From the NCBI RefSeq assembly GCF_024746835.1, contig NZ_CP080531.1, positions 5,848,001-5,912,000 on the forward strand: a stretch of DNA of 64,000 nucleotides, written 5' to 3'. The position numbers and the translations under genes were made by a program. The stretch comes from Mesorhizobium sp. AR02 (GTDB lineage Bacteria; Pseudomonadota; Alphaproteobacteria; Rhizobiales; Rhizobiaceae). Every line of letters begins with the position of its first letter. The stretch's first letter is position 1. Shown piece after piece: positions 1 to 64,000 of this stretch. The notes under the pieces were generated by a model. The model saw only the letters and a program-made list of their open reading frames with translations. It had not been told where the DNA came from and searched no databases.

Positions 1-1
1 T

Positions 2-1126
2 TCCGTGGTTTTCCCCTGCCTGCTGCTCAACTATTTCGGGCAGGGTGCCTTTGTGCTGGCCAATGACGGGAGGCCGACCAATCCATTCTTCCAGATGCTG
101 CCTGACTGGGCGCTGATGCCGATGGTGGGACTGGCGACGGCCGCGACCGTCATCGCCAGCCAGGCAGTCATCTCTGGTGCTTTTTCGCTGACCCGCCAGG
201 CGGTGCAGCTCAACCTTCTGCCACGCATCGAGGTTCAGCATACGTCCGAGATGCAACACGGCCAGATCTACATGCCCCGCGTCAACCTGCTCATCGCCCT
301 GGGGGTGATGCTGCTGGTCGTCGGTTTCGGCAGCTCGAGTTCGCTGGCTTCCGCCTATGGCATCTCGGTGACCGGCGAAATGCTGATGACGACGATCCTG
401 CTGTTCGTTGTCATGCGCAAGCTGTGGAAATGGACACTCGCGGTCGCCCTGCCGCTGACCTTGCTGTTCGGTATCATCGACAGCGGCTTCTTCCTGGCAA
501 ACATCGTGAAGATCTTCGAAGGCGGCTGGGTATCGATCACGGTTGCCTGCCTGATGGGGCTGATCATGTGGACCTGGATATGCGGCACGCGCTATCTGTT
601 CGACAAAACCCGCCGCAACGAGATCCCGCTCGATTTCCTCGCCGCCAATCTCTTGAAGAAGAAGCCGCACCTGGTGTCGGGCACCGCGGTGTTCCTGACC
701 AGCGATCCGCTCAGCGCGCCGACAGCACTCATGCACAGCCTGAAGCATTACAAAGTGCTGCATGAGCAGAACGTCATTCTTTCGGTGGTGACGGCGCCGC
801 AGCCGGTGGTGCCGGACAGCGACCGGGTCAAGATGGAGACGGTCAACGAGCTGTTCATGCGGGTGACGCTGACCTTCGGCTACATGGAACAGCCCAACAT
901 TCCGCGCGCGCTGGCGATCTGTCGCAAGCAGGGCTGGAAGTTCGACATCATGACGACGTCGTTCTTCCTGTCGCGGCGCTCGCTCAAGGCCTCGCCCAAT
1001 TCCGGCATGCCGGTGTGGCAGGACCGGCTGTTCATCGGCCTGGCGCGCACCGCGGCCGATGCGACCGAATATTTCCAGATCCCGACCGGACGTGTCGTGG
1101 AAATCGGCACGCAAGTTGCTATCTAA
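2..1126 (+). CDS. kup: Kup-family potassium uptake transporter, C-terminal part (5' end outside window)
   Basis: This is the C-terminal 374 residues or so of a Kup/HAK/KT low-affinity K+ uptake protein of the inner membrane. The reading frame is open to the left edge, so the start lies upstream; the GTG at position 5 is only an internal valine. Several hydrophobic segments are followed by the soluble C-terminal domain typical of the family. The protein is a close paralogue of the complete Kup that follows 180 bases downstream. The last 150 or so residues are nearly identical in the two proteins (I see only D/E and R/K exchanges), while the membrane part has diverged more. The family is certain. 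Which of several Kup paralogues it is cannot be told. Confidence 0.95.
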
Positions 1127-1314
1127 GGCAGACAGGGCAGGTCTTATGGGCGCCCGTTATGCTTCCCGCAGCCGCGAATTCAGCCCGCGACCATTGGATT
1201 ACAGGCCATTTCCCAAGGAGCCTAGCGTTGCCGGCATGGGAGCCGTCACGCGACGGCACTTGATATTGCATTGCAGCAAGCGTAGAGCACCGCGCGCTTA
1301 TCGGAGTGTCGTCC

Positions 1315-3234
1315 ATGGCCCTTGCCAATGCTGGTAGTGAGGCAGAACCCGTCGAACAGTCGAGCCATCCGGAGATCGAACAGCATAGCACCAAGGTGCT
1401 GATGCTGGGCGCGCTCGGCGTGGTCTATGGCGATATCGGCACCAGCCCGATCTATGCCTTTCGCGAAGCGCTGGTGGCGTCGTCCCACGGCACCGTTGCT
1501 GATCGCGGCGATATTCTCGGTGTGCTGTCGCTGATCATCTGGTCGCTGACGATTACGGTTACGATAAAATACATCATGTTCGTGCTGCGCGCCGACAACC
1601 GCGGCGAGGGCGGCGTGCTGTCGCTGATGGCGCTGGCACGCGGCAGTTTCCCGAAGCGCTCGGCGGTGATTCTGGGTATCGGTATCGTCGGCGCCTCGCT
1701 GTTTTTCGGCGATGCGGTCATCACACCGGCGATTTCGGTGCTTTCGGCGGTCGAGGGCATGAACGTCGTTACGCCTGCTTTCCAGCCTTATGTGGTGCCG
1801 CTGACCCTGGTCATCCTCGCCATGGTGTTCGCGGTGCAGCGCTTTGGCACGGGCGGGGTGGGATTGGTGTTCGGCCCGGTGACCGCGGTCTGGTTCCTGG
1901 CCATCGGCCTTTCCGGCCTGAAACATATCATCAACGATCCGGAAATCCTGCTGGCGATCAGCCCGCACTATATCGTCGCCTTCCTGATCCATTCGCCGGA
2001 CGTGGCCTTCGTCACGGTCGGCGCTGTCTTCCTGGCCGTAACCGGTGCGGAAGCGCTCTATGCCGATCTCGGTCATTTCGGCCGCAAGCCGATCGTACTT
2101 GCCTGGCTGGCGATCGTTTTTCCCTGCCTGCTGCTCAATTATGCCGGGCAGGGCGCCTTCGTGCTGGCCAAGAATGGCATCGTCGGCCATCCGTTCTTCG
2201 AGATGAACGAGGGTTGGGCGCTGATCCCGATGGTCGTGCTGGCGACCGCCGCGACGGTCATCGCCAGCCAGGCGGTGATTTCGGGTGCCTTCTCGCTGAC
2301 CAGGCAGGCGGTGCAGCTCAACATGCTGCCGCGGCTCGAAATCCTGCATACGTCGGAAAGACAGTCCGGCCAGATCTACATGCCGCGTGTCAACCTGTTG
2401 CTGGCGCTGGTGGTGATGATGCTGGTGGTCGGCTTTGGCGAGTCCAGCAAGCTCGCCTCGGCCTACGGCATCTCGGTGACCGGCAACATGCTGGTGACGA
2501 CGGTGCTGCTCTATGTCGTGATGACCCGCATCTGGAAATGGAAGCTGAGGGTGGCGATCCCACTGACCGCACTGTTTGCCTTCATCGACGTCGGCTTCTT
2601 TGCGTCCAACATCGTCAAGGTGTTCGAAGGTGGCTGGGCTTCGCTTGCTGTGGCCTTCACGATCGTGCTGGGCATGTGGACCTGGGTGCGTGGCAGCCGC
2701 TATCTGTTCGAAAAGACCCGTCGCAACGAGATCCCGCTCGATTTCCTCGCCGGCAATCTGCTGAAGAAAAAGCCGCAGCTGGTGTCTGGCACTGCTGTCT
2801 TTCTAACAAGCGACCCCTTGAGCGCCCCAACCGCGCTGATGCACAGCCTGAAGCACTACAAGGTGCTGCATGAGCAGAACGTCATCCTTTCGGTGGTGAC
2901 CGCGCCGCAGCCGGTGGTGCCCGACAGCGAACGGGTCAAGATGGAGACGGTCAACGAGCTGTTCATGCGGGTGACGCTGACCTTCGGCTACATGGAACAG
3001 CCCAACATTCCGCGTGCGCTGGCAATCTGCCGCAAGCAGGGCTGGAAGTTCGACATCATGACGACGTCGTTCTTCCTGTCGCGGCGCTCGCTCAAGGCCT
3101 CGCCGAATTCGGGCATGCCGGTGTGGCAGGACAAGCTGTTCATCGGCCTGGCACGCACGGCGGCGGACGCGACCGAATATTTCCAGATTCCGACCGGACG
3201 TGTGGTAGAAATCGGCACTCAGGTGGCGATCTGA
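1315..3234 (+). CDS. kup: Kup-family potassium uptake transporter
   Basis: This is a complete 639-residue Kup (KUP/HAK/KT) K+/H+ symporter, close to the usual family length. The N-terminus has the family signature [14 protein letters not shown] at about residues 36-49, followed by about 12 membrane segments and a cytoplasmic C-terminal domain. I chose the ATG at 1315 over the in-frame GTG at 1306 because a GGAG at 1303-1306 sits at ribosome-binding distance from the ATG. The gene is a tandem paralogue of the preceding partial kup, with an almost identical C-terminal third, which points to recent duplication or gene conversion. The 180-base gap between the two shows no terminator I can see. 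Confidence 0.95.
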
Positions 3235-3269
3235 TCGGCTTGATCGCCTCGGCCTAACAGGAGGCGGCC

Positions 3270-4304
3270 ATGAGCGGCGAATTGGTGCTTGTCACCGGCG
3301 GATCTGGCTTCCTCGGCGCCCACTGTATCGTTGCACTGCTGAAGGCGGGCTACCGCGTGCGCACGACGGTGCGCTCCGCCAAACGTGAAGCCGATGTGCT
3401 GGCCATGCTGAAGGCAGACGGCGTCGAACCGGGCGACCGGCTATCCTTTGCGATCGCCGACCTCATGAGCGACGCAGGCTGGCCGCAAGCGGTCGCCGGC
3501 TGTGACTATGTCCTGCATGTCGCTTCGCCATTTCCGCTCGGCGTGCCGAAGCATGAGGACGACCTGATCATCCCGGCTCGCGAAGGCGCGCTGCGGGTGC
3601 TGCGGGCCGCACGAGACGCCAACGTCAAACGCGTCGTGCTGACCTCGTCCTTCGCGGCAGTAGGTTACGGCAAGATGCCGCCTGATGGCCGGCCGTTCAC
3701 CGAGGAGAGCTGGACCGATCCGACGGGCAAGGTCAGCGCCTATGTGAAGTCGAAGACGCTTGCCGAGCGCGCGGCCTGGGACTTCATCGCCGCCGAGGGT
3801 GGCAGGCTGGAATTGGCGGTCGTCAATCCGGTCGGCATTTTCGGGCCGGTGCTCGGGTCCGACCATTCGACCTCCACCGAATTTGTCCAGCGCATGATGA
3901 ACGGTGCCATGCCGGGGCTGCCGCGCCTGTCCTTCGGCGTCGTCGACGCACGCGACGTTGCCGACCTGCATGTGCGTGCCATGACCAATCCAGCCGCCAG
4001 CGGCGAGCGCTTCCTGGCTGTATCAGGTGATTTCATGACCGTGCGGGAGATCGCGCAGACCTTGAAGACGCGGCTCGGCGATGCGGCGGCACGCGTCAAG
4101 ACGCGTGAGCTTCCCGATTGGCTGGTGCGGATCGTCGGATTGTTCAACCCGGAAGCCGCGCAACTCGCGACGGAGCTGGGCAAGGTCAAGAATGCCACCA
4201 ACGCCAAGGCGGTGCGCCTGCTCGGCTGGGCGCCGCGCTCGCGCGAGGACGCGCTGGCTGCCACCGGCGAGAGCCTGGTCCGGCTCGGGCTGCTCAAGAA
4301 GTAG
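3270..4304 (+). CDS. NAD(P)-dependent epimerase/dihydroflavonol reductase-like protein
   Basis: This 344-residue extended short-chain dehydrogenase/reductase has an N-terminal nucleotide-binding motif GGSGFLGAHC at about residues 8-17. It carries the active-site pattern Y-x3-K in AYVKSKTLAE near residue 157, and TSSFAAVGYG upstream supplies the catalytic serine/threonine region. The overall form resembles dihydroflavonol-4-reductase-like NAD-dependent epimerases, which reduce aldehydes, ketones or sugar nucleotides. The substrate cannot be deduced. An AGGAGG about 8 bases before the ATG fixes the start. It is on the same strand as kup but is probably transcribed separately. Confidence 0.85.
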   Translation: MSGELVLVTGGSGFLGAHCIVALLKAGYRVRTTVRSAKREADVLAMLKADGVEPGDRLSFAIADLMSDAGWPQAVAGCDYVLHVASPFPLGVPKHEDDLIIPAREGALRVLRAARDANVKRVVLTSSFAAVGYGKMPPDGRPFTEESWTDPTGKVSAYVKSKTLAERAAWDFIAAEGGRLELAVVNPVGIFGPVLGSDHSTSTEFVQRMMNGAMPGLPRLSFGVVDARDVADLHVRAMTNPAASGERFLAVSGDFMTVREIAQTLKTRLGDAAARVKTRELPDWLVRIVGLFNPEAAQLATELGKVKNATNAKAVRLLGWAPRSREDALAATGESLVRLGLLKK

Positions 4305-4338
4305 CGTGGCGGGAGGGAGACCTCCCGCCACGCGGGTC

Positions 4339-5232
4339 TCAACCAGCCAGTGCGGCTTTGTTGGCCTCGAGGAACTGCTTCAGCGTTTGCGGCTTCCTGC
4401 CGGAAAGCGTTTCGACCGCGTCGGTCACCATGGCGATGCGGCCGGACCGCGTGTTGGCGTCGAAGGAAACGATGACGCGAGCGAACTCCTCGGGAAGGCC
4501 AGCCGCCTTCACACCTTCGGTCAGGGCTTCGTCGGGTAGCTGAATGACTTCCAGCGGCTTGCCGGTGACTTCGCTCACAAGGGCGGCGATTTCGGCAGTC
4601 GTATACGCTTGTGGGCCAGTCAGGGTGTACGTCTTGCTGTCGGTCGAGCCGGAAGCGAGGCCTGCGGCGATCGCCGCGGCCATGTCGTCGCGTGCACCAT
4701 GGGCGATGCGGCCGTCGCCCGCGGAGGTGTACCATTGTCCCGAGGCAATGGCGTGCGGCAGCGCCATGAACAGGTTCTCCTGGTACCAGCCGTTGCGGAA
4801 GATCGTATAGGCAAGGCCGCTGGCCTTGATCGCCTGCTCCGTGCCGTAGTGGTCGCCGGCAAACAGCACTGGCGAAACCGGCTCCGGATTGGGCATCGAG
4901 GTGTAGAGCAGATGTGAAACGCCTGCCTTCTTCGCAGCGGCCACCGCCGCCTCGTGCTGCTTCAGACGCCTGCCGGTTTTGAGATCGAGATCGCTGGTCG
5001 AAATGATCAGCACCCTGTCGGCGCCCTTGAATGCGGTTTCCAGCGAGGCCGCGTCGTTGAAGTCGGCGGCCCTGACAACGACGCCGCACGCTGCCAGATC
5101 GGCCACGCTTTCAGGATTGCGGGTGGTGGCGATGATCTTTGCCGGCGGAACTTTGTGCGTGTCCAGGAGATAGCGGATGACGCCGCGGCCAAGCTGGCCG
5201 GCAGCACCGGTGACAAGGAGGGTTTCGGTCAT
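4339..5232 (-). CDS. NmrA-like / QorB-type NAD(P)-binding oxidoreductase
   Basis: This protein of about 297 residues starts with a Rossmann motif VTGAAGQLGRG at residues 6-16 and looks like the NmrA/YtfG (QorB) group of atypical SDRs. Members are NAD(P)H:quinone oxidoreductases or redox-sensing proteins that lack the Y-x3-K active site. The open frame extends to 5355, but the sequence before MTETLLVTGA is unlike the family, so I place the start at 5232. The gene is divergent from an HxlR regulator, with a palindrome between them. This is the same arrangement as ytfG/qorB with its HxlR-type regulator (QorR/YtfH), which supports quinone or electrophile stress as the signal. That role is inferred. 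Confidence 0.8.
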   Translation of the reverse strand: MTETLLVTGAAGQLGRGVIRYLLDTHKVPPAKIIATTRNPESVADLAACGVVVRAADFNDAASLETAFKGADRVLIISTSDLDLKTGRRLKQHEAAVAAAKKAGVSHLLYTSMPNPEPVSPVLFAGDHYGTEQAIKASGLAYTIFRNGWYQENLFMALPHAIASGQWYTSAGDGRIAHGARDDMAAAIAAGLASGSTDSKTYTLTGPQAYTTAEIAALVSEVTGKPLEVIQLPDEALTEGVKAAGLPEEFARVIVSFDANTRSGRIAMVTDAVETLSGRKPQTLKQFLEANKAALAG

Positions 5233-5274
5233 GGGGAGGTCCTGATTTTGCGCCAGCATGGCGGGTGCTCTTAA

Positions 5275-5293
5275 TGGTCTCAAAAAGAGACCA
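5275..5293. promoter_or_regulatory. Palindromic operator candidate for the HxlR regulator
   Basis: A perfect inverted repeat TGGTCTC-AAAAA-GAGACCA (7-base arms, 5-base spacer) lies in the 137-base gap between the divergent oxidoreductase and HxlR genes. A TAAAAT at 5298-5303 could be a -10 box for the regulator. HxlR dimers bind such short palindromes, so this is a likely shared operator; no binding data are visible. Confidence 0.6.
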
Positions 5294-5369
5294 GCACTAA
5301 AATAGGAATTGACCCGGTGCCGTAAAGAAGGCAGTTTTTCGGGAGGTAGGCACACGCAGGGAACCAGCC

Positions 5370-5780
5370 ATGGACAGCCGGATCGTCAATCTGAGATCCA
5401 AACTCGACGTCTACAAAGCCATGACCGGCGGCGGAAACCTTGCCGATTGCCCGGTCCGCGAGGTCATCCAGGGGCTCAATGGCAAATGGAGCTCGCTGTT
5501 GATGGCGGCGCTGGCCGAGCAGCCCTATCGCTTCGGCGAATTGCGGCGGCTGGTTCCCGATATTTCGCAGCGCATGCTGACCCAGACGCTCTACGATCTG
5601 CAGCGCGACGGCTATGTGCATCGCGAAGTGTTCCCGACCAAGCCGCCGAGCGTCGAATACAGTCTGACCGATCTCGGGCGCTCGATGTTCGGCGCCCTGC
5701 AGCATCTGCTCCAATGGGCCGAACTCAACCACGATGCTGTGCGTGAGGCACGTGCCGGTTTCGACGCAACACAGGCTTGA
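5370..5780 (+). CDS. HxlR-family winged-helix transcriptional regulator
   Basis: This 136-residue MarR/HxlR-type winged-helix protein has the family hallmarks: an N-terminal cysteine in DCPVREV (about residue 28), then GKWSSLLMAAL, FGELRRLVPDISQRMLTQTL (recognition region) and the wing at YSLTDLG. In several HxlR proteins the N-terminal cysteine senses quinones or reactive electrophiles. Being divergent from a QorB-like oxidoreductase, with a palindrome between, suggests that it represses that gene and its own. The FAD monooxygenase gene downstream lies 53 bases away on the same strand and may share the transcript. Confidence 0.88.
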   Translation: MDSRIVNLRSKLDVYKAMTGGGNLADCPVREVIQGLNGKWSSLLMAALAEQPYRFGELRRLVPDISQRMLTQTLYDLQRDGYVHREVFPTKPPSVEYSLTDLGRSMFGALQHLLQWAELNHDAVREARAGFDATQA

Positions 5781-5833
5781 GCGGCCCGGTAGCGTTCCGC
5801 GCGGCGACTTGATTTCATCAGGCGGCTGAAGGA

Positions 5834-7120
5834 TTGTCCCGGCCAGTTCGGCTTGGGGGCATCGGCATTTCCTACGATATCGCAATTGCAGGCGCCGGTC
5901 CGGCGGGGCTGGCCATGGCGCTCTATCTCAAGCGTGCCGGGCACAGGGTCACCATCTTCGAGCGCTTCGAGGAGCCGAAGCCCGTCGGCTCCGGGCTGAT
6001 CCTGCAGCCGACCGGCTTGACGGTTCTGGCCGATCTCGGCCTGCTCGACGACATACTGGCGCTCGGCGCCCGCATCGATCGGCTGCATGGCGCCGATGCC
6101 TCGACCGGGCGCACCGTGCTCGACGTTCGCTACGACGCCCAGCGCGGCCGCCGTTTCGGCCTGGCGGTGCATCGCCAGGCCCTGTTCGGCGTGCTTTTTC
6201 GCGCCGCCCGGCGCGAGGCCATCACCATCGAGACCGGCGTCGAGATCGAGGCTGTGGAGGCCGGCGAACGGGCGACGCTGATCTGTGGCAATGGACGAAG
6301 GGCAGGGCCATTCGATCTGGTCGTCGACGCCAGCGGTGCGCGCTCGAAACTGCGGCAGTGCGTGGGCAATGCGGGAGCGCCACTGCCACTCACCTATGGC
6401 GCGTTCTGGGCATCGCTCGACTGGCGCGGCGAGGGCTTTGACGAATACGCGCTCTTGCAGCGCTACGACAAGGCCAGCGTGATGATCGGCGTGCTGCCGA
6501 TCGGCCGGCCGGAACCCGGAGCCAAAAAGATGGCGGCCTTCTTCTGGAGCCTGAAGCCGGCCGATGCCGACGCGGTGCGCGAGCGTGGCCTAGATGCCTG
6601 GAAAGAGCGGGTGGTGCGGCTGTGGCCGCAGAGCGAGGCGTTCACCCGCCAGATCGACAGTTTCGAGCAGCTGTCGCTGGCCCGCTACGGCCACCATACG
6701 ATGAAGCTTCCGGTTGGCCGGAGATTGGCCGTCATCGGCGATGCCGCGCATTCGACCAGCCCGCAGCTCGGGCAAGGGGCCAACATGGCGCTGCTCGACG
6801 CGGCGGCGCTCAGCCATGCGTTGGCGCGCATGCAGAGCATCGAGGCAGCGCTCGAAACCTATGCCAAGGCGCGGCGCTGGCATGTGCGCGTCTTCCAGGC
6901 ACTGTCGCTAGCGTTCACGCCGTTCTACCAGTCGGATTCGGTGGCGCTGCCCTTTATCCGCGACAGGCTGGTGGCGACCATCGCGAAAATCCCGCCGGCA
7001 CCGCAGCTTCTCGCCTCGATGGTCGCCGGCACGGTGATCGATCCCTTCAGGCGGGCAGGGCTGAGGGAGACGAACTGGCCGAGGATGGATTTCCGAGACG
7101 GACGGATCGCGGGCCCATAA
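5834..7120 (+). CDS. FAD-dependent aromatic-ring hydroxylase-like monooxygenase
   Basis: This is a 428-residue flavoprotein monooxygenase of the UbiH/PHBH group. It has the dinucleotide-binding GAGPAGLAMALYLKRAG at about residues 19-35 and the FAD/ribityl motif GDAAHSTSPQLGQGAN near residue 305. Such enzymes use NAD(P)H and O2 to hydroxylate phenolic or heteroaromatic substrates; the substrate here is unknown. The best start is a TTG at 5834, because an in-frame stop lies just upstream and no ATG precedes the Rossmann motif. The last 26 or so residues are repeated 686 bases downstream as a fragment, so a second copy once existed or a partial duplication occurred. Confidence 0.85.
   Translation: MSRPVRLGGIGISYDIAIAGAGPAGLAMALYLKRAGHRVTIFERFEEPKPVGSGLILQPTGLTVLADLGLLDDILALGARIDRLHGADASTGRTVLDVRYDAQRGRRFGLAVHRQALFGVLFRAARREAITIETGVEIEAVEAGERATLICGNGRRAGPFDLVVDASGARSKLRQCVGNAGAPLPLTYGAFWASLDWRGEGFDEYALLQRYDKASVMIGVLPIGRPEPGAKKMAAFFWSLKPADADAVRERGLDAWKERVVRLWPQSEAFTRQIDSFEQLSLARYGHHTMKLPVGRRLAVIGDAAHSTSPQLGQGANMALLDAAALSHALARMQSIEAALETYAKARRWHVRVFQALSLAFTPFYQSDSVALPFIRDRLVATIAKIPPAPQLLASMVAGTVIDPFRRAGLRETNWPRMDFRDGRIAGP
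6990..7069 (+). repeat. Parent copy of an 80-bp duplicated monooxygenase tail
   Basis: This stretch, coding for the C-terminal PPAPQLLASMVAGTVIDPFR region of the FAD monooxygenase, recurs at 7676-7755. I count 5 differences in 80 bases at a constant offset of 686 bases. Confidence 0.9.
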
Positions 7121-7142
7121 TTGGCTCAGCCGCTGTGCAAGA

Positions 7143-7650
7143 CTATTGCTGAGGCACAACTGTTGGAACTGAACTCCAAAATATTGGGTGTGCAGGCAGG
7201 AGTTGACCACCGTTTTTTTGCACGAGTGTCAGCATCGAGTTGACGATCTCGTGCGCCGGCGTGCTTAGAAAGTTGCACTGTATCTGAGCTTCGCCGACCT
7301 TGCGCCGTCGCAACAACGGGTAGCCAAGCCGGATGGATCTGGGCAGGAGAGCAGGCTCCCGCACCTGCAAGGACACTCCCCAATAGCCGGCCCGGGCCAT
7401 TATTGGTTTGGCGCTCAAGACATCAGTCCATTTTCACCGACAGGCCAGAGCGATTGTCGAACAAGCCATCCCTATCGACAATCAAGGCTGGTTTGCCGAG
7501 ACGCGCGTCTAAGAAGGCAAATGCCGCTGCCGCAGACAGAAATGGTGCCCAATAGAGCCCGAATAGTTGGAACAGCGCTATCGCCACCTTGTCAAAGAGA
7601 GTCCGATTGATTTCCGGATGACGGACCAAGAAAGCCTCATGGTTTTTCAA
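7143..7650 (-). pseudogene. Frameshifted STM3941-like membrane protein
   Basis: Two minus-strand frames join into one protein-like sequence. The first (7650 down to about 7430) starts MKNHEAFLVRHPEINR, has a hydrophobic segment (LFGLYWAPFLSAAAAFAFL) and the phrase GKPALIVDRDGLFDNRSG. It then stops right after SVKMD. The other frame continues KWTDVLSAKPI and ends near 7143 with a helix-rich tail. STM3941-family proteins have an A-L-x-I-D-x-x-G-x-x-D phrase followed by G-x-I-x-W-x-D-I, which fits a single-base indel at about 7430-7440. The family call is from memory of that pattern. The gene sits between the two copies of the monooxygenase tail. Confidence 0.55.
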
Positions 7651-7675
7651 ATGCTACATGTTCTCCAACAAGAAA

Positions 7676-7755
7676 TCCCGCCGGCGCCGCAGTTCCTCGC
7701 CTCGATGGTCGCCGGCACGGTGATCGATCCGTTCAGGCGGGCAGGGCTTAGGGAG
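7676..7755 (+). pseudogene. Relic of an FAD-monooxygenase C-terminus
   Basis: This is the second copy of the 80-base segment at 6990-7069. It lies in an open frame (7567-7806) whose upstream part is antisense to the STM3941-like pseudogene, so no complete enzyme is encoded. The frame still reads PPAPQFLASMVAGTVIDPFR. It is best read as the remnant of a tandem copy of the monooxygenase gene or of a duplication that captured intervening DNA. The rest of 7121-7829 holds only this relic and the pseudogene. Confidence 0.8.
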
Positions 7756-7829
7756 GCGCAGTGGGATTTCGGACAAGATCCGGGTCATGATACGACTGCA
7801 TCATAGAGTTTTCGCCTAGGCCGATCCGT

Positions 7830-10645
7830 ATGCATGTCATGTTCAGGGTGCGAAAATCGCAGCATCTGATACGCATCGTTGCGTCTGTCCTGGTGATGCT
7901 GGCGGCGGCGTTGCCTCTACCTCAGGCACAAGCCCAGACGTCTGACCAGCCCAGTCAGCAGGCGGCTGCCAATGAACAGGCGCTGAAAGCCCGTATCGAC
8001 GCGGCCTATAAGCTGATGATGGACGCAGGGCACTTCGATGAAGGCTATGCGCAATTGCGCGCAGTGCTGCTCGATGCCGCCAGAAGCGACCTCTACGAAT
8101 TCACCGTGGAGAGTTACTCGAACGCCGGCGCGACTTTTCTCAACAACCAGATTCTCGACGACGCCGAGGAGATTTTTGCCGAAGGTCTGAAAACCCGGGC
8201 GATGCAGCAGGATGTCGAGAAGCGGGCCGACTTTTATCTCAACTACGCAATGCTGAAACAGGCCGAGAAGGACTATAAGGGCTTCGTTTCCATGTGCGCG
8301 ACAGCTACCAATCTATACGCCCATTACCATGGCAAAGAATCCCAGGAACTCCTGTATGCCAACGATGTGTTGGCGACCGGGGTCGCCGCATTCGGTCAGA
8401 TCGCTTCAGCCATCAATATCGAACAGCGCAATCTGAAGCTGGCCGAGCAGGTAGCCGGTACCGATGATCGTTTCATCTGGAAGCTGCAGAACAATCTGGC
8501 CGACATGCTGCGCCAGATGGGGGCTCCGACACGTGCCTTGCAATACGATCTGGCCGTGCTGGAGAAGCGGATCGGCTACTACGGCCCCAATCACTTCAAC
8601 GTTTTGGTCAGCGCCAACAACACGGCGCAGGACTATCTGAACCTTGGCAAATACGACGAGGCCTTGCGCCACTTCCAGCAGGACCGGGACATTGCCGTCG
8701 TTCTCAAGCAGGAAGGCAATCTGGTCGAACAGGCCGACGCATGGCTGCTCTACACCAGGGTGCTCTCTGGTGCGCAGCCGCTCGACCAGCCGACGCTGGC
8801 ACGGCTGCAACAACTGACCACCGACCCGAACTATCCCGAAATACTGGCAATCAACATCGCCAACCTGCTCGCCGCGCATTTCATCGCAGTGGGTGACACG
8901 GACAACAGTATGAGCCAACTTGAGCGAGCCCACGGCATCGCCGAAGCGACATACGGGGTGGTGCATCCGCTGACCTTTGCCGCGCGGCAGGCTATGGCCA
9001 ATCTCAAGGCGAAGACGAATCCGGAGGCGGCGGCTGCCGATTTCGCGGCTCTCGACGAGGACATGCTGCGTTGGAATTGGTTTCAGGTGAGCACAGCCGG
9101 CAACCCAATCGTGGCCGAGGCCAGCCGCGCCCTGGCCGACGACATGCTGTACGACTATGCGCGCCTCGCAAAAAACAACGCATCGGTGGTGCCGGCGTTT
9201 GCAGAAGCCGTGCGCCGCTGGCCGACGCTTGAAAACGAGAAACGCGATCTGTTGCGCAGGCTGTCCCGTTTGATCGATCCGAACGATTTGGAGACACGGC
9301 ATTTGATCGAGACCGGGATCCAGCTGTCCCTGGCCTATCAGGAGGCGGCTTCCAGCGGTGACAGTTCCGATGATCCGGGAGCGGTGCAGCCCGAACAGGT
9401 TGAGGCGGCGTACCAGAAGGCCATCGCCAAAGTCATGGCCAAGTACAGTTTCAGCCAGAGCCTGGTGGACAAACCCCTTCCGTCGGCCGACACCCTGCTG
9501 AAGCCAAACGAGGCGCTGATCGACTACTTCATCACCGCAAGTGGCGGGCGGATCGCGAGAGTGACGATCCGCTGGCAGATGAGCGCCTCTATGCGATCGT
9601 CACACGCAAGGACCAGCAGCCGCGCCTCTACGATCTCGGTGATCCGCGCCGGCTCATCCCGGCCGCCCGCGAAACACGCACGGCAAACCTGAGGTGGACG
9701 CGTTCCGCGCAGGAACGCGGTGCCGTGACATTGATCGATCTGAACGCCACATTCATCGGGCTTTATGCCGGCCTGATCGCACCGTTGGAAGCGTCGCTTG
9801 GTGGCGCCGATACGCTTTTCGTGGTGCCGGACGAAAAGCTGTTTTCCGTGCCGTTCCCCCTGCTGCAGGACGGCAAGGGCGCGTCGCTCGACGACCGCTT
9901 CGTCGTGCGCATGCTGACGAGGCCGGAATCGCTGTTGAATGCTGGCGTCGATCAGAGTTTTCCCAAGACCGGTAAAGCCCTGCTGGCCGGCGGCCTGGAC
10001 TATGCGCGAGGGTCCGAAAAGGGGGCGGAGCCATTACCGGGCACCCGCAAGGAGGTCGACGCGATCGCCTCGATACTGCGCGGCGATGACTATTCGGTCG
10101 AAATGCTTACCGGAACGGCGGCGAGCGAGCGGACGCTGCGCCAGGATATGGAGCAGGCGACGGTTGCGCATCTGGCCACTCATGGCGCCTACCGTGATGA
10201 GAAAGAGGGTGGTGTGGGCGCCATGAATGCGCTTTGGCAGAGCCAGGTCGTGCTGTCGCAGTCGGGAGACCGGCAGTCGATGAAACGTGACGATGATGAC
10301 GGCCGGCTCTATGGCATGGAGTTGATGAGCTGGGATCTGTCGGGCCTCGACCTGCTTGTCTTGTCCGCCTGTGAGACAGCCCGTGGCCAGGAGACATTCG
10401 TCGGCGGCTTGCGCGGGCTGCCGACGGCAATCGACATTGCCGGCGCCAAACGCTCGCTGCTGACGCTATGGCCAGTGGACGACGCCGGAACCGCTGCGTT
10501 CATGGTCGGGTTCTGCCGCCATCTCGCCGCCGGACAGACTTATCCGGAAGCGCTGCGCCAGACCCGCCGCGATGCCCGCGACGGCAAGATATCAGGCGCC
10601 CAAGACCCGCGGGTCTGGGCCGCCTTTGTCATGTTCGAGAACTGA
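7830..10645 (+). pseudogene. Secreted TPR-CHAT protease-like protein, split by a frameshift
   Basis: The first frame (from the ATG at 7830) encodes a signal peptide (hydrophobic VASVLVMLAAALPLPQAQAQ) and then about 500 residues of helical tetratricopeptide-like repeats. It ends in LIDYFITASGGR, where the start of a CHAT domain is expected, then runs into junk to 9692. The next frame reads DPLADERLYAIVTRKDQQPR from about 9566 and continues through LIDLNATFIGLYAG to 10645. It includes HLATHG (catalytic His) and LSACETARG (catalytic Cys). The frames fit one protein of about 938 residues, broken by an indel near 9540-9560. CHAT proteins are caspase-like cysteine peptidases; the catalytic pair is intact. 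Whether the break is real or a sequencing error cannot be settled here. If translated separately, the second frame could start at the GTG at 9725. Confidence 0.8.
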
Positions 10646-10683
10646 GGCTGCCCGAAGCGCATACTCGCTCATGATCCGTGCGT

Positions 10684-11406
10684 TCAAGCCGATCGTGCCA
10701 ACGCAAATGGTCTGGCCGGATCGCTTCGGCGGATGAGGCTCGACAGAAACGATCCCTTTGCCTGCAGGAAAGCATGCAGGCGCTGCGGATAGTCTGCCGC
10801 TACCGCGTGCCTGATCGACGGACGATCACTCAACGCTTGCCGCCAGGCCTGGACGCGCAGCTTGGTGTCCAGGATGCCGAAATCGCCGATCTGGTCGAAT
10901 GCGTCGAGATATCGGAAAACAGGCCCGTAGACCGCATCGACGAGCGAGAAGCTCTCGCCGGCGAACCATGGGCCGGTGCCATCAGCCAGTTCGGCCTCAA
11001 GGCGATCAAACATGGCCGCCAGCGCGCCGGACTCGGCAAGAAATCCAGCCTCGTTCGGCGCTGAATAGAACCGGCCGATGGCGTTGAGGGTGGCCGAGCC
11101 GAATTCGATCCAGGCACGATGCCGGGCGCGGGTACAGGGATCAATCGGGTGAAGGGGATTGGCCTGTGTCTCTTCGAGGAATTCGAGGATGACAGCGGAT
11201 TCGAAGATCACTGTTTCCTCACCATCTCGCTGCACGCGTAACAGCGGTACCTTGCCGAGCGGCGAAATGGCCTTGAACCAGTCCGGCTTGTCGGCGAGGT
11301 CGATGTCGACGCGTTCGAACGGCACGCCCTTTTCGGTCAGTGAGATCGCGGCGCGCTGGACATAGGGGCAGAGAGGGTGGCTGACGAGGATGAGCTTGTC
11401 GGTCAT
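10684..11406 (-). CDS. Glutathione S-transferase family protein
   Basis: This 240-residue GST has an N-terminal thioredoxin fold: ILVSHPLCPYVQRA (CPYV active-site-like motif at about residues 12-15), the cis-proline region GKVPLL, and the glutathione-binding ESAVILEFL. An all-alpha C-terminal domain follows. It conjugates glutathione to electrophiles or acts as a glutathione-dependent reductase; the class and substrate are unknown. I chose the ATG at 11406 over the one at 11424 because GGGGAG lies 6 bases before it. That site is inside the end of the Rieske gene upstream, whose stop is one base from this start, so the two are translationally coupled. Confidence 0.9.
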   Translation of the reverse strand: MTDKLILVSHPLCPYVQRAAISLTEKGVPFERVDIDLADKPDWFKAISPLGKVPLLRVQRDGEETVIFESAVILEFLEETQANPLHPIDPCTRARHRAWIEFGSATLNAIGRFYSAPNEAGFLAESGALAAMFDRLEAELADGTGPWFAGESFSLVDAVYGPVFRYLDAFDQIGDFGILDTKLRVQAWRQALSDRPSIRHAVAADYPQRLHAFLQAKGSFLSSLIRRSDPARPFALARSA

Positions 11407-11407
11407 C

Positions 11408-11714
11408 TCATTCTCCCCAGACATAGTTCAATGCGCCGTCATCGACGCGCGTCGACAGGAACATCAGGCGGGAGTTCTTGGGCGCGGGACCGTCGAGGCG
11501 ATCGCCTGATGCCATGTCGAAGGCGGCACCGTGCCATTGACAGACCAGCCTGCCGTCCCTGCAGTCGAGCGGTCCGCCGAAATGCAGGCAGACATTGGCG
11601 GGCGGCGCGGATGCGCTCGCCGCTGCGCCAGACATGGACCTCACGGCCGAAGAAAGGGGCGATCAGGCTGCCCGTTTGCGGGATGTCGGCAACCTTGCAG
11701 ATTTCGTGTTTCAT
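11408..11714 (-). pseudogene. Rieske-type [2Fe-2S] ferredoxin, frameshifted
   Basis: A small Rieske protein of about 100 residues is spread over two frames. The first (from 11714) reads MKHEICKVADIPQTGSLI and continues to HVWRSGERIRA. The second carries the cluster ligands CLHFGG (C-x-H) and, 15 residues on, CQWH (C-x2-H), and ends at 11408. The switch falls in a GC-rich run near 11598-11605, so one base has probably been lost or gained there. With the indel corrected, this is a normal soluble Rieske ferredoxin that could feed electrons to an oxygenase. It heads a two-gene unit with the GST gene, divergent from a MarR regulator and probably repressed by it. Confidence 0.8.
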
Positions 11715-11733
11715 GGATTTGCCTTTCGATATC

Positions 11734-11794
11734 GATGCAATTGCATCTATGTAGATGCATACGCATTGATCGTCAAGCTTGATGCATCTGCATC
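11734..11794. promoter_or_regulatory. Three-copy MarR operator array
   Basis: The 98-base gap between the divergent Rieske and MarR genes holds three related 14-base sites: GATGCAATTGCATC at 11734 (a perfect palindrome), GATGCATACGCATT at 11754 (one arm degenerate) and GATGCATCTGCATC at 11781 (perfect arms). The consensus is GATGCANNTGCATC. Centres are 20 and 27 bases apart, so dimers would sit roughly two and two-and-a-half helical turns apart. Such arrays next to a MarR gene are typical autoregulatory operators. Confidence 0.8.
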
Positions 11795-11812
11795 TATCGC
11801 CTAGGGTAGGCC

Positions 11813-12271
11813 ATGACCGAGAGAGCCACGCCTTCGCCGGAAGCCATCAAGACCTGGGCTCGCCTGATGCGGGTTTCGCGCCAGCTGGTGGAGAGTGCCG
11901 AAGACGCGCTAAAGCAGGGCGGCCTGCCGCCGCTTGCCTGGTACGACGTGCTGCACGAGCTTGCCGAGGCGGGCGAGGGCGGCTTGCGGCCGTTTCAATT
12001 GATCGAGCGCACTCTGTTTGCGCAGTACAACATTTCGCGGCTGCTGGCCCGGCTCGAGGCTGAAGGGCTGGTGGAGAAGCTGCCGGTGGCAGACGACGGT
12101 CGCGGCCAGACCATCCGCATCACGGCCATAGGGCGTGAGACGCGCCGCCGGATGTGGGCCGTCTACGGACGGTCGATCGCCGAACTGGTCGGCGCCAGGC
12201 TCTCGCCGGACGAGCTGAACACGGTGTCGGCGCTGCTTGGCCGGCTGCGCCATCCGCCAGCCGGAGATTGA
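11813..12271 (+). CDS. MarR-family transcriptional regulator
   Basis: This 152-residue winged-helix protein has a MarR layout: the N-terminal dimerisation helix, LTYDVL-like LAWYDVLHELAEAG, the recognition helix in FAQYNISRLLARLEAEGLVEK, and the wing ADDGRGQTIRITAIG. The wing signature D-x-R-x-x-x-x-x-x-T is present. It is divergent from the Rieske-GST pair, and three palindromes in the gap are likely its binding sites. A redox or aromatic ligand would fit that context, but the ligand is not visible from sequence. Confidence 0.9.
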   Translation: MTERATPSPEAIKTWARLMRVSRQLVESAEDALKQGGLPPLAWYDVLHELAEAGEGGLRPFQLIERTLFAQYNISRLLARLEAEGLVEKLPVADDGRGQTIRITAIGRETRRRMWAVYGRSIAELVGARLSPDELNTVSALLGRLRHPPAGD

Positions 12272-12298
12272 ACTTGGCCTGGCAAGATCGGAGCGATG

Positions 12299-12733
12299 TC
12301 AGGCCAGATGGCTGCCCCAGAAAAAGGCCACCGTCGCCAGCACGCCGAAGGCCACGCGAACCAGGTGCAGATTGCCCCATTTGACGATCAGCAGCCTAGC
12401 TTGCGGATTGTCAGCGCCGGCATCCATTGCTTCCAGCACCCTGTTGGTCGGCATCATCACGATTATCGTCCACGGCCAGGGCAAGATGATCAGCACCGCC
12501 CCGACAAGAAAAGCAAGACCGCCGCTCAACCACCAGGCAATCAGGCCAAGAACGCAGGCGACGATGGCAATCGATGCCTGCATGGCGGCGCCACGCTTGT
12601 AGGAAGGTTGCCATTCCCGCAGCAGCGCCCTGTCATCAAGGCCAAGCCGTGCCGGCTGCTCGGCGACGCTGACATAGATCGCGGCGCCGGCGAACACGGC
12701 GGCTATGGTCAAGGCAAGCAATCCGATGAGCAT
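12299..12733 (-). CDS. DUF1772-like four-helix membrane protein
   Basis: This 144-residue inner-membrane protein has about four hydrophobic segments and resembles DUF1772 (anthrone-oxygenase-like) proteins: an early YVSVAEQPARL, then REWQPSYKRG, two central membrane helices and NRVLEAM. The biochemical role of bacterial members is unknown. The open frame runs far upstream to 13546, but that part is antisense to the TetR gene. A GGGGAAGAAAG just before the ATG at 12733 sets the start. The gene is divergent from the TetR regulator, with a palindrome between, so it is the regulator's likely target. Confidence 0.75.
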   Translation of the reverse strand: MLIGLLALTIAAVFAGAAIYVSVAEQPARLGLDDRALLREWQPSYKRGAAMQASIAIVACVLGLIAWWLSGGLAFLVGAVLIILPWPWTIIVMMPTNRVLEAMDAGADNPQARLLIVKWGNLHLVRVAFGVLATVAFFWGSHLA

Positions 12734-12825
12734 CTTTCTTCCCCCTGCAAGGTGGCTGACATCGAAGCCGTCCAGAGAGAAATAGGGCTTGCAAGGTTCG
12801 GCGCAATACGCCATAGAGGTGCCGA

Positions 12826-12843
12826 ACCGTAACGTACGGTACG
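12826..12843. promoter_or_regulatory. Palindromic operator candidate for the TetR regulator
   Basis: ACCGT-AACGT-ACGGT at 12826-12840 is a perfect inverted repeat, and an overlapping CGTAC-G-GTACG spans 12833-12843. It lies between the DUF1772-like gene and the divergent TetR gene, and its A/CCGTACGGT-like form matches many TetR operators. Confidence 0.6.
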
Positions 12844-12886
12844 GCTTGCCGAAAATAACTGGCTTGCCTGTCCGTGAGGGAAGAGC

Positions 12887-14586
<1,700 letters not shown>

Positions 14587-14615
14587 GCGAAGTTCGCGGA
14601 CCTTTCCCTACATGC

Positions 14616-14644
14616 AAAAGGGCGGCGAGTGCCGCCCTTTTCAT
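14616..14644 (+). terminator. Intrinsic terminator after ilvC
   Basis: A perfect 11-base-pair stem, AAAAGGGCGGC / GCCGCCCTTTT, with a GAGT loop starts 30 bases after the ilvC stop. Its 3' arm ends in a T-run. The A-rich 5' end also lets it act for the convergent hydrolase gene. Confidence 0.9.
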
Positions 14645-14665
14645 TTCTGGTCGCCGCGCCGTGCT

Positions 14666-15949
14666 TCAGGCGCTCGATCCGCCCGGCTCGCCATCGTCAT
14701 CCAGCAAATCCATCAGTTTCTGCATTTCCACGGTCAGTTGCTGGTGCATTTCGAACAGCTGCTGGTGCCACTGCCGCGCCTGCTCGACGGTCGGCATCTC
14801 CTTCACCTTGACGATCTGGTTGACGACGAACTGCCGCCCGTTCCACTGCTTTTCGACTGTCACGAATGGGTTGCTGTATTTCTTTTCGACGGCTTGTTTG
14901 CCTGTCGACGTAATCAGGGTGATGTTGTTGCCGACGCTGACCAGCCTGGAATCATAGTCGAGCGCCTTGGCCACGCCGTCATCGATCTGCTTCAGCAACA
15001 CGTCGGCGACCTGGACGATTTCAGCCCATTTCTCGGGCGTCGGATCGGCTTCATATTCGTCCATCAGGGGAAACAAACGACCGCCCTTGAGGTCGAGCGT
15101 CTTGTTGACCTCCGCAACAACATCGCCCAGTTGTTTTTTCAGATCCTTGCGGCCTGCCAGCCAATCCTCGGTCACGCATTGGTCCTTGTAAGGCCTCGTG
15201 CCGCTGGCACAGCCGCCGAATATCCAGACCGGATGCAGGGCAAGCACCGCCGCCACGCTGGCGGCCGCGACAAAGGGGATCCACTTCAGCGGCAGCCGCA
15301 GCAGATTGAACCATGCAGGGGTTCCGCCACCTTGCGTGTCCACATCCGAGAACGTCACCTTCTCGCCGCGAACCAGGGGGATCCAGTTGGCCTTGACGAA
15401 TTCGTTGGTGAAGTACTCGCTGTGCGTGATGTCGTGGAAGCGGTCGCGGACATTGAACGTTCCGAAACCGTAGGTGCCGGTGGCGCCGTAACCCCAGGTG
15501 CCGGACTGCGCCAGCACCGGCCAGATGTCGCGCGTTCCGCATTCATTGATGATGGCGTTGCGCTTCTCCGGGCCGCGTATCTGGTCTTCGACAGCGCGCC
15601 AATCTCCCGGAACCACCGAGCCACACAGGATGATCCTATCGAAGCGGAAGTAGGGGTTCTGCAGGATCACCCGGGTCAGCGCATAGGTGCCATAGCTGTG
15701 CGCAAAGACGATCAGCGGCCCGTCGCCATAGTGCTTGCTGACCCCCTCGATCTGCTGGCGCAGCTTCTCGATCGGGCCTGCCCGGCAGATGCCAAACGGA
15801 CACCAGAACCGCAGCAGGTCGAAATAGCCGTATTTGATCGGAATGACGGTGGCGGACGTTTCGCTCTCGATGACCGAGGCGATCCGGTTCTGCCACCATG
15901 CGGCGGTCCTGATGCCATGAATGAGGATCACGACGGGCGGTTCTGGCAT
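14666..15949 (-). CDS. Membrane-anchored alpha/beta-hydrolase-like protein, unknown role
   Basis: This 427-residue protein has three parts. Residues 1 to about 210 look like an alpha/beta hydrolase: ILIHGIRTAAWW (oxyanion region) and VFAHSYGTYAL, where the serine sits in a nucleophile elbow of AHSYG form rather than GHSxG. A hydrophobic segment follows at about 222-250 (WIPFVAAASVAAVLALHPVWIF). The last 170 residues are soluble and charged, ending in a Gln/Glu-rich helix with an acidic tail. I do not recognise the C-terminal domain. It stands alone between ilvC and a BA14K gene. Confidence 0.65.
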   Translation of the reverse strand: MPEPPVVILIHGIRTAAWWQNRIASVIESETSATVIPIKYGYFDLLRFWCPFGICRAGPIEKLRQQIEGVSKHYGDGPLIVFAHSYGTYALTRVILQNPYFRFDRIILCGSVVPGDWRAVEDQIRGPEKRNAIINECGTRDIWPVLAQSGTWGYGATGTYGFGTFNVRDRFHDITHSEYFTNEFVKANWIPLVRGEKVTFSDVDTQGGGTPAWFNLLRLPLKWIPFVAAASVAAVLALHPVWIFGGCASGTRPYKDQCVTEDWLAGRKDLKKQLGDVVAEVNKTLDLKGGRLFPLMDEYEADPTPEKWAEIVQVADVLLKQIDDGVAKALDYDSRLVSVGNNITLITSTGKQAVEKKYSNPFVTVEKQWNGRQFVVNQIVKVKEMPTVEQARQWHQQLFEMHQQLTVEMQKLMDLLDDDGEPGGSSA

Positions 15950-16080
15950 TTCAGCTTACCCCCTCAAGCCGCAAAGTCTTGCGGGGGGCATAATAGTAGG
16001 GGCGGCAACAAAAGTTAAGTGATCCAGCCGTTGCGCTAACTCCTGTATCGTTGAGGACTTTTCAGTGGCAACACCAAAAG

Positions 16081-16107
16081 AAACGGCGCCGCATCGCGGC
16101 GCCGTTT
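16081..16107 (-). terminator. Intrinsic terminator after the BA14K gene
   Basis: A perfect 12-base-pair stem AAACGGCGCCGC / GCGGCGCCGTTT with a 3-base loop is followed on the minus strand by TTTCTTTT. It lies 22 bases past the stop of the BA14K gene. Confidence 0.9.
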
Positions 16108-16128
16108 ATCATGTTCTTTCCGGTCGGC

Positions 16129-16704
16129 TCAGCTATAGGGCGACCAGCATTGCTGGCGTGGACCGTTATAGGGCTGGAACGTGTTGTCCCAGGCGCGATA
16201 CGACCTGTACCTGTTATAGCACCACTGCACATGGGCGTTGGAAAGCCGCCCGGCGCGATAGTAGCGGCGCGGCGGCGGCGCATAGTAATCGTAATTGTTG
16301 TAGTTGTTGTACATGCTGCCAAGGCCGAGCCCCAGGCCAAGGCCAAGGATCGCGGCACCCGCACCGTCATCGTAGTAGCCGCCGTGATAGTGGCGGCGGC
16401 CATGGCGCCAGCGCCAGTCGTCTCCGCCGTTCCAGTTGCCACGGTCCCAATTGCCGCGGTTCCAGTTGCGACGCCCGTCATGGCGGCGCCATCTCCAGTC
16501 GTTGTTCCAGTTGTTGTTGAACTCCCGGTTGTTGCCGCCCGCCCAGCCCTCGCGAACCGGCGTGACCGTAGGTGCTGCGGTGCTAGTGGGAATCGACAGG
16601 TCCGGCTGCAGGATCGGTCCGGCGGCGGACGGTGCCGTGATGCCGGAGACAATGCCGAGCGCTATCAGCCCGGATTTGATGGTGGAAGAAAAGAGCGAAT
16701 TCAT
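16129..16704 (-). CDS. BA14K-family secreted protein
   Basis: This 191-residue exported protein has a signal peptide ([19 protein letters not shown]). A long low-complexity middle rich in Asn, Trp, Arg, Gly and Tyr follows (repeats of R/N-W-x-R-G-N-W-x-R-G-N-W type, then a Gly-Leu run). The C-terminus carries a BA14K-type domain: [19 protein letters not shown] and the closing QQCWSPY, with two cysteines that probably form a disulfide. BA14K proteins are rhizobial/Brucella surface proteins with lectin-like or immunoreactive behaviour. The ATG at 16704 has GGAGAG about 6 bases upstream; the upstream in-frame TTG at 16716 is less likely. Confidence 0.85.
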
Positions 16705-16893
16705 TGCACTCTCCAAGAGATACAGGCCCCACGCCTACCCTGAGAATAGGGCCACTGTGGATCTTTGCGTCTGAACGGCGGATGAACGGAAAGGTTCCAT
16801 CAACCATGACGCGAATGCCTCCAGGCCCAAGCGATCTTGGCTTGTGGCCCTGCGATCTTGTTTTCTCCAGCGCTTGCGGGCAAAGGTCAGGGC

Positions 16894-18006
16894 ATGTCGC
16901 TGCGCCTTGCAACCTTCAATGTCGAGAACCTGATGAACAGGTTCGATTTTTCCGGCTATCGCAACCAGCTCAACGAGGATCGGACGCTGGCGCTGTTCGA
17001 TATCCAGAGCGAGGCCGAGTACAAGATGCTGGAGCAGGCCCGCGCCATCGCCCAGTCCGACGACACGCGCCAGCTGACGGCGCTGGCGATCGCCGCTACC
17101 CGTGCCGACATCATCTGCATGCAGGAGGTCGACAACATCGAGGCGTTGAAGGCCTTCGAATATGGCTATCTGTTCAAGATGGTGGGGCAGGGCTACCGCC
17201 AGAAATACACCACGTCAGGCAATGATTCGCGCGGCATCGATGTCGCGGTGATGATGCGCAACGAGACCGCGCAGGGACAGCCGATCGAATTCGTGCGCAT
17301 GACCAGCCACGCCTATGTCACCTACGAGCAGTTCGGGCTGCACACGCCGGAACTGGCGGCCCTCGGCAACCAGGCCAATGAACGCGTCTTCCGGCGCGAT
17401 TGCCTGGAGGTCGACATCACCGTCGGCGGCGTGCCGCTGACGCTCTATCTCGTGCACTTCAAGTCCATGGGCTCGCCGCGCAACGGGCTCGACGGACGCG
17501 AGGCGACGATGCCGGTGCGCATTGCCGAGGCGCTGGCCGTTCGCCGCATCATCGAGGAGCGCTTCGGTGGGGATCATGCCGCCGACAAGCGCTGGGCGAT
17601 CTGCGGTGACATGAACGATTACCGCCAGCGCGTTAAGATCGCCGGCGATGATGTGGACGCCTACCGTTTCGAGGTGGTCGATGAGAGCCAGTCCTGCATC
17701 GACGTGCTGACGGCTGGCGGCTTCTGCGAGAATGTCGTCGAGCGGCGGCCGGAAATGAACCGCTGGACCTTCTATCACACACGCGGGCCCGAAGAGCGGC
17801 ATCTCTGCCAACTCGACTATATTCTGCTCTCCAAGGGACTGGCGGCGAAGAATGCTACTGCCATTCCCGACATCATCCGCAAAGGCCAGCCCTGGCGCAC
17901 GATCTTTCCGGCGGGCCAGGAGGTCGAGCGTTTTCCGCGCGCCGGCTGGGACCGGCCGAAGGCGTCGGACCATTGCCCGGTGGTGATCACACTCAACATG
18001 GTTTGA
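16894..18006 (+). CDS. Endonuclease/exonuclease/phosphatase (EEP) family protein
   Basis: This 370-residue EEP-fold metal-dependent phosphoesterase carries all the usual motifs: ATFNVENL at the N-terminus, CMQEVD (metal-binding Glu), HFKS (His/Lys), CGDMND (catalytic Asp/Asn) and SDHCPV (general-base His) near the C-terminus. Enzymes of this fold cut DNA, phosphoinositides or sphingolipids; no extra domain narrows the substrate, and no signal peptide is evident. The ATG at 16894 has AAGG 7 bases upstream and begins exactly at the fold, so I rejected the longer frame from 16837. The Nudix-like gene follows after 5 bases, so the two form an operon. Confidence 0.88.
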   Translation: MSLRLATFNVENLMNRFDFSGYRNQLNEDRTLALFDIQSEAEYKMLEQARAIAQSDDTRQLTALAIAATRADIICMQEVDNIEALKAFEYGYLFKMVGQGYRQKYTTSGNDSRGIDVAVMMRNETAQGQPIEFVRMTSHAYVTYEQFGLHTPELAALGNQANERVFRRDCLEVDITVGGVPLTLYLVHFKSMGSPRNGLDGREATMPVRIAEALAVRRIIEERFGGDHAADKRWAICGDMNDYRQRVKIAGDDVDAYRFEVVDESQSCIDVLTAGGFCENVVERRPEMNRWTFYHTRGPEERHLCQLDYILLSKGLAAKNATAIPDIIRKGQPWRTIFPAGQEVERFPRAGWDRPKASDHCPVVITLNMV

Positions 18007-18011
18007 TAGGC

Positions 18012-18755
18012 ATGAGTTTCGACCTGCCGCGCAATGTCATCCTGCCGGTCGATGCCATCGACGTCCGGCTCGACCCCGGCCCGCATCCGTTCGCCCGTGA
18101 CAACGAGCAGGCGATCGCCGAGAACTGGCAGCGTGAGCTCGCGGCCAATCCGGCGCTGTTCGACGGCACTGTGGTGCTGCTTTCGCAACTTGCCTGGCGC
18201 GATAATCGCCTGACCGGCCGCTGCCATGCGGTCAACTACTCCACCTTCATGCTCTGGCGGAAGCGGCGCGAGAATTCCGGCGCCGAGCATGCCTATGCCC
18301 ACGCGATGCTGGTGGCCGGCGACAATGCGCTGGTGGCGATCCGCATGGGACCGCGAACGGTCAATGCCGGCCGCGTCTATTTCGCCGCCGGTTCGTTCGA
18401 GCCGGTCGATTTCCGCGACGGGCTGGTCGATGTCGATTTCAACATGATCCGCGAGGTGCGCGAGGAGACCGGGCTCGACCTGTCCGATGCCGAACGCGGC
18501 CAGCGCTACCACGCCCTGTCAACGGCGAGCGGCACGGTGATCTTCCGTCGCTATCACGAGCCGGCGCCGGCCGATGAGATCGCACGGCGAATCTCAGCCT
18601 TCGTCGCCAGCGAAACCGATCCGGAGATCGAGGGGCCGGTGATCATCCGCCATGCCGCCGACCTGCCGGAGGGGCTGTCGCCGCATATGAAGCCGCTGGT
18701 CGAATGGCACTTTGCCGGTGGGGATCCCGACCTGTCAGGGAAAGAGCGGCGGTAG
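18012..18755 (+). CDS. Nudix-hydrolase-like protein
   Basis: This 247-residue protein contains the second half of a Nudix box, REVREETGL, at about residues 150-158. The glycine and glutamate expected before it (G-x5-E-x7) are not in place, since the spot where Glu is expected reads Val. It may be a divergent or inactive Nudix enzyme, or one with a shifted metal site. It is likely cotranscribed with the EEP gene. Its 3' end overlaps the convergent acdS frame by 21 bases. Confidence 0.75.
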
Positions 18756-19841
18756 CGCGTCGCGCGGCTTGCTCCGATGTTCGTCCACTAAGGTCGCTCC
18801 CGGCCGGTTCGGAAAGCCGGCGCCATCGTCCTTGTAGTAATAGCTGTAGCCGTTGATCGCCGGCGCGCCGCCGAGATGGGCGTAGAGAACCCTGGATCCT
18901 TCCGGAAAGAAGTCTTTCCCGACCAGATCGATCAGCCCCTGCATCGACTTCCCCTCGTAGACCGGATCGGTGATCATGGCCTCCGTGCGGGCAGCCAGCC
19001 GGATTGCGTCGTTCGTGGCGTCGGAGGGAACGCCGTAGGCCGGATAGGCGTAGTCGGGGTTGATGATGATCTCGTCGTCGCGGACGGCGCGGCCAAGCCC
19101 GACGAGGGCGGCTGTGTCGTCGACAATGCGGCGGACCTGCGCGCGGGTCTGGTCCAGCGTCCCGGATGCGTCGATGCCGATCACCCGGTGGGCGCGATCT
19201 TGCGCGGCAAAGCCAACGATCATGCCGGCCTGCGTCGATCCGGTCACCACGCACACGATAATGTAGTCGAAGCTAAAGCCGAGATCGGCCTCTTGCCTGG
19301 CCACCTCCTCGGCGAAGCCGACATAGCCCAGCCCGCCAAACTTGTGCACCGAGGCGCCGGCCGGGATCGGATAGGGCTTGCCGCCGGCGTCCTTCACCGA
19401 CTGGATCGCATCTTCCCAGCTCTTGCGGATGCCGATGTCGAAGCCGTCGTCGACCAGCCGGCTGTCCGCGCCCATCAGGCGCGTCATCAGGATGTTCCCG
19501 ACCCGGTCGTAGACCGCATCATAATGAGGCACCCACTTCTCCTGGATCACCACGCACTTCATGCCGATCTTGGCTGCGGTCGCGGCCACCATGCGCGTGT
19601 GGTTCGACTGGACGCCGCCGATCGAGACCAGCGTGTCGGCGCCGGAGGCAATCGCATCCGGCACGATGTATTCGAGCTTGCGCAGCTTGTTGCCGCCCAT
19701 GGCGAGCCCGGAATTGCAATCGTCGCGCTTGGCGTAGACCTGCACTTTCCCGCCCAGTGCCGCGCTCAGCCGCGGCAGGTGCTCGATCGGCGTCGGGCCG
19801 AAGGTGAGGGGGTAACGTTCGAACTTTGCGAGAAGTGACAC
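18735..19841 (-). CDS. acdS: 1-aminocyclopropane-1-carboxylate (ACC) deaminase
   Basis: This PLP enzyme breaks the ethylene precursor ACC into 2-oxobutyrate and ammonia, lowering plant ethylene during root association. It shows the PLP-lysine region [24 protein letters not shown], and [19 protein letters not shown] plus YAHLGGAPA. The Glu in the third and the Leu in the last separate ACC deaminase from D-cysteine desulfhydrase. The start is GTG at 19841, with GGAG upstream. At 368 residues it exceeds the usual 337-338, because about 28 residues follow GYSYYYKD and run to a stop inside the end of the convergent Nudix gene. It is divergent from an Lrp-type regulator. Confidence 0.95.
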
Positions 19842-19933
19842 CGGTTTGTCTCCGCCATGGTCGTTTTGGATGGGCGAAGAATAGGCGGACTCATGCGGAA
19901 GGTGCTCTCGAACTTTGACCAGAAACTTTCGCA

Positions 19934-19963
19934 TACTCCAGAAATGTGCGATTAGATGGAGTA
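19934..19963. promoter_or_regulatory. Candidate Lrp-type binding site between acdS and its regulator
   Basis: Inverted arms TACTCCA and TGGAGTA are separated by 16 bases in the 145-base gap between acdS and the divergent regulator. An Lrp octamer or dimer could bridge them. The functional reading is inferred from position and symmetry only. Confidence 0.55.
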
Positions 19964-19986
19964 CTTGATCCAAGAAGAGCTGAAAA

Positions 19987-20463
19987 ATGGAAGAATCTTC
20001 CACGCAGGCCCTTGATCGTATCGACGTCAGGATCCTGCGCGTCCTGCAAGCCGAGGGACGGCTGACAAATGCGGAACTGGCGGTCCGGGTGAATGTCAGC
20101 GCGGCCACCTGCCATCGGCGCACGCAGCGCCTGTTCGATGAAGGCTACATCACCGGGGTTCGGGCCGAGATTGCGCCGGTTGCGGTCGGACTTGGCGCGC
20201 TGGTGATGGTCGGCGTGGTGCTCGACCGCTCGACGCCGGAAAGCTTTGCCGCTTTCGAGGCGGCCGTGCACGAGCTCAAGGAGGTGCTGGATTGCAATCT
20301 CGTGGCGGGCGACTTCGACTATCTGTTGAAGATAAGGGTTCGCGACATGGCGGATTTCAACAAGCTCCACGGGCAGAAGCTGATCGCGCTGCCGGGGGTT
20401 CGGCAAACCCGGACATTCTTCGTCATGAAGGAGGTCAAGGAGAATGCGCGGCTGCCGTTTTGA
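19987..20463 (+). CDS. acdR: Lrp/AsnC-family regulator of ACC deaminase
   Basis: This 158-residue protein has an N-terminal AsnC-type helix-turn-helix ([20 protein letters not shown], then [18 protein letters not shown]) and a C-terminal RAM ligand-binding domain ([15 protein letters not shown]). It is divergent from acdS. In rhizobia and pseudomonads an Lrp-type gene at this spot (acdR/lrpL) activates acdS in response to ACC, so the assignment rests on both family and context. The symbol acdR is therefore an inference. Confidence 0.88.
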
Positions 20464-20490
20464 CGGGCTTGAGCCGAAAGTCGCGTGAGG

Positions 20491-20721
20491 TCAGCCTTGC
20501 CGCTTTTTCCTGTCGTTGCGGACGGCAACGAAGAACAGGATCACGCTGAGGCCGAGAAAGCCGCCCATGGCCATTCCCATGGTCTGGCCGACGACCGCCT
20601 GGAAGTCGCCGGTGACGCGGCCGGGATTGGCGATGCCGTAGCGGGCGAGATACCACCAGATGCCGGCAAGAGCGGCCTCTACGACCACGACGACGATCGA
20701 CACCCGTGCCTTGTAGCTCAT
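20491..20721 (-). CDS. Small two-helix membrane protein
   Basis: This 76-residue protein has two predicted membrane segments (VSIVVVVVEAALAGIWWYLA and MAMGGFLGLSVILFFVAV) and a basic C-terminus NDRKKRQG. GGAAGAGCC precedes the ATG at 20721; the longer frame to 20793 has no such support. I do not recognise a family. It ends 27 bases from the convergent regulator's stop. Confidence 0.6.
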   Translation of the reverse strand: MSYKARVSIVVVVVEAALAGIWWYLARYGIANPGRVTGDFQAVVGQTMGMAMGGFLGLSVILFFVAVRNDRKKRQG

Positions 20722-20952
20722 CGGCTCTTCCTTGCTTCGATCGCATGGCGCAGTGGCGCGACGATTATCCAATGCCGTACTACGCGCTAGCACCGCCCGC
20801 CTGACGGCGACAGGGCTTCCGGTGCGGCAGGCTCAAGAATTTCAAAGTCCGGTTGGTCGATCGGCATTTCGCAAGTGGCTCTTTCTGCACGAGCAGCCCC
20901 CTATTAATTCGGGTGCAAGGCAGCGGATGAAGCCTCGCGAAAGTGAAATGGA

Positions 20953-21897
20953 ATGACAGTTGAAGCGAGACCGGCGCTGACACGAGCGGCAATCATGCTC
21001 TCAGCCGGTATGGCCATATCCGGCACGGCCGGTCTCTTCTCCATCGAGTCAGGCCAACCTACGCTCAACGTCATCTTTTTTCGCTGTGTCTTCGGCGCGA
21101 TAGCGCTTGTCGGATGGAGCGCCCTGCGAGAAGGATGGAAGAGCCTCTTCATCACGGACAGGGCATTGTGGCCGCTCGTATTCGTCAGCGGCATTTGCCT
21201 CGTGCTGAACTGGGTGGCCCTGTTCCAGGCCTTCAAACTGACCTCGATCGGGTTTGCGACGATCATCTATCATCTGCAACCGTTCTGGATCGTGCTGGCA
21301 GGCGCATTTTTGCTGAGGGAAGGGCTGTCGCGGCACAAACTGGGATGGATCTGCGTCGCCTTTCTCGGCCTCGTCCTGACGATCATACCGAAACTCGGCG
21401 TCATGCGGGCGGATCATGACTGGCTTCTCGGTGTCGGCCTGGCGCTCGTCGCGTCGCTATTTTATGCCGCCACCACCTTGACCACGCGAGCCGTCAAATC
21501 GGTGAAGCCGAGCGTTCTCAGCGCCATTCACTGCCTGATCGGCGTCATCGTTTTCGCGCCGTTCGTCGATCTGGCCGCACTTCAGGGTGGCGGCAATACG
21601 ACGTGGGGCTGGGCGATGTGGGGCTGGCTTGTCGGCCTTGGCGTCATCCATACCGGCGTCGTGTATATCTTGCTCTATTCGTCCTATTCCAGGCTGCCGA
21701 TCACGATCATCGCTGCCGGGTCGTTCCTCAATCCGGTTGCCGCCTTGCTCACGGACTTTTTCGTATTCGGCCGCTCGATAAGCGCCATGCAGGGCGCCGG
21801 GCTGATCCTGATCCTGCTGGCGGGGCTTGCCGTGAACCTTGGCTGGCCGTTCGGTTTTGGCTCGGCACGCAGAGTTGCGCCGTCGCAAGAACCCTGA
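20953..21897 (+). CDS. EamA/DMT-superfamily transporter
   Basis: This 314-residue protein has ten hydrophobic segments arranged as two EamA repeats, with conserved elements IIYHLQPFWIVLAGAF in the first half and AAGSFLNPVAALLTDFFVFG in the second. Family members export amino acids or metabolites; the substrate is unknown. The 230-base stretch upstream of it contains no other gene or clear regulatory element that I can see. Confidence 0.88.
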   Translation: MTVEARPALTRAAIMLSAGMAISGTAGLFSIESGQPTLNVIFFRCVFGAIALVGWSALREGWKSLFITDRALWPLVFVSGICLVLNWVALFQAFKLTSIGFATIIYHLQPFWIVLAGAFLLREGLSRHKLGWICVAFLGLVLTIIPKLGVMRADHDWLLGVGLALVASLFYAATTLTTRAVKSVKPSVLSAIHCLIGVIVFAPFVDLAALQGGGNTTWGWAMWGWLVGLGVIHTGVVYILLYSSYSRLPITIIAAGSFLNPVAALLTDFFVFGRSISAMQGAGLILILLAGLAVNLGWPFGFGSARRVAPSQEP

Positions 21898-21909
21898 TCT
21901 CGCCGGGAG

Positions 21910-23123
<1,214 letters not shown>

Positions 23124-23127
<4 letters not shown>

Positions 23128-23831
23128 GCCAGCTCTACCTTCATGGTGTCGGAGGCGACGTGGCCGTCGAGGAAGCGAATGGTGCGCTCGGCATAGTCGG
23201 CGACGTCTGCCTCATGCGTGACCATGGCCACAGTCAGTCCAAGCTCCTTGTTAAGCTGGGTCAGCAACTCCATGATCTCATGCGTACGGGCAGTGTCGAG
23301 ATTGCCGGTCGGCTCGTCGGCGACGAGCAGCGTCGGCCGGGTGACGATGGCGCGTGCGATCGCCACGCGCTGCTGCTGGCCGCCGGAGAGTTCGGCCGGC
23401 GTGTGATGCTCGCGGCCGACAAGGCCGACCTGCGCCAGCGCCTGCATGGCAAGGTCGCGGCGCTCGCGGCTAGCCACGCCGCGATAGATCAGCGGCAGTT
23501 CAACATTTTCGGCCGCGGTGGTGCGCGCCAGCAGATTGTAGCCCTGGAAGACGAAGCCGACATAGAGGTTGCGCAGCATGGCGCGGCGGTTGCGGTCGAG
23601 CCGGCCGGCGTCGACGCCCATGAAGGAATAGGTTCCAGCCGTCGGCGTGTCGAGGCAGCCGATGATGTTCATCGCCGTCGATTTGCCGGAACCGGACGGA
23701 CCCATGATGGCGACGAATTCGCCGCGCCGGATGGCAAGGTCGACGCCGGCCAGTGCGTGCACGCGGGCCTCGCCCTGGCCGTAGCTTTTCCAGACCTTGT
23801 CGAAGGTGATGAGGGGCGCGCCGGCGGCCAC
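23124..23831 (-). CDS. MacB-like ABC transporter ATP-binding protein
   Basis: This 235-residue ABC ATPase of the LolD/MacB group has Walker [10 protein letters not shown] (about residues 40-48), the LSGGQQQR signature, Walker [13 protein letters not shown] and a switch histidine in VTHEADVA. It starts at GTG 23831, 4 bases after the adaptor's stop, and its end overlaps the permease start as ATGA. It powers the permease encoded next to it. Confidence 0.94.
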
Positions 23832-23835
23832 GGAA

Positions 23836-25128
23836 TCAGCTCCGCGGCTGCGAGGCGGTGATGACCTGCGCGCCTTCCTCCAGGCCGGAGGTGATCTCGG
23901 TCAGTTCGCCATCGGTCGAGCCGATCTTGACGTTGACCGGATGCGGCCGGCCGTTCTCCAGCACATAGAGCGTGCGCGAGCCGTCGGTGGGGGCCGTTGC
24001 GGCCTGGCGCTGGCGATTGCCGCCGGGACGACCCATACGGCCCGTGAACAGGTCGCTCAGGCTCCAGCCACGGGCCGCCTGCTGCGCCGGGCGATAGCGG
24101 AAGGCGCTAGCTGGCACTGTGAGCACGCCCTTGGCTTCCCTCGTGACGACCGAAACAGTGGCGGTCATGCCTGGGCGCAGCAGCAGCTCGTTGTTGTCGA
24201 CCTCGAGCCGCGCATTGTAGGTAACGACGCCGTCTGTCGTGACCGAGGCGTAGGAGATGTCGCGGATTTCGGCATCGAACGGCCGATCCGGAAAGGCATC
24301 GACGGTGAAACGTGCATGCTGGCCGGGCTTGACGGCGCCGATGTCGGCCTCGTCGACCGCCGCCACCAGTTCCATGTTCCGCAGATCCGCGGCGATGATG
24401 AACAGAACCGGCGCCTGCAGCGAGGAGGCGACCGTCTGGCCGGGGTCGACCGAACGCGTCAGCACGATGCCGTCGATCGGCGCGTAGATGGTGCTGTTGG
24501 CAAGGTCGGTCTGCTGTGATTTGAGATCGGCATTGGCGATGGCGAGATTGGCGTTAGCGCTATCGAGCGCTGCCTTGGCGCGGTCGCGCGTCGCGGTCGC
24601 CGCCTCGAGCGACTGGTCGGTCGCCATGCCGCGCTTGGTCAGGGCCGCCGCGCGCACCAGCGCGCTTTCGTTCTCGGCGAGCGTCACCGTGGCATCCTCG
24701 ACATTGGCAGCGGCTCCCTTGGCGGAAGCCTCGGCGCGTTCGATCTGGACCTGCAGCTTGGCGGTGTCGAGGGCGGCCAGCACGTCTCCCTTCTTCACCT
24801 GCTGGTTCTCGTTGACCGAGACCGAGCGTATGATGCCGGAGAGCTGGCTGGAAATGTCGACCTGGGTGAGGGGCTGCAGCGTGCCCGTCGCCGACACCTG
24901 GACGGTGAGGTCGGCCTTGGCGGCCGGCACGGTGGTGTAATCGACCTTGGCGGGCGTGCCCGCAAACCATTGATAGAGGCCAAGACCGGCGGCAAGCACG
25001 ATCAGGGTCAGCAGCGCATAGAGCCAGCCACGCCGGCGCGACTTGCTTCGCCCCTTTTTATCGAGCCCAAGCGCCGTCTCGATGGCGGAATCCGATTCCG
25101 TCTTTGGCAGATTGACAATCTGGTCCAC
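23836..25128 (-). CDS. MacA-like periplasmic adaptor of a tripartite efflux pump
   Basis: This 430-residue HlyD/MacA-type membrane-fusion protein has an N-terminal cytoplasmic stretch, one membrane anchor (GWLYALLTLIVLAAGLGLYQ), and a lipoyl-like half GTLQPLTQVDISSQLSG. A long coiled-coil hairpin, rich in Ala/Lys/Glu, spans about residues 110-220; beta-barrel and membrane-proximal domains follow. It links the ABC pair to an outer-membrane channel, which is not encoded in this cluster. It is the first gene of the operon. Confidence 0.92.
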   Translation of the reverse strand: MDQIVNLPKTESDSAIETALGLDKKGRSKSRRRGWLYALLTLIVLAAGLGLYQWFAGTPAKVDYTTVPAAKADLTVQVSATGTLQPLTQVDISSQLSGIIRSVSVNENQQVKKGDVLAALDTAKLQVQIERAEASAKGAAANVEDATVTLAENESALVRAAALTKRGMATDQSLEAATATRDRAKAALDSANANLAIANADLKSQQTDLANSTIYAPIDGIVLTRSVDPGQTVASSLQAPVLFIIAADLRNMELVAAVDEADIGAVKPGQHARFTVDAFPDRPFDAEIRDISYASVTTDGVVTYNARLEVDNNELLLRPGMTATVSVVTREAKGVLTVPASAFRYRPAQQAARGWSLSDLFTGRMGRPGGNRQRQAATAPTDGSRTLYVLENGRPHPVNVKIGSTDGELTEITSGLEEGAQVITASQPRS

Positions 25129-25229
25129 GCTGGACCCCTATGATGCGCAATGTCCCTATCTGTTCACAGATCAGGCTTGATGGTTCGAATATCAAATTAA
25201 ATTTCGCCCATGTTGGGATTGAGGCAGGA

Positions 25230-26135
25230 ATGCAAACCCGGAATTACCTACTTTACGATGTGTTTACGACCGAGCGACTGGCCGGCAACCCGCTGGCGGT
25301 GGTGTTGGATTGCAAAGGTCTGGACACGGCCGCGATGCAGGCCATTGCGCGCGAATTCAACCTGTCCGAATCGGTCTTTGTGCTGCCGCCGGACAATCCC
25401 AAGCATAAAAACCGCATCCGCATCTTCACGCCCGACTATGAAATGCCCTTCGCCGGCCACCCGACAGTGGGTTCGGCAATCGCGCTGGCCGAACTGGCGG
25501 AAGAGGGCGCCGGCATTTTCGTGCTGGAAGAAAACATCGGTCCGGTGCGCTGCGCGGTCAGCAAACACGACGGCGCCACCTTCGCCGAGTTCGACCTGGC
25601 GAAATTGCCGGAACCGTTGAAGCTGGAGGCCGATCCGCAGGCGATTGGTGCTGCCCTTGGCCTGGCGCCACATGAGATCGGTTTCGAGAATCACCGTGTC
25701 GCCTTCTGGTCGGCGGGCGTGCCCTATGTGACCATTCCGGTCGCCAATCTCGAAGCGGCGGGCCGCATCCGGCTGGACAACCAGGCGTGGTCGGAACTGG
25801 CGCCGCGCAAGAGCGAATGGGCCTTCGCCAGCCCCTATGTCTATTGCCGCGAGACGGTGAACCACGAAAGCGCCTTCCATGTCCGCATGATCGTGCCCGG
25901 CACGCCTTCCTATGAAGACCCGGCAACTGGTTCTGCAGCGGCCGCCTTCGCTGGCGCCATCTTGCTTTTCGACGGCCCGACGGATGGCATTTCACAGCTG
26001 TGGATCGAGCAGGGGCTGGAGATGGGCCGGCCGTCGCGCATCCGCCTGGAACTGACCGTGCAAGGCGGAAAACTGGCCTCGGCGCGCATTGGCGGCCATG
26101 CGGTCAAGGTGGCGGAAGGCAAGCTATTCGTCTGA
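25230..26135 (+). CDS. PhzF-family isomerase-like protein
   Basis: This 301-residue protein has the two-domain PhzF/DapF fold pattern: NYLLYDVFTTERLAGNPLAV at the N-terminus, the catalytic-type Glu in FNLSESVFVL (about residue 46), PFAGHPTVGSA and the closing DPATGSAAAAFAG. PhzF catalyses an isomerisation in phenazine synthesis, but most bacterial relatives have unknown substrates, and no phenazine genes are nearby. I took the ATG at 25230, with GAGG upstream, over the earlier ATG at 25140. Confidence 0.88.
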   Translation: MQTRNYLLYDVFTTERLAGNPLAVVLDCKGLDTAAMQAIAREFNLSESVFVLPPDNPKHKNRIRIFTPDYEMPFAGHPTVGSAIALAELAEEGAGIFVLEENIGPVRCAVSKHDGATFAEFDLAKLPEPLKLEADPQAIGAALGLAPHEIGFENHRVAFWSAGVPYVTIPVANLEAAGRIRLDNQAWSELAPRKSEWAFASPYVYCRETVNHESAFHVRMIVPGTPSYEDPATGSAAAAFAGAILLFDGPTDGISQLWIEQGLEMGRPSRIRLELTVQGGKLASARIGGHAVKVAEGKLFV

Positions 26136-26241
26136 TCGCGGGAAGGCTTTGTCGATTTGTCGGGAAATGATTCCGGCAGGGCTAGACATGACCGATGGTG
26201 GCGGCTATATGCCCGCCAACGCCGGTTTTTGCCGGCCGAGT

Positions 26242-26317
<76 letters not shown>

Positions 26318-26486
26318 AATTCCTAGAAGACTTGGTGGAAAGACCCTGAAAGCGAGACGCGTCGACGCGTCCCCGGCATTTGTCGATTGCTGTGCGCTAC
26401 CGTGTGGGCGCCCCGCATCCTCTTGACAATCGGGTTTGCAAGCCATCACAGAACTGCATGATTTTCGGCTGAATTAAAAGGCAATC

Positions 26487-27485
26487 ATGGCCGACCCAAA
26501 AAGCGTTTTCGTTTCCTATTCTTGGGACAGCGAAGATCACAAGGTGTGGGTGAGAACCCTAGCTGAACGACTAGTTTCGAATGGCGTTCACGCCTACCTC
26601 GATGACTGGGATGTTCAGTACGGCGAAAGCCTTACGCAATTTATGGAAGAAAAGCTTCCTACCGCAGATTTTGTATTCATCGTCTGCACCCCGCAGTACG
26701 CAACCAAGTCAACGGCGAGGAAAGGGGGTGTCGGATATGAAGCACAAATCATTTCATCTCACATCGCGGCGTCTATCGAGCGGTCGAAATTTGTACCGAT
26801 CCTTCGGACCGGCAAACTAGCTCCAGATGATCCAGATTGTGCCATGCCCCCGCATTTTCGTGGGATCAGGGCAATCGATATGCGCGCTGATGATCAGTTC
26901 GACACGATGTTCGAGAACCTATTGAGACACGTGTACGGGAAGCCGGCTCTGACCCGGCCGAGCCTTGGTAAGCCACCCTCATATGTACTAGGACATATCG
27001 AAAGCTTGCCGATGATCGACCTTGTCCGACTCGCCAATTTCGAAATCGAACATTGGGAATTGCAGAGCGGCGTAGTCCGCAATGAACTGCATCCCGAGAC
27101 CTTTGAGATACCGAGCGAGGCAACGCGCAGATCGCTCGCTGTGGACGATGTCGTCAAGTTGATGTTTGAATACCGTTATCCGGAGGGCTTTGACGAAGAC
27201 ATCGTCCCTGGCGGTGAGCGGATGTGGGTAAAAATTGTCGGCTTGAATGGCCCATATTTTATCGGGCGATTGAACAACTCGCCCGTCTGCACCGCTGATT
27301 GGCATGATCTAGACTATGATAGCCAAGTGGTTTTCCTTCCAGAGCACGTCATCGACTTTGACAAGGGCGGTAAAGATTCCGCCGTCGCCATAGCGGCGCA
27401 TGAGAAAGCGGACCGCAAGAAATCGACCAAAAAGCATACCGAGGTCGAGCGTCGAACTGGAAATAGGACTCGAGTGAAGAAGTAA
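26487..27485 (+). CDS. SEFIR (TIR-like) domain protein with a DUF2314-like C-terminus
   Basis: This 332-residue protein begins with a SEFIR domain: VFVSYSWDSEDHKVWVRTLA at residues 8-27, AYLDDWD, then FVFIVCTPQYATKS and GGVGYEAQII, whose Glu is in the position of the catalytic residue of TIR NADases. The middle (about 155-220) is unassigned. Residues 223-290 resemble DUF2314: VDDVVKLMFEY, GERMWVKIVG, IGRLNNSPVC and LDYDSQVVFLPEHVIDF. The tail is Lys-rich. Base use looks less GC-rich than in the neighbours. It lies alone, just after tRNA-Lys. SEFIR proteins can act in phage defence by NAD depletion, so a role in abortive infection is plausible but unproven. I found no repeat of the tRNA end downstream. 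Confidence 0.8.
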   Translation: MADPKSVFVSYSWDSEDHKVWVRTLAERLVSNGVHAYLDDWDVQYGESLTQFMEEKLPTADFVFIVCTPQYATKSTARKGGVGYEAQIISSHIAASIERSKFVPILRTGKLAPDDPDCAMPPHFRGIRAIDMRADDQFDTMFENLLRHVYGKPALTRPSLGKPPSYVLGHIESLPMIDLVRLANFEIEHWELQSGVVRNELHPETFEIPSEATRRSLAVDDVVKLMFEYRYPEGFDEDIVPGGERMWVKIVGLNGPYFIGRLNNSPVCTADWHDLDYDSQVVFLPEHVIDFDKGGKDSAVAIAAHEKADRKKSTKKHTEVERRTGNRTRVKK

Positions 27486-27536
27486 CTGCGAGCGTCCCCT
27501 GCCGTGTGAACATGCCCGGAACCGCTAACTGCGGAC

Positions 27537-28547
27537 CTACTTCTCCGAGACCCCTGCCTCGGCAAAGCTCGCCATCCTTGCATGGCACTCCAGTGCCGAG
27601 CGGACGATGTTGACGGCGAGGCAGGCGCCGGAGCCTTCGCCGAGCCGCATGCCGAGATCGAGCAGCGGCGGCAGGTCGAGCGCTTCGAGCAGGCCGCGAT
27701 GACCCGATTCGGCCGAGACATGGGCCGCGATGGTGTGGGCGAGGCCGGTCGGGTGCAGCCTGGCCAGTGGGGCGGCGGCGGCAGTGCAGACGAAGCCGTC
27801 GAGCAGCACGGGTATGCCGAGATGGCGGGCGGCAAGCGTGGCGCCGAAGATGGCGGCGAGTTCGCGGCCGCCGAGTGAAGCGGCAACGCCGAGCGGATCG
27901 GTGAGGGCGGCGGCGTGGCGCTTGAGGCCGGCTTCGATGGCGACCACCTTGCGCTTGAGACCGGCATCGTCGACGCCGGTGCCGCGCCCGGTCCATTTTT
28001 CCGCGCCACCGCCAAACAGCGCCGCCGAAATGGCGGCCGCCGGCGTGGTGTTGCCGATGCCCATCTCGCCGAAGCAGATCAGGTCGAGGTCTTTCGTCAC
28101 CGCGTCATAGCCTGCGGAGACGGCGGCGAGAAACGCCGTCTCGTCCATTGCCGGCACTTGCGTGAAGTCACCGGTAGGATGGTCGAGGTCGAGCGGGATG
28201 ACATCGAGTTCGGCGCCGGCGATGCGGGCGAGCTGGTTGATGGCGGCGCCGCCGCCGGCGAAATTCGCCACCATCTGCACGGTGACCTCGGAGGGGAAAG
28301 CCGACACGCCCTGCGCGGTGACGCCGTGGTTGCCGGCGAAGACGAACACCTTCACCCGGTCGAGTTTCGGCATATCGCGGCCCTGCCAGCGCGCCAGCCA
28401 TGCAGCGATGGTCTCCAGTCGGCCGAGGCTGCCTTGCGGCTTGGTCAGCGTGTCCTGGCGGCGGGCAACGGCCTTTGCGGCCGTATCGCTGCCGGTGGGC
28501 AGGTCAAGGCAGGCGGCGCGCAGTTCATCGAGGGATTTGAAGGGCAT
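27537..28547 (-). CDS. cobT: Nicotinate-nucleotide:dimethylbenzimidazole phosphoribosyltransferase
   Basis: This 336-residue enzyme makes alpha-ribazole phosphate from dimethylbenzimidazole and nicotinate mononucleotide, preparing the lower ligand of cobalamin. Family landmarks are KPQGSLGRLE (residues 34-43), FAGNHGVTAQGVSAFPSEVT, GEMGIGNTTPAAA and the C-terminal LDLGMRLGEGSGA, which bears the active-site Glu. In Pseudomonas denitrificans naming it is CobU. It is the last gene of the minus-strand cobalamin cluster and is followed, convergently, by the SEFIR gene. Confidence 0.97.
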   Translation of the reverse strand: MPFKSLDELRAACLDLPTGSDTAAKAVARRQDTLTKPQGSLGRLETIAAWLARWQGRDMPKLDRVKVFVFAGNHGVTAQGVSAFPSEVTVQMVANFAGGGAAINQLARIAGAELDVIPLDLDHPTGDFTQVPAMDETAFLAAVSAGYDAVTKDLDLICFGEMGIGNTTPAAAISAALFGGGAEKWTGRGTGVDDAGLKRKVVAIEAGLKRHAAALTDPLGVAASLGGRELAAIFGATLAARHLGIPVLLDGFVCTAAAAPLARLHPTGLAHTIAAHVSAESGHRGLLEALDLPPLLDLGMRLGEGSGACLAVNIVRSALECHARMASFAEAGVSEK

Positions 28548-28586
28548 GGGGGAAAGTCTCCGAAAGGGAATCAGGCCAAAGGGGAT

Positions 28587-29366
28587 TCAGGAAAGGGCTA
28601 CGGACGCGACGAGCAGCACCGCGATTTCGCTTACCTGCTGCAAGGCGCCGATCGTGTCGCCGGTCTGGCCACCGATCTGGTTGAGGCAAAGAGCATGAAA
28701 GGCGGCAAAGAGCAGGCCGAGCAGGATCAGTGCGGCGATCGCGCCGCCGGCACCAAGCAGGAGAAGCGGGATCGCGCCAAGCACGGCGCCGGCGATTGCC
28801 GTTTCCAGCGAGACGGTGCCGGCGCCGGCCGAGAGGCCGTCGTCGCGCGCCGGGGGCAAGAGATGCATGAAGGCGCCCAGCACGCCACGCGAGGCGGCGT
28901 GGGCGGCAACAAGGGCAAAGAGAGCCTGCGTGGGGTCCACCAATTGCGACAGCGCGCTCCAGCGGATCAGCAGCGACAGGGCCAACGCCATGGCGCCATA
29001 GGCGCCGATGCGGCTGTCGCGCATGATCTCCAGTTTGCGGCCGCGCGATTTGCCGCCGCCAAAGCCGTCGGCGACATCGGACAGTCCATCCTCATGCAGG
29101 CAGCCGGTGGTGATCACCGTTGCGACAAGGGCAAGGGCTGCTGCCGGGCCCATGGCAAGGCCAAACCGTTCCGCCGTGGCAAAGACGATCGCGCCGATCA
29201 GGCCGACGACAAGGCCGGCGATGGGGGCGGCCCAGATCGCGGCGGCAAGGCTTCGGCCGCGAAAATCGAGGTCGGGCAAGGGCAGGCGGGTGAAGAAGAC
29301 CAGGCAGAGCGCGATGTCGCTAGGGATCTGCCGTGGCGAAAGGGTCATGCTCCGCAGCTTGAGCAT
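28587..29366 (-). CDS. cobS: Adenosylcobinamide-GDP ribazoletransferase (cobalamin synthase)
   Basis: This inner-membrane enzyme of about 259 residues joins alpha-ribazole to adenosylcobinamide-GDP (CobV in P. denitrificans naming). It has the start FFTRLPLPDLDFRGRSL, GCLHEDGLSDVADGFGGGKSRGRKLEIMRDSRIG (metal-site region), and several membrane helices. The start is uncertain: ATG at 29366 (GGAAAAG upstream) or 29348. The extension to 29402 lies in an intergenic repeat and is unlikely to be coding. Confidence 0.95.
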   Translation of the reverse strand: MLKLRSMTLSPRQIPSDIALCLVFFTRLPLPDLDFRGRSLAAAIWAAPIAGLVVGLIGAIVFATAERFGLAMGPAAALALVATVITTGCLHEDGLSDVADGFGGGKSRGRKLEIMRDSRIGAYGAMALALSLLIRWSALSQLVDPTQALFALVAAHAASRGVLGAFMHLLPPARDDGLSAGAGTVSLETAIAGAVLGAIPLLLLGAGGAIAALILLGLLFAAFHALCLNQIGGQTGDTIGALQQVSEIAVLLVASVALS

Positions 29367-29402
29367 GATCTTTTCCGAAAACCGGTCGCCATTTTTCGGC
29401 AT
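29356..29402. repeat. Short intergenic palindrome before cobS
   Basis: Arms CCGAAAA (29375) and TTTTCGG (29393) flank ACCGGTCGCCAT, next to GAGCATGATC. I recall this sequence type as a very common intergenic element in Mesorhizobium and Rhizobium; copy number cannot be checked here. It overlaps the start region of cobS. Confidence 0.55.
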
Positions 29403-29410
29403 TTTGCTCT

Positions 29411-30724
29411 CTAGCCCCTCGCAATGGCGTGGAAAAAGGTGCCGCTGACATGGCCGCGCCGATAGCCGGAAGCGCCGATCGGATTGCCCTGGCCGTCGGC
29501 GAGGTCGGCCAAAGGCTCGTCATTGCCGGTAGCCGTCATCTGCGCATAGTGGAATTCGTGGCCACGGATCAGCGCGCCTTGCGCGCCCAACGGGCAATCG
29601 GCGCGCAGCCGCGCCTCGCGGTAGCCTAGATTCATCTTGCGCTTGGCGAAGCTGGTGGAATGGCCAAGCAGGCCGAGCATTCCATGCGTTTCACCCGATG
29701 CGTCCTCCAGCGCCTCGCCCAGCACCATGAAGCCGCCGCACTCGCCGTGAATGGGCTTCGTCGCGGCGAAGCGCGCCATTCCGGTTTTGAACGTCTCCGC
29801 CGCTGCGAGCCGGCCGGCGTGAAGCTCGGGATAGCCGCCCGGCAGCCAGCAGACATCGCAGTCCTGGTCGGGTGCTTCGTCGGCGAGCGGCGAGAACGGA
29901 ACGATTTCCACGCCGGCCTTGCGCCAGTAGGCGGCGACGTGCGGGTAGAGGAAAGTGAAGGCGGCATCCTCGGCCAGCGCGATGCGTTGGCCGGGCGGCT
30001 GCAGCGCGCCGGCGAAGTCGCCAACAGCCGGAGTAAGGGGCGTTGCCAGCCTCATCACGGCATTGAGGTCGAGCGATTTCTCCGCCATGTCAGCCAGCCG
30101 GTCGAGATGCGCCATCAGATCATCATACTCGCCGGCCTGGACGAGGCCGAGATGGCGTTCGGGCAAATTGAGCGTTGGATCGCGCAGGATGGCGCCGACG
30201 ACGGGCAGGCCGATCGCCTCGATAGCGTCGCCGGAGAGCCGCCGGTGGCGCTCGCTGCCCAGCCGGTTGAGCACGACACCGGCCATGCGGACATCCGGAT
30301 CGTAGGTGGCAAAACCCTTGGCAACGGCCGCCGCCGTGGTCGATTGTCCGGAAACGTCGAGCACCAGCAGCACTGGGAGGCCATAGAGCCGGGCGAGGTC
30401 GGCGGCCGAGCCGGTGCGGCCCGGCGCGGCCGGAATGCCGTCGAACAGGCCCATGGCGCTTTCGAGGATGACGAAGTCCGTGTCATCGGCCGCCTGTGCG
30501 GCCAGCGCATTGAGCAGCGACGGCGGCATGGCCCAGCTGTCAAGGTTGACGCCGGACAGACCGGTGGCGGCGGTGTGGAAACCGGGATCGATATAGTCCG
30601 GGCCGGATTTGGCGCCGCGCACCTTCAGTCCGCGCCGGGTGAGCGCGCGCAAGATGCCGATGGTGACGCTGGTCTTGCCCGAGCCGGAGCGCGGCGCGCC
30701 GATGATGATCGCGCGGGCCGTCAT
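29411..30724 (-). CDS. cobB: Cobyrinate a,c-diamide synthase
   Basis: This 437-residue glutamine-dependent amidotransferase amidates the a and c side chains of (hydrogeno)cobyrinate. It has an N-terminal P-loop PRSGSGKTSV, GLFDG in LESAMGLFDG, and a C-terminal class-I glutaminase-like domain with the nucleophile cysteine in HGECGGFMVLG. The ATG at 30724 overlaps the stop of cobA as ATGA, so the long upstream extension of the frame is not real. CobB follows directly in the aerobic pathway order of this cluster. Confidence 0.96.
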   Translation of the reverse strand: MTARAIIIGAPRSGSGKTSVTIGILRALTRRGLKVRGAKSGPDYIDPGFHTAATGLSGVNLDSWAMPPSLLNALAAQAADDTDFVILESAMGLFDGIPAAPGRTGSAADLARLYGLPVLLVLDVSGQSTTAAAVAKGFATYDPDVRMAGVVLNRLGSERHRRLSGDAIEAIGLPVVGAILRDPTLNLPERHLGLVQAGEYDDLMAHLDRLADMAEKSLDLNAVMRLATPLTPAVGDFAGALQPPGQRIALAEDAAFTFLYPHVAAYWRKAGVEIVPFSPLADEAPDQDCDVCWLPGGYPELHAGRLAAAETFKTGMARFAATKPIHGECGGFMVLGEALEDASGETHGMLGLLGHSTSFAKRKMNLGYREARLRADCPLGAQGALIRGHEFHYAQMTATGNDEPLADLADGQGNPIGASGYRRGHVSGTFFHAIARG

Positions 30725-31539
30725 GCTTGCCCCGTCAATGCCGCGCGCATGGCGACGATGCCGCCGACGACGATCAGTGCCGGCGAGGCAAGCCCGGCGG
30801 CCGCGGCTTCCTCGGCGATGGTGGCCAGCGTGGCGACCACGATCCGTTCCTGCGGTGTGGTGGCGGCGACGATCACCGCCGCCGGTGTCGATGGCGCTAG
30901 TCCGCCATCGAGCAATGAGGCTGCGATCAGCGGCAAATTGGCCATGCCCATATAGACCACGACAGGCTGGCCGGTGCGGGCAATCGCTGCCCAATCGATA
31001 TCGTCATCGGTGCCGGCGGCATGGCCGGTCGCCAGGATCACCGCCTTGTTGATGCCGCGCATGGTCGCCGGGATGCCGGTGGCGGCCAGTGCGCTGAGGC
31101 CCGATGTCAGGCCAGGCAGGACACGAAACGGAATGCTTTCCCGCGCCAATGCCAAAGCTTCTTCGCCGCCACGGCCGAAAATATAGGGATCGCCGCCTTT
31201 CAGCCTGACGACGCGACGGCCTTCACGCGCCAGCCGCACCAGCAAGGCGGTGATGTCGTCCTGCTTCATCGACGGTTTTCCGCCGCGCTTGCCAGCAAAG
31301 AACAGCTCGGCGTTTGCGGCCACCGCGACGACATCAGGCGAGACCAGCGCGTCGTAAACCAGCGCATCCGCCTCTGCGAGCGCCGCCAGCACTTCCAGCG
31401 TCAGGCAGCCGGGGTCGCCGGGGCCGGCGCCGGCCAGCCAGACATGGCCCGGCTCCAGCGGTCGCGGCTTGAAGTTCAGCCGCGCGAGCGCCTGTTCGAG
31501 CGTGGCGTTTTCGCCGTTGTTTTTGGTGTTGCCGCTCAC
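30721..31539 (-). CDS. cobA: Uroporphyrinogen-III C-methyltransferase
   Basis: This 272-residue SAM-dependent methyltransferase makes precorrin-2, the first committed step of the corrin branch. It has the family motifs [16 protein letters not shown] (residues 28-43), [21 protein letters not shown] and the RAPRM-like region [11 protein letters not shown]. It overlaps cobB by 4 bases and cobM by 4 bases (31536-31539). Confidence 0.97.
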
Positions 31540-32300
31540 AATCCGTCCCGTCCGCGAAAACGCCGCTGGTAGTGGGCGTCATACAATGAACTCTCGCCGA
31601 ACCCTTCCGCCGCCAGCGAGCGGCCGACGAAGATGATCGCCGTGCGCTCCATCGGATCGGCGGCAAGCTGTGCCTCGATGGTTTCCAGCGTTCCGGTCAG
31701 CACGCGCTCGTCCGGCCAGGAGGCGCGGAAGACGATCGCCACCGGGCAATCGCCGCCATAGTGCGGCGTCAGCTCTACGACGACGCGGTCGATGGCGTGG
31801 ATGGCAAGATGGATGGCCAGCGTGGCGCCGGTGCGGCCGAAGCCGGCCAGCGTTTCGCCGGGCGGCATCTTTGACGCCCGGCCGGAGATGCGGGTCAGCA
31901 CCAGGCTTTGCGCGACTTCGGGAATGGTCAGCTCGCGGCGCAGTGCGGCAGCGGCAGCGGCGAAAGAGGGGACGCCCGGCGTCAGCGTATAAGGGATGCC
32001 GTGCTTTTCCAGCCGGCGGATCTGCTCGGCAACGGCGCTCCACACCGAGAGATCGCCGGAATGCAGGCGGGCGACGTCGTGGCCGGCCTTATAAGCATCG
32101 AGATACGCCGCCTCGATCTCGTCGAGCGACATCGGCGCGGTGTCGATCAGTTTTGTCCCCGGCGCGCAATGCTGCAGCAATTCGGGCGCGACGATCGAGC
32201 CGGCGTGAAGGCAGACCGGACAGGTCGCCAGCAGCCTGGCGCCGCGCAGCGTGATAAGGTCGGCGGCGCCCGGACCGGCGCCGATGAAATGAACGGTCAT
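31536..32300 (-). CDS. cobM: Precorrin-4 C11-methyltransferase
   Basis: This 254-residue SAM-dependent tetrapyrrole methylase methylates C11 in the aerobic pathway. It has [18 protein letters not shown] at the start, [18 protein letters not shown] and [10 protein letters not shown]. The HSGD phrase in place of GGDP is typical of CobM. The stop overlaps the cobA start and the start overlaps the cobE stop. Confidence 0.97.
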
Positions 32301-32797
32301 GGCGCGTCTCCGCTGATGGCGATGGCGCAGGTGACCGGGCCGAGCACGGTGCGAGGGCCGAGCAGTTTTGCACCGGCACCGGCGACGGCAAGGGCTGACG
32401 CTTCGGAAACCGATGGCGTTCCGGCGAGTTCTTGCGAGAGGTTGCGCGAGGCGGCCCCCTCATCCGGCCCTTCGGGCCACCTTCTCCCCGTTGGGGAGAA
32501 GAGACTGGCGCTCGCGCTGGTAGTCTCCTCTCCCCTCGGGGAGAGGTCAGCCGAGCGAAGCGGAGGCTGGGTGAGGGGGAGCGACGATTCGGAGTTGGCG
32601 ATATCCACCACTATCACTGGGAGATTGAGCTCACGACCGGCAGCGAAAATGGCCTCTTCGCTGCGCTTGAATTCGGTCGTCGCCAGCGCCGAAAGCGCCG
32701 TCATCGCCAGCCCATGCGCTTCCAGCGCGGTTTCTACAGCGGCAAGCACGTCTTCAACGCTCACACCTTTTCGGCTGCCGATGCCCGCGACCATCAT
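32297..32797 (-). CDS. cobE: Cobalamin biosynthesis protein CobE with in-frame repeat insertion
   Basis: This 166-residue protein matches the CobE/CbiG-C family: [21 protein letters not shown] at the start, [24 protein letters not shown], and the end [17 protein letters not shown]. Family members need about 120-125 residues; this one has about 42 extra residues from an inserted palindromic repeat (32455-32579) between the [10 protein letters not shown] strand and [18 protein letters not shown]. The frame stays open and the family ends are intact, so a functional protein with an extra loop is possible. Its start overlaps the cobL stop (ATGA). The precise role of CobE is still unclear. Confidence 0.88.
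32455..32579. repeat. Interspersed palindromic repeat inserted in frame in cobE
   Basis: This 125-base element ends in CCCCCTCA / TGAGGGGG and contains three internal hairpins: GGCCC-TTC-GGGCC at 32466, CTTCTCCCC-GTT-GGGGAGAAG at 32481 and CTCTCCCC-TC-GGGGAGAG at 32528. It resembles a repeat I know as frequent in Rhizobiales intergenic DNA. Confidence 0.8.
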
Positions 32798-34035
32798 GGC
32801 TTCACCCAGCTCCACTGCGTGACCGGCATGGCCGGCCGCCATGCCTGCATCGAGCCGACCGGAGACGCGCGAGAGATGTTTATCCGGGTAAGATCGCCAC
32901 CGAACTTCGTGTGCTGTGCGAGAAGCAGGGCTTCCATCTCCAGCGTCACCGCATTGGCGACCAGGCGGCCACCAGGGCGCAGCACCTTGATGGCCGCCTT
33001 CAACACGCGGGTGTCGCTGCCGCCGCCGCCGATGAAAATCGCGTCCGGTGTGTCCAACCCGGCAAGTGCCTTGGGGGCGCTGCCTTCCACCACGACAAGG
33101 CCGGGTACGCCGCAGGCGGCGGCGTTGCGATGGATGCGCGCGGCGCGGGTCGGGTCGGCCTCGATGGCAATGGCGCGCATCAAGGGGTGGGCGAGCATCC
33201 ATTCGATGCCGATGGAGCCGGAGCCGGCGCCGATGTCCCACAGCAATTCGCCGCGCCTCGGCGCCAGCGCCGAAAGGGTGATGGCGCGGATTTCGCGCTT
33301 GGTGATCTGGCCGTCATGGTCGAACAGATGGTCGGCAAGCCCAACCGTGAGCGGCAGCACGCGCGCTTGCGGGCTAGAATCAATTTCGATGGCCAGCACG
33401 TTGAGCGGATTGATGTTTTTGAGATCGAAGGCATCTGCGCGGGCGATGCGCTGGCTCTCTCTTGGACCGCCCAAAGCCTCCAGGACCGTCAGCCGCGACG
33501 CACCGAAATCGAGCTCTGTGAGCAGGCTGGCAATTGCAGCGGGCGCTTCGGCATCCGACGTCAGCGCCAGGATGCGTGCGTTGGGCTGCAACAGCGGCCG
33601 GATCAGGTCGAGCGGCCGGCCATGCAGTGAGACGGTCTCGATATCCTGAAGCGCCCAGCCAAGCCGTGCGGCGGCCAGAGAAATGGCCGACGGCGCGGGA
33701 ATGACATGCATCTCCTGCGGCTTGACCTTGCGGGCAAGGGTGGCACCGACGCCGTGGAAAAACGGATCACCGGAGGCGAGCACGCAGACGTTTCTGCCTG
33801 CAAGCGCCAGCACATCGGCCATCTCGGCATCGAAAGGAACCGGCCAGGGACGTGCCTCACCCTTGGCGAAGGACGCGGCAAGCGCCAGATGCCGCTTGCC
33901 GCCGAAGATGATCTCCGCCTGGGCAATCCGCTGCTTGGCCTCGTCGCCGAGACCCGCTAAACCGTCCTCGCCAATGCCGATAACGGTAAGCCATCTTGAG
34001 TTGAGTTTGGCGCCGCGCGAATCCTTAGCAGGCAT
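32794..34035 (-). CDS. cobL: Precorrin-6B C5,15-methyltransferase (decarboxylating)
   Basis: This bifunctional SAM enzyme of about 413 residues methylates C5 and C15 and removes the C12 acetate carboxyl. The N-terminal half is a tetrapyrrole methylase (LTVIGIGEDGLAGL, VLASGDPFFHGVG). The C-terminal half is a CbiT-like methyltransferase (LLWDIGAGSGSIGIEWML, PDAIFIGGGGSD). The start codon at 34035 overlaps, on the opposite strand, the start codon of cobK. Its stop overlaps the cobE start. Confidence 0.96.
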   Translation of the reverse strand: MPAKDSRGAKLNSRWLTVIGIGEDGLAGLGDEAKQRIAQAEIIFGGKRHLALAASFAKGEARPWPVPFDAEMADVLALAGRNVCVLASGDPFFHGVGATLARKVKPQEMHVIPAPSAISLAAARLGWALQDIETVSLHGRPLDLIRPLLQPNARILALTSDAEAPAAIASLLTELDFGASRLTVLEALGGPRESQRIARADAFDLKNINPLNVLAIEIDSSPQARVLPLTVGLADHLFDHDGQITKREIRAITLSALAPRRGELLWDIGAGSGSIGIEWMLAHPLMRAIAIEADPTRAARIHRNAAACGVPGLVVVEGSAPKALAGLDTPDAIFIGGGGSDTRVLKAAIKVLRPGGRLVANAVTLEMEALLLAQHTKFGGDLTRINISRASPVGSMQAWRPAMPVTQWSWVKP

Positions 34036-34804
34036 GATGACCCACCGCATTCTGATCCTCGGCGGCACCACGGAAGCCCGGCAACTGGCCGGAAGGTTCG
34101 CTGTCCGCGCGGATCTCTCCGTCACGCTGTCGCTGGCCGGTCGCACTGAAAACCCGATCGCCCAGAACGTGCCGACAAGGGTCGGCGGCTTTGGTGGTGC
34201 TGGCGGGCTGGCGGCCTATCTCAATGACATGCGGATCGACCTGCTGATCGATGCCACGCATCCCTATGCGGCGCGAATCTCCGCCAATGCCGCTCAAGCG
34301 GCACGCATGGCCGGCGCGCCGATCTTCGCTCTGCGCCGTCCCGGCTGGGAGCCTGTCGAAGGTGACCGCTGGACGCTGGTCGACGCGGTCGCCGATGCCG
34401 TGCATGCGCTTGGACCGGCACAGCGCCGCGTTTTCCTGGCGCTTGGCCGGCAAGAGGTCGCCGCGTTCGAGGCGGCGCCCCAACACCATTATCTCATCCG
34501 CAGTGTCGATCCGGTCGAGCCGAAGCTGGCCGTGCGGGATGCGACCTATCTGCTGGCGCGTGGACCGTTTCGGGAGGACGACGAACGGGTGCTGCTCGGA
34601 AACCATAGCATCGATGTCGTCGTGTCCAAGAACAGCGGCGGCGCTGCCACCTATGGCAAGATTGCCGCCGCAAGGGCGCTTGGCATCGAGGTGGTCATGG
34701 TGCGCAGGCCGGCCTTGCCGGACGTGCCTTCGGCTGAAACCGTCGAAGCGCTGGCCGCGATGGTCGATCATTTTGTCGAGCCCGCTGCCGAGCGCGGCGT
34801 GTAG
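34034..34804 (+). CDS. cobK: Precorrin-6A reductase
   Basis: This 256-residue enzyme reduces precorrin-6A to 6B with NADPH. It has ILILGGTTEARQLAGRFA at the N-terminus, IDLLIDATHPYAARISANA in the middle and VVSKNSGGAATYGKI at the C-terminus. It is the only cobalamin gene here on the plus strand. The start is ATG 34034 or the next ATG at 34037, which is better placed after AGCAGG. It shares its start bases with divergent cobL, and its last 37 bases overlap the end of convergent cobJ. Confidence 0.96.
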   Translation: MMTHRILILGGTTEARQLAGRFAVRADLSVTLSLAGRTENPIAQNVPTRVGGFGGAGGLAAYLNDMRIDLLIDATHPYAARISANAAQAARMAGAPIFALRRPGWEPVEGDRWTLVDAVADAVHALGPAQRRVFLALGRQEVAAFEAAPQHHYLIRSVDPVEPKLAVRDATYLLARGPFREDDERVLLGNHSIDVVVSKNSGGAATYGKIAAARALGIEVVMVRRPALPDVPSAETVEALAAMVDHFVEPAAERGV

Positions 34805-35532
34805 ACCAGCGCCGGTCTGTCGCCGCGCTTGATGATCCGGGTTTCCGGCGAGCCGATGATGATGCAGGTCGCCATGTCGGCCTTCTGCGCGTCGACGTCT
34901 GCCAGCAGGAACACGTCGATGCGTTCGTCCGGCCGGCCGGCGGCGCGACCGAAGATGACCGGCGTGGTGCCGGGCAGGATTGCGGTCAGGCATTCGAAAG
35001 CGCGGCCAAGCTGCCAGGGGCGAGCCTTGCTGATCGGGTTGTAGAGCGCGATGACGAAACCGGCGCCGGCTGCCGCCAGCAGGCGCAGTTCGATCAGGTC
35101 CCATGGCTTCAGATTGTCGGACAGCGAGATGGCGCAGAAATCATGGCCGAGCGGCGCGCCGATGCGGGCGGCAACCGCCAGCATGGCAGTGATGCCCGGC
35201 ACGACGGCGACATCGACGGCGCGCCATTCGGCCGGACCGGCCTCGATTGCCTCGCAGACGGCCGCGGCCATGGCGAACACGCCGGGATCGCCACCGGAAA
35301 CCACGGCGACATCATGGCCCTCGGCGGCCTTGCTCAAGGCATCCTTGGAGCGGGCGAGCTCTTCGCGATTGTCGGAAGCGACGCGGGTCTGATCCGGGCG
35401 CAGTTCCAGCCGGTCGAGGTAGGGCTTGTAGCCATAGAAGAATTTTGCGCCTGCCACGGCGCGGCGGGCCTCCGGAGTGACCTGATCGGCATTGCCGGGC
35501 CCGAGGCCGATGACGGTGAGGCGGCCGCTCAT
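34768..35532 (-). CDS. cobJ: Precorrin-3B C17-methyltransferase
   Basis: This 254-residue SAM enzyme methylates C17 with ring contraction in the aerobic route. Motifs are VIGLGPGNADQVTPEARRAV, DVAVVSGGDPGVFAMAA and VIALYNPISKARPWQLG. The start at 35532 overlaps the stop of cobI. Its 3' end is antisense to the end of cobK over 37 bases, which may couple their expression. Confidence 0.97.
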   Translation of the reverse strand: MSGRLTVIGLGPGNADQVTPEARRAVAGAKFFYGYKPYLDRLELRPDQTRVASDNREELARSKDALSKAAEGHDVAVVSGGDPGVFAMAAAVCEAIEAGPAEWRAVDVAVVPGITAMLAVAARIGAPLGHDFCAISLSDNLKPWDLIELRLLAAAGAGFVIALYNPISKARPWQLGRAFECLTAILPGTTPVIFGRAAGRPDERIDVFLLADVDAQKADMATCIIIGSPETRIIKRGDRPALVYTPRSAAGSTK

Positions 35533-36299
35533 GCCTGCGCTCCCAACGCACCGGGGCGGCCGGACCAGCCGGCGACCAGCACGATGGCGAAGTAGGGCGC
35601 CTTGTCGTCCTGTTGGTCCGCGAGCTTCATCGCGACGCTGCCGGCCATGGTGCCGCGCTCGACATAGACGGCGCGCGTCAGCTTGCCGGTGGCTTCCAGC
35701 GCCCGCCGGATCTTGGGCAGGTTGCGGCCGACCTTCATGATGACGGCGGCATCGGTGTCGGCCAGGCGACGCGTCAGCTCGAACTCGCTCATCGTGCCGG
35801 GCAACACGGTCAGTACGTCATCGCCCTGGACGATCGGCACACCGGTCTGCGACCAGCAGCCGGACATGGCGGTGACACCGGGAATGACTTCGGTCGGGAA
35901 ACGATGGGCGAGGCGCACATGCAGATGCATGTAGGAGCCGTAAAACAGCGGGTCGCCTTCGGACAAGACGGCAACCATCTTGCCGGCTTCGAGGTGTTCG
36001 GCGACCTTTTCGGCCGACTCCTCGTAGAAACCCGTGATCTGCGAGCGGTAGTCGTCGTGATCCTTGTCGATCTCGGTGGTGACGGGATAGAGCAGCGGCA
36101 GTTCCAGCATGTCCGGCCGGAAGCGCGTTTCAACGATGGCACGCGCATTGCTGTTGTTGCCGCGCTTGGCGAAATAGGCGACGACATCGGCCTCGGCCAA
36201 GACCCGCGCGGCCTTCAGCGTCAACAGTTCGGGGTCGCCGGGACCGGTGCCGACGCCGACGAGACGGCCCCTTGGACCGACTTTGGGAAGCGCGTTCAC
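35529..36299 (-). CDS. cobI: Precorrin-2 C20-methyltransferase
   Basis: This 256-residue SAM-dependent methylase turns precorrin-2 into precorrin-3A. It has LVGVGTGPGDPELLTLKAARVL near the start, VAVLSEGDPLFYGSYMHLHVRL and VIPGVTAMSGCW. It starts with GTG at 36299, within a 4-base GTGA overlap with the end of cobH, and ends in an overlap with cobJ. Confidence 0.97.
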   Translation of the reverse strand: MNALPKVGPRGRLVGVGTGPGDPELLTLKAARVLAEADVVAYFAKRGNNSNARAIVETRFRPDMLELPLLYPVTTEIDKDHDDYRSQITGFYEESAEKVAEHLEAGKMVAVLSEGDPLFYGSYMHLHVRLAHRFPTEVIPGVTAMSGCWSQTGVPIVQGDDVLTVLPGTMSEFELTRRLADTDAAVIMKVGRNLPKIRRALEATGKLTRAVYVERGTMAGSVAMKLADQQDDKAPYFAIVLVAGWSGRPGALGAQA

Positions 36300-36934
36300 A
36301 GGCCGGGCCTCGCCAGCGAATTGAGCGCGGCGGCGGTCATGGCGCTGCCGCCAAGCCTGCCGCGCACGATGGCATAGGGAACGCCATAGGAATTCTCGGC
36401 CAGCGCATCCTTGGATTCGGCAGCACCGACGAAGCCGACCGGCATGCCGATGATGGCTGCCGGCTTTGGCGCACCATCGCGCAGTTTTTCCAGCAGATAA
36501 AATAGGGCGGTCGGCGCGTTGCCGATGGCAACGACGGAGCCTGCCATGCGTTCGCCCCACAGGTCGATCGCCGCGGCCGAACGGGTGTTACCGATCTGCT
36601 TGGCGATGTCGTGCGTGCGCGGGTCGCGCAAGGTGCAGATCACCTCGTTGCCGGCCGGCAGCCTGGCGCGGGTGACACCGTGGGAGACCATCTCCGCGTC
36701 GCAGAAGATCGGCGCGCCAGCAGCAAGGGCCTCGCGCGCGGCAGCGACGAAGTCGGGTGAGAAAACGAAATGGCTCGCTGCTTCGACCTGGCCGCAGGCA
36801 TGGATCATGCGGATGGCGACATCGGCCTCGGCTTCGGAAAAGCGCGAGAGATCAGCCTCGGCGCGGATGATGGCGAAGGAGCGCTCGTAGATCGCCGTGC
36901 CGTCGTGGATGTAGTCGTAGGCGGCCATGCTCAT
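36296..36934 (-). CDS. cobH: Precorrin-8X methylmutase
   Basis: This 212-residue enzyme moves the C11 methyl to C12, giving hydrogenobyrinate. It has the family motifs IYERSFAIIRAEADL, VRMIHACGQ-like IRMIHACGQVEAA, DAEMVSHGVTR and IGNAPTALFYLLE, with GMPVGFVGAAESK near the end. Both ends overlap the neighbouring genes by 4 bases. Confidence 0.98.
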   Translation of the reverse strand: MSMAAYDYIHDGTAIYERSFAIIRAEADLSRFSEAEADVAIRMIHACGQVEAASHFVFSPDFVAAAREALAAGAPIFCDAEMVSHGVTRARLPAGNEVICTLRDPRTHDIAKQIGNTRSAAAIDLWGERMAGSVVAIGNAPTALFYLLEKLRDGAPKPAAIIGMPVGFVGAAESKDALAENSYGVPYAIVRGRLGGSAMTAAALNSLARPGL

Positions 36935-38457
36935 TTCCGTTTTTTAGTTGGGGCCTGTCGGTAAGCCTCGGCGATTGCTGCCGGCCCGAGCCTTGTCAGG
37001 CAAGCGGCGGCGGTCTCGCCTTGATATCGTGCGCTGCGGATCATTGCCGCGACGCGACTGAAGCCGCGCGCGGCGTCATAGCCCGGCCTGTAGCCGGCAG
37101 GAAGAGCCTTTGCCGTCGTGTTCACGACAAGTCCGGCTCCATTTTCGCCGCCGACGATTGTCAGCGCCGCCGGGCCGGGGTGCGCGCAGCCCTTGGCGCA
37201 GCCGGAAATGTGCAACGTGAAGTCGAGGATGTCGGCATTTTCGGCGGCGATCGTCTCGGCGATGTCGCGCGTGGCGATGCGGCCGGAGGCGCAGGCAGGG
37301 GTACCGGGGCAGGCGGCGATGCGCGTGCGCGGATCGGTGGGAGAGGTGACGAAGCCGAGGGCGGTGGCGGCGTCTTGGAGCGGGTGGTTGGCTGCGGATG
37401 GTTGGCCGAGGAAAAGCAGGGCGCGGCCGGGGGCTAGGCGGATTTCGGTGGTGCCGAGGGTGAGGGCGCTTTTTGCGAGGCTGATGATTTTATCGGCTGG
37501 CATGCTGCCGAAGGGGAGGCCGATGCCGAGGGCGTGGTCGGCGTTGAGGTTGAAAAGGCCAATTGGCCGGCGATTGCGCTCTACGGCGCCCCCCTCTGTC
37601 CTGCCGGACATCTCCCCCACGAGGGGGGAGATTGGCAGTCCAGCCGGCTGCGCTGTTCTTGCGACGGCGGAAGTGTGCTCAGCCCTTTCGGCGTTGGAGA
37701 TTAGCGAAAGCGGCGATGAGAGCTCAATCTCCCCCCTCGTGGGGGAGATGTCCGGCAGGACAGAGGGGGGCGCCTCGCGCAAACCTGTCAAACATAGCCA
37801 ACCGGCGAGAGACGCCAATTGCCTCTCGGACAAATCACGCGCATGGGCGTCGCGGCCCTTCTCGGCAACCATTCGGAGAGCAGCGACAGTGATATCGCGC
37901 GCTGCATCTTCATCGACCGTCGCAAGTCGCTTCGCGTTTTTGCTGTCACCCGCGACAGACACCTGCCACTGGATTCCGACATCCCTGCGCACCGCATTCA
38001 GCCGCACATCGGCCGTCACCGCATGCATCGTCAGTTGCCCACCGCCGTCGACAACCACCGAAACCTTCGGCCCAAGCCGCTGCGTCAGCCCAGCTTCTTC
38101 GACCGCCACCCTGATCCGCTCAGCCAAAGGCCGCGGATCGGCAATCTCCTCCGGGTCGATGCCCGCCAGCGGACCGGTCTCGACCGGCACGCCGGTGCGC
38201 ACCGCAACGCCAAGTGCATCCACCTCCGCCGCCAGCAGCACAGCACTTTCCGATGTCAGCCCGCGTATCTGCAAACTGCCGCGCGCGGTGACTTCCATGA
38301 TGCCGTTGCCATGCCGCAAGGCGGATTCGGCCAGTCCGATCAAAAGCTTGGGCGACAATCCTCCCGAGATGGGGTTGAGCCGCACCAGCAGGCCATCACC
38401 CGTCTGCATCGGCGCCGACAAAGCCGGGCAGGCGCCACGGCGCGAGAAGGCGTTCAT
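36931..38457 (-). CDS. cobG: Precorrin-3B synthase with in-frame repeat insertion
   Basis: This 508-residue, O2-dependent iron-sulfur hydroxylase converts precorrin-3A to 3B, the step that defines the aerobic route. Nitrite/sulfite-reductase-like half-domains are visible, and the cluster ligands are in ACPGTPACASG and HISGCAKGCAHPG. About 64 residues in the middle are encoded by a palindromic repeat (37585-37774) and start with PPSVLPDISPTRGEI. Without them the protein would be about 440 residues, nearer the family's length. The reading frame survives on both sides. It overlaps cobN and cobH by 4 bases each. Confidence 0.93.
   Translation of the reverse strand: MNAFSRRGACPALSAPMQTGDGLLVRLNPISGGLSPKLLIGLAESALRHGNGIMEVTARGSLQIRGLTSESAVLLAAEVDALGVAVRTGVPVETGPLAGIDPEEIADPRPLAERIRVAVEEAGLTQRLGPKVSVVVDGGGQLTMHAVTADVRLNAVRRDVGIQWQVSVAGDSKNAKRLATVDEDAARDITVAALRMVAEKGRDAHARDLSERQLASLAGWLCLTGLREAPPSVLPDISPTRGEIELSSPLSLISNAERAEHTSAVARTAQPAGLPISPLVGEMSGRTEGGAVERNRRPIGLFNLNADHALGIGLPFGSMPADKIISLAKSALTLGTTEIRLAPGRALLFLGQPSAANHPLQDAATALGFVTSPTDPRTRIAACPGTPACASGRIATRDIAETIAAENADILDFTLHISGCAKGCAHPGPAALTIVGGENGAGLVVNTTAKALPAGYRPGYDAARGFSRVAAMIRSARYQGETAAACLTRLGPAAIAEAYRQAPTKKRK
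37585..37774. repeat. Palindromic repeat with 50-bp perfect inverted ends, in frame in cobG
   Basis: The left arm 37585-37634 and right arm 37725-37774 are perfect reverse complements over 50 bases, starting GGCGCCCCCCTCTGTCC. A 90-base centre separates them. The arms are shared with the element in cobN. Confidence 0.95.
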
Positions 38458-41400
38458 GCCGCCACCCCGAGCGCCTCGGCCTCGGCAATCAGCGCGACGA
38501 GATCGTCGTCGATGGAATTGCGCAAGGGATGCCAGAGGCCACGCCGGCGCGCCGAGAGAAAACGCTCGGCAATGACCTTCGCGGCAGCGGGGTTTTCGCG
38601 CAGGATGAAGGCGCGAACCTCGGGATCGCCGACATAGGCGTCATGCACGGCCTCGATCAAGGCACCCGATATGGCATGGGTGGTTTCGGCGAAACCGACC
38701 AGCCGGTCGACCGTTTCGGCGAATTCGGAAGCGCCGCGCGGGCCGTGGCGCATCTGGCCTGATATGAAGCGGGCATTGACGGCGCGGGCGCGCACCACGC
38801 GCGACACGGCCTCGCCAACCGAGCGGGGCTTCGGCTTTTGCGGATCTGTCGTGTCGAGCACGATAACGTCGGCATTCCTGCCAAGTGCTGCAAGGGCGGC
38901 CGAAAAGCCACCGATGAAGGCGACGTCGGCGGAGCCTTCGAGGATGTCGCGGCCGGGGTCATCGCCGGTGTGGACGAGAAGATCGGCCTCGGCGATGCGG
39001 GTTTCGAACGCACCTGGCGCCGAGATGCCTTCGCCGCCGGCACCGCCATAGGCATGCGATGTCGCGTCGAGATAGGCGCGGCCGATCTCTTCGCGTGCCG
39101 CCCAGTCGCCACGGGACAAAAGATCCTCAACGCCGGCACCGTAAGTGCCGGGCGAGGTGCCGAAGATGCGCGGGCTGATCTTGCCGTCCGCTCTTGTCTT
39201 GGCCGCAAGGGGGTTCTCCGATTCCTCTCCGTCGCGCGCGGCAACGGCGTTGGCGGCAGCATCGATCAGTGCGATCTGGGTCGGGAACATGTCGCGGAAC
39301 AGGCCCGATATGCGCCAGGTGACGTCGACGCGCGGACGGCCAAGCGCCGCCGGCGGCAGCACTTCGATGCCGGTGATGCGGCCGGTGGCGGCATCCCATT
39401 GCGGGCGGCAACCCATCAGGGCCAGGCCTTGCGCGATCTCCTCGCCGCCGGTGCGCAGCGAGGCCGAGCCCCAGAGGTCGATGACCAGCGAACGTGGCCA
39501 GTCGCCATGCGATTGCATGTAGCCGCGCACGACTTCTTCCGCCGCCGCCTTGCCCAGATCATAGGCGGTGGGCGTCGGCATGGTGCGTGGATCTGATGTG
39601 AACAAATTGCGGCCGGTGGGCAGCACATCGGAGCGGCCACGCGCGGGCGCGCCGGCCGGACCGGCCTTGACGTGGCGGCCATCGAGTGCGGCAAGCAGCG
39701 CCGACTTTTCAGCCTCGGCACTTTGGCGGCGCATCGCGTCGGGCTCATCGTCGTGCACGCGGCCATAGATATGCAGGCCATCCTTGATGGCGAAATCCTT
39801 GAGGTCGCAGAGCCAGGCATCGATGCGACGCAGCGCTTCGTCGGGCGCGTCGGTCCTGGCGACGCCGGCTTCGGAGGCGAGGCCGGTCTTTTGCGCGGTG
39901 TCGACGATCAGCTTGGCCAGTCGGTCGCGGCGGCGGCGGTCGAGCCCGTCGGCCTGGGCATATTCATCGACAAGGCGTTCGAGTTTGTGCTGGTTTTCGT
40001 CCAGTCCGGCGCCGGTGAGCGGCGGCGGCAAATGGCCGAGCGTGACGGCGGCGATGCGCCGCTTGGCCTGTGCCGCCTCGCCGGGATTGGAGACGATGAA
40101 GGGGTAGATCACGGGCAGTGCGCCGGTAACGATCTCGGGAAAGCAGGTTTGCGACAGCGCGACCGTCTTGCCGGGCAGCCATTCCAGCGTGCCATGGGCG
40201 CCGACATGGATCAGGGCGTGGACGCCAAGGGATTTGCGCAGCCATAGGCCGAAGGCGAGCAGGGCGTGGCGCGGCGGCAGCGTTGGATCGTGGTAATCGG
40301 CGCGGCGATCGGCGGAGCGGCCGCGGTCGGGGGCGAGTGCGACGGTGATGTTGCCGAAGGTGGCGGCGCGGAAGGGGAAGTTGGCGAGGGTAGGCGCTTG
40401 AACACCCCCCTCTGTCCTGCCGGACATCTCCCCCGCAGGGGGGGAGATTACGCTGTCGTCCCTGCCTTCGCCAATCTCCAACGTTGCAAGAATGCCCCTA
40501 GCGCCGAAACTGCCAATCTCCCCCCTTGCGGGGGAGATGTCCGGCAGGACAGAGGGGGGTGCCTGGCGCAAACCTATTTTGTCTGCCTCGCCCCAAGCAG
40601 CTTCTACTGCAGCCATTGCTGCTGTCGGCAACTCTGCCGAAAAGCCAAGATAGTCCTTAAGCCCCAGCCCATCATCACTCCGCTCCAGTAAATCCAGCAG
40701 CTCACGCGGCGATTTCGGAATCCCCTCAACCCCATAACCCTGCTCCTTCAGATCATGCAGCATCGCCAACACGCTGGACGGCACATCGAGGCCAACGGCA
40801 TAGCCGGTGCGGCCCGGTGCGCTCGGGTAATCCGGGATCAGAATAGCCAGCTTGCGCTCGGCGCGGGGCGTCTCCTGCAGTTTGATGAAGGCGGCCACAC
40901 GGTCGGCCACCTGCGCCACACGATCCGGTTCCGGTCGATTGGCAAAGGCGCGGTGGCCAAGTGCGGGATCGACATCGCTTTCGCCCTTGAAGGAGATGGC
41001 GCCGGCCAGGATGCGGCCGTCGAGTTCAGGCAGCACGACATGCATGGCGAGGTCGGCGGGCGCCAGGCCGCGCTGGTTGTTGTCCCAGACGTCGCGGCGG
41101 GTGGTGGCGACGATGACCTGGAAGACGGGGACGCCGGCACGGTCGAACAGGGTTTCGACGCCCGGTTCGGCACCGGAGGCGAAGGCGGTGGCAGTGATGA
41201 TGGCGGCGGGTTTGAGTGTGGCGAGGGCTGTTTCCACGAAGGCCAGGGATGCCGGGTCCTTGAGGCTGGAGACGAAGATGGGGACTGGGAGCATGCCGCG
41301 CTGGCGCAGCGCTTCAAAAAGGGCGTCGATGGGCGCGACATCGGCCGCGAGAAGCATCGAGCGATAGAACAGAATGGGCACGACCTTTCCCTTCCCCTTG

Positions 41401-41972
41401 AGGGGGAGAGGGACGACGCCGCGTCCGGGCTCGTAGTAGCCAGACTTCGGAACTGCGATAGGGCCGGCGACAACCGTATCCTGTCCAGCCAAACTGGCCA
41501 GCCTCTGCACCAGCGCATTCATATTCGCCGGGCCGCCCTCGCGGAAATAGCCGAGCAGGCTATCCAACTCCTCGCGCGGCAGCGTCGAGGCTTCGATCAG
41601 CCGAAGATCCTCGTCGTGGCTCTCGCCCGGAAGCAGCGCGAGTTTAATTCCGCGTTCGCGGGAGGTCGAGGCAAGCTGGTCGCAGCCATAGCGCCACCAG
41701 TCGTAGCCGCCGAGGATGCGCACCAGGATGATTTTGGCGTGACGGGCGACGCTGTCGATCCAGAGGTCGACGGACATGGGGTGGCGCAGGTCGCGCAGCG
41801 CCGCCAGCCGCATCGAGGGCAGGCGGCCGGCATCCGCCTTCCAAGCTGCTGCCAGGCCGGCGAGGTCGCTGTCGGTGAAGGACAGGGCCACGATATCCGC
41901 CGGCGTCTGCCGCAGATCGACCGGCTCGGCGAGATCGTCGAGCGAGGCGGAGGTCGTGGTGAGGATATGCAT
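38454..41972 (-). CDS. cobN: Cobaltochelatase subunit CobN with in-frame repeat insertion
   Basis: This 1172-residue large subunit of the ATP-dependent aerobic cobalt chelatase inserts Co2+ into hydrogenobyrinate a,c-diamide. Recognisable parts are VVPILFYRSMLLAADVAPID, ILIPDYPSAPGRTGYAVGLD, ALIHVGAHGTLEWLPGKTV, WGSASLRTGGEEIAQGL, and near the end MRHGPRGASEFAETVDRLVG. Residues of about 471-523 (PPSVLPDISPARGEI to GEMSGRTEGG) come from the inserted repeat at 40403-40561. A shorter stretch LPLKGKGK before VVPILFY also looks like repeat-derived sequence. The partners CobS/CobT of the chelatase are not in this window. Confidence 0.95.
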   Translation of the reverse strand: MHILTTTSASLDDLAEPVDLRQTPADIVALSFTDSDLAGLAAAWKADAGRLPSMRLAALRDLRHPMSVDLWIDSVARHAKIILVRILGGYDWWRYGCDQLASTSRERGIKLALLPGESHDEDLRLIEASTLPREELDSLLGYFREGGPANMNALVQRLASLAGQDTVVAGPIAVPKSGYYEPGRGVVPLPLKGKGKVVPILFYRSMLLAADVAPIDALFEALRQRGMLPVPIFVSSLKDPASLAFVETALATLKPAAIITATAFASGAEPGVETLFDRAGVPVFQVIVATTRRDVWDNNQRGLAPADLAMHVVLPELDGRILAGAISFKGESDVDPALGHRAFANRPEPDRVAQVADRVAAFIKLQETPRAERKLAILIPDYPSAPGRTGYAVGLDVPSSVLAMLHDLKEQGYGVEGIPKSPRELLDLLERSDDGLGLKDYLGFSAELPTAAMAAVEAAWGEADKIGLRQAPPSVLPDISPARGEIGSFGARGILATLEIGEGRDDSVISPPAGEMSGRTEGGVQAPTLANFPFRAATFGNITVALAPDRGRSADRRADYHDPTLPPRHALLAFGLWLRKSLGVHALIHVGAHGTLEWLPGKTVALSQTCFPEIVTGALPVIYPFIVSNPGEAAQAKRRIAAVTLGHLPPPLTGAGLDENQHKLERLVDEYAQADGLDRRRRDRLAKLIVDTAQKTGLASEAGVARTDAPDEALRRIDAWLCDLKDFAIKDGLHIYGRVHDDEPDAMRRQSAEAEKSALLAALDGRHVKAGPAGAPARGRSDVLPTGRNLFTSDPRTMPTPTAYDLGKAAAEEVVRGYMQSHGDWPRSLVIDLWGSASLRTGGEEIAQGLALMGCRPQWDAATGRITGIEVLPPAALGRPRVDVTWRISGLFRDMFPTQIALIDAAANAVAARDGEESENPLAAKTRADGKISPRIFGTSPGTYGAGVEDLLSRGDWAAREEIGRAYLDATSHAYGGAGGEGISAPGAFETRIAEADLLVHTGDDPGRDILEGSADVAFIGGFSAALAALGRNADVIVLDTTDPQKPKPRSVGEAVSRVVRARAVNARFISGQMRHGPRGASEFAETVDRLVGFAETTHAISGALIEAVHDAYVGDPEVRAFILRENPAAAKVIAERFLSARRRGLWHPLRNSIDDDLVALIAEAEALGVAA
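40403..40561. repeat. Palindromic repeat inserted in frame in cobN
   Basis: Arms 40403-40449 and 40515-40561 (47 bases) are reverse complements with one mismatch, and begin CACCCCCCTCTGTCCTGCCG. The element is 159 bases, exactly 53 codons, and the arms match the cobG element over most of their length while the centre differs. Confidence 0.93.
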
Positions 41973-41983
41973 CGCGGTCTAGC

Positions 41984-42078
41984 GCGGTTCACCGTTTCAC
42001 GGAACGGCGAACCGCTCTATCTCCTTGTTTTTACGCAATTCCTGTGGGAAAACCGTGAAACACTTTTCCTGGAATTGC
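41984..42078. repeat. Intergenic palindromic repeat between cobW and cobN
   Basis: The 120-base gap holds two hairpins. One is GCGGTTC-A-CCGTT with partner AACGG-C-GAACCGC (41984-42015). The other is GCAATTCC at 42035 with GGAATTGC at 42071, whose arms extend through GGAAAA/TTTTCC. It looks like a known rhizobial intergenic repeat. I see no strong T-run, so whether it ends transcription is unclear. Confidence 0.65.
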
Positions 42079-42092
42079 TAGGGCGGTTTGCG

Positions 42093-43130
42093 TCAGCCGG
42101 CGAGTATACGCTCGATTGCCGGGCGGTTCAGCCCCTTGAGGCCAATGACGACCAGGCGCGAGCGGCGGTCGTCCTCAGCCGTCCAGGCGCGGTCGTAGTA
42201 ATGGTTGACGCGCGGGCCGACGGCCTGCAGCAGGAGCCGCATCGGCTTGCCGCCGACCTCGACGAAGCCTTTCACGCGCAGCACGTTTTCCTGTTCGGCG
42301 GCGGTGGCGACGCGCTTTGCCAGTTCGTCCGGATTGGCGACCGAGGCAATGTCGACAATGAAGGTGTCGAAGTCATCATGCTCGTGGTCGAAGGCACCGT
42401 CATGATGGGACTTGCGGTTCTCGATGTCGTCCTCGACGGCGAGACCGAGCCCGAGCAGCACGGAAGGATCGACCTTGCCATGCGACGTCGGCACGATCTT
42501 CACGGCGCGGGCGGAGTGTTCGCCAATGATGGCGTTGGCGCGCGCCGAACCGGCGGCGTCCATCAGGTCGCTCTTCGACAGGATGATCAGGTCGGCGCAG
42601 GCGATCTGGTCCTCGAACACTTCCTCGACAGGGTCGTCATGGTCGAGGCTCTCATCCCCAGCGCGCTGCGCCTGCAGGGCATCCATGTCGTTGGCGACGC
42701 GGCCCTCGGCGAGCGCCGGGCCGTCGACCACGGCGATCACGCCATCGACGGTCACGCGGCTCTTCACCGTCGGCCACTGGAAAGCCTGGACCAGCGGCTT
42801 GGGCAGAGCGAGGCCCGAGGTCTCGATCAGGATATGGTCGACCTTCGGCGTCAGCGACAGGATTTTGTCGAGCGCCGGCACGAAATCGTCGGCCACGGTG
42901 CAGCAGATGCAGCCATTGGCCAGTTCGACGATGTTTTCCTCCGGGCAGGTGTCGATGCCGCAACCTTTGAGGATCTCGCCGTCGATGCCGATGTCGCCGA
43001 ACTCGTTGACGATGATCGCAATGCGCTTGCCGCCAGCGTTTTCCAGGAGGTGGCGGACCAGCGTCGTCTTGCCGGCGCCGAGAAAGCCGGTGACGACGGT
43101 GCAGGGAACACGGGAGACGGAAGCGGTCAT
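42093..43130 (-). CDS. cobW: CobW-family metal-chaperone GTPase
   Basis: This 345-residue G3E-type GTPase has a P-loop GFLGAGKTTLVRHLLEN (residues 14-30), the CobW metal-site motif CICCTV at about residue 72, SKSDLMDA (guanine specificity), and a His/Asp-rich stretch DHEHDDFDTF. CobW is thought to deliver cobalt to the chelatase CobN. It lies between the DUF1636 gene and cobN, directly downstream of the cobalamin riboswitch. Confidence 0.95.
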   Translation of the reverse strand: MTASVSRVPCTVVTGFLGAGKTTLVRHLLENAGGKRIAIIVNEFGDIGIDGEILKGCGIDTCPEENIVELANGCICCTVADDFVPALDKILSLTPKVDHILIETSGLALPKPLVQAFQWPTVKSRVTVDGVIAVVDGPALAEGRVANDMDALQAQRAGDESLDHDDPVEEVFEDQIACADLIILSKSDLMDAAGSARANAIIGEHSARAVKIVPTSHGKVDPSVLLGLGLAVEDDIENRKSHHDGAFDHEHDDFDTFIVDIASVANPDELAKRVATAAEQENVLRVKGFVEVGGKPMRLLLQAVGPRVNHYYDRAWTAEDDRRSRLVVIGLKGLNRPAIERILAG

Positions 43131-43132
43131 GG

Positions 43133-43498
43133 TTAGTCCTTCAGCATGTCGAGAGGTGGAATGCGGGCAACGAGGCCGCGCTTGAGCGAACCAGGCCGGC
43201 CCCGCCAGGGAATGAGGCCATCGGTCGAGGTGGCGAAGAGTTTGGCGCCGGTAACGAGGTCGGCGCCGCTGGCCGCGGTCAGGTCGCCGAACACATAGCT
43301 CCAGCAGCCATCACGCAGGATCGCAGCGCTGAGGCGGCGCTTGCAATTACCGAGGCATTCTACCGCGCGGACGCGGATATGGTCGTCAGACGCTGCACGG
43401 CGCGTGTCATCAGCCAGCAGTTCGCCGGCGCGGGGATGGGCGTCGGAGCCGGTTTCGTCACGACAGGAGGCGCAGACGATGATCGTGACGCCGGCCAA
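43133..43498 (-). CDS. DUF1636 family protein (thioredoxin-like [2Fe-2S] ferredoxin fold)
   Basis: This protein of about 121 residues has four cysteines in ferredoxin-like pairs: IIVCASCRDET near the N-terminus and VECLGNCKRRL in the middle, followed by WSYVFGDL. DUF1636 genes often sit next to cobW and cobN and probably encode a small electron carrier or metal-handling protein; the function is unproven. The open frame extends to 43747 but that part is the riboswitch and its terminator, so I use the TTG at 43498. No in-frame ATG or GTG exists, and a TTG at 43561 overlaps the terminator. The start is uncertain. Confidence 0.75.
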   Translation of the reverse strand: MAGVTIIVCASCRDETGSDAHPRAGELLADDTRRAASDDHIRVRAVECLGNCKRRLSAAILRDGCWSYVFGDLTAASGADLVTGAKLFATSTDGLIPWRGRPGSLKRGLVARIPPLDMLKD

Positions 43499-43558
43499 GG
43501 CTTCGCTGTCGGCGGACGAGATATCCGCTGTGCCAGCCGAAAAACTGCTGTTCTGGTC

Positions 43559-43582
43559 CAAAAAGCCGGGCTCCTTGCCCGG
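43559..43582 (-). terminator. Riboswitch-controlled intrinsic terminator
   Basis: On the minus strand a CCGGGC-AAGGA-GCCCGG stem is followed by CTTTTT, about 30 bases after the riboswitch core. It is the likely expression platform: cobalamin binding would favour its folding and stop transcription of the cob operon. Confidence 0.8.
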
Positions 43583-43613
43583 AAACCCGCCGGGCGATCG
43601 GATTCTTTTGTCG

Positions 43614-43802
43614 CAGACGGCAGGTCTCCTGGCTCGCGGGTCATCGCCTTGGGTGCCGCCTTCCCGGGAATCCCCAGTGGCTTTCGGCCTTGGCTCTTCG
43701 CTTACAGTTGCGGGGACAGCCGCGGATTTGAGATTTTCATCCCGCACCGCATTCCCTCTTAGCCCCTGCCGTTGCGGGCAAGGGACCGTCTGGAGCGGAT
43801 TT
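43614..43802 (-). promoter_or_regulatory. Cobalamin riboswitch
   Basis: The minus strand shows the conserved core CCGCAACTGTAAGCG, then AGCCACTGG, GGGAAGGCGG, and the B12-box-like end GATGACCCGCGAGCC-AGGAGACCTGCC. The outer P1 stem pairs CAGACGG at 43796-43802 with CCGTCTG at 43614-43620. It precedes the DUF1636-cobW-cobN operon. The promoter must lie within or near the end of the YcaQ-like gene. Confidence 0.95.
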
Positions 43803-43834
43803 AGGCTTTTGCGGGCAGTGGAGTCAACGCGGGC

Positions 43835-45034
43835 TTACGACACGGCGATGTCGGCCAGCGCCGGACCCAGATCACCGACCGGCGTTACTTCGATGCGTTC
43901 AAGACCAAGCCAGCCCTGCATCTGCTTAAGTTCCTCGAAGAGTTGCGCCGCTGTTTCAGGCGGTGCGCCGGGCTCGGGGTAGGCCGCGTGCACGCGCAGG
44001 ACGCTCGCTGGTCGGTCGGCCTTGAGATCGACGCGTGCGACGATCCTGTCGCCGAGCAGGAAGGGCAGGACGTAATAGCCGTACTGCCGCTTCTCGGCCG
44101 GGGTGTAGATTTCGATGCGGTAGTGGAAGTCGAACAGCCGCTCCGAGCGCGAGCGTTCGAAGACGACCGGATCGAACGGTGCCAGCAAGGCGCGCGCCTC
44201 GATTTTTCGGGGCAAGCGCGCGTCCTTATGGAGGTAAGCCGGCTTGTCCCAGCCCTCGACCCGCACCGGCACCAACTCGCCGGCCTCGACCAGTTCCTCC
44301 AACCGCCCCTTCATGTCGGCCGGCGACAGCCGAAAGTAGTCGCGCAGGTCGCCCGATGTCGCGATGCCATGGGCGCGGGCGGAGATGCGCAGCAATTCGC
44401 GGTGCGCGTCCCCGGCTGATGGCACCGGCAGATCGAGGATCGCCTGCGGCAGCACGCGTCCCGGCAGGTCGTAGAAGCGCTCGAAGCCGCGGCGATGTGC
44501 CGTGGTGATGCGCCCGGCCCAGAACAGCCATTCGAAGGCGTGCTTGGCATGGCTCCAGCCCCACCAGCCGCCCGAACCCTTCTGGCCTTCCAGCGCGGAA
44601 GCAGCGATCGGGCCGCGCGCGACGACCTCGCGGTAGATCTCTTCTATATAGGCGGCATGCTCGCGGCCCCATTTGGCCAGCCCCAGATACATCTCGTCGC
44701 CTTGCTCGGCGCGCTGCATGCGCCAACGCATCAGCGGATAGGTCTCGACCGGCAGGAACGAGGCCTCGTGCGCCCAGTATTCGAAGACCGTGCGCTTGCG
44801 CGTCACGGCGGCGTTGTCGAGCAGAGCGAGCGGGTAGGGCCCCAGGCGCGAATAAGGCGGCATATAGTGAGCGCGCACCACCGCGCTGACGGAATCGATC
44901 TGCAGCAGGCCGGTGCGGGAGAGCACGCGGGCGAAGTGGCGGCGGTCGGGTGTGCCATTTGGACGGGGATCGAGAAATCCTTGAGCAGCGAGTGCTATGC
45001 GCCGAGCCATGGCAAGGGAGATCTTTTCCTTCAT
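43835..45034 (-). CDS. YcaQ-like winged-helix DNA glycosylase
   Basis: This 399-residue protein belongs to the HTH_42/YcaQ family, with LARRIAL-like MARRIALAAQGF at the start, the family's QxD signature in LLQIDSV (about residue 46) and FEYWAHEASFLPVE downstream. YcaQ/AlkX enzymes unhook interstrand crosslinks and remove N-alkyl bulky lesions; AZL (streptomycete) relatives give self-resistance to azinomycin. I therefore infer DNA repair of crosslinks. It is divergent from nuoA and ends only 33 bases before the riboswitch, whose promoter may overlap its 3' end. Confidence 0.85.
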   Translation of the reverse strand: MKEKISLAMARRIALAAQGFLDPRPNGTPDRRHFARVLSRTGLLQIDSVSAVVRAHYMPPYSRLGPYPLALLDNAAVTRKRTVFEYWAHEASFLPVETYPLMRWRMQRAEQGDEMYLGLAKWGREHAAYIEEIYREVVARGPIAASALEGQKGSGGWWGWSHAKHAFEWLFWAGRITTAHRRGFERFYDLPGRVLPQAILDLPVPSAGDAHRELLRISARAHGIATSGDLRDYFRLSPADMKGRLEELVEAGELVPVRVEGWDKPAYLHKDARLPRKIEARALLAPFDPVVFERSRSERLFDFHYRIEIYTPAEKRQYGYYVLPFLLGDRIVARVDLKADRPASVLRVHAAYPEPGAPPETAAQLFEELKQMQGWLGLERIEVTPVGDLGPALADIAVS

Positions 45035-45367
45035 TCGGTGTCACTCTGAGGGTGATGGGATCGGCGGTTTGATGGGTGATTCCAGGCCATGCTAGCAGGG
45101 TTTTGGCGGCAACCCTGTCAGGAGAGAAAAGTGGAGTAAAAAGCGAAGGAAATCAAACAGGAGCGGATCGGACCAGTTTCTTCGGATATGCCGTCCAGCA
45201 CTGCGTTTTGAACAAGGTTTGACTTGCTTCGCTGGAAGTGCTGCGCTAACCCTCGCCGCGTTGCAGCATAGGCCCCTTAAAACGGTTCAGCGGTTAATCT
45301 GTCACGCTTCCGCATTAAGGTCCGGTGCTGTAATCAAAGTGGATTGGCGCCAACGGAAAACCGCTGC
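45035..45367. other. Divergent intergenic region upstream of nuoA
   Basis: These 333 bases separate the divergent YcaQ-like and nuoA genes, so they must carry both promoters. A hairpin CAGGGTT / AACCCTG lies at 45096-45117. A TTGACT at 45219-45224 could be a -35 box, but no convincing -10 follows at 17 bases. I see no coding sequence. Confidence 0.6.
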
Positions 45368-45733
45368 ATGAACGCACTCCTCAGTTCGTACCTGCCCATC
45401 GTCCTGTTCATTGGCGTGGCGCTGGTCGTCGGCCTGGCGCTGCTGGCCGCACCGTTCCTGGTGGCCTATCGCAATCCCGATCCTGAAAAGCTTTCCGCCT
45501 ACGAGTGCGGTTTCAACTCGTTCGACGACGCCCGCATGAAATTCGACATCCGCTTCTACCTGGTGTCGATCCTGTTCATCATCTTCGACCTGGAAGTGGC
45601 CTTCCTGTTTCCGTGGGCCGTATCCTTCTCGAAGATCGGCATGCTCGGCTTCTGGTCGATGATGGTGTTTTTGGCAGTGCTGACCATCGGCTTTGCCTAT
45701 GAATGGAAAAAAGGAGCGCTGGAATGGGATTGA
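45368..45733 (+). CDS. nuoA: NADH-quinone oxidoreductase subunit A
   Basis: This 121-residue membrane subunit of complex I has three hydrophobic segments and the conserved loop [27 protein letters not shown], which holds the switch cysteine (residue about 47) near the quinone cavity. The ATG at 45368 fits the family N-terminus better than the upstream start at 45344. Its last 10 bases overlap the start of nuoB. It is the first gene of a nuoA-N operon in the standard order. Confidence 0.97.
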
Positions 45734-46305
45734 ACGACAGTTCAGGCACCCTCGTCGCGCCGAAGCCGAAGGGCATCATCGATCCCAACACCGGCAGGCC
45801 GGTGGGGGAGGACGATCCCTTCTTCCTCGAAATCAACAATGAGCTTGCCGACAAGGGTTTTCTGGTCACCTCGACCGAGGCGCTGATCACCTGGGCGCGC
45901 AGCGGCTCGCTGATGTTCATGACCTTCGGTCTTGCGTGCTGCGCGGTCGAGATGATCCACACCTCGATGCCGCGCTATGACTCGGAGCGCTTCGGCGTCG
46001 CGCCGCGCGCGTCTCCGCGCCAGTCCGACATCATGATCGTCGCCGGCACGCTGACCAACAAGATGGCGCCGGCGCTGCGCAAGGTCTACGACCAGATGCC
46101 GGAGCCGCGCTACGTCATCTCGATGGGCTCGTGCGCCAATGGCGGCGGCTATTACCACTATTCCTATTCGGTGGTGCGCGGCTGCGACCGCATCGTGCCG
46201 GTCGACATCTACGTGCCCGGCTGCCCGCCGAGCGCCGAAGCCCTGCTCTACGGCATTCTTCTCCTGCAGAAGAAAATCCGCCGCACCGGCACGATCGAAC
46301 GGTAA
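45724..46305 (+). CDS. nuoB: NADH-quinone oxidoreductase subunit B
   Basis: This 193-residue peripheral-arm subunit carries the terminal N2 [4Fe-4S] cluster. Ligands are visible in GLACCAVEM (tandem cysteines), [13 protein letters not shown] and [14 protein letters not shown]. The N-terminal extension before DPFFLEIN is longer than in E. coli, as is usual in alphaproteobacteria. It starts inside the end of nuoA. Confidence 0.98.
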
Positions 46306-46309
46306 ATCC

Positions 46310-46912
46310 ATGGCCGCATCCCTTAGCGAACTGTCGACCTATCTCGGCGAGAAGCTGATCGGCCGTGTCACTGACGCGGCGATCGCCTATGGCGAGCTCA
46401 CCGTTCATGTCGAACCACGCGACCTCATCGAAGTGGTGACCTTCCTGCGCGACGATGCGCGCTGCCAGTTCATCTCGATCATCGATGTCTGCGGCGCCGA
46501 TTATCCGTCGCGCGCCAAGCGCTTCGACGTCGTTTATCACCTGCTTTCGCCGAAACAGAATGTGCGCATCCGCGTCAAGGTGCAGGCCGACGAAGAGACG
46601 ATGGTGCCGTCGATCACCGGCGTTTTCCCGGGTGCCGACTGGTTCGAGCGCGAGACCTACGATCTCTATGGCGTGCTGTTCTCGGGCCATCCGGACCTGC
46701 GCCGCCTGCTGACCGATTACGGCTTCGAAGGCCATCCGCTGCGCAAGGATTTCCCGCTGACCGGCTTCGTTGAAGTGCGCTACGACGACGAAGCCAAGCG
46801 CGTCATCTACGAGCCGGTGGAATTGAAGCAGGAATTCAGGAACTTCGACTTTTTGAGCCCGTGGGAGGGAACTGATTACGTTCTTCCCGGGGACGAAAAA
46901 GCGAAACAGTGA
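46310..46912 (+). CDS. nuoC: NADH-quinone oxidoreductase subunit C
   Basis: This 200-residue peripheral subunit (30-kDa type) has the family signature [20 protein letters not shown] at about residues 116-135 and ends with [15 protein letters not shown]. It is separate from NuoD, as in alphaproteobacteria and mitochondria. Its stop codon falls at the edge of an inserted element that separates it from nuoD. Confidence 0.98.
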
Positions 46913-47380
46913 GTAGGGAAGTAGTGAGCAGTCAGTAGGGAAAGAGTTGGAGCAACGGATCGAATCTTATCGCGACTTGAAGGTGTGGCAGTCGGCGATG
47001 ACGCTCGCTGAAGATTGTTATCGTTTCACCAAAGAGTTTCCGAGGGATGAGATTTACGGCATGACCTCTCAGATGCGCCGATCGGCGGTTTCGATCGCGG
47101 CGAACATCGCAGAAGGATACGGTCGGGAAAACAGAGGGTCGTTCATTCAGTTTTTGCGCATGGCGCAAGGATCGTTGAAGGAACTGGAAACGCACGTACT
47201 GCTGGCATGCCGGGTTGGGCTGTTACGAAAAGACAATGAGATTGAACTGCTGCTGCGATGGGAAGAGATTGGAAAAATGATGAGATCTCTTATCCGAACG
47301 GTGCAGGCAAAGCAGGCGGAATGAAGCAGGCATTGAGATTGATGATCACTACTCACTACTCACTACTGACTCTTCGCCAG
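46907..47380 (+). mobile_element. Inserted unit with a four-helix-bundle gene between nuoC and nuoD
   Basis: The gene at 46947-47324 is flanked on the left by AGTGAGTAG/AGTAGTGAGCAGTCAGTAG repeats (46908-46938) and on the right by the same words in inverted form, CACTACTCACTACTCACTAC (47347-47366). The element interrupts an otherwise tightly packed operon and its right part ends about 30 bases before nuoD. Boundaries are approximate; no transposase is present. Confidence 0.75.
46947..47324 (+). CDS. Four-helix-bundle protein (23S rRNA intervening-sequence type)
   Basis: This 125-residue all-helical protein matches the S23/four-helix-bundle family: YRDLKVWQSAMTLAEDCYRF, PRDEIYGMTSQMRRSAVSIAANIAEGYGR and FLRMAQGSLKELETHVLLA. 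Relatives are encoded by intervening sequences in 23S rRNA genes and by scattered small elements; their function is unknown. The start is TTG at 46947, since no ATG precedes the family motif. It lies within the nuo operon, flanked by inverted short repeats, so it is probably mobile and cotranscribed with nuo. Confidence 0.88.
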   Translation: MEQRIESYRDLKVWQSAMTLAEDCYRFTKEFPRDEIYGMTSQMRRSAVSIAANIAEGYGRENRGSFIQFLRMAQGSLKELETHVLLACRVGLLRKDNEIELLLRWEEIGKMMRSLIRTVQAKQAE

Positions 47381-47390
47381 AGGCGCCACA

Positions 47391-48581
47391 ATGGCTGAAA
47401 CCTCCGTCCGCAATTTCAACATCAATTTCGGGCCGCAACACCCTGCGGCGCATGGCGTTTTGCGTCTCGTGCTGGAGCTGGACGGTGAAGTCGTCGATCG
47501 CGTCGATCCGCATATCGGACTTTTGCATCGCGGCACCGAAAAGCTGATCGAGGCAAAAACCTATCTGCAGGCGGTGCCTTATCTCGACCGGCTCGACTAT
47601 TGCGCGCCGATGAACCAGGAGCATGCCTTTGCGCTCGCCGCCGAGCGCCTGCTCGGTATCGAGGTACCAAGACGCGGCCAGTTGATCCGCGTGCTTTATT
47701 GCGAGATCGGCCGCATCATGTCGCACATCCTCAATGTGACGACGCAGGCGATGGACGTCGGTGCGCTGACGCCGCCGCTGTGGGGCTTCGTCGAACGCGA
47801 AAAGCTGATGGTGTTCTATGAGCGGGCTTCCGGCTCGCGCATGCACGCCGCCTATTTCCGCCCCGGCGGCGTCCACCAGGACCTGCCGCGCCAACTGGTT
47901 GAAGACATCGGCAAGTGGATCGACCCGTTCCTGAAGTCGATCGATGACCTCGATCGTCTGCTGACCGGCAACCGTATCTTCAAGCAGCGCAATGTCGATA
48001 TCGGCATTGTTTCGCTGGCCGATGCCTGGGCCTGGGGTTTTTCGGGTGTCATGGTGCGCGGCTCGGGCGCGGCCTGGGACCTGCGCAAGTCGCAGCCCTA
48101 TGAATGCTATTCGGAAATGGACTTCGACATTCCGATCGGCAAGAACGGCGATTGCTACGACCGTTATCTCGTGCGCATGGAAGAAATGCGCCAGTCGGCG
48201 CGGATCATGCGCCAGTGCGTCGATTTGCTGCTCGGCAAAGAAAGCACCGGTCCGGTGTCGAACCTCGACGGCAAGGTCGTGCCGCCGAAGCGCCAGGCAA
48301 TGAAGCGCTCGATGGAAGCGCTGATCCATCACTTCAAGCTCTACACCGAGGGCTATCGCGTGCCGGCCGGCGAGGTCTACGCCGCCGTGGAGGCGCCGAA
48401 GGGCGAGTTCGGCGTCTATCTCGTCTCCGACGGCTCCAACAAGCCCTACCGCTGCAAGCTGCGCGCGCCCGGTTTCGCACATCTACAAGCCATGGATTTC
48501 CTTTGCCGTGGCCACATGCTGGCCGACGTCACCGCCGTTCTCGGCTCCCTCGACATCGTGTTTGGTGAGGTCGATCGCTAA
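47391..48581 (+). CDS. nuoD: NADH-quinone oxidoreductase subunit D
   Basis: This 396-residue peripheral subunit (49-kDa type) builds the quinone-binding cavity with NuoB. Conserved elements are [22 protein letters not shown] with the cavity histidine, [25 protein letters not shown] and [21 protein letters not shown]. The stop codon TAA is directly followed by the nuoE ATG. Confidence 0.98.
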
Positions 48582-49880
48582 ATGTCAGTCCGCCGTCTCG
48601 CAGAAGCAAGCGTCCAGCCAGCATCCTTCGCCTTCAACCGGGCGAACGCGGCAGCGGCGAAGCAATGGATCAAGAAATACCCGAAGGGCCGCGAGCAGTC
48701 GGCGATCATTCCGTTGTTGATGATCGCGCAGGAGCAGGAAGGCTGGGTCACCAAGGCGGCGATCGAGACGATTTCCGACATGCTTGGCATGCCCCGAATT
48801 CGCGGGCTCGAGGTCGCGACGTTCTACACGCAGTATCAGCTCAATCCCGTTGGTACCCGCGCGCACATCCAGGTTTGTGGCACCACGCCCTGTATGCTGC
48901 GCGGCTCGGAAGCGCTGATGGATGTCTGCCGTTCAAAGATTCATCACGACCAGTTCCACACCAACGACAAGGGCACCTTGTCGTGGGAAGAGGTCGAATG
49001 CCTTGGCGCCTGCGTCAACGCACCGATGGTGATGGTTTTCAAGGATACGTTCGAGGATCTGACGCCGGAACGGCTGGCTGAGATCATCGATCTCTATGAC
49101 GCGGGCAAGGGTGCCTCGGTGGCGCCGGGACCGCAGAACGGCCGTACCGGCTCGGAGCCGGCCTCCGGCCTGACGACGCTGAAGAGCGAAAAGGCGATCC
49201 TCAAGTCGACCCGTGACAGGGAGGCCAGGGAAGCAGCCAAGGCCGCTAAGGAAGCGGCGGCAACCGCTTCGGCCGCGCCCGCGCCGGTTGCTCCCGCAGC
49301 GCAGGCCCCGGCTGCCGCTCCTGTCGCGCCGTCCAATGCCGGCAAGCCGAAGACCGACGCGCCTGAAACCAGCCCGGCCTTGAAGACGCCTTCGGCAACC
49401 AAGGTGGCGCCGGCGGCGGAGAAGGCGGCGAGCGTTTCGGCACCACCGCATTCGGCCGCCAACGCCAACACGGCAGCGCCGGAAGTCGAGAAGGTCTCCA
49501 AGCAGCGCAATGGGCCGACGGCCAAGGCCGAACCGGCCGCCGCATTCAAGGCGCCGGAAACCAAGACGCCAGCCGCAAAGCCGGCGAAACCGTCGCTGGA
49601 GGACAAGAACCGTCCGGCCGGTATCGACAGGCCGGCCACGGTCGACGATCTCAAGCTGATCTCCGGCGTCGGCCCGAAGATCGAGGGCATCCTGCACACG
49701 CTGGGCATTTTCACCTTCGCGCAGGTCGCTTCCTGGAAGAAGGCCGAACGCGAGTGGGTGGACGGCTATCTCAGCTTCCACGGCCGCATCGACCGCGACG
49801 ACTGGGTTAAGCAGGCCAAGGCGCTCGCCAAGGGCGGCGTCGCCGAATACATCCGCGTTTTCGGCAAGAAGCCGGTCTGA
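48582..49880 (+). CDS. nuoE: NADH-quinone oxidoreductase subunit E with long C-terminal extension
   Basis: The first 200 residues form the 24-kDa thioredoxin-like subunit with its [2Fe-2S] N1a ligands in [10 protein letters not shown] and [12 protein letters not shown]. An Ala/Pro/Lys-rich linker of about 130 residues follows. The last 70 residues ([19 protein letters not shown], then [21 protein letters not shown]) form a helix-hairpin-helix-like domain that also closes the extra gene at 51259-51954. E. coli NuoE has only 166 residues; extended forms are seen in related rhizobia. Confidence 0.96.
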
Positions 49881-49891
49881 GGGACGAAAAA

Positions 49892-51196
49892 ATGCTTCAG
49901 GACAAAGACCGCATCTTCACCAACATCTACGGCCTGTTCGACAAGTCGCTGGCCGGCGCGATGGCGCGCGGCGCCTGGGACAACACGCCCGGCATCGTCG
50001 CCAAGGGGCGCGAGTGGATCGTCAACGAGATGAAGGCGTCGGGCCTGCGCGGCCGTGGCGGCGCCGGCTTCCCGACCGGTCTCAAATGGTCGTTCATGCC
50101 CAAGCAGAGCGACGGCCGGCCGAGCTACCTCGTCATCAACGCCGACGAATCCGAGCCCGGCACCTGCAAGGACCGCGACATCCTGCGCAACGATCCGCAC
50201 ACGTTGGTCGAGGGCGCGCTGCTCGCCGGCTTCGCCATGGGCGCGATTGCGGCCTACATCTATGTGCGTGGCGAGTTCATCCGCGAGCGCGAGGCGCTGC
50301 AGCGGGCCATCGAGGAGGCCTATGAGGCCAAGCTGATCGGCAAGAACAACACGTCCGGCTACGATTTCGACGTCTACATGCATCACGGCGCCGGCGCTTA
50401 TATCTGCGGCGAAGAGACGGCGCTGCTGGAAAGCCTCGAAGGCAAGAAGGGCCAGCCCAGGCTGAAGCCGCCATTCCCGGCCAATGTCGGCCTCTATGGC
50501 TGCCCGACCACCGTCAACAATGTCGAGTCGATCGCGGTGGCGCCGACCATCCTGCGTCGCGGTGCCGCCTGGTTCTCGTCCTTCGGCCGGCCCAACAATG
50601 TCGGCACCAAGCTGTTCTGTATCTCCGGCCACGTCAACAACCCGTGCACCGTCGAAGAGGCGATGTCGATCCCGTTCCGCGAGTTGATCGAAACGCATTG
50701 CGGCGGCATTCGCGGCGGCTGGGACAATCTGCTCGCGGTCATTCCGGGCGGCGCCTCGGTGCCGCTGGTGCCGGCCGAGCAGATCATCGACACGCCGATG
50801 GATTTCGACGCGCTGCGCGACCTCAAATCCGGCCTCGGCACGGCGGCCGTCATCGTCATGGACAAGTCGACCGATGTCGTGAAGGCGATTGCCCGGTTGT
50901 CCTACTTCTACAAGCACGAGAGCTGCGGCCAGTGCACGCCGTGCCGCGAAGGCACCGGCTGGATGTGGCGGGTGATGGAGCGGCTGGTGCGTGGCGAGGC
51001 GCAGAAGCGCGAGATCGACATGCTGCTCGACGTCACCAAGCAGGTCGAGGGCCACACGATCTGCGCGCTGGGTGATGCGGCGGCATGGCCGATCCAGGGC
51101 CTGATGCGGCATTTCCGCGGCGAGGTGGAGCGGCGCATCGACGAGTTTTCGCGCAACGCGCACCGGGCCGAGCCGGTGATGGTGGCGGCGGAATAG
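49892..51196 (+). CDS. nuoF: NADH-quinone oxidoreductase subunit F
   Basis: This 434-residue 51-kDa subunit binds NADH, FMN and cluster N3. It has [19 protein letters not shown] (NADH/FMN), [20 protein letters not shown], and the cluster ligands [12 protein letters not shown] plus a C-terminal cysteine in [12 protein letters not shown]. It starts 11 bases after nuoE. Confidence 0.98.
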
Positions 51197-51258
51197 AAGA
51201 ATTTGCGACTGCGAGAATAACGGGGCGGGGCGAACGAAGAAACGACCAGGAGAACTCT

Positions 51259-51954
51259 ATGGCGCCGTATTCGACACCCTACTCAATGATGCCCAATTTG
51301 GACCAGCTCGAGAAGATGAACCAGGATCTGACCAGGATGACGCCGAAGGAGATGGCCAGCGCCGTCAACCTTTTCGTGCACCCTGTCGCGGGTGCGGCGG
51401 CGATGTCGGCACTCGGCATCGGGCTCGCCAATCATGCGTTCGGCGTCTGGCTGGGCGCGCTTTCAGGCGCCGCCGAGGCATCACAGCGTCTCATGCAACC
51501 GCTGATCGAGGATTTCGAGGCGCGCGTCGAGGAATTCGAGGATGCGAACTCGTCGTCCACCAAGGCGCGGGCGGCGGCGAAGACCCTGATTGCCGAGGCG
51601 CAATCCTTCGCCCAGGAGGTCACCGACATCGCCGCCAAGGAAGCCGCCACCACGGCGCCGGCGGTGAATGTCGCTCCGGCAAGCGGTGAGGCCGCCGACG
51701 TGCTGCTGCCCGAGGATTTCAGGCAGCCCAAGGCCATGGACAAGCCGGCGAAACCGTCCGACCTCAAGGCGATATCGGGTATCGGCCCGAAGCTGGAGAA
51801 GGTGCTGAACGGGCTCGGTATCTGGACATATGCCCAGATCGCCGCCTGGTCGCCGCAGGAGATCGCCTGGGTCGACGACTATCTGTCGTTCAAAGGCCGC
51901 ATCGGCCGCGACGACTGGACTGCCCAGGCCGCAGTGCTGGCCGCGAAGAAGTGA
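51259..51954 (+). CDS. Extra nuo-operon protein with a NuoE-like C-terminal domain
   Basis: This 231-residue protein lies between nuoF and nuoG and is not one of the 14 core subunits. Residues 1-60 include a hydrophobic stretch (GAAAMSALGIGLANHAFGVWLGAL); the middle is helical and charged. The C-terminus (SDLKAISGIGPKLEKVLNGLG to DDYLSFKGRIGRDDW) is closely similar to the end of NuoE. It has the form of the phasin/HhH-like proteins seen in rhizobial nuo operons. I suggest an assembly or stabilising role; the function is unproven. Confidence 0.8.
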   Translation: MAPYSTPYSMMPNLDQLEKMNQDLTRMTPKEMASAVNLFVHPVAGAAAMSALGIGLANHAFGVWLGALSGAAEASQRLMQPLIEDFEARVEEFEDANSSSTKARAAAKTLIAEAQSFAQEVTDIAAKEAATTAPAVNVAPASGEAADVLLPEDFRQPKAMDKPAKPSDLKAISGIGPKLEKVLNGLGIWTYAQIAAWSPQEIAWVDDYLSFKGRIGRDDWTAQAAVLAAKK

Positions 51955-52027
51955 ACGAAATGCCGGGCGCTGCGTCTGTCGCGCCCGGGAAATGAGATTG
52001 CGGTAAATCCGCAGAGGTTTGAGGCGA

Positions 52028-54109
52028 ATGGCAAAGCTCAAGGTCGACGGGAAAGAGATCACTGTACCCGACCACTACACGCTGCTGCAGGCGGCGGAAG
52101 ACGCGGGCGCGGAAGTGCCGCGCTTCTGCTTCCATGAGCGGCTGTCGATCGCCGGCAATTGCCGTATGTGCCTGATCGAGGTGAAGGGTGGGCCGCCCAA
52201 GCCGCAGGCTTCCTGCGCCATGGGTGTGCGCGATTTGCGCCCCGGCCCGAATGGCGAGCCGCCGGAAATCTTCACCAACACGCCGATGGTCAAGAAGGCC
52301 CGGGAAGGCGTGATGGAATTCCTGCTGATCAACCATCCGCTGGATTGCCCGATCTGCGACCAGGGCGGCGAATGCGACCTGCAGGACCAGGCGATGGCCT
52401 TCGGCGTCGATTCCTCGCGCTATCACGAGAACAAGCGCGCGGTCGAAGACAAGTATATCGGCCCGCTGGTCAAGACAGTGATGAACCGCTGCATCCACTG
52501 CACGCGCTGCGTCCGCTTCACCACCGAAGTCGCCGGCATTTCCGAACTCGGCCTGATCGGCCGTGGTGAGGATGCCGAGATCACCACCTATCTCGAACAG
52601 GCGATGACGTCGGAACTGCAGGGCAATGTCATCGATCTCTGCCCGGTCGGCGCGCTGACCTCCAAGCCCTTCGCCTTCCAGGCGCGGCCGTGGGAGCTGA
52701 CCAAGACCGAATCCATCGACGTGATGGACGCGGTCGGCTCGGCGATCCGCATCGATAGCCGTGGCCGCGAAGTGATGCGCATCCTGCCGCGCGTCAACGA
52801 GCAGGTGAACGAGGAGTGGATTTCCGACAAGACCCGCTTCATCTGGGATGGCCTGCGCACGCAGCGCCTCGACCGCCCCTATGTGCGCAAGGACGGCAAG
52901 CTGGTTCCGGCGAGCTGGGCCGAGGCTTTTTCGGCGATCAAGGACGCGGTGTCGAAGGCAGCGCCCGAGAAGATCGGCGCTATCGCAGGCGATCTCGCGG
53001 CAGTCGAGGAAATCTACGCGTTGAAGCTTCTGATGGCTTCGCTCGGCTCGAAGAACACCGATTGCCGCCAGGATGGCGCAGCGCTTGATCCGGCGCTCGG
53101 CCGCGCCAGCTACATCTTCAACCCGACCATCGAAGGCATCGAACAGGCCGACGCGGTGCTGATCATCGGCGCCAACCCGCGTTTCGAAGCCTCGGTGCTC
53201 AACGCCCGCATCCGCAAGCGCTGGCGGGTCGGCAACGTGCCGGTCGGCGTCATCGGCGATATCGGCGATACGCGCTACGAGTATGAATTGCTGGGCGCCG
53301 GACCGGATTCGCTGAAGGATCTGGCCGACGGCAATGGCAAGTTCTTCCAGACGCTGAAGAAGGCGACGCATCCGCTGATTATTATCGGCCAGGGCGCGCT
53401 GTCTCGCGCCGATGGTGCGGCCGTGCTCGGCCAGGCGGCGAAGCTCGCTGCTTCTGTCAACGCAGCGCGGGCGGACTGGAACGGCTTTGCCGTGCTGCAC
53501 AATGCGGCTGGACGTGTCGGTGGCCTCGATCTCGGTTTCGTGCCGGGCGAGGGCGGCAAGGATGTCGCCGGCATGCTGGGCGAGACGGACGTGCTGTTCC
53601 TGCTCGGCGCCGACGAGATCGACATGGGCAAGACCGGCGGCGCCTTCGTCGTCTATATCGGCACGCATGGCGATCAGGGCGCGCACCGCGCCAATGTCAT
53701 CCTGCCGGCGGCCGCCTACACCGAAAAGTCGGCCACCTATGTCAACACCGAAGGGCGTGTGCAGCAGACCAACCGCGCCGGCTTCGCGCCCGGCGAGGCG
53801 CGTGAGGATTGGGCGATCCTGCGGGCGCTCTCGGACGTGCTCGGCAAGAAGCTGCCCTTCGATTCGCTGCCGCAGCTGCGTGCCAAACTCTATGGCGACT
53901 ATCCGCATCTCGCCCGCATCGACCAGGTTCTGGCCGGCGGCGCCGATGACGTCGCCAAGACGGCGAAGCTCGGCGGCCGCCTGAACAAGGGAACGTTCAC
54001 CTCGCCGGTGAAGGATTTCTACCTCACCAACCCGATCGCGCGGGCGTCGGCCGTGATGGCTGAATGCTCGGCGCTGGCCAAGAGCGGCTTCAAGCAGGCG
54101 GCGGAATAA
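52028..54109 (+). CDS. nuoG: NADH-quinone oxidoreductase subunit G
   Basis: This 693-residue 75-kDa subunit carries clusters N1b, N4 and N5. Ligands are in [15 protein letters not shown] (N1b), [19 protein letters not shown] (N5/N4 region) and [11 protein letters not shown] molybdopterin-oxidoreductase-like domain lacking the cofactor makes up the rest. The ATG at 52028 is preferred over the TTG at 52019. Confidence 0.97.
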
Positions 54110-54111
54110 GC

Positions 54112-55155
54112 ATGGACACTTTCTTCTTCTTCTATGTGGTGCCGGCGCTCTGGATTCTGGGCGAGTCGATGCTCCTCATCGCCGTGCTGCTGATCTTCGT
54201 CGCCTACATCCTCTACGCCGATCGCAAGATCTGGGCGGCGGTGCAGTTGCGCCGCGGTCCGAATGTCGTCGGTCCGTTCGGCACACTGCAGGCCTTCGCC
54301 GATCTGTTGAAGTTCGTCTTCAAGGAACCGGTCATCCCGTCCGGCGCCAACAAGGGCGTGTTCCTTTTGGCGCCGCTAGTGTCGGCGGTGCTGGCGATCT
54401 CGGCCTGGGCGGTCATTCCGGTCAACCAGGGCTGGGCGATCGCCAACGTCAATGTCGGCGTCCTCTATGTCTTCGCCATCTCCTCGCTCGAGGTCTATGG
54501 CGTGATCATGGGCGGCTGGGCCTCCAACTCGAAATACCCCTTCCTCGGCGCGCTGCGTTCGGCGGCTCAGATGGTGTCCTATGAAGTCTCGATCGGCTTC
54601 GTCATCGTCACCGTGCTGCTCACCGCCGGCTCGCTCAACCTCACAGATATCGTGCTGTCGCAGCATGATGGAATTGGTACTCGGCTTGGCCTGCCGAACA
54701 CGTTCCTCGACTGGAACTGGCTGGCGCTGTTCCCGATGTTCATCATCTTCTTCATCTCGGCACTGGCCGAGACGAACCGGCCGCCCTTCGATCTGGTCGA
54801 AGCCGAATCGGAGCTGGTCGCCGGCCACATGGTCGAATATTCGTCGACGCCGTTCCTGCTCTTCTTCCTCGGCGAATATGTCGCCATCGTGCTGATGTGC
54901 GCGCTGGCCACCATCCTGTTCCTTGGCGGCTGGCTGCCGCCCTTCGACTTCGCGCCTTTCACCTGGGTGCCCGGTGTCATCTGGTTCGTGCTGAAGGTCT
55001 GCTTCGTGTTCTTCGGCATTTCGATGGTGAAGGCCTTCGTGCCGCGCTACCGCTACGACCAGCTGATGCGGCTTGGCTGGAAAGTGTTCCTGCCGATCTC
55101 GCTGTTCATGGTGGTCGCCACCGCAGCCTTCCTCAAGATCACGGGGTTTGCGTGA
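54112..55155 (+). CDS. nuoH: NADH-quinone oxidoreductase subunit H
   Basis: This 347-residue membrane subunit joins the peripheral and membrane arms. It has eight hydrophobic helices and the conserved quinone-channel loops [20 protein letters not shown] and [20 protein letters not shown]. Its last base is shared with the first of nuoI (TGATG). Confidence 0.98.
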
Positions 55156-55646
55156 TGTTCGCTCTGTCCCAGGCCGCAAAATCCCTGCTGCTGCAGGATT
55201 TCGTCAGCGCCTTCTTCCTGTCGATGCGTCAGTTCTTCGCGCCGAAGGAGACGATCAACTATCCGCACGAGAAGGGGCCGGTCAGCCCGCGCTTCCGGGG
55301 CGAGCATGCGCTGCGCCGCTATCCCAATGGCGAGGAACGCTGCATCGCCTGCAAATTGTGCGAGGCGATCTGCCCGGCGCAGGCCATCACCATCGAGGCC
55401 GGCCCGCGCCGCAATGACGGCACGCGCCGCACGGTGCGTTACGACATCGACATGGTGAAGTGCATCTATTGCGGCTTCTGCCAGGAAGCCTGCCCGGTTG
55501 ACGCCATCGTCGAGGGGCCGAATTTCGAGTTCGCGACGGAAACGCGTGAGGAACTCTACTACGACAAGGACAGGTTGTTGGCGAATGGCGACCGGTGGGA
55601 GCGCGAACTGGCGCGCAACATCTCGCTGGACTCGCCCTACCGCTGA
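55155..55646 (+). CDS. nuoI: NADH-quinone oxidoreductase subunit I
   Basis: This 163-residue subunit carries clusters N6a and N6b. The two [4Fe-4S] motifs are [16 protein letters not shown] and [16 protein letters not shown]. The ATG at 55155 overlaps the nuoH stop by one base. A 127-base gap follows before nuoJ, the longest native gap between core genes here, with a small CGAGG-GG-CCTCG hairpin. Confidence 0.98.
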
Positions 55647-55773
55647 TATTTGACGCATGGACGGGGCGAGGGGCCTCGTCTAAGGACAACGCGGCTTGGG
55701 ACCCGGAGGCGGGACCAGGCTACAGAAGCGGATAGGGCGATAGCCCGTCCGGACAGGAACCCGGGGGAACCCC

Positions 55774-56394
55774 ATGTTGAGTGGACTAGAGGCGGCCTTT
55801 TTCTACCTCTTCGCCTTTATCGCGGTGGCGTCGGCGTTCATGGTCATTTCGTCGCGCAACCCCGTGCATTCGGTGCTGTTCCTGATCCTGACCTTCTTCA
55901 ACGCCGCCGGCCTGTTCATGCTGACCGGCGCCGAGTTCCTGGCGATAATCCTGCTCGTCGTCTATGTCGGTGCGGTCATGGTGCTGTTCCTGTTCGTCGT
56001 CATGATGCTCGACGTCGACTTCGCCGAGATGAAGGAGGGTGCCCTGCAATATGCGCCGATCGGCGCGCTGGTCGGGCTGATCCTGGCGGCGGAGCTGATC
56101 GTGGTGCTGGGCGGCTACACCTTCGCGCCGCGGCTCGCCTCGACGGTCTCGAAACCCATCCCGGATCTCGCCACGCGCTCGAACACAGCGGCACTCGGCG
56201 ACATCCTCTATACCGACTACCTCTACTACTTCCAGATTTCGGGCCTCATCCTGCTGGTTGCCATGATCGGCGCCATCGTGCTGACGCTACGCCATAAGGA
56301 AGGGATCAAGCGGCAGTCGATCGCAGCCCAAGTCGGCCGCACGCCGGCGACAGGCATGGAAATCCGCAAGGTCAAGTCGGGCGAAGGAGTCTGA
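55774..56394 (+). CDS. nuoJ: NADH-quinone oxidoreductase subunit J
   Basis: This 206-residue membrane subunit has five hydrophobic helices. The third helix region, [21 protein letters not shown], includes the conserved pi-bulge segment that couples the two arms. The next gene, nuoK, starts one base after its stop. Confidence 0.97.
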
Positions 56395-56395
56395 G

Positions 56396-56704
56396 ATGGT
56401 CGTCGGCATCGCACATTATCTGACCGTATCGGCGATCCTGTTCACGCTCGGCGTGTTCGGCATCTTCCTGAACCGCAAGAACGTCATCGTCATCCTGATG
56501 TCGATCGAGCTGATCCTGCTTGCGGTCAACATCAATTTCGTCGCCTTTTCGGCGGCGCTCGGCGATCTGGTCGGCCAGGTGTTCGCGCTGTTCGTGCTGA
56601 CGGTCGCGGCGGCCGAGGCGGCCATCGGACTTGCCATTCTCGTCGTCTTCTTCCGCAACCGCGGCTCGATCGCGGTCGAAGACGTGAACATGATGAAGGG
56701 TTGA
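56396..56704 (+). CDS. nuoK: NADH-quinone oxidoreductase subunit K
   Basis: This 102-residue three-helix membrane subunit has conserved proton-path glutamates in [20 protein letters not shown] and [20 protein letters not shown]. It resembles the MrpC subunit of Na+/H+ antiporters, as the family does. It lies 10 bases before nuoL. Confidence 0.98.
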
Positions 56705-56714
56705 CGGAACCACC

Positions 56715-58688
56715 ATGTATCAGGCCATCGTCTTCCTTCCACTGCTCGGCTTCCTGATCGTCGGCCTGTTCGGCACGTCGCTCGGCGCCAAGGCATCCGA
56801 ATACATCACCTCCGGCTTCCTGGTGATTTCGGCGGTGCTGTCGTGGGTTGCCTTCTTCAGCGTCGGTTTCGGCCATGGCGAGGTGTTCGTCGTGCCGGTG
56901 CTGCGCTGGATCCAGTCGGGCGGGCTTGAAGCTTCGTGGGCGCTGCGCATCGACACGCTGACGGTGGTGATGCTGGTGGTGGTCAACACTGTGTCGGCGC
57001 TGGTTCACATCTATTCGATCGGCTACATGCACCACGATCCGAACCGGCCGCGCTTCTTTGCCTATCTGTCGCTGTTCACCTTCGCCATGCTGATGCTGGT
57101 GACGGCCGACAACCTCGTGCAGATGTTCTTCGGCTGGGAAGGGGTGGGCCTCGCCTCCTACCTGCTGATCGGCTTCTGGTACAAGAAGCCGTCCGCCAAT
57201 GCCGCCGCAATCAAGGCCTTCGTCGTCAACCGCGTTGGCGATTTCGGCTTCGCGCTCGGCATCTTTGGTTTGTTCGTGCTGTTCGGCTCGGTCAATCTCG
57301 GCACCATCTTCGCCAACGCAGCAACGTTCATCCCGGCTGAAGGCGCGCCGCAAGGTGCGGCGGTGCTGACCTTCCTCGGCCATGCGCTGGACAAGCAGAC
57401 GGCGATGACCGTCGTGTGTCTGCTGCTGTTCATGGGTGCCATGGGCAAGTCGGCGCAGGTGCCGCTGCACACCTGGCTGCCGGACGCCATGGAGGGCCCG
57501 ACGCCGGTCTCGGCGCTCATCCATGCCGCCACCATGGTGACGGCCGGCGTGTTCATGCTGGCGCGGCTGTCGCCGCTGTTCGAGCTGTCGCATTCGGCGC
57601 TGACAGTCGTCACCTTCATCGGCGCCTTCACCGCCTTCTTCGCGGCGACCGTCGGTCTCGTCCAGAACGACATCAAACGCGTCATCGCCTATTCGACCTG
57701 CTCGCAGCTCGGCTACATGTTCGTGGCGCTCGGCGTCGGCGCCTATGGCGCGGCGATCTTCCATCTGTTCACGCACGCCTTCTTCAAGGCGCTGCTGTTC
57801 CTTGGTTCGGGCTCGGTCATCCATGCCGTCTCCGACGAGCAGGACATGCGCAAGATGGGTGGCCTGCGGAAGCTGATCCCGACCACCTACTGGATGATGG
57901 TGATCGGCACGCTGGCGCTGACAGGCGTCGGCATTCCGGTGACGGTCATCGGCACCGCCGGCTTCTTCTCCAAGGACGCGATCATCGAAAGCGCCTTTGC
58001 CGGACATAACTCGGTCGCTGGCTTTGCCTTCATCCTGCTGGTCATCGCCGCCTGCTTCACCTCCTTCTATTCCTGGCGGCTGATCTTCATGACCTTCCAC
58101 GGCAAGCCGCGGGCGAGCCATGAGGTGATGCATCATGTGCATGAATCGCCGCCGGTGATGCTGGTGCCGCTGTTCATCCTGGCCGCCGGGGCGCTGTTTG
58201 CGGGCATCATCTTCCACAATTCCTTTATCGGCGAAGGCTATGCCGAGTTCTGGAAGGCGTCGCTGTTCACGCTGCCAAACAATCTCATCCTGCACGAAAT
58301 CGAAGAACTGCCGCTGTGGGTCGAGCTGTCGCCCTTCATCGCCATGCTGATCGGCTTCGCGCTGGCCTGGAAATTCTACATCCGCTCGCCGGAAATGCCG
58401 GTGAACCTGGCGAAGCAGAATCGCGGGCTCTACGCCTTCCTGCTCAACAAGTGGTATTTCGACGAGCTTTACGACTTCCTGTTCGTGCGGCCCGCCAAGC
58501 GCTTCGGCCATTTCCTGTGGAAGACCGGTGACGGCACCATCATCGACGGGCTCGGACCGGATGGCATTTCGGCGCGCGTCGTCGACGTCACCAACCGCGT
58601 CGTCAAGCTGCAGACCGGCTACCTCTACCATTACGCCTTCGCCATGCTGATCGGCGTTGCCGCACTCGTCACCTGGATGATGCTCTGA
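56715..58688 (+). CDS. nuoL: NADH-quinone oxidoreductase subunit L
   Basis: This 657-residue antiporter-like subunit lies at the far end of the membrane arm. It carries the key Glu in [19 protein letters not shown], lysine in [21 protein letters not shown], and a long lateral helix near the C-terminus. Its stop overlaps the nuoM start by one base (TGATG). Confidence 0.98.
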
Positions 58689-60193
58689 TGACCGCCTGGC
58701 CAATCCTCTCGCTGGTCACCTTCCTGCCGCTGGTTGGTGTGCTGCTGATCCTGTTCATCAGGGATGACAGTGAAAACGCACGCCGCAACATCCGCGCCAT
58801 CGCGCTGTTGACGACGACGTTCACCTTCATCATCTCGCTGTTCATCTGGACCGGCTTCGACAATTCGCAGGCCGGCTTCCAGTTCGTCGAGAAATTCGCC
58901 TGGCTCGACTCCGGCATCTCCTACCATATGGGCGTCGACGGCATTTCCATGCTGTTCGTCATCCTGACGACCTTCCTGATGCCGCTCTGCATCCTGGCGT
59001 CGTGGGAAGCGATCGAGAAGCGCGTCAAGGCCTACATGATCGCCTTCCTGCTGCTCGAGACGCTGATGATCGGCGTGTTCTGTGCGCTCGACATCGTGCT
59101 GTTCTACGTCTTCTTCGAAGCCGGCCTGATCCCGATGTTCATCATCATCGGCGTCTGGGGCGGCAAGCGGCGTGTCTACGCCTCGTTCAAGTTCTTCCTC
59201 TATACGCTGGCTGGCTCGGTGCTGATGCTGCTCGCCATCATGGCGATGTTCTACCAGTCCGGCACCACCGACATCCCGACGCTGCTGACCCACCAATTCC
59301 CGGCCAACATGCAGACATGGCTATGGCTCGCCTTCTTCGCATCCTTCGCGGTGAAGATGCCGATGTGGCCGGTGCATACCTGGTTGCCGGACGCGCACGT
59401 CGAGGCGCCAACGGCCGGTTCGGTGATCCTGGCCGCCATCCTCCTGAAAATGGGCGGGTACGGCTTCCTGCGCTTCTCCTTGCCGATGTTCCCGTTGGCA
59501 TCCGAAATGTTCGCGCCGCTGGTCTTCACGCTGTCGGTCGTCGCCATCATCTACACCTCGCTGGTGGCGCTGATGCAGGAGGACATGAAGAAGCTGATCG
59601 CCTATTCGTCGGTCGCCCATATGGGCTTCGTCACGATGGGCATCTTCGCCATGAACCAGGAAGGCGTGCAGGGCGCGATCTTCCAGATGCTCAGCCATGG
59701 CCTCGTCTCGGGCGCGCTGTTCCTGTGCGTGGGCGTCATCTATGACCGCATGCACACGCGTGAGATCGCCGCCTATGGCGGGCTGGTCAACAACATGCCG
59801 AAATACGCCACCGTGTTCATGGTCTTCACCATGGCCAATGTCGGCCTGCCGGGCACATCAGGCTTCGTCGGCGAATTCCTGACCATGCTCGGCGTGTTCC
59901 GGGTCAATACCTGGGTGGCGTTCTTTGCTGCCACCGGCGTCATCCTGTCGGCGGCCTACGCGCTCTGGCTCTATCGCCGGGTGATCTTCGGTGCGCTGAC
60001 CAAGGACAGCCTGAAGGGCCTGCTCGACCTGTCGCCACGCGAGAAGTTCATCATCTACCCGCTGGTCGTGCTGGTCATCTTCTTCGGCGTCTATCCCGCA
60101 CCTGTCTTCGACGCGACGGCCCAGTCGGTCAAGTCGCTCGTCACCAATGTCACTGCATCCATCGGCGCCGCGCAGACCGCGGCGGCGAACTGA
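58688..60193 (+). CDS. nuoM: NADH-quinone oxidoreductase subunit M
   Basis: This 501-residue antiporter-like proton-pumping subunit has [21 protein letters not shown] (Glu of the proton path) and [22 protein letters not shown] (lysine/histidine). The C-terminus ends with a poorly conserved, Ala-rich tail. It begins in the nuoL stop. Confidence 0.98.
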
Positions 60194-60211
60194 CCAGGGG
60201 TTTTGCGAACC

Positions 60212-61648
60212 ATGACGCCGGACCTTCTCTCCAGCCTGTCGCTCTCGACGCCAGAGCTGATCCTTGCCGTCGGCGCGCTCGCGCTGCTGATGGTCGGAGC
60301 CTATTCGCGCGCCAAGACCGCCAACTTCGTGACCGGCCTGGCGGTGGCCGTGCTGGTGATCGCCGGCGCCTGGCTGATCTTTCACACCGGGCAGGGCAGT
60401 GCCTATGGCAACGCCTTCATCCAGGATTCCTTCTCCCGCTTCATGAAGGTGCTGGCGCTGGTCGGCTCGGCGGTGACGCTGGTCATGTCGATGCGCTTTG
60501 CCAAGGCGGAGCGTTTCGACAAGTTCGAATATCCGGTGCTGATCCTGCTCTGCACGCTCGGCATGATGCTGATGATCTCGGCCAACAGCATGATCGGGCT
60601 CTATCTCGGCCTCGAACTGCAATCGCTGGCGATTTATGTGCTGTGCGCGATCAACCGCGACAATCTGCGTTCGACCGAAGCCGGCCTGAAGTATTTCGTC
60701 CTCGGCGCGCTGTCGTCGGGCATGCTGCTTTACGGCATCAGCCTGGTCTACGGCTACACCGGCAACACCGGTTTCCAGGAGATCGCTTCGGCGCTGGGCA
60801 GCGGCGAGCGCCAGCTCGGCCTCGTCTTCGGCCTGGTTTTCGTGCTGGCCGGCCTTGCCTTCAAGATCTCGGCGGTACCGTTCCATATGTGGACGCCCGA
60901 CGTCTATGAAGGCGCGCCGACGCCGGTGACGGCGTTCCTGGCGGCAGCACCCAAGATGGCGGCGATGGCGCTGATCGTGCGCGTCACCATGGGCGCGTTC
61001 AAACCGATCGCCGCCGACTGGCAGCAGATCATCGTCTTCATCTCGATCGCCTCGATGGCGCTCGGCGCCTTCGCCGCGATCGGCCAGACCAATATCAAGC
61101 GCCTGATGGCCTATTCCTCGATCGGCCATATGGGCTACGCGCTGGTCGGCCTTGCCGCCAACAGCCAGGCCGGCGTGCGTGGTGTCGCCATCTACATGCT
61201 GATCTATCTGGTGATGACGCTCGGCACCTTCGCCTTCATCCTCGCCATGCGGCGCAAGGAAGGCAATGTCGAGCAGATCAGCGACCTGGCCGGGCTTGCC
61301 TCGACCAATCCGATCATGGCGACGATCCTGACCATCCTGATGTTCTCGCTGGCCGGCATTCCGCCGCTCGCCGGCTTCTGGGGGAAGTGGTACGTCTTCC
61401 TCGCCGCCATCAACGCCAACCTCTACGCGCTGGCGATCATCGGTGTGCTGGCCTCGGTGGTGGGCGCCTATTACTATCTGCGCATCATCAAGATCATGTG
61501 GTTCGATGAACCGGTCGGCGGCTTCGTGCCGATGGCGAGCGAGTTGCGTGTCGTGCTCGGCGTCTGCGGCGCCTTCGTGCTGTTCTATGTGCTGATCGGC
61601 GGACCGATCGGCACCTATGCCGAAGCCGCCGCCAAGACATTTTTCTGA
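60212..61648 (+). CDS. nuoN: NADH-quinone oxidoreductase subunit N
   Basis: This 478-residue third antiporter-like subunit of the membrane arm has [21 protein letters not shown] and [21 protein letters not shown] with the conserved Lys and His. The ATG at 60212 is chosen over the upstream TTG at 60203. It ends the nuo series; birA follows 4 bases later. Confidence 0.98.
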
Positions 61649-61652
61649 CGGG

Positions 61653-62474
61653 ATGGCATTTCGGCTGGCCCCAACCTCGGCGTCGGAAGGGTTCCGGCTC
61701 GAGGCCTATGACAGCGTCGGTTCCACCAATACGGTGGCGCTGGACCACGCAAGGGCAGGCGACCCCGGTAAGCTGTGGGTCGTTTCCAAGAAGCAGGAAA
61801 GCGGACGTGGCCGGCGCGGCCGTGCCTGGGTGTCGCCCGAAGGCAATCTGGCGGCGACCTTGCTTGTCATCACCGGCGGTGAACTTCGCCTTGCCGCGAC
61901 GCTGGGTTTCGTCGCCGGCCTGTCGCTCGCCGATGCACTGGATGCCGTGGTGCCGAAGGGCCGGATCGCCATCGGGCTCGATGGCGCGAGCCATAGACAA
62001 AACCGCTTCGAGCTGAAATGGCCGAACGACGTGCTTGCTTCCGGTGCGAAGCTCGCCGGCATCCTGCTGGAGTCGGCGATACTGGATGGCGGCCGCTTCG
62101 CGGTCGCCGTCGGCATCGGCGTCAATGTGGTGGCGCATCCCACGGATTTGCCGTATCCCGCGACATCGCTGCAAGCTCTGGGCGCGACATGCGATGCGGA
62201 AACGCTGTTCCTGGCGTTGTCGGATGCCTGGAGCGAGAATGCCCGCCTGTGGGATGAAGGGCGCGGTCTTGCCGCCGTCAGGCGGCGCTGGCTGGCGCGC
62301 GCGGCGGGACTTGGTGGCGAGGTTGCTGTCAGAATTGACGGTAATGTGGTGCGTGGGGTGTTCGAGACCATTGACGAGGACTGCCGTTTCGTGATCCGCG
62401 ACGATGAGGGGTCGGTTGTGACGGTTGCCGCCGGCGACGTGCATTTCGGCGCGGTGGCATCTGCTCGGGTATAA
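61653..62474 (+). CDS. birA: Biotin-[acetyl-CoA-carboxylase] ligase
   Basis: This 273-residue enzyme activates biotin as biotinyl-AMP and attaches it to carboxylase carrier proteins. The biotin-binding phrase SGRGRRGRAWVSPEGNLAA and the following LKWPNDVLASGAKLAGIL are typical. It lacks the N-terminal repressor domain, so it is the class I ligase. It follows nuoN closely, as commonly seen in alphaproteobacteria. Confidence 0.96.
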   Translation: MAFRLAPTSASEGFRLEAYDSVGSTNTVALDHARAGDPGKLWVVSKKQESGRGRRGRAWVSPEGNLAATLLVITGGELRLAATLGFVAGLSLADALDAVVPKGRIAIGLDGASHRQNRFELKWPNDVLASGAKLAGILLESAILDGGRFAVAVGIGVNVVAHPTDLPYPATSLQALGATCDAETLFLALSDAWSENARLWDEGRGLAAVRRRWLARAAGLGGEVAVRIDGNVVRGVFETIDEDCRFVIRDDEGSVVTVAAGDVHFGAVASARV

Positions 62475-62509
62475 TGGGCTTGGCCTGAGGGCCAGGAAGG
62501 GAAAAATCA

Positions 62510-64000
62510 TGGCGAAAGCGGAAAACGCCGAACTCGTCTTCGTGCCGCTTGGCGGCGTCGGCGAGATCGGCATGAACTTCGCCCTCTACGGCTACGGCCC
62601 GCCGAGCGCGCGCGAATGGATCGTCATCGATGTCGGTGTCACCTTTCCCGACGCGGCGCATCCGGGCGTCGACCTGATCCTGCCCGACACGCGCTTCATC
62701 GAGGAAAACCTCGCCAATCTGCGCGGCATCATCATCACCCATGCGCATGAGGACCATTACGGTGCGCTGCTCGACACCTGGCCGAAGCTGAAGGCGCCGG
62801 TGTGGATGACACCGTTCAGCGCCGGGCTGCTGGACGCCAAGCGGCAAGGCGAGCAAGGGGCGCCGAAGATCCCGGTGACGATCTACCGGGCTGGCGAAAA
62901 ATTCACCGTCGGCCCGTTCGAGATCGAAGCCATTCCGGTGGCGCATTCCATTCCCGAGCCGATGTCTCTGGCCATCACGACGCCGGCTGGCACGGTCATC
63001 CACACCGGTGACTGGAAGATCGATCCGGAACCGACGATCGGGCCCAAGACCGACGAGGCGCGTTTCCGTGCCTATGGCGACAAGGGCGTGCTGGCGCTGA
63101 TCTGCGATTCGACCAATGCGCTGCGCGAAGGCGAGTCGCCTTCGGAAGTCGCCGTCGGCGAGGGCCTCAAGGGCGTCATCCAGGCCGCCAAGGGCCGCGT
63201 TGCCGTCACCACTTTCTCTTCCAATGTCGGGCGCATCGTTTCCATCGCCAGGGCGGCACGCGATGCCGGCCGCCAGTGCCTGGTGCTTGGCCGCTCGCTG
63301 AAGCGCGTCATCGATGTAGCCGACGAGCTTGGCTATATGGACGGGTTGCCTGAGTTCATTGCCGAGGAAGATTTCGGCTTCATCCCGCGCGAAAACCTCG
63401 TCATCATCTGCACCGGCAGCCAGGGCGAGCCGCTGGCGGCGCTGGCGAAACTGTCGCGTGACGAGATGAAATCGGTGTCGCTGACGGCGGGCGACACGGT
63501 GGTGTTTTCTTCGCGCACCATTCCCGGCAATGAGAAGGCGATCCTCGAGATCAAGAACCGCCTCATCGATCTCGGCATCAAGATCATCGAGGATGGTGAT
63601 GCGCTGGTGCATGTCTCCGGCCACCCCCGGCGCAGCGAGTTGCGCAAGATGTATGAATGGGTGCGCCCGCAGATCGGCGTTCCCGTGCATGGCGAGGCGG
63701 CGCATCTGGTGGCTCAGGGATCGCTGATGTCGACCTCCGGCATCGGTCAGGTGGCACAGGTGCGCGACGGCGACATGCTGAGGCTTGCTCCCGGCCCCGC
63801 CACCATCATCGACCAGGTGCCGTTCGGCCGCATCTACAAGGACGGCAATTTGATCGGCACGGACCAGGCAATGGGCATTCGCGACCGGCGCAAATTGTCC
63901 TTTGCCGGCCATGTCGCGGTCAATGTCGTGCTCGACGACAAATACGAGCTGGCTGGCGATCCCGATCTCGTCGCCATCGGCGTCGCCGAAGCCGATGCCG
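62510..64000 (+). CDS. rnj: Ribonuclease J (3' end outside window)
   Basis: This is the first 497 residues of an RNase J. It has the metallo-beta-lactamase metal motif THAHEDHYGALLD (about residue 78), HTGDWKIDPEP, the beta-CASP region CTGSQGEPLAALAKLS with SGHPRR and VPVHGEAAHL. RNase J has 5'-to-3' exo- and endonuclease activity on RNA and processes 16S and mRNA ends. GGAAGGG precedes the ATG at 62510. The frame runs off the right edge; full-length proteins have about 555 residues. Confidence 0.96.

Follow-up and report, generated by a model that had tools for sequence, protein, structure and literature searches.

Introduction

The gene analyzed here is closest to bSEFIR, a single-gene defence that was reportedly described by Millman et al. 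in 2022. According to a passage of one paper (PMC12774641), SEFIR is an NAD+-cleaving effector; an excerpt of another has a SEFIR system protecting S. thermophilus narrowly, against specific phages (PMC12322248), and a table in a third places SEFIR escape mutations under structural phage proteins (PMC10286901).

The second domain at issue, DUF2314, was said in the initial annotation of the locus to have no known role. This statement has to be qualified, since DUF2314 is Imm34 of polymorphic toxin systems, outlined in a section of PMC3482391 as mostly beta, with an ExxW motif and a C-terminal D, and since two of its members bind RNA-decay enzymes (PMC13232886, PMC8466066). The fusions given in that section are to Imm-SuFu, Imm33, ankyrin repeats and TM helices, and Imm34 (DUF2314) is also listed there in polyimmunity loci. 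In E. coli, RNase E is bound directly by the DUF2314 protein YegJ, and cells that overproduce YegJ suffer membrane damage and growth arrest, as stated in an excerpt of PMC13232886. PA2504, a Pseudomonas protein with the architecture DUF2314-DUF2185, emerged as an isolated RppH partner; the same portion of that source gives a Tudor-like model for it and crosslinks to S4, TufA and GacA (PMC8466066).

Among the matches listed from the open-licence literature, no overlap of DUF2314 with SEFIR was found, and nothing was found there for the term bSEFIR, for Imm34 with TIR, or for TIR domain with Tudor and phage defense.

Results

A lone gene of low GC content behind tRNA-Lys

The gene lies in a window of 64 kb, by which we mean the whole stretch of DNA that was analyzed. 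The features around it are as follows:

25140..26135, + strand: left flank gene of the hotspot, an ORF with flank matches in the genus, which from its sequence we take to be PhzF-like
26242..26317, + strand: tRNA-Lys, anticodon CTT (Rfam tRNA, 69.7 bits), the left anchor of the insertion hotspot in the genus
26360..27536, no strand: insert of this genome, ~1.2 kb with approximate ends, from alignment with the intervals of five relatives
26487..27485, + strand: SEFIR gene with a DUF2314-like tail, an intact ATG ORF of 332 aa with homologs
27537..28547, − strand: right flank gene of the hotspot, an ORF with flank matches in the genus, presumably CobT-like judging from its sequence

The insert is bounded on the left by the sequence that close relatives share after tRNA-Lys, and on the right by the 3′ end of the neighboring gene. 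Its sole long coding-strand frame is the SEFIR/DUF2314-like fusion. The original description of a stand-alone gene just after a tRNA gene, less GC-rich than its surroundings, held up: the ORF starts 169 bp after the end of tRNA-Lys(CTT), and its GC content is 51.9% (GC3 0.578), as against 63.5% for the window and 0.609–0.691 (GC3 0.734–0.916) for eight genes nearby.

No flanking repeat was found around the insert, either in the alignment of relatives or by a repeat search, which returned one 18-nt pair (78%) with its second copy within the right-hand gene. No sigma-70-like promoter was found. An RNA element ahead of the gene was considered and rejected, since the 169-nt leader folded no better than shuffled sequences (z +1.33); besides the tRNA itself, Rfam returned a single antisense match, which was below threshold. 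Elsewhere in the window, the GC content dips to 0.567–0.613 per kb at 45001–49000, between stretches of ~0.64–0.67.

The N-terminal half is a SEFIR domain that matches part of bSEFIR

Two features were located in the N-terminal half:

26502..26936, + strand: SEFIR/TIR domain, ~residues 6–150 (Pfam; PDB 5y8e; PADLOC bSEFIR, residues 1–183)
26739..26741, + strand: putative catalytic glutamate, Glu85 of GGVGYE, unchanged across all 86 alignment rows, the window protein among them

The SEFIR (TIR-like) assignment was borne out by Pfam, by a solved structure and by PADLOC. Both PF08357 (4.2e-13) and TIR_2 (1.6e-18, the best Pfam match) scored above their cut-offs, and the solved SEFIR domain 5y8e matched at 8.7e-25. 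The catalytic role proposed for Glu85 follows from the analogy with TIR NADases.

The match of the PADLOC bSEFIR model (PDLC03957) to the window protein (2.2e-65) was confined to model positions 35–203 of 412. Six other fusion proteins likewise stopped at positions 198–250 of the model, whereas in three canonical bSEFIR proteins, from a Pseudomonas luteola plasmid, a Klebsiella phage (Peduoviridae) and the relative G018, the match extended to 384–385. BLASTP against the canonical proteins of the P. luteola plasmid and of G018 (proteins of L075 and L056) gave a meaningful alignment over the first 167 residues and noise over the rest. In a quick tree of the SEFIR domain, one branch (SH-aLRT 94, not starred, with long-branch warnings) tentatively set 31 fusion rows apart from three canonical rows and one Enterococcus row, the C-terminus of the last being unchecked.

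The window protein resembles bSEFIR in being the product of a single gene and in having an N-terminal SEFIR domain with Glu in GGVG-E, but its C-terminal half is a different one that falls outside the match to the bSEFIR model. Because the match is N-terminal only, we regard the protein as a SEFIR effector whose C-terminal half differs, rather than as a full-model bSEFIR; it looks like a variant of SEFIR defence with a different sensor. The initial annotation knew of no description of the pairing as a system; defence databases do cover part of the protein, since PADLOC matches its N-terminal half to bSEFIR, and it is the C-terminal half that goes unlabelled.

The C-terminal half is DUF2314-like

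Three features make up the remainder of the protein:

27030..27356, + strand: DUF2314 (Imm34)-like domain, ~residues 182–290 (Pfam matches of the family; profile comparison)
27216..27227, + strand: ERMW (ExxW motif), residues 244–247, invariant in 86 of 86 rows
27357..27482, + strand: variable, lysine-rich tail, residues 291–332, unconserved in the alignment

PF10077, the DUF2314 family, gave no match to the window protein at E ≤ 10. When the related genomes were searched with PF10077, other DUF2314 genes appeared in 18 of 41; this genome has two of them, and the fusion gene was not among the genes matched. Other family proteins do match PF10077: in one alignment of 32 members, 12 were reached at E ≤ 1 (best 1.1e-4), the window protein not being one of the 12. 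A query with residues 172–300 returned 94 proteins, 14 of them with a precomputed PF10077 match, starting at E 5e-12. An hhalign comparison of the C-terminal domain with those 14 proteins gave 99.9% and E 8e-35, and one with 18 DUF2314 sequences of related genomes gave 85.9% and E 5e-6, each being a single comparison; as a negative control, the SEFIR half gave 0.1% and 1.4% against the two sets. No solved relative of the C-terminal domain was found by sequence search.

The DUF2314-like C-terminus of the initial annotation is therefore upheld through the family, by its Pfam matches and the profile comparison, and not through the window protein itself. “DUF2314-like” is the proper wording, since PF10077 misses the window protein yet is met by family members and profiles. 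Judged by these comparisons, the C-terminal domain is a divergent DUF2314 (Imm34) relative of an ERMWV subgroup. It has the ExxW motif, a G-L-N-P core and the C-terminal D in common with DUF2314/Imm34 proteins such as YegJ and PA2504, but differs from them in missing PF10077, in its ERMWV signature and in being joined to SEFIR.

The pairing is conserved in a broad but thinly spread family

A database search yielded 383 family proteins, and motifs were counted in the 120 that were listed, the window protein included. The SEFIR GG-G-E motif was present in 117 of the 120 and both C-terminal motifs in 115, showing that the pairing of SEFIR with the DUF2314-like domain is conserved across the family; a recent fusion peculiar to this strain is ruled out by the same 115 proteins. 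In an alignment of 86 rows, Glu85, E244, R245, M246, W247, P256 and Y257 were invariant. More than 70 residues follow the LPEH motif in 13 of 115 relatives. Two family members, P0100 and P0147, have an added GIY-YIG domain at the C-terminus.

When species genomes were scanned, 15 loci turned up, distributed over the Alpha-, Beta- and Gammaproteobacteria and the Acidobacteria (classes judged by titles), while an even sample of 398 phylum genomes gave a match at E ≤ 1e-60 in this genome only; the family is broad but thinly spread. The fusion protein matched 150 of 72,556 plasmid records and 7 of 50,697 phage records. As none of the matches in those records covered more than 80% of the protein, plasmids and phages were rejected as carriers of the entire fusion. 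No fusion relatives were found among 27 pattern stretches from viral contigs.

The gene occupies an insertion hotspot

The DNA flanking the insert was matched at least partly in all 61 genus genomes searched. In 55 of these, the distance from the end of the tRNA to the right-hand gene ranged from 121 bp to 68.8 kb, as compared to 1219 bp here; the count leaves out this genome, three with the flanks on different contigs (G006, G012, G017), one with only the right flank listed (G024) and one split by contig ends (G061). In G066, the tRNA piece is reported on the opposite strand. The contents were read in 20 intervals. Those of G036 and G003 are nearly empty, that of G079 has a DUF2806 gene, and those of G027 and G083 hold large inserts with 47–50 bp copies of the 3′ part of the tRNA near the far end. 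The place after tRNA-Lys is an insertion hotspot.

The G022 interval has a second tRNA-Lys, and the right-hand gene has left partial copies of its 3′ end inside the intervals of G022 and G015; the positions concerned are L045:309-384 and 1312-1386 in G022 and L048:3966-4139 in G015. These are traces of successive insertions. The same hotspot in G081 holds a lone TIR-DUF3298 gene (L043:494-1681, GC 0.45), a candidate single-gene defence. Like the window gene, it is a single low-GC TIR gene in this interval, but both its TIR domain and its C-terminal domain are different ones. Two further lower-GC hotspot genes, in G009 (L040:325-1065, − strand, 246 aa) and G035 (L046:488-1870, + strand, 460 aa), had no Pfam match at E ≤ 0.01.

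The fusion was present in two of 146 genus genomes, at different places: the second copy, in G020, is 64% identical and lies on a contig other than that of G020’s own tRNA-Lys interval. A third match in the genus, in G018, is a canonical bSEFIR. A vertically inherited gene beside the tRNA is ruled out by the variable interval together with the presence of the fusion in two genomes only, and the window gene, patchy in its occurrence, has probably been transferred horizontally. Of the two outcomes that the initial annotation had set against its own reading, a failure to detect the domains and uniform vertical inheritance next to this tRNA with no link to defence genes, neither was seen: both halves of the protein are detectable, the gene is rare in the genus and sits at a hotspot of varying content, and some distant homologs adjoin defence genes.

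Defence genes adjoin some distant homologs

The survey took in the 133 ORFs that lie no more than 6 kb from any of 14 homolog loci (L057–L070); the ORFs were called mechanically and some are antisense. One partial match (L071) was left out; L055 and L057 denote a single place. At E ≤ 1e-30, PADLOC models matched 49 families, and among the 25 listed were HamA, HamB, DpdF, PsyrT, RT (2) and PDC-S31 (2). The PADLOC tallies give families by member number, the best 25 of 138 and the best 25 of 49, and not ORFs matched; HamA, DpdF, PsyrT and PDC-S31 stand in the pooled tally only, without an assigned locus. The Pfam tally of the same neighbors was mostly ordinary metabolism. When neighbors were scanned one by one, 5 of 20 (three of ten and two of ten) matched defence models and 15 matched none.

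Defence-type neighbors could be placed in five of the 14 loci (L062, L064, L067, L068 and L070). In Rugamonas rubra (L062), HamB adjoins the homolog. In L067, there is an LmuB-like ATPase (8e-43) with MC5 (ABC-3C) on one side of the homolog and an LmuA-like/trypsin-like gene (2e-13) on the other; the gene run at L067:4259-9667 comprises a gene without a solved relative, MC5, the LmuB-like gene, the fusion and the LmuA/trypsin-like gene. The match in L068 is to the mad3 model, which was also matched by the control, one 64-kb window, where this generic model gave the only match among 54 other ORFs at E ≤ 1e-30. The survey of defence islands that had been proposed thus came out divided: defence genes stand beside some distant homologs, whereas the window copy has no defence neighbor among the 54 other window ORFs apart from the mad3 match.

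In L064 (Paraburkholderia kururiensis) and L070 (Burkholderia stagnalis), an RT gene is found 63 bp upstream of the SEFIR/DUF2314-like gene. The two loci share a 4.1-kb block that is 98.8% identical (L064:7127-11247 and L070:7127-11248), with different left flanks, and because of this block they are not independent and count as one event. The block may be a mobile two-gene cassette. Ahead of its RT gene, the block also carries two direct repeats of 147 bp; a diversity-generating retroelement was rejected, because the repeats differ by four mismatches and one gap that are clustered and not spread across adenines. No Rfam match was found within the block. The closest solved relatives of this RT are Cas6-RT-Cas1 and group II intron-like RTs, and it may be non-defensive. 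The association of RT with a TIR-class domain recalls the retron RT-TIR (type XII in PADLOC), and there is a weak RT-TIR_XII match (1.6e-17), but here the two are separate genes and the RT is nearer to the Cas6-RT-Cas1 and group II-like enzymes.

DUF2314-like genes occur in large phages

At E ≤ 0.01, the C-terminal domain matched 14 of 50,697 phage records, representing ten phages, with DUF2314-like genes at the following positions:

L072:2986-3336
L077:2609-2827
L080:2531-2833
L079:2477-2770
L103:2480-2770
L078:2081-2776
L102:2072-2767
L073:2980-3309
L081:2450-2779
L104:2480-3271

In three Microbacterium phages, the genes are small and lie within tRNA arrays. Two Brevundimonas phages have a small gene ~410 bp past tRNA-Arg, and two Caulobacter phages a longer one (231 aa), one gene away from a tRNA-His guanylyltransferase; the matches in these two groups, both Dolichocephalovirinae, are weak, with E values of 7e-4 to 6e-3. 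Three Stenotrophomonas phages have the gene near DNA polymerase with no tRNA in the stretch, and in one of them, DLP_5, the domain is within a 263-aa protein. The only further viral relatives found in viral contigs, L105 and L106, are in stretches without a tRNA, and two more scans found none. Since the Brevundimonas and Caulobacter phages belong to the same subfamily, the link to tRNA holds for three of four host groups or two of three phage groups. It is anecdotal, the numbers being too low for statistics, and small genes may simply accumulate in phage regions rich in tRNA.

Discussion

The protein has two domains, a conserved glutamate and a pairing that is conserved across its family; it is inherited patchily, at a hotspot, and some of its homologs have defence genes as neighbors. 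We consider it probable, at about 0.6, that the gene came by horizontal transfer and that its product acts alone in abortive infection, with NAD+ cleavage triggered via the DUF2314-like part. At rest, this part, which is Imm34 and modelled elsewhere as Tudor-like, would hold the protein inactive. Upon phage infection, it would encounter its trigger, which would be a protein of the phage or else a host RNA or translation factor that has been disturbed; this contact would cause the SEFIR domains to assemble. Glu85 would assist the cleavage of NAD+ in the assembled SEFIR, and the loss of NAD+ would halt metabolism and prevent the phage burst. NAD+ cleavage, assembly, trigger and protection are what we infer for the window protein. 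For the effector step, by analogy, the infected cell is most likely halted or killed by NAD+ loss, a step that follows from homology; the sensor step and the identity of the sensor are our own proposal.

Several other explanations were weighed. Self-immunity of the Imm34 type, in which the DUF2314-like part would mainly inhibit or stabilize a toxic SEFIR and the role would be in conflict between bacteria, would fit the presence of Imm34 in polyimmunity loci, as listed in the section of PMC3482391 cited above, and of other DUF2314 genes in related genomes and in this one; we consider it unlikely, as defence systems flank some of the homologs. About equally unlikely is that the protein is a subunit of a larger system, normally needing a partner such as an RT or an ABC-3C/Lamassu-like ATPase, and that the window copy is an orphan. 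The RT gene of the shared block and the LmuB-like ATPase and LmuA/trypsin-like gene on either side of the L067 homolog suggest such a system, but partners of this sort were seen in only three of the 14 loci and differ between them, and the window frame is intact with its conserved residues.

It is very unlikely that SEFIR acts as a signal-making TIR of the Thoeris kind, with a messenger made from NAD+ that acts on a separate effector. TIR_2 is the best Pfam match of the window protein, which also matched ThsB (0.007) and ThcB4 (0.004) weakly, the latter far below the cut-off. However, the 1.2-kb insert holds no other gene, and there is no constant partner, because no family exceeds three of the 133 neighbors of the 14 homologs; Thoeris models gave no match to the 54 window ORFs at E ≤ 1e-30, a strict limit applied to one window. 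Least likely of all is an accessory gene without a role in defence: the fusion is rare, in two of 146 genus genomes and one of the 398 of the phylum sample, but Glu85 and ERMW are invariant in every row of the alignment although the loci span several bacterial classes, and some homologs have defence neighbors.

Within the preferred reading of a triggered abortive-infection protein, the DUF2314-like part might be an integrated sensor of host RNA-decay or tRNA machinery, whose disturbance by phage would lead the fused SEFIR to destroy NAD+. We regard this version as quite unlikely. A sensor that watches RNA metabolism is hinted at because phage DUF2314-like genes are often near tRNA-related genes and because DUF2314 proteins bind RNase E and RppH. 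The domain would copy that of the cellular DUF2314 proteins that bind these enzymes, and large phages, which encode the domain too, would perhaps act with it on the RNA-decay or tRNA machinery. If true, bacteria would possess in this sensor an equivalent of the integrated-decoy immune receptors of plants, and the DUF2314-like proteins of phages could serve as triggers or as antagonists.

SEFIR defence is known, and its triggers are little understood. A sizeable SEFIR subfamily that goes under the bSEFIR label bears a different, conserved C-terminal domain related to DUF2314. The fusion could reveal whether the C-terminal half sets the trigger of SEFIR, and it could give DUF2314, which is found in bacteria and large phages, a functional setting.
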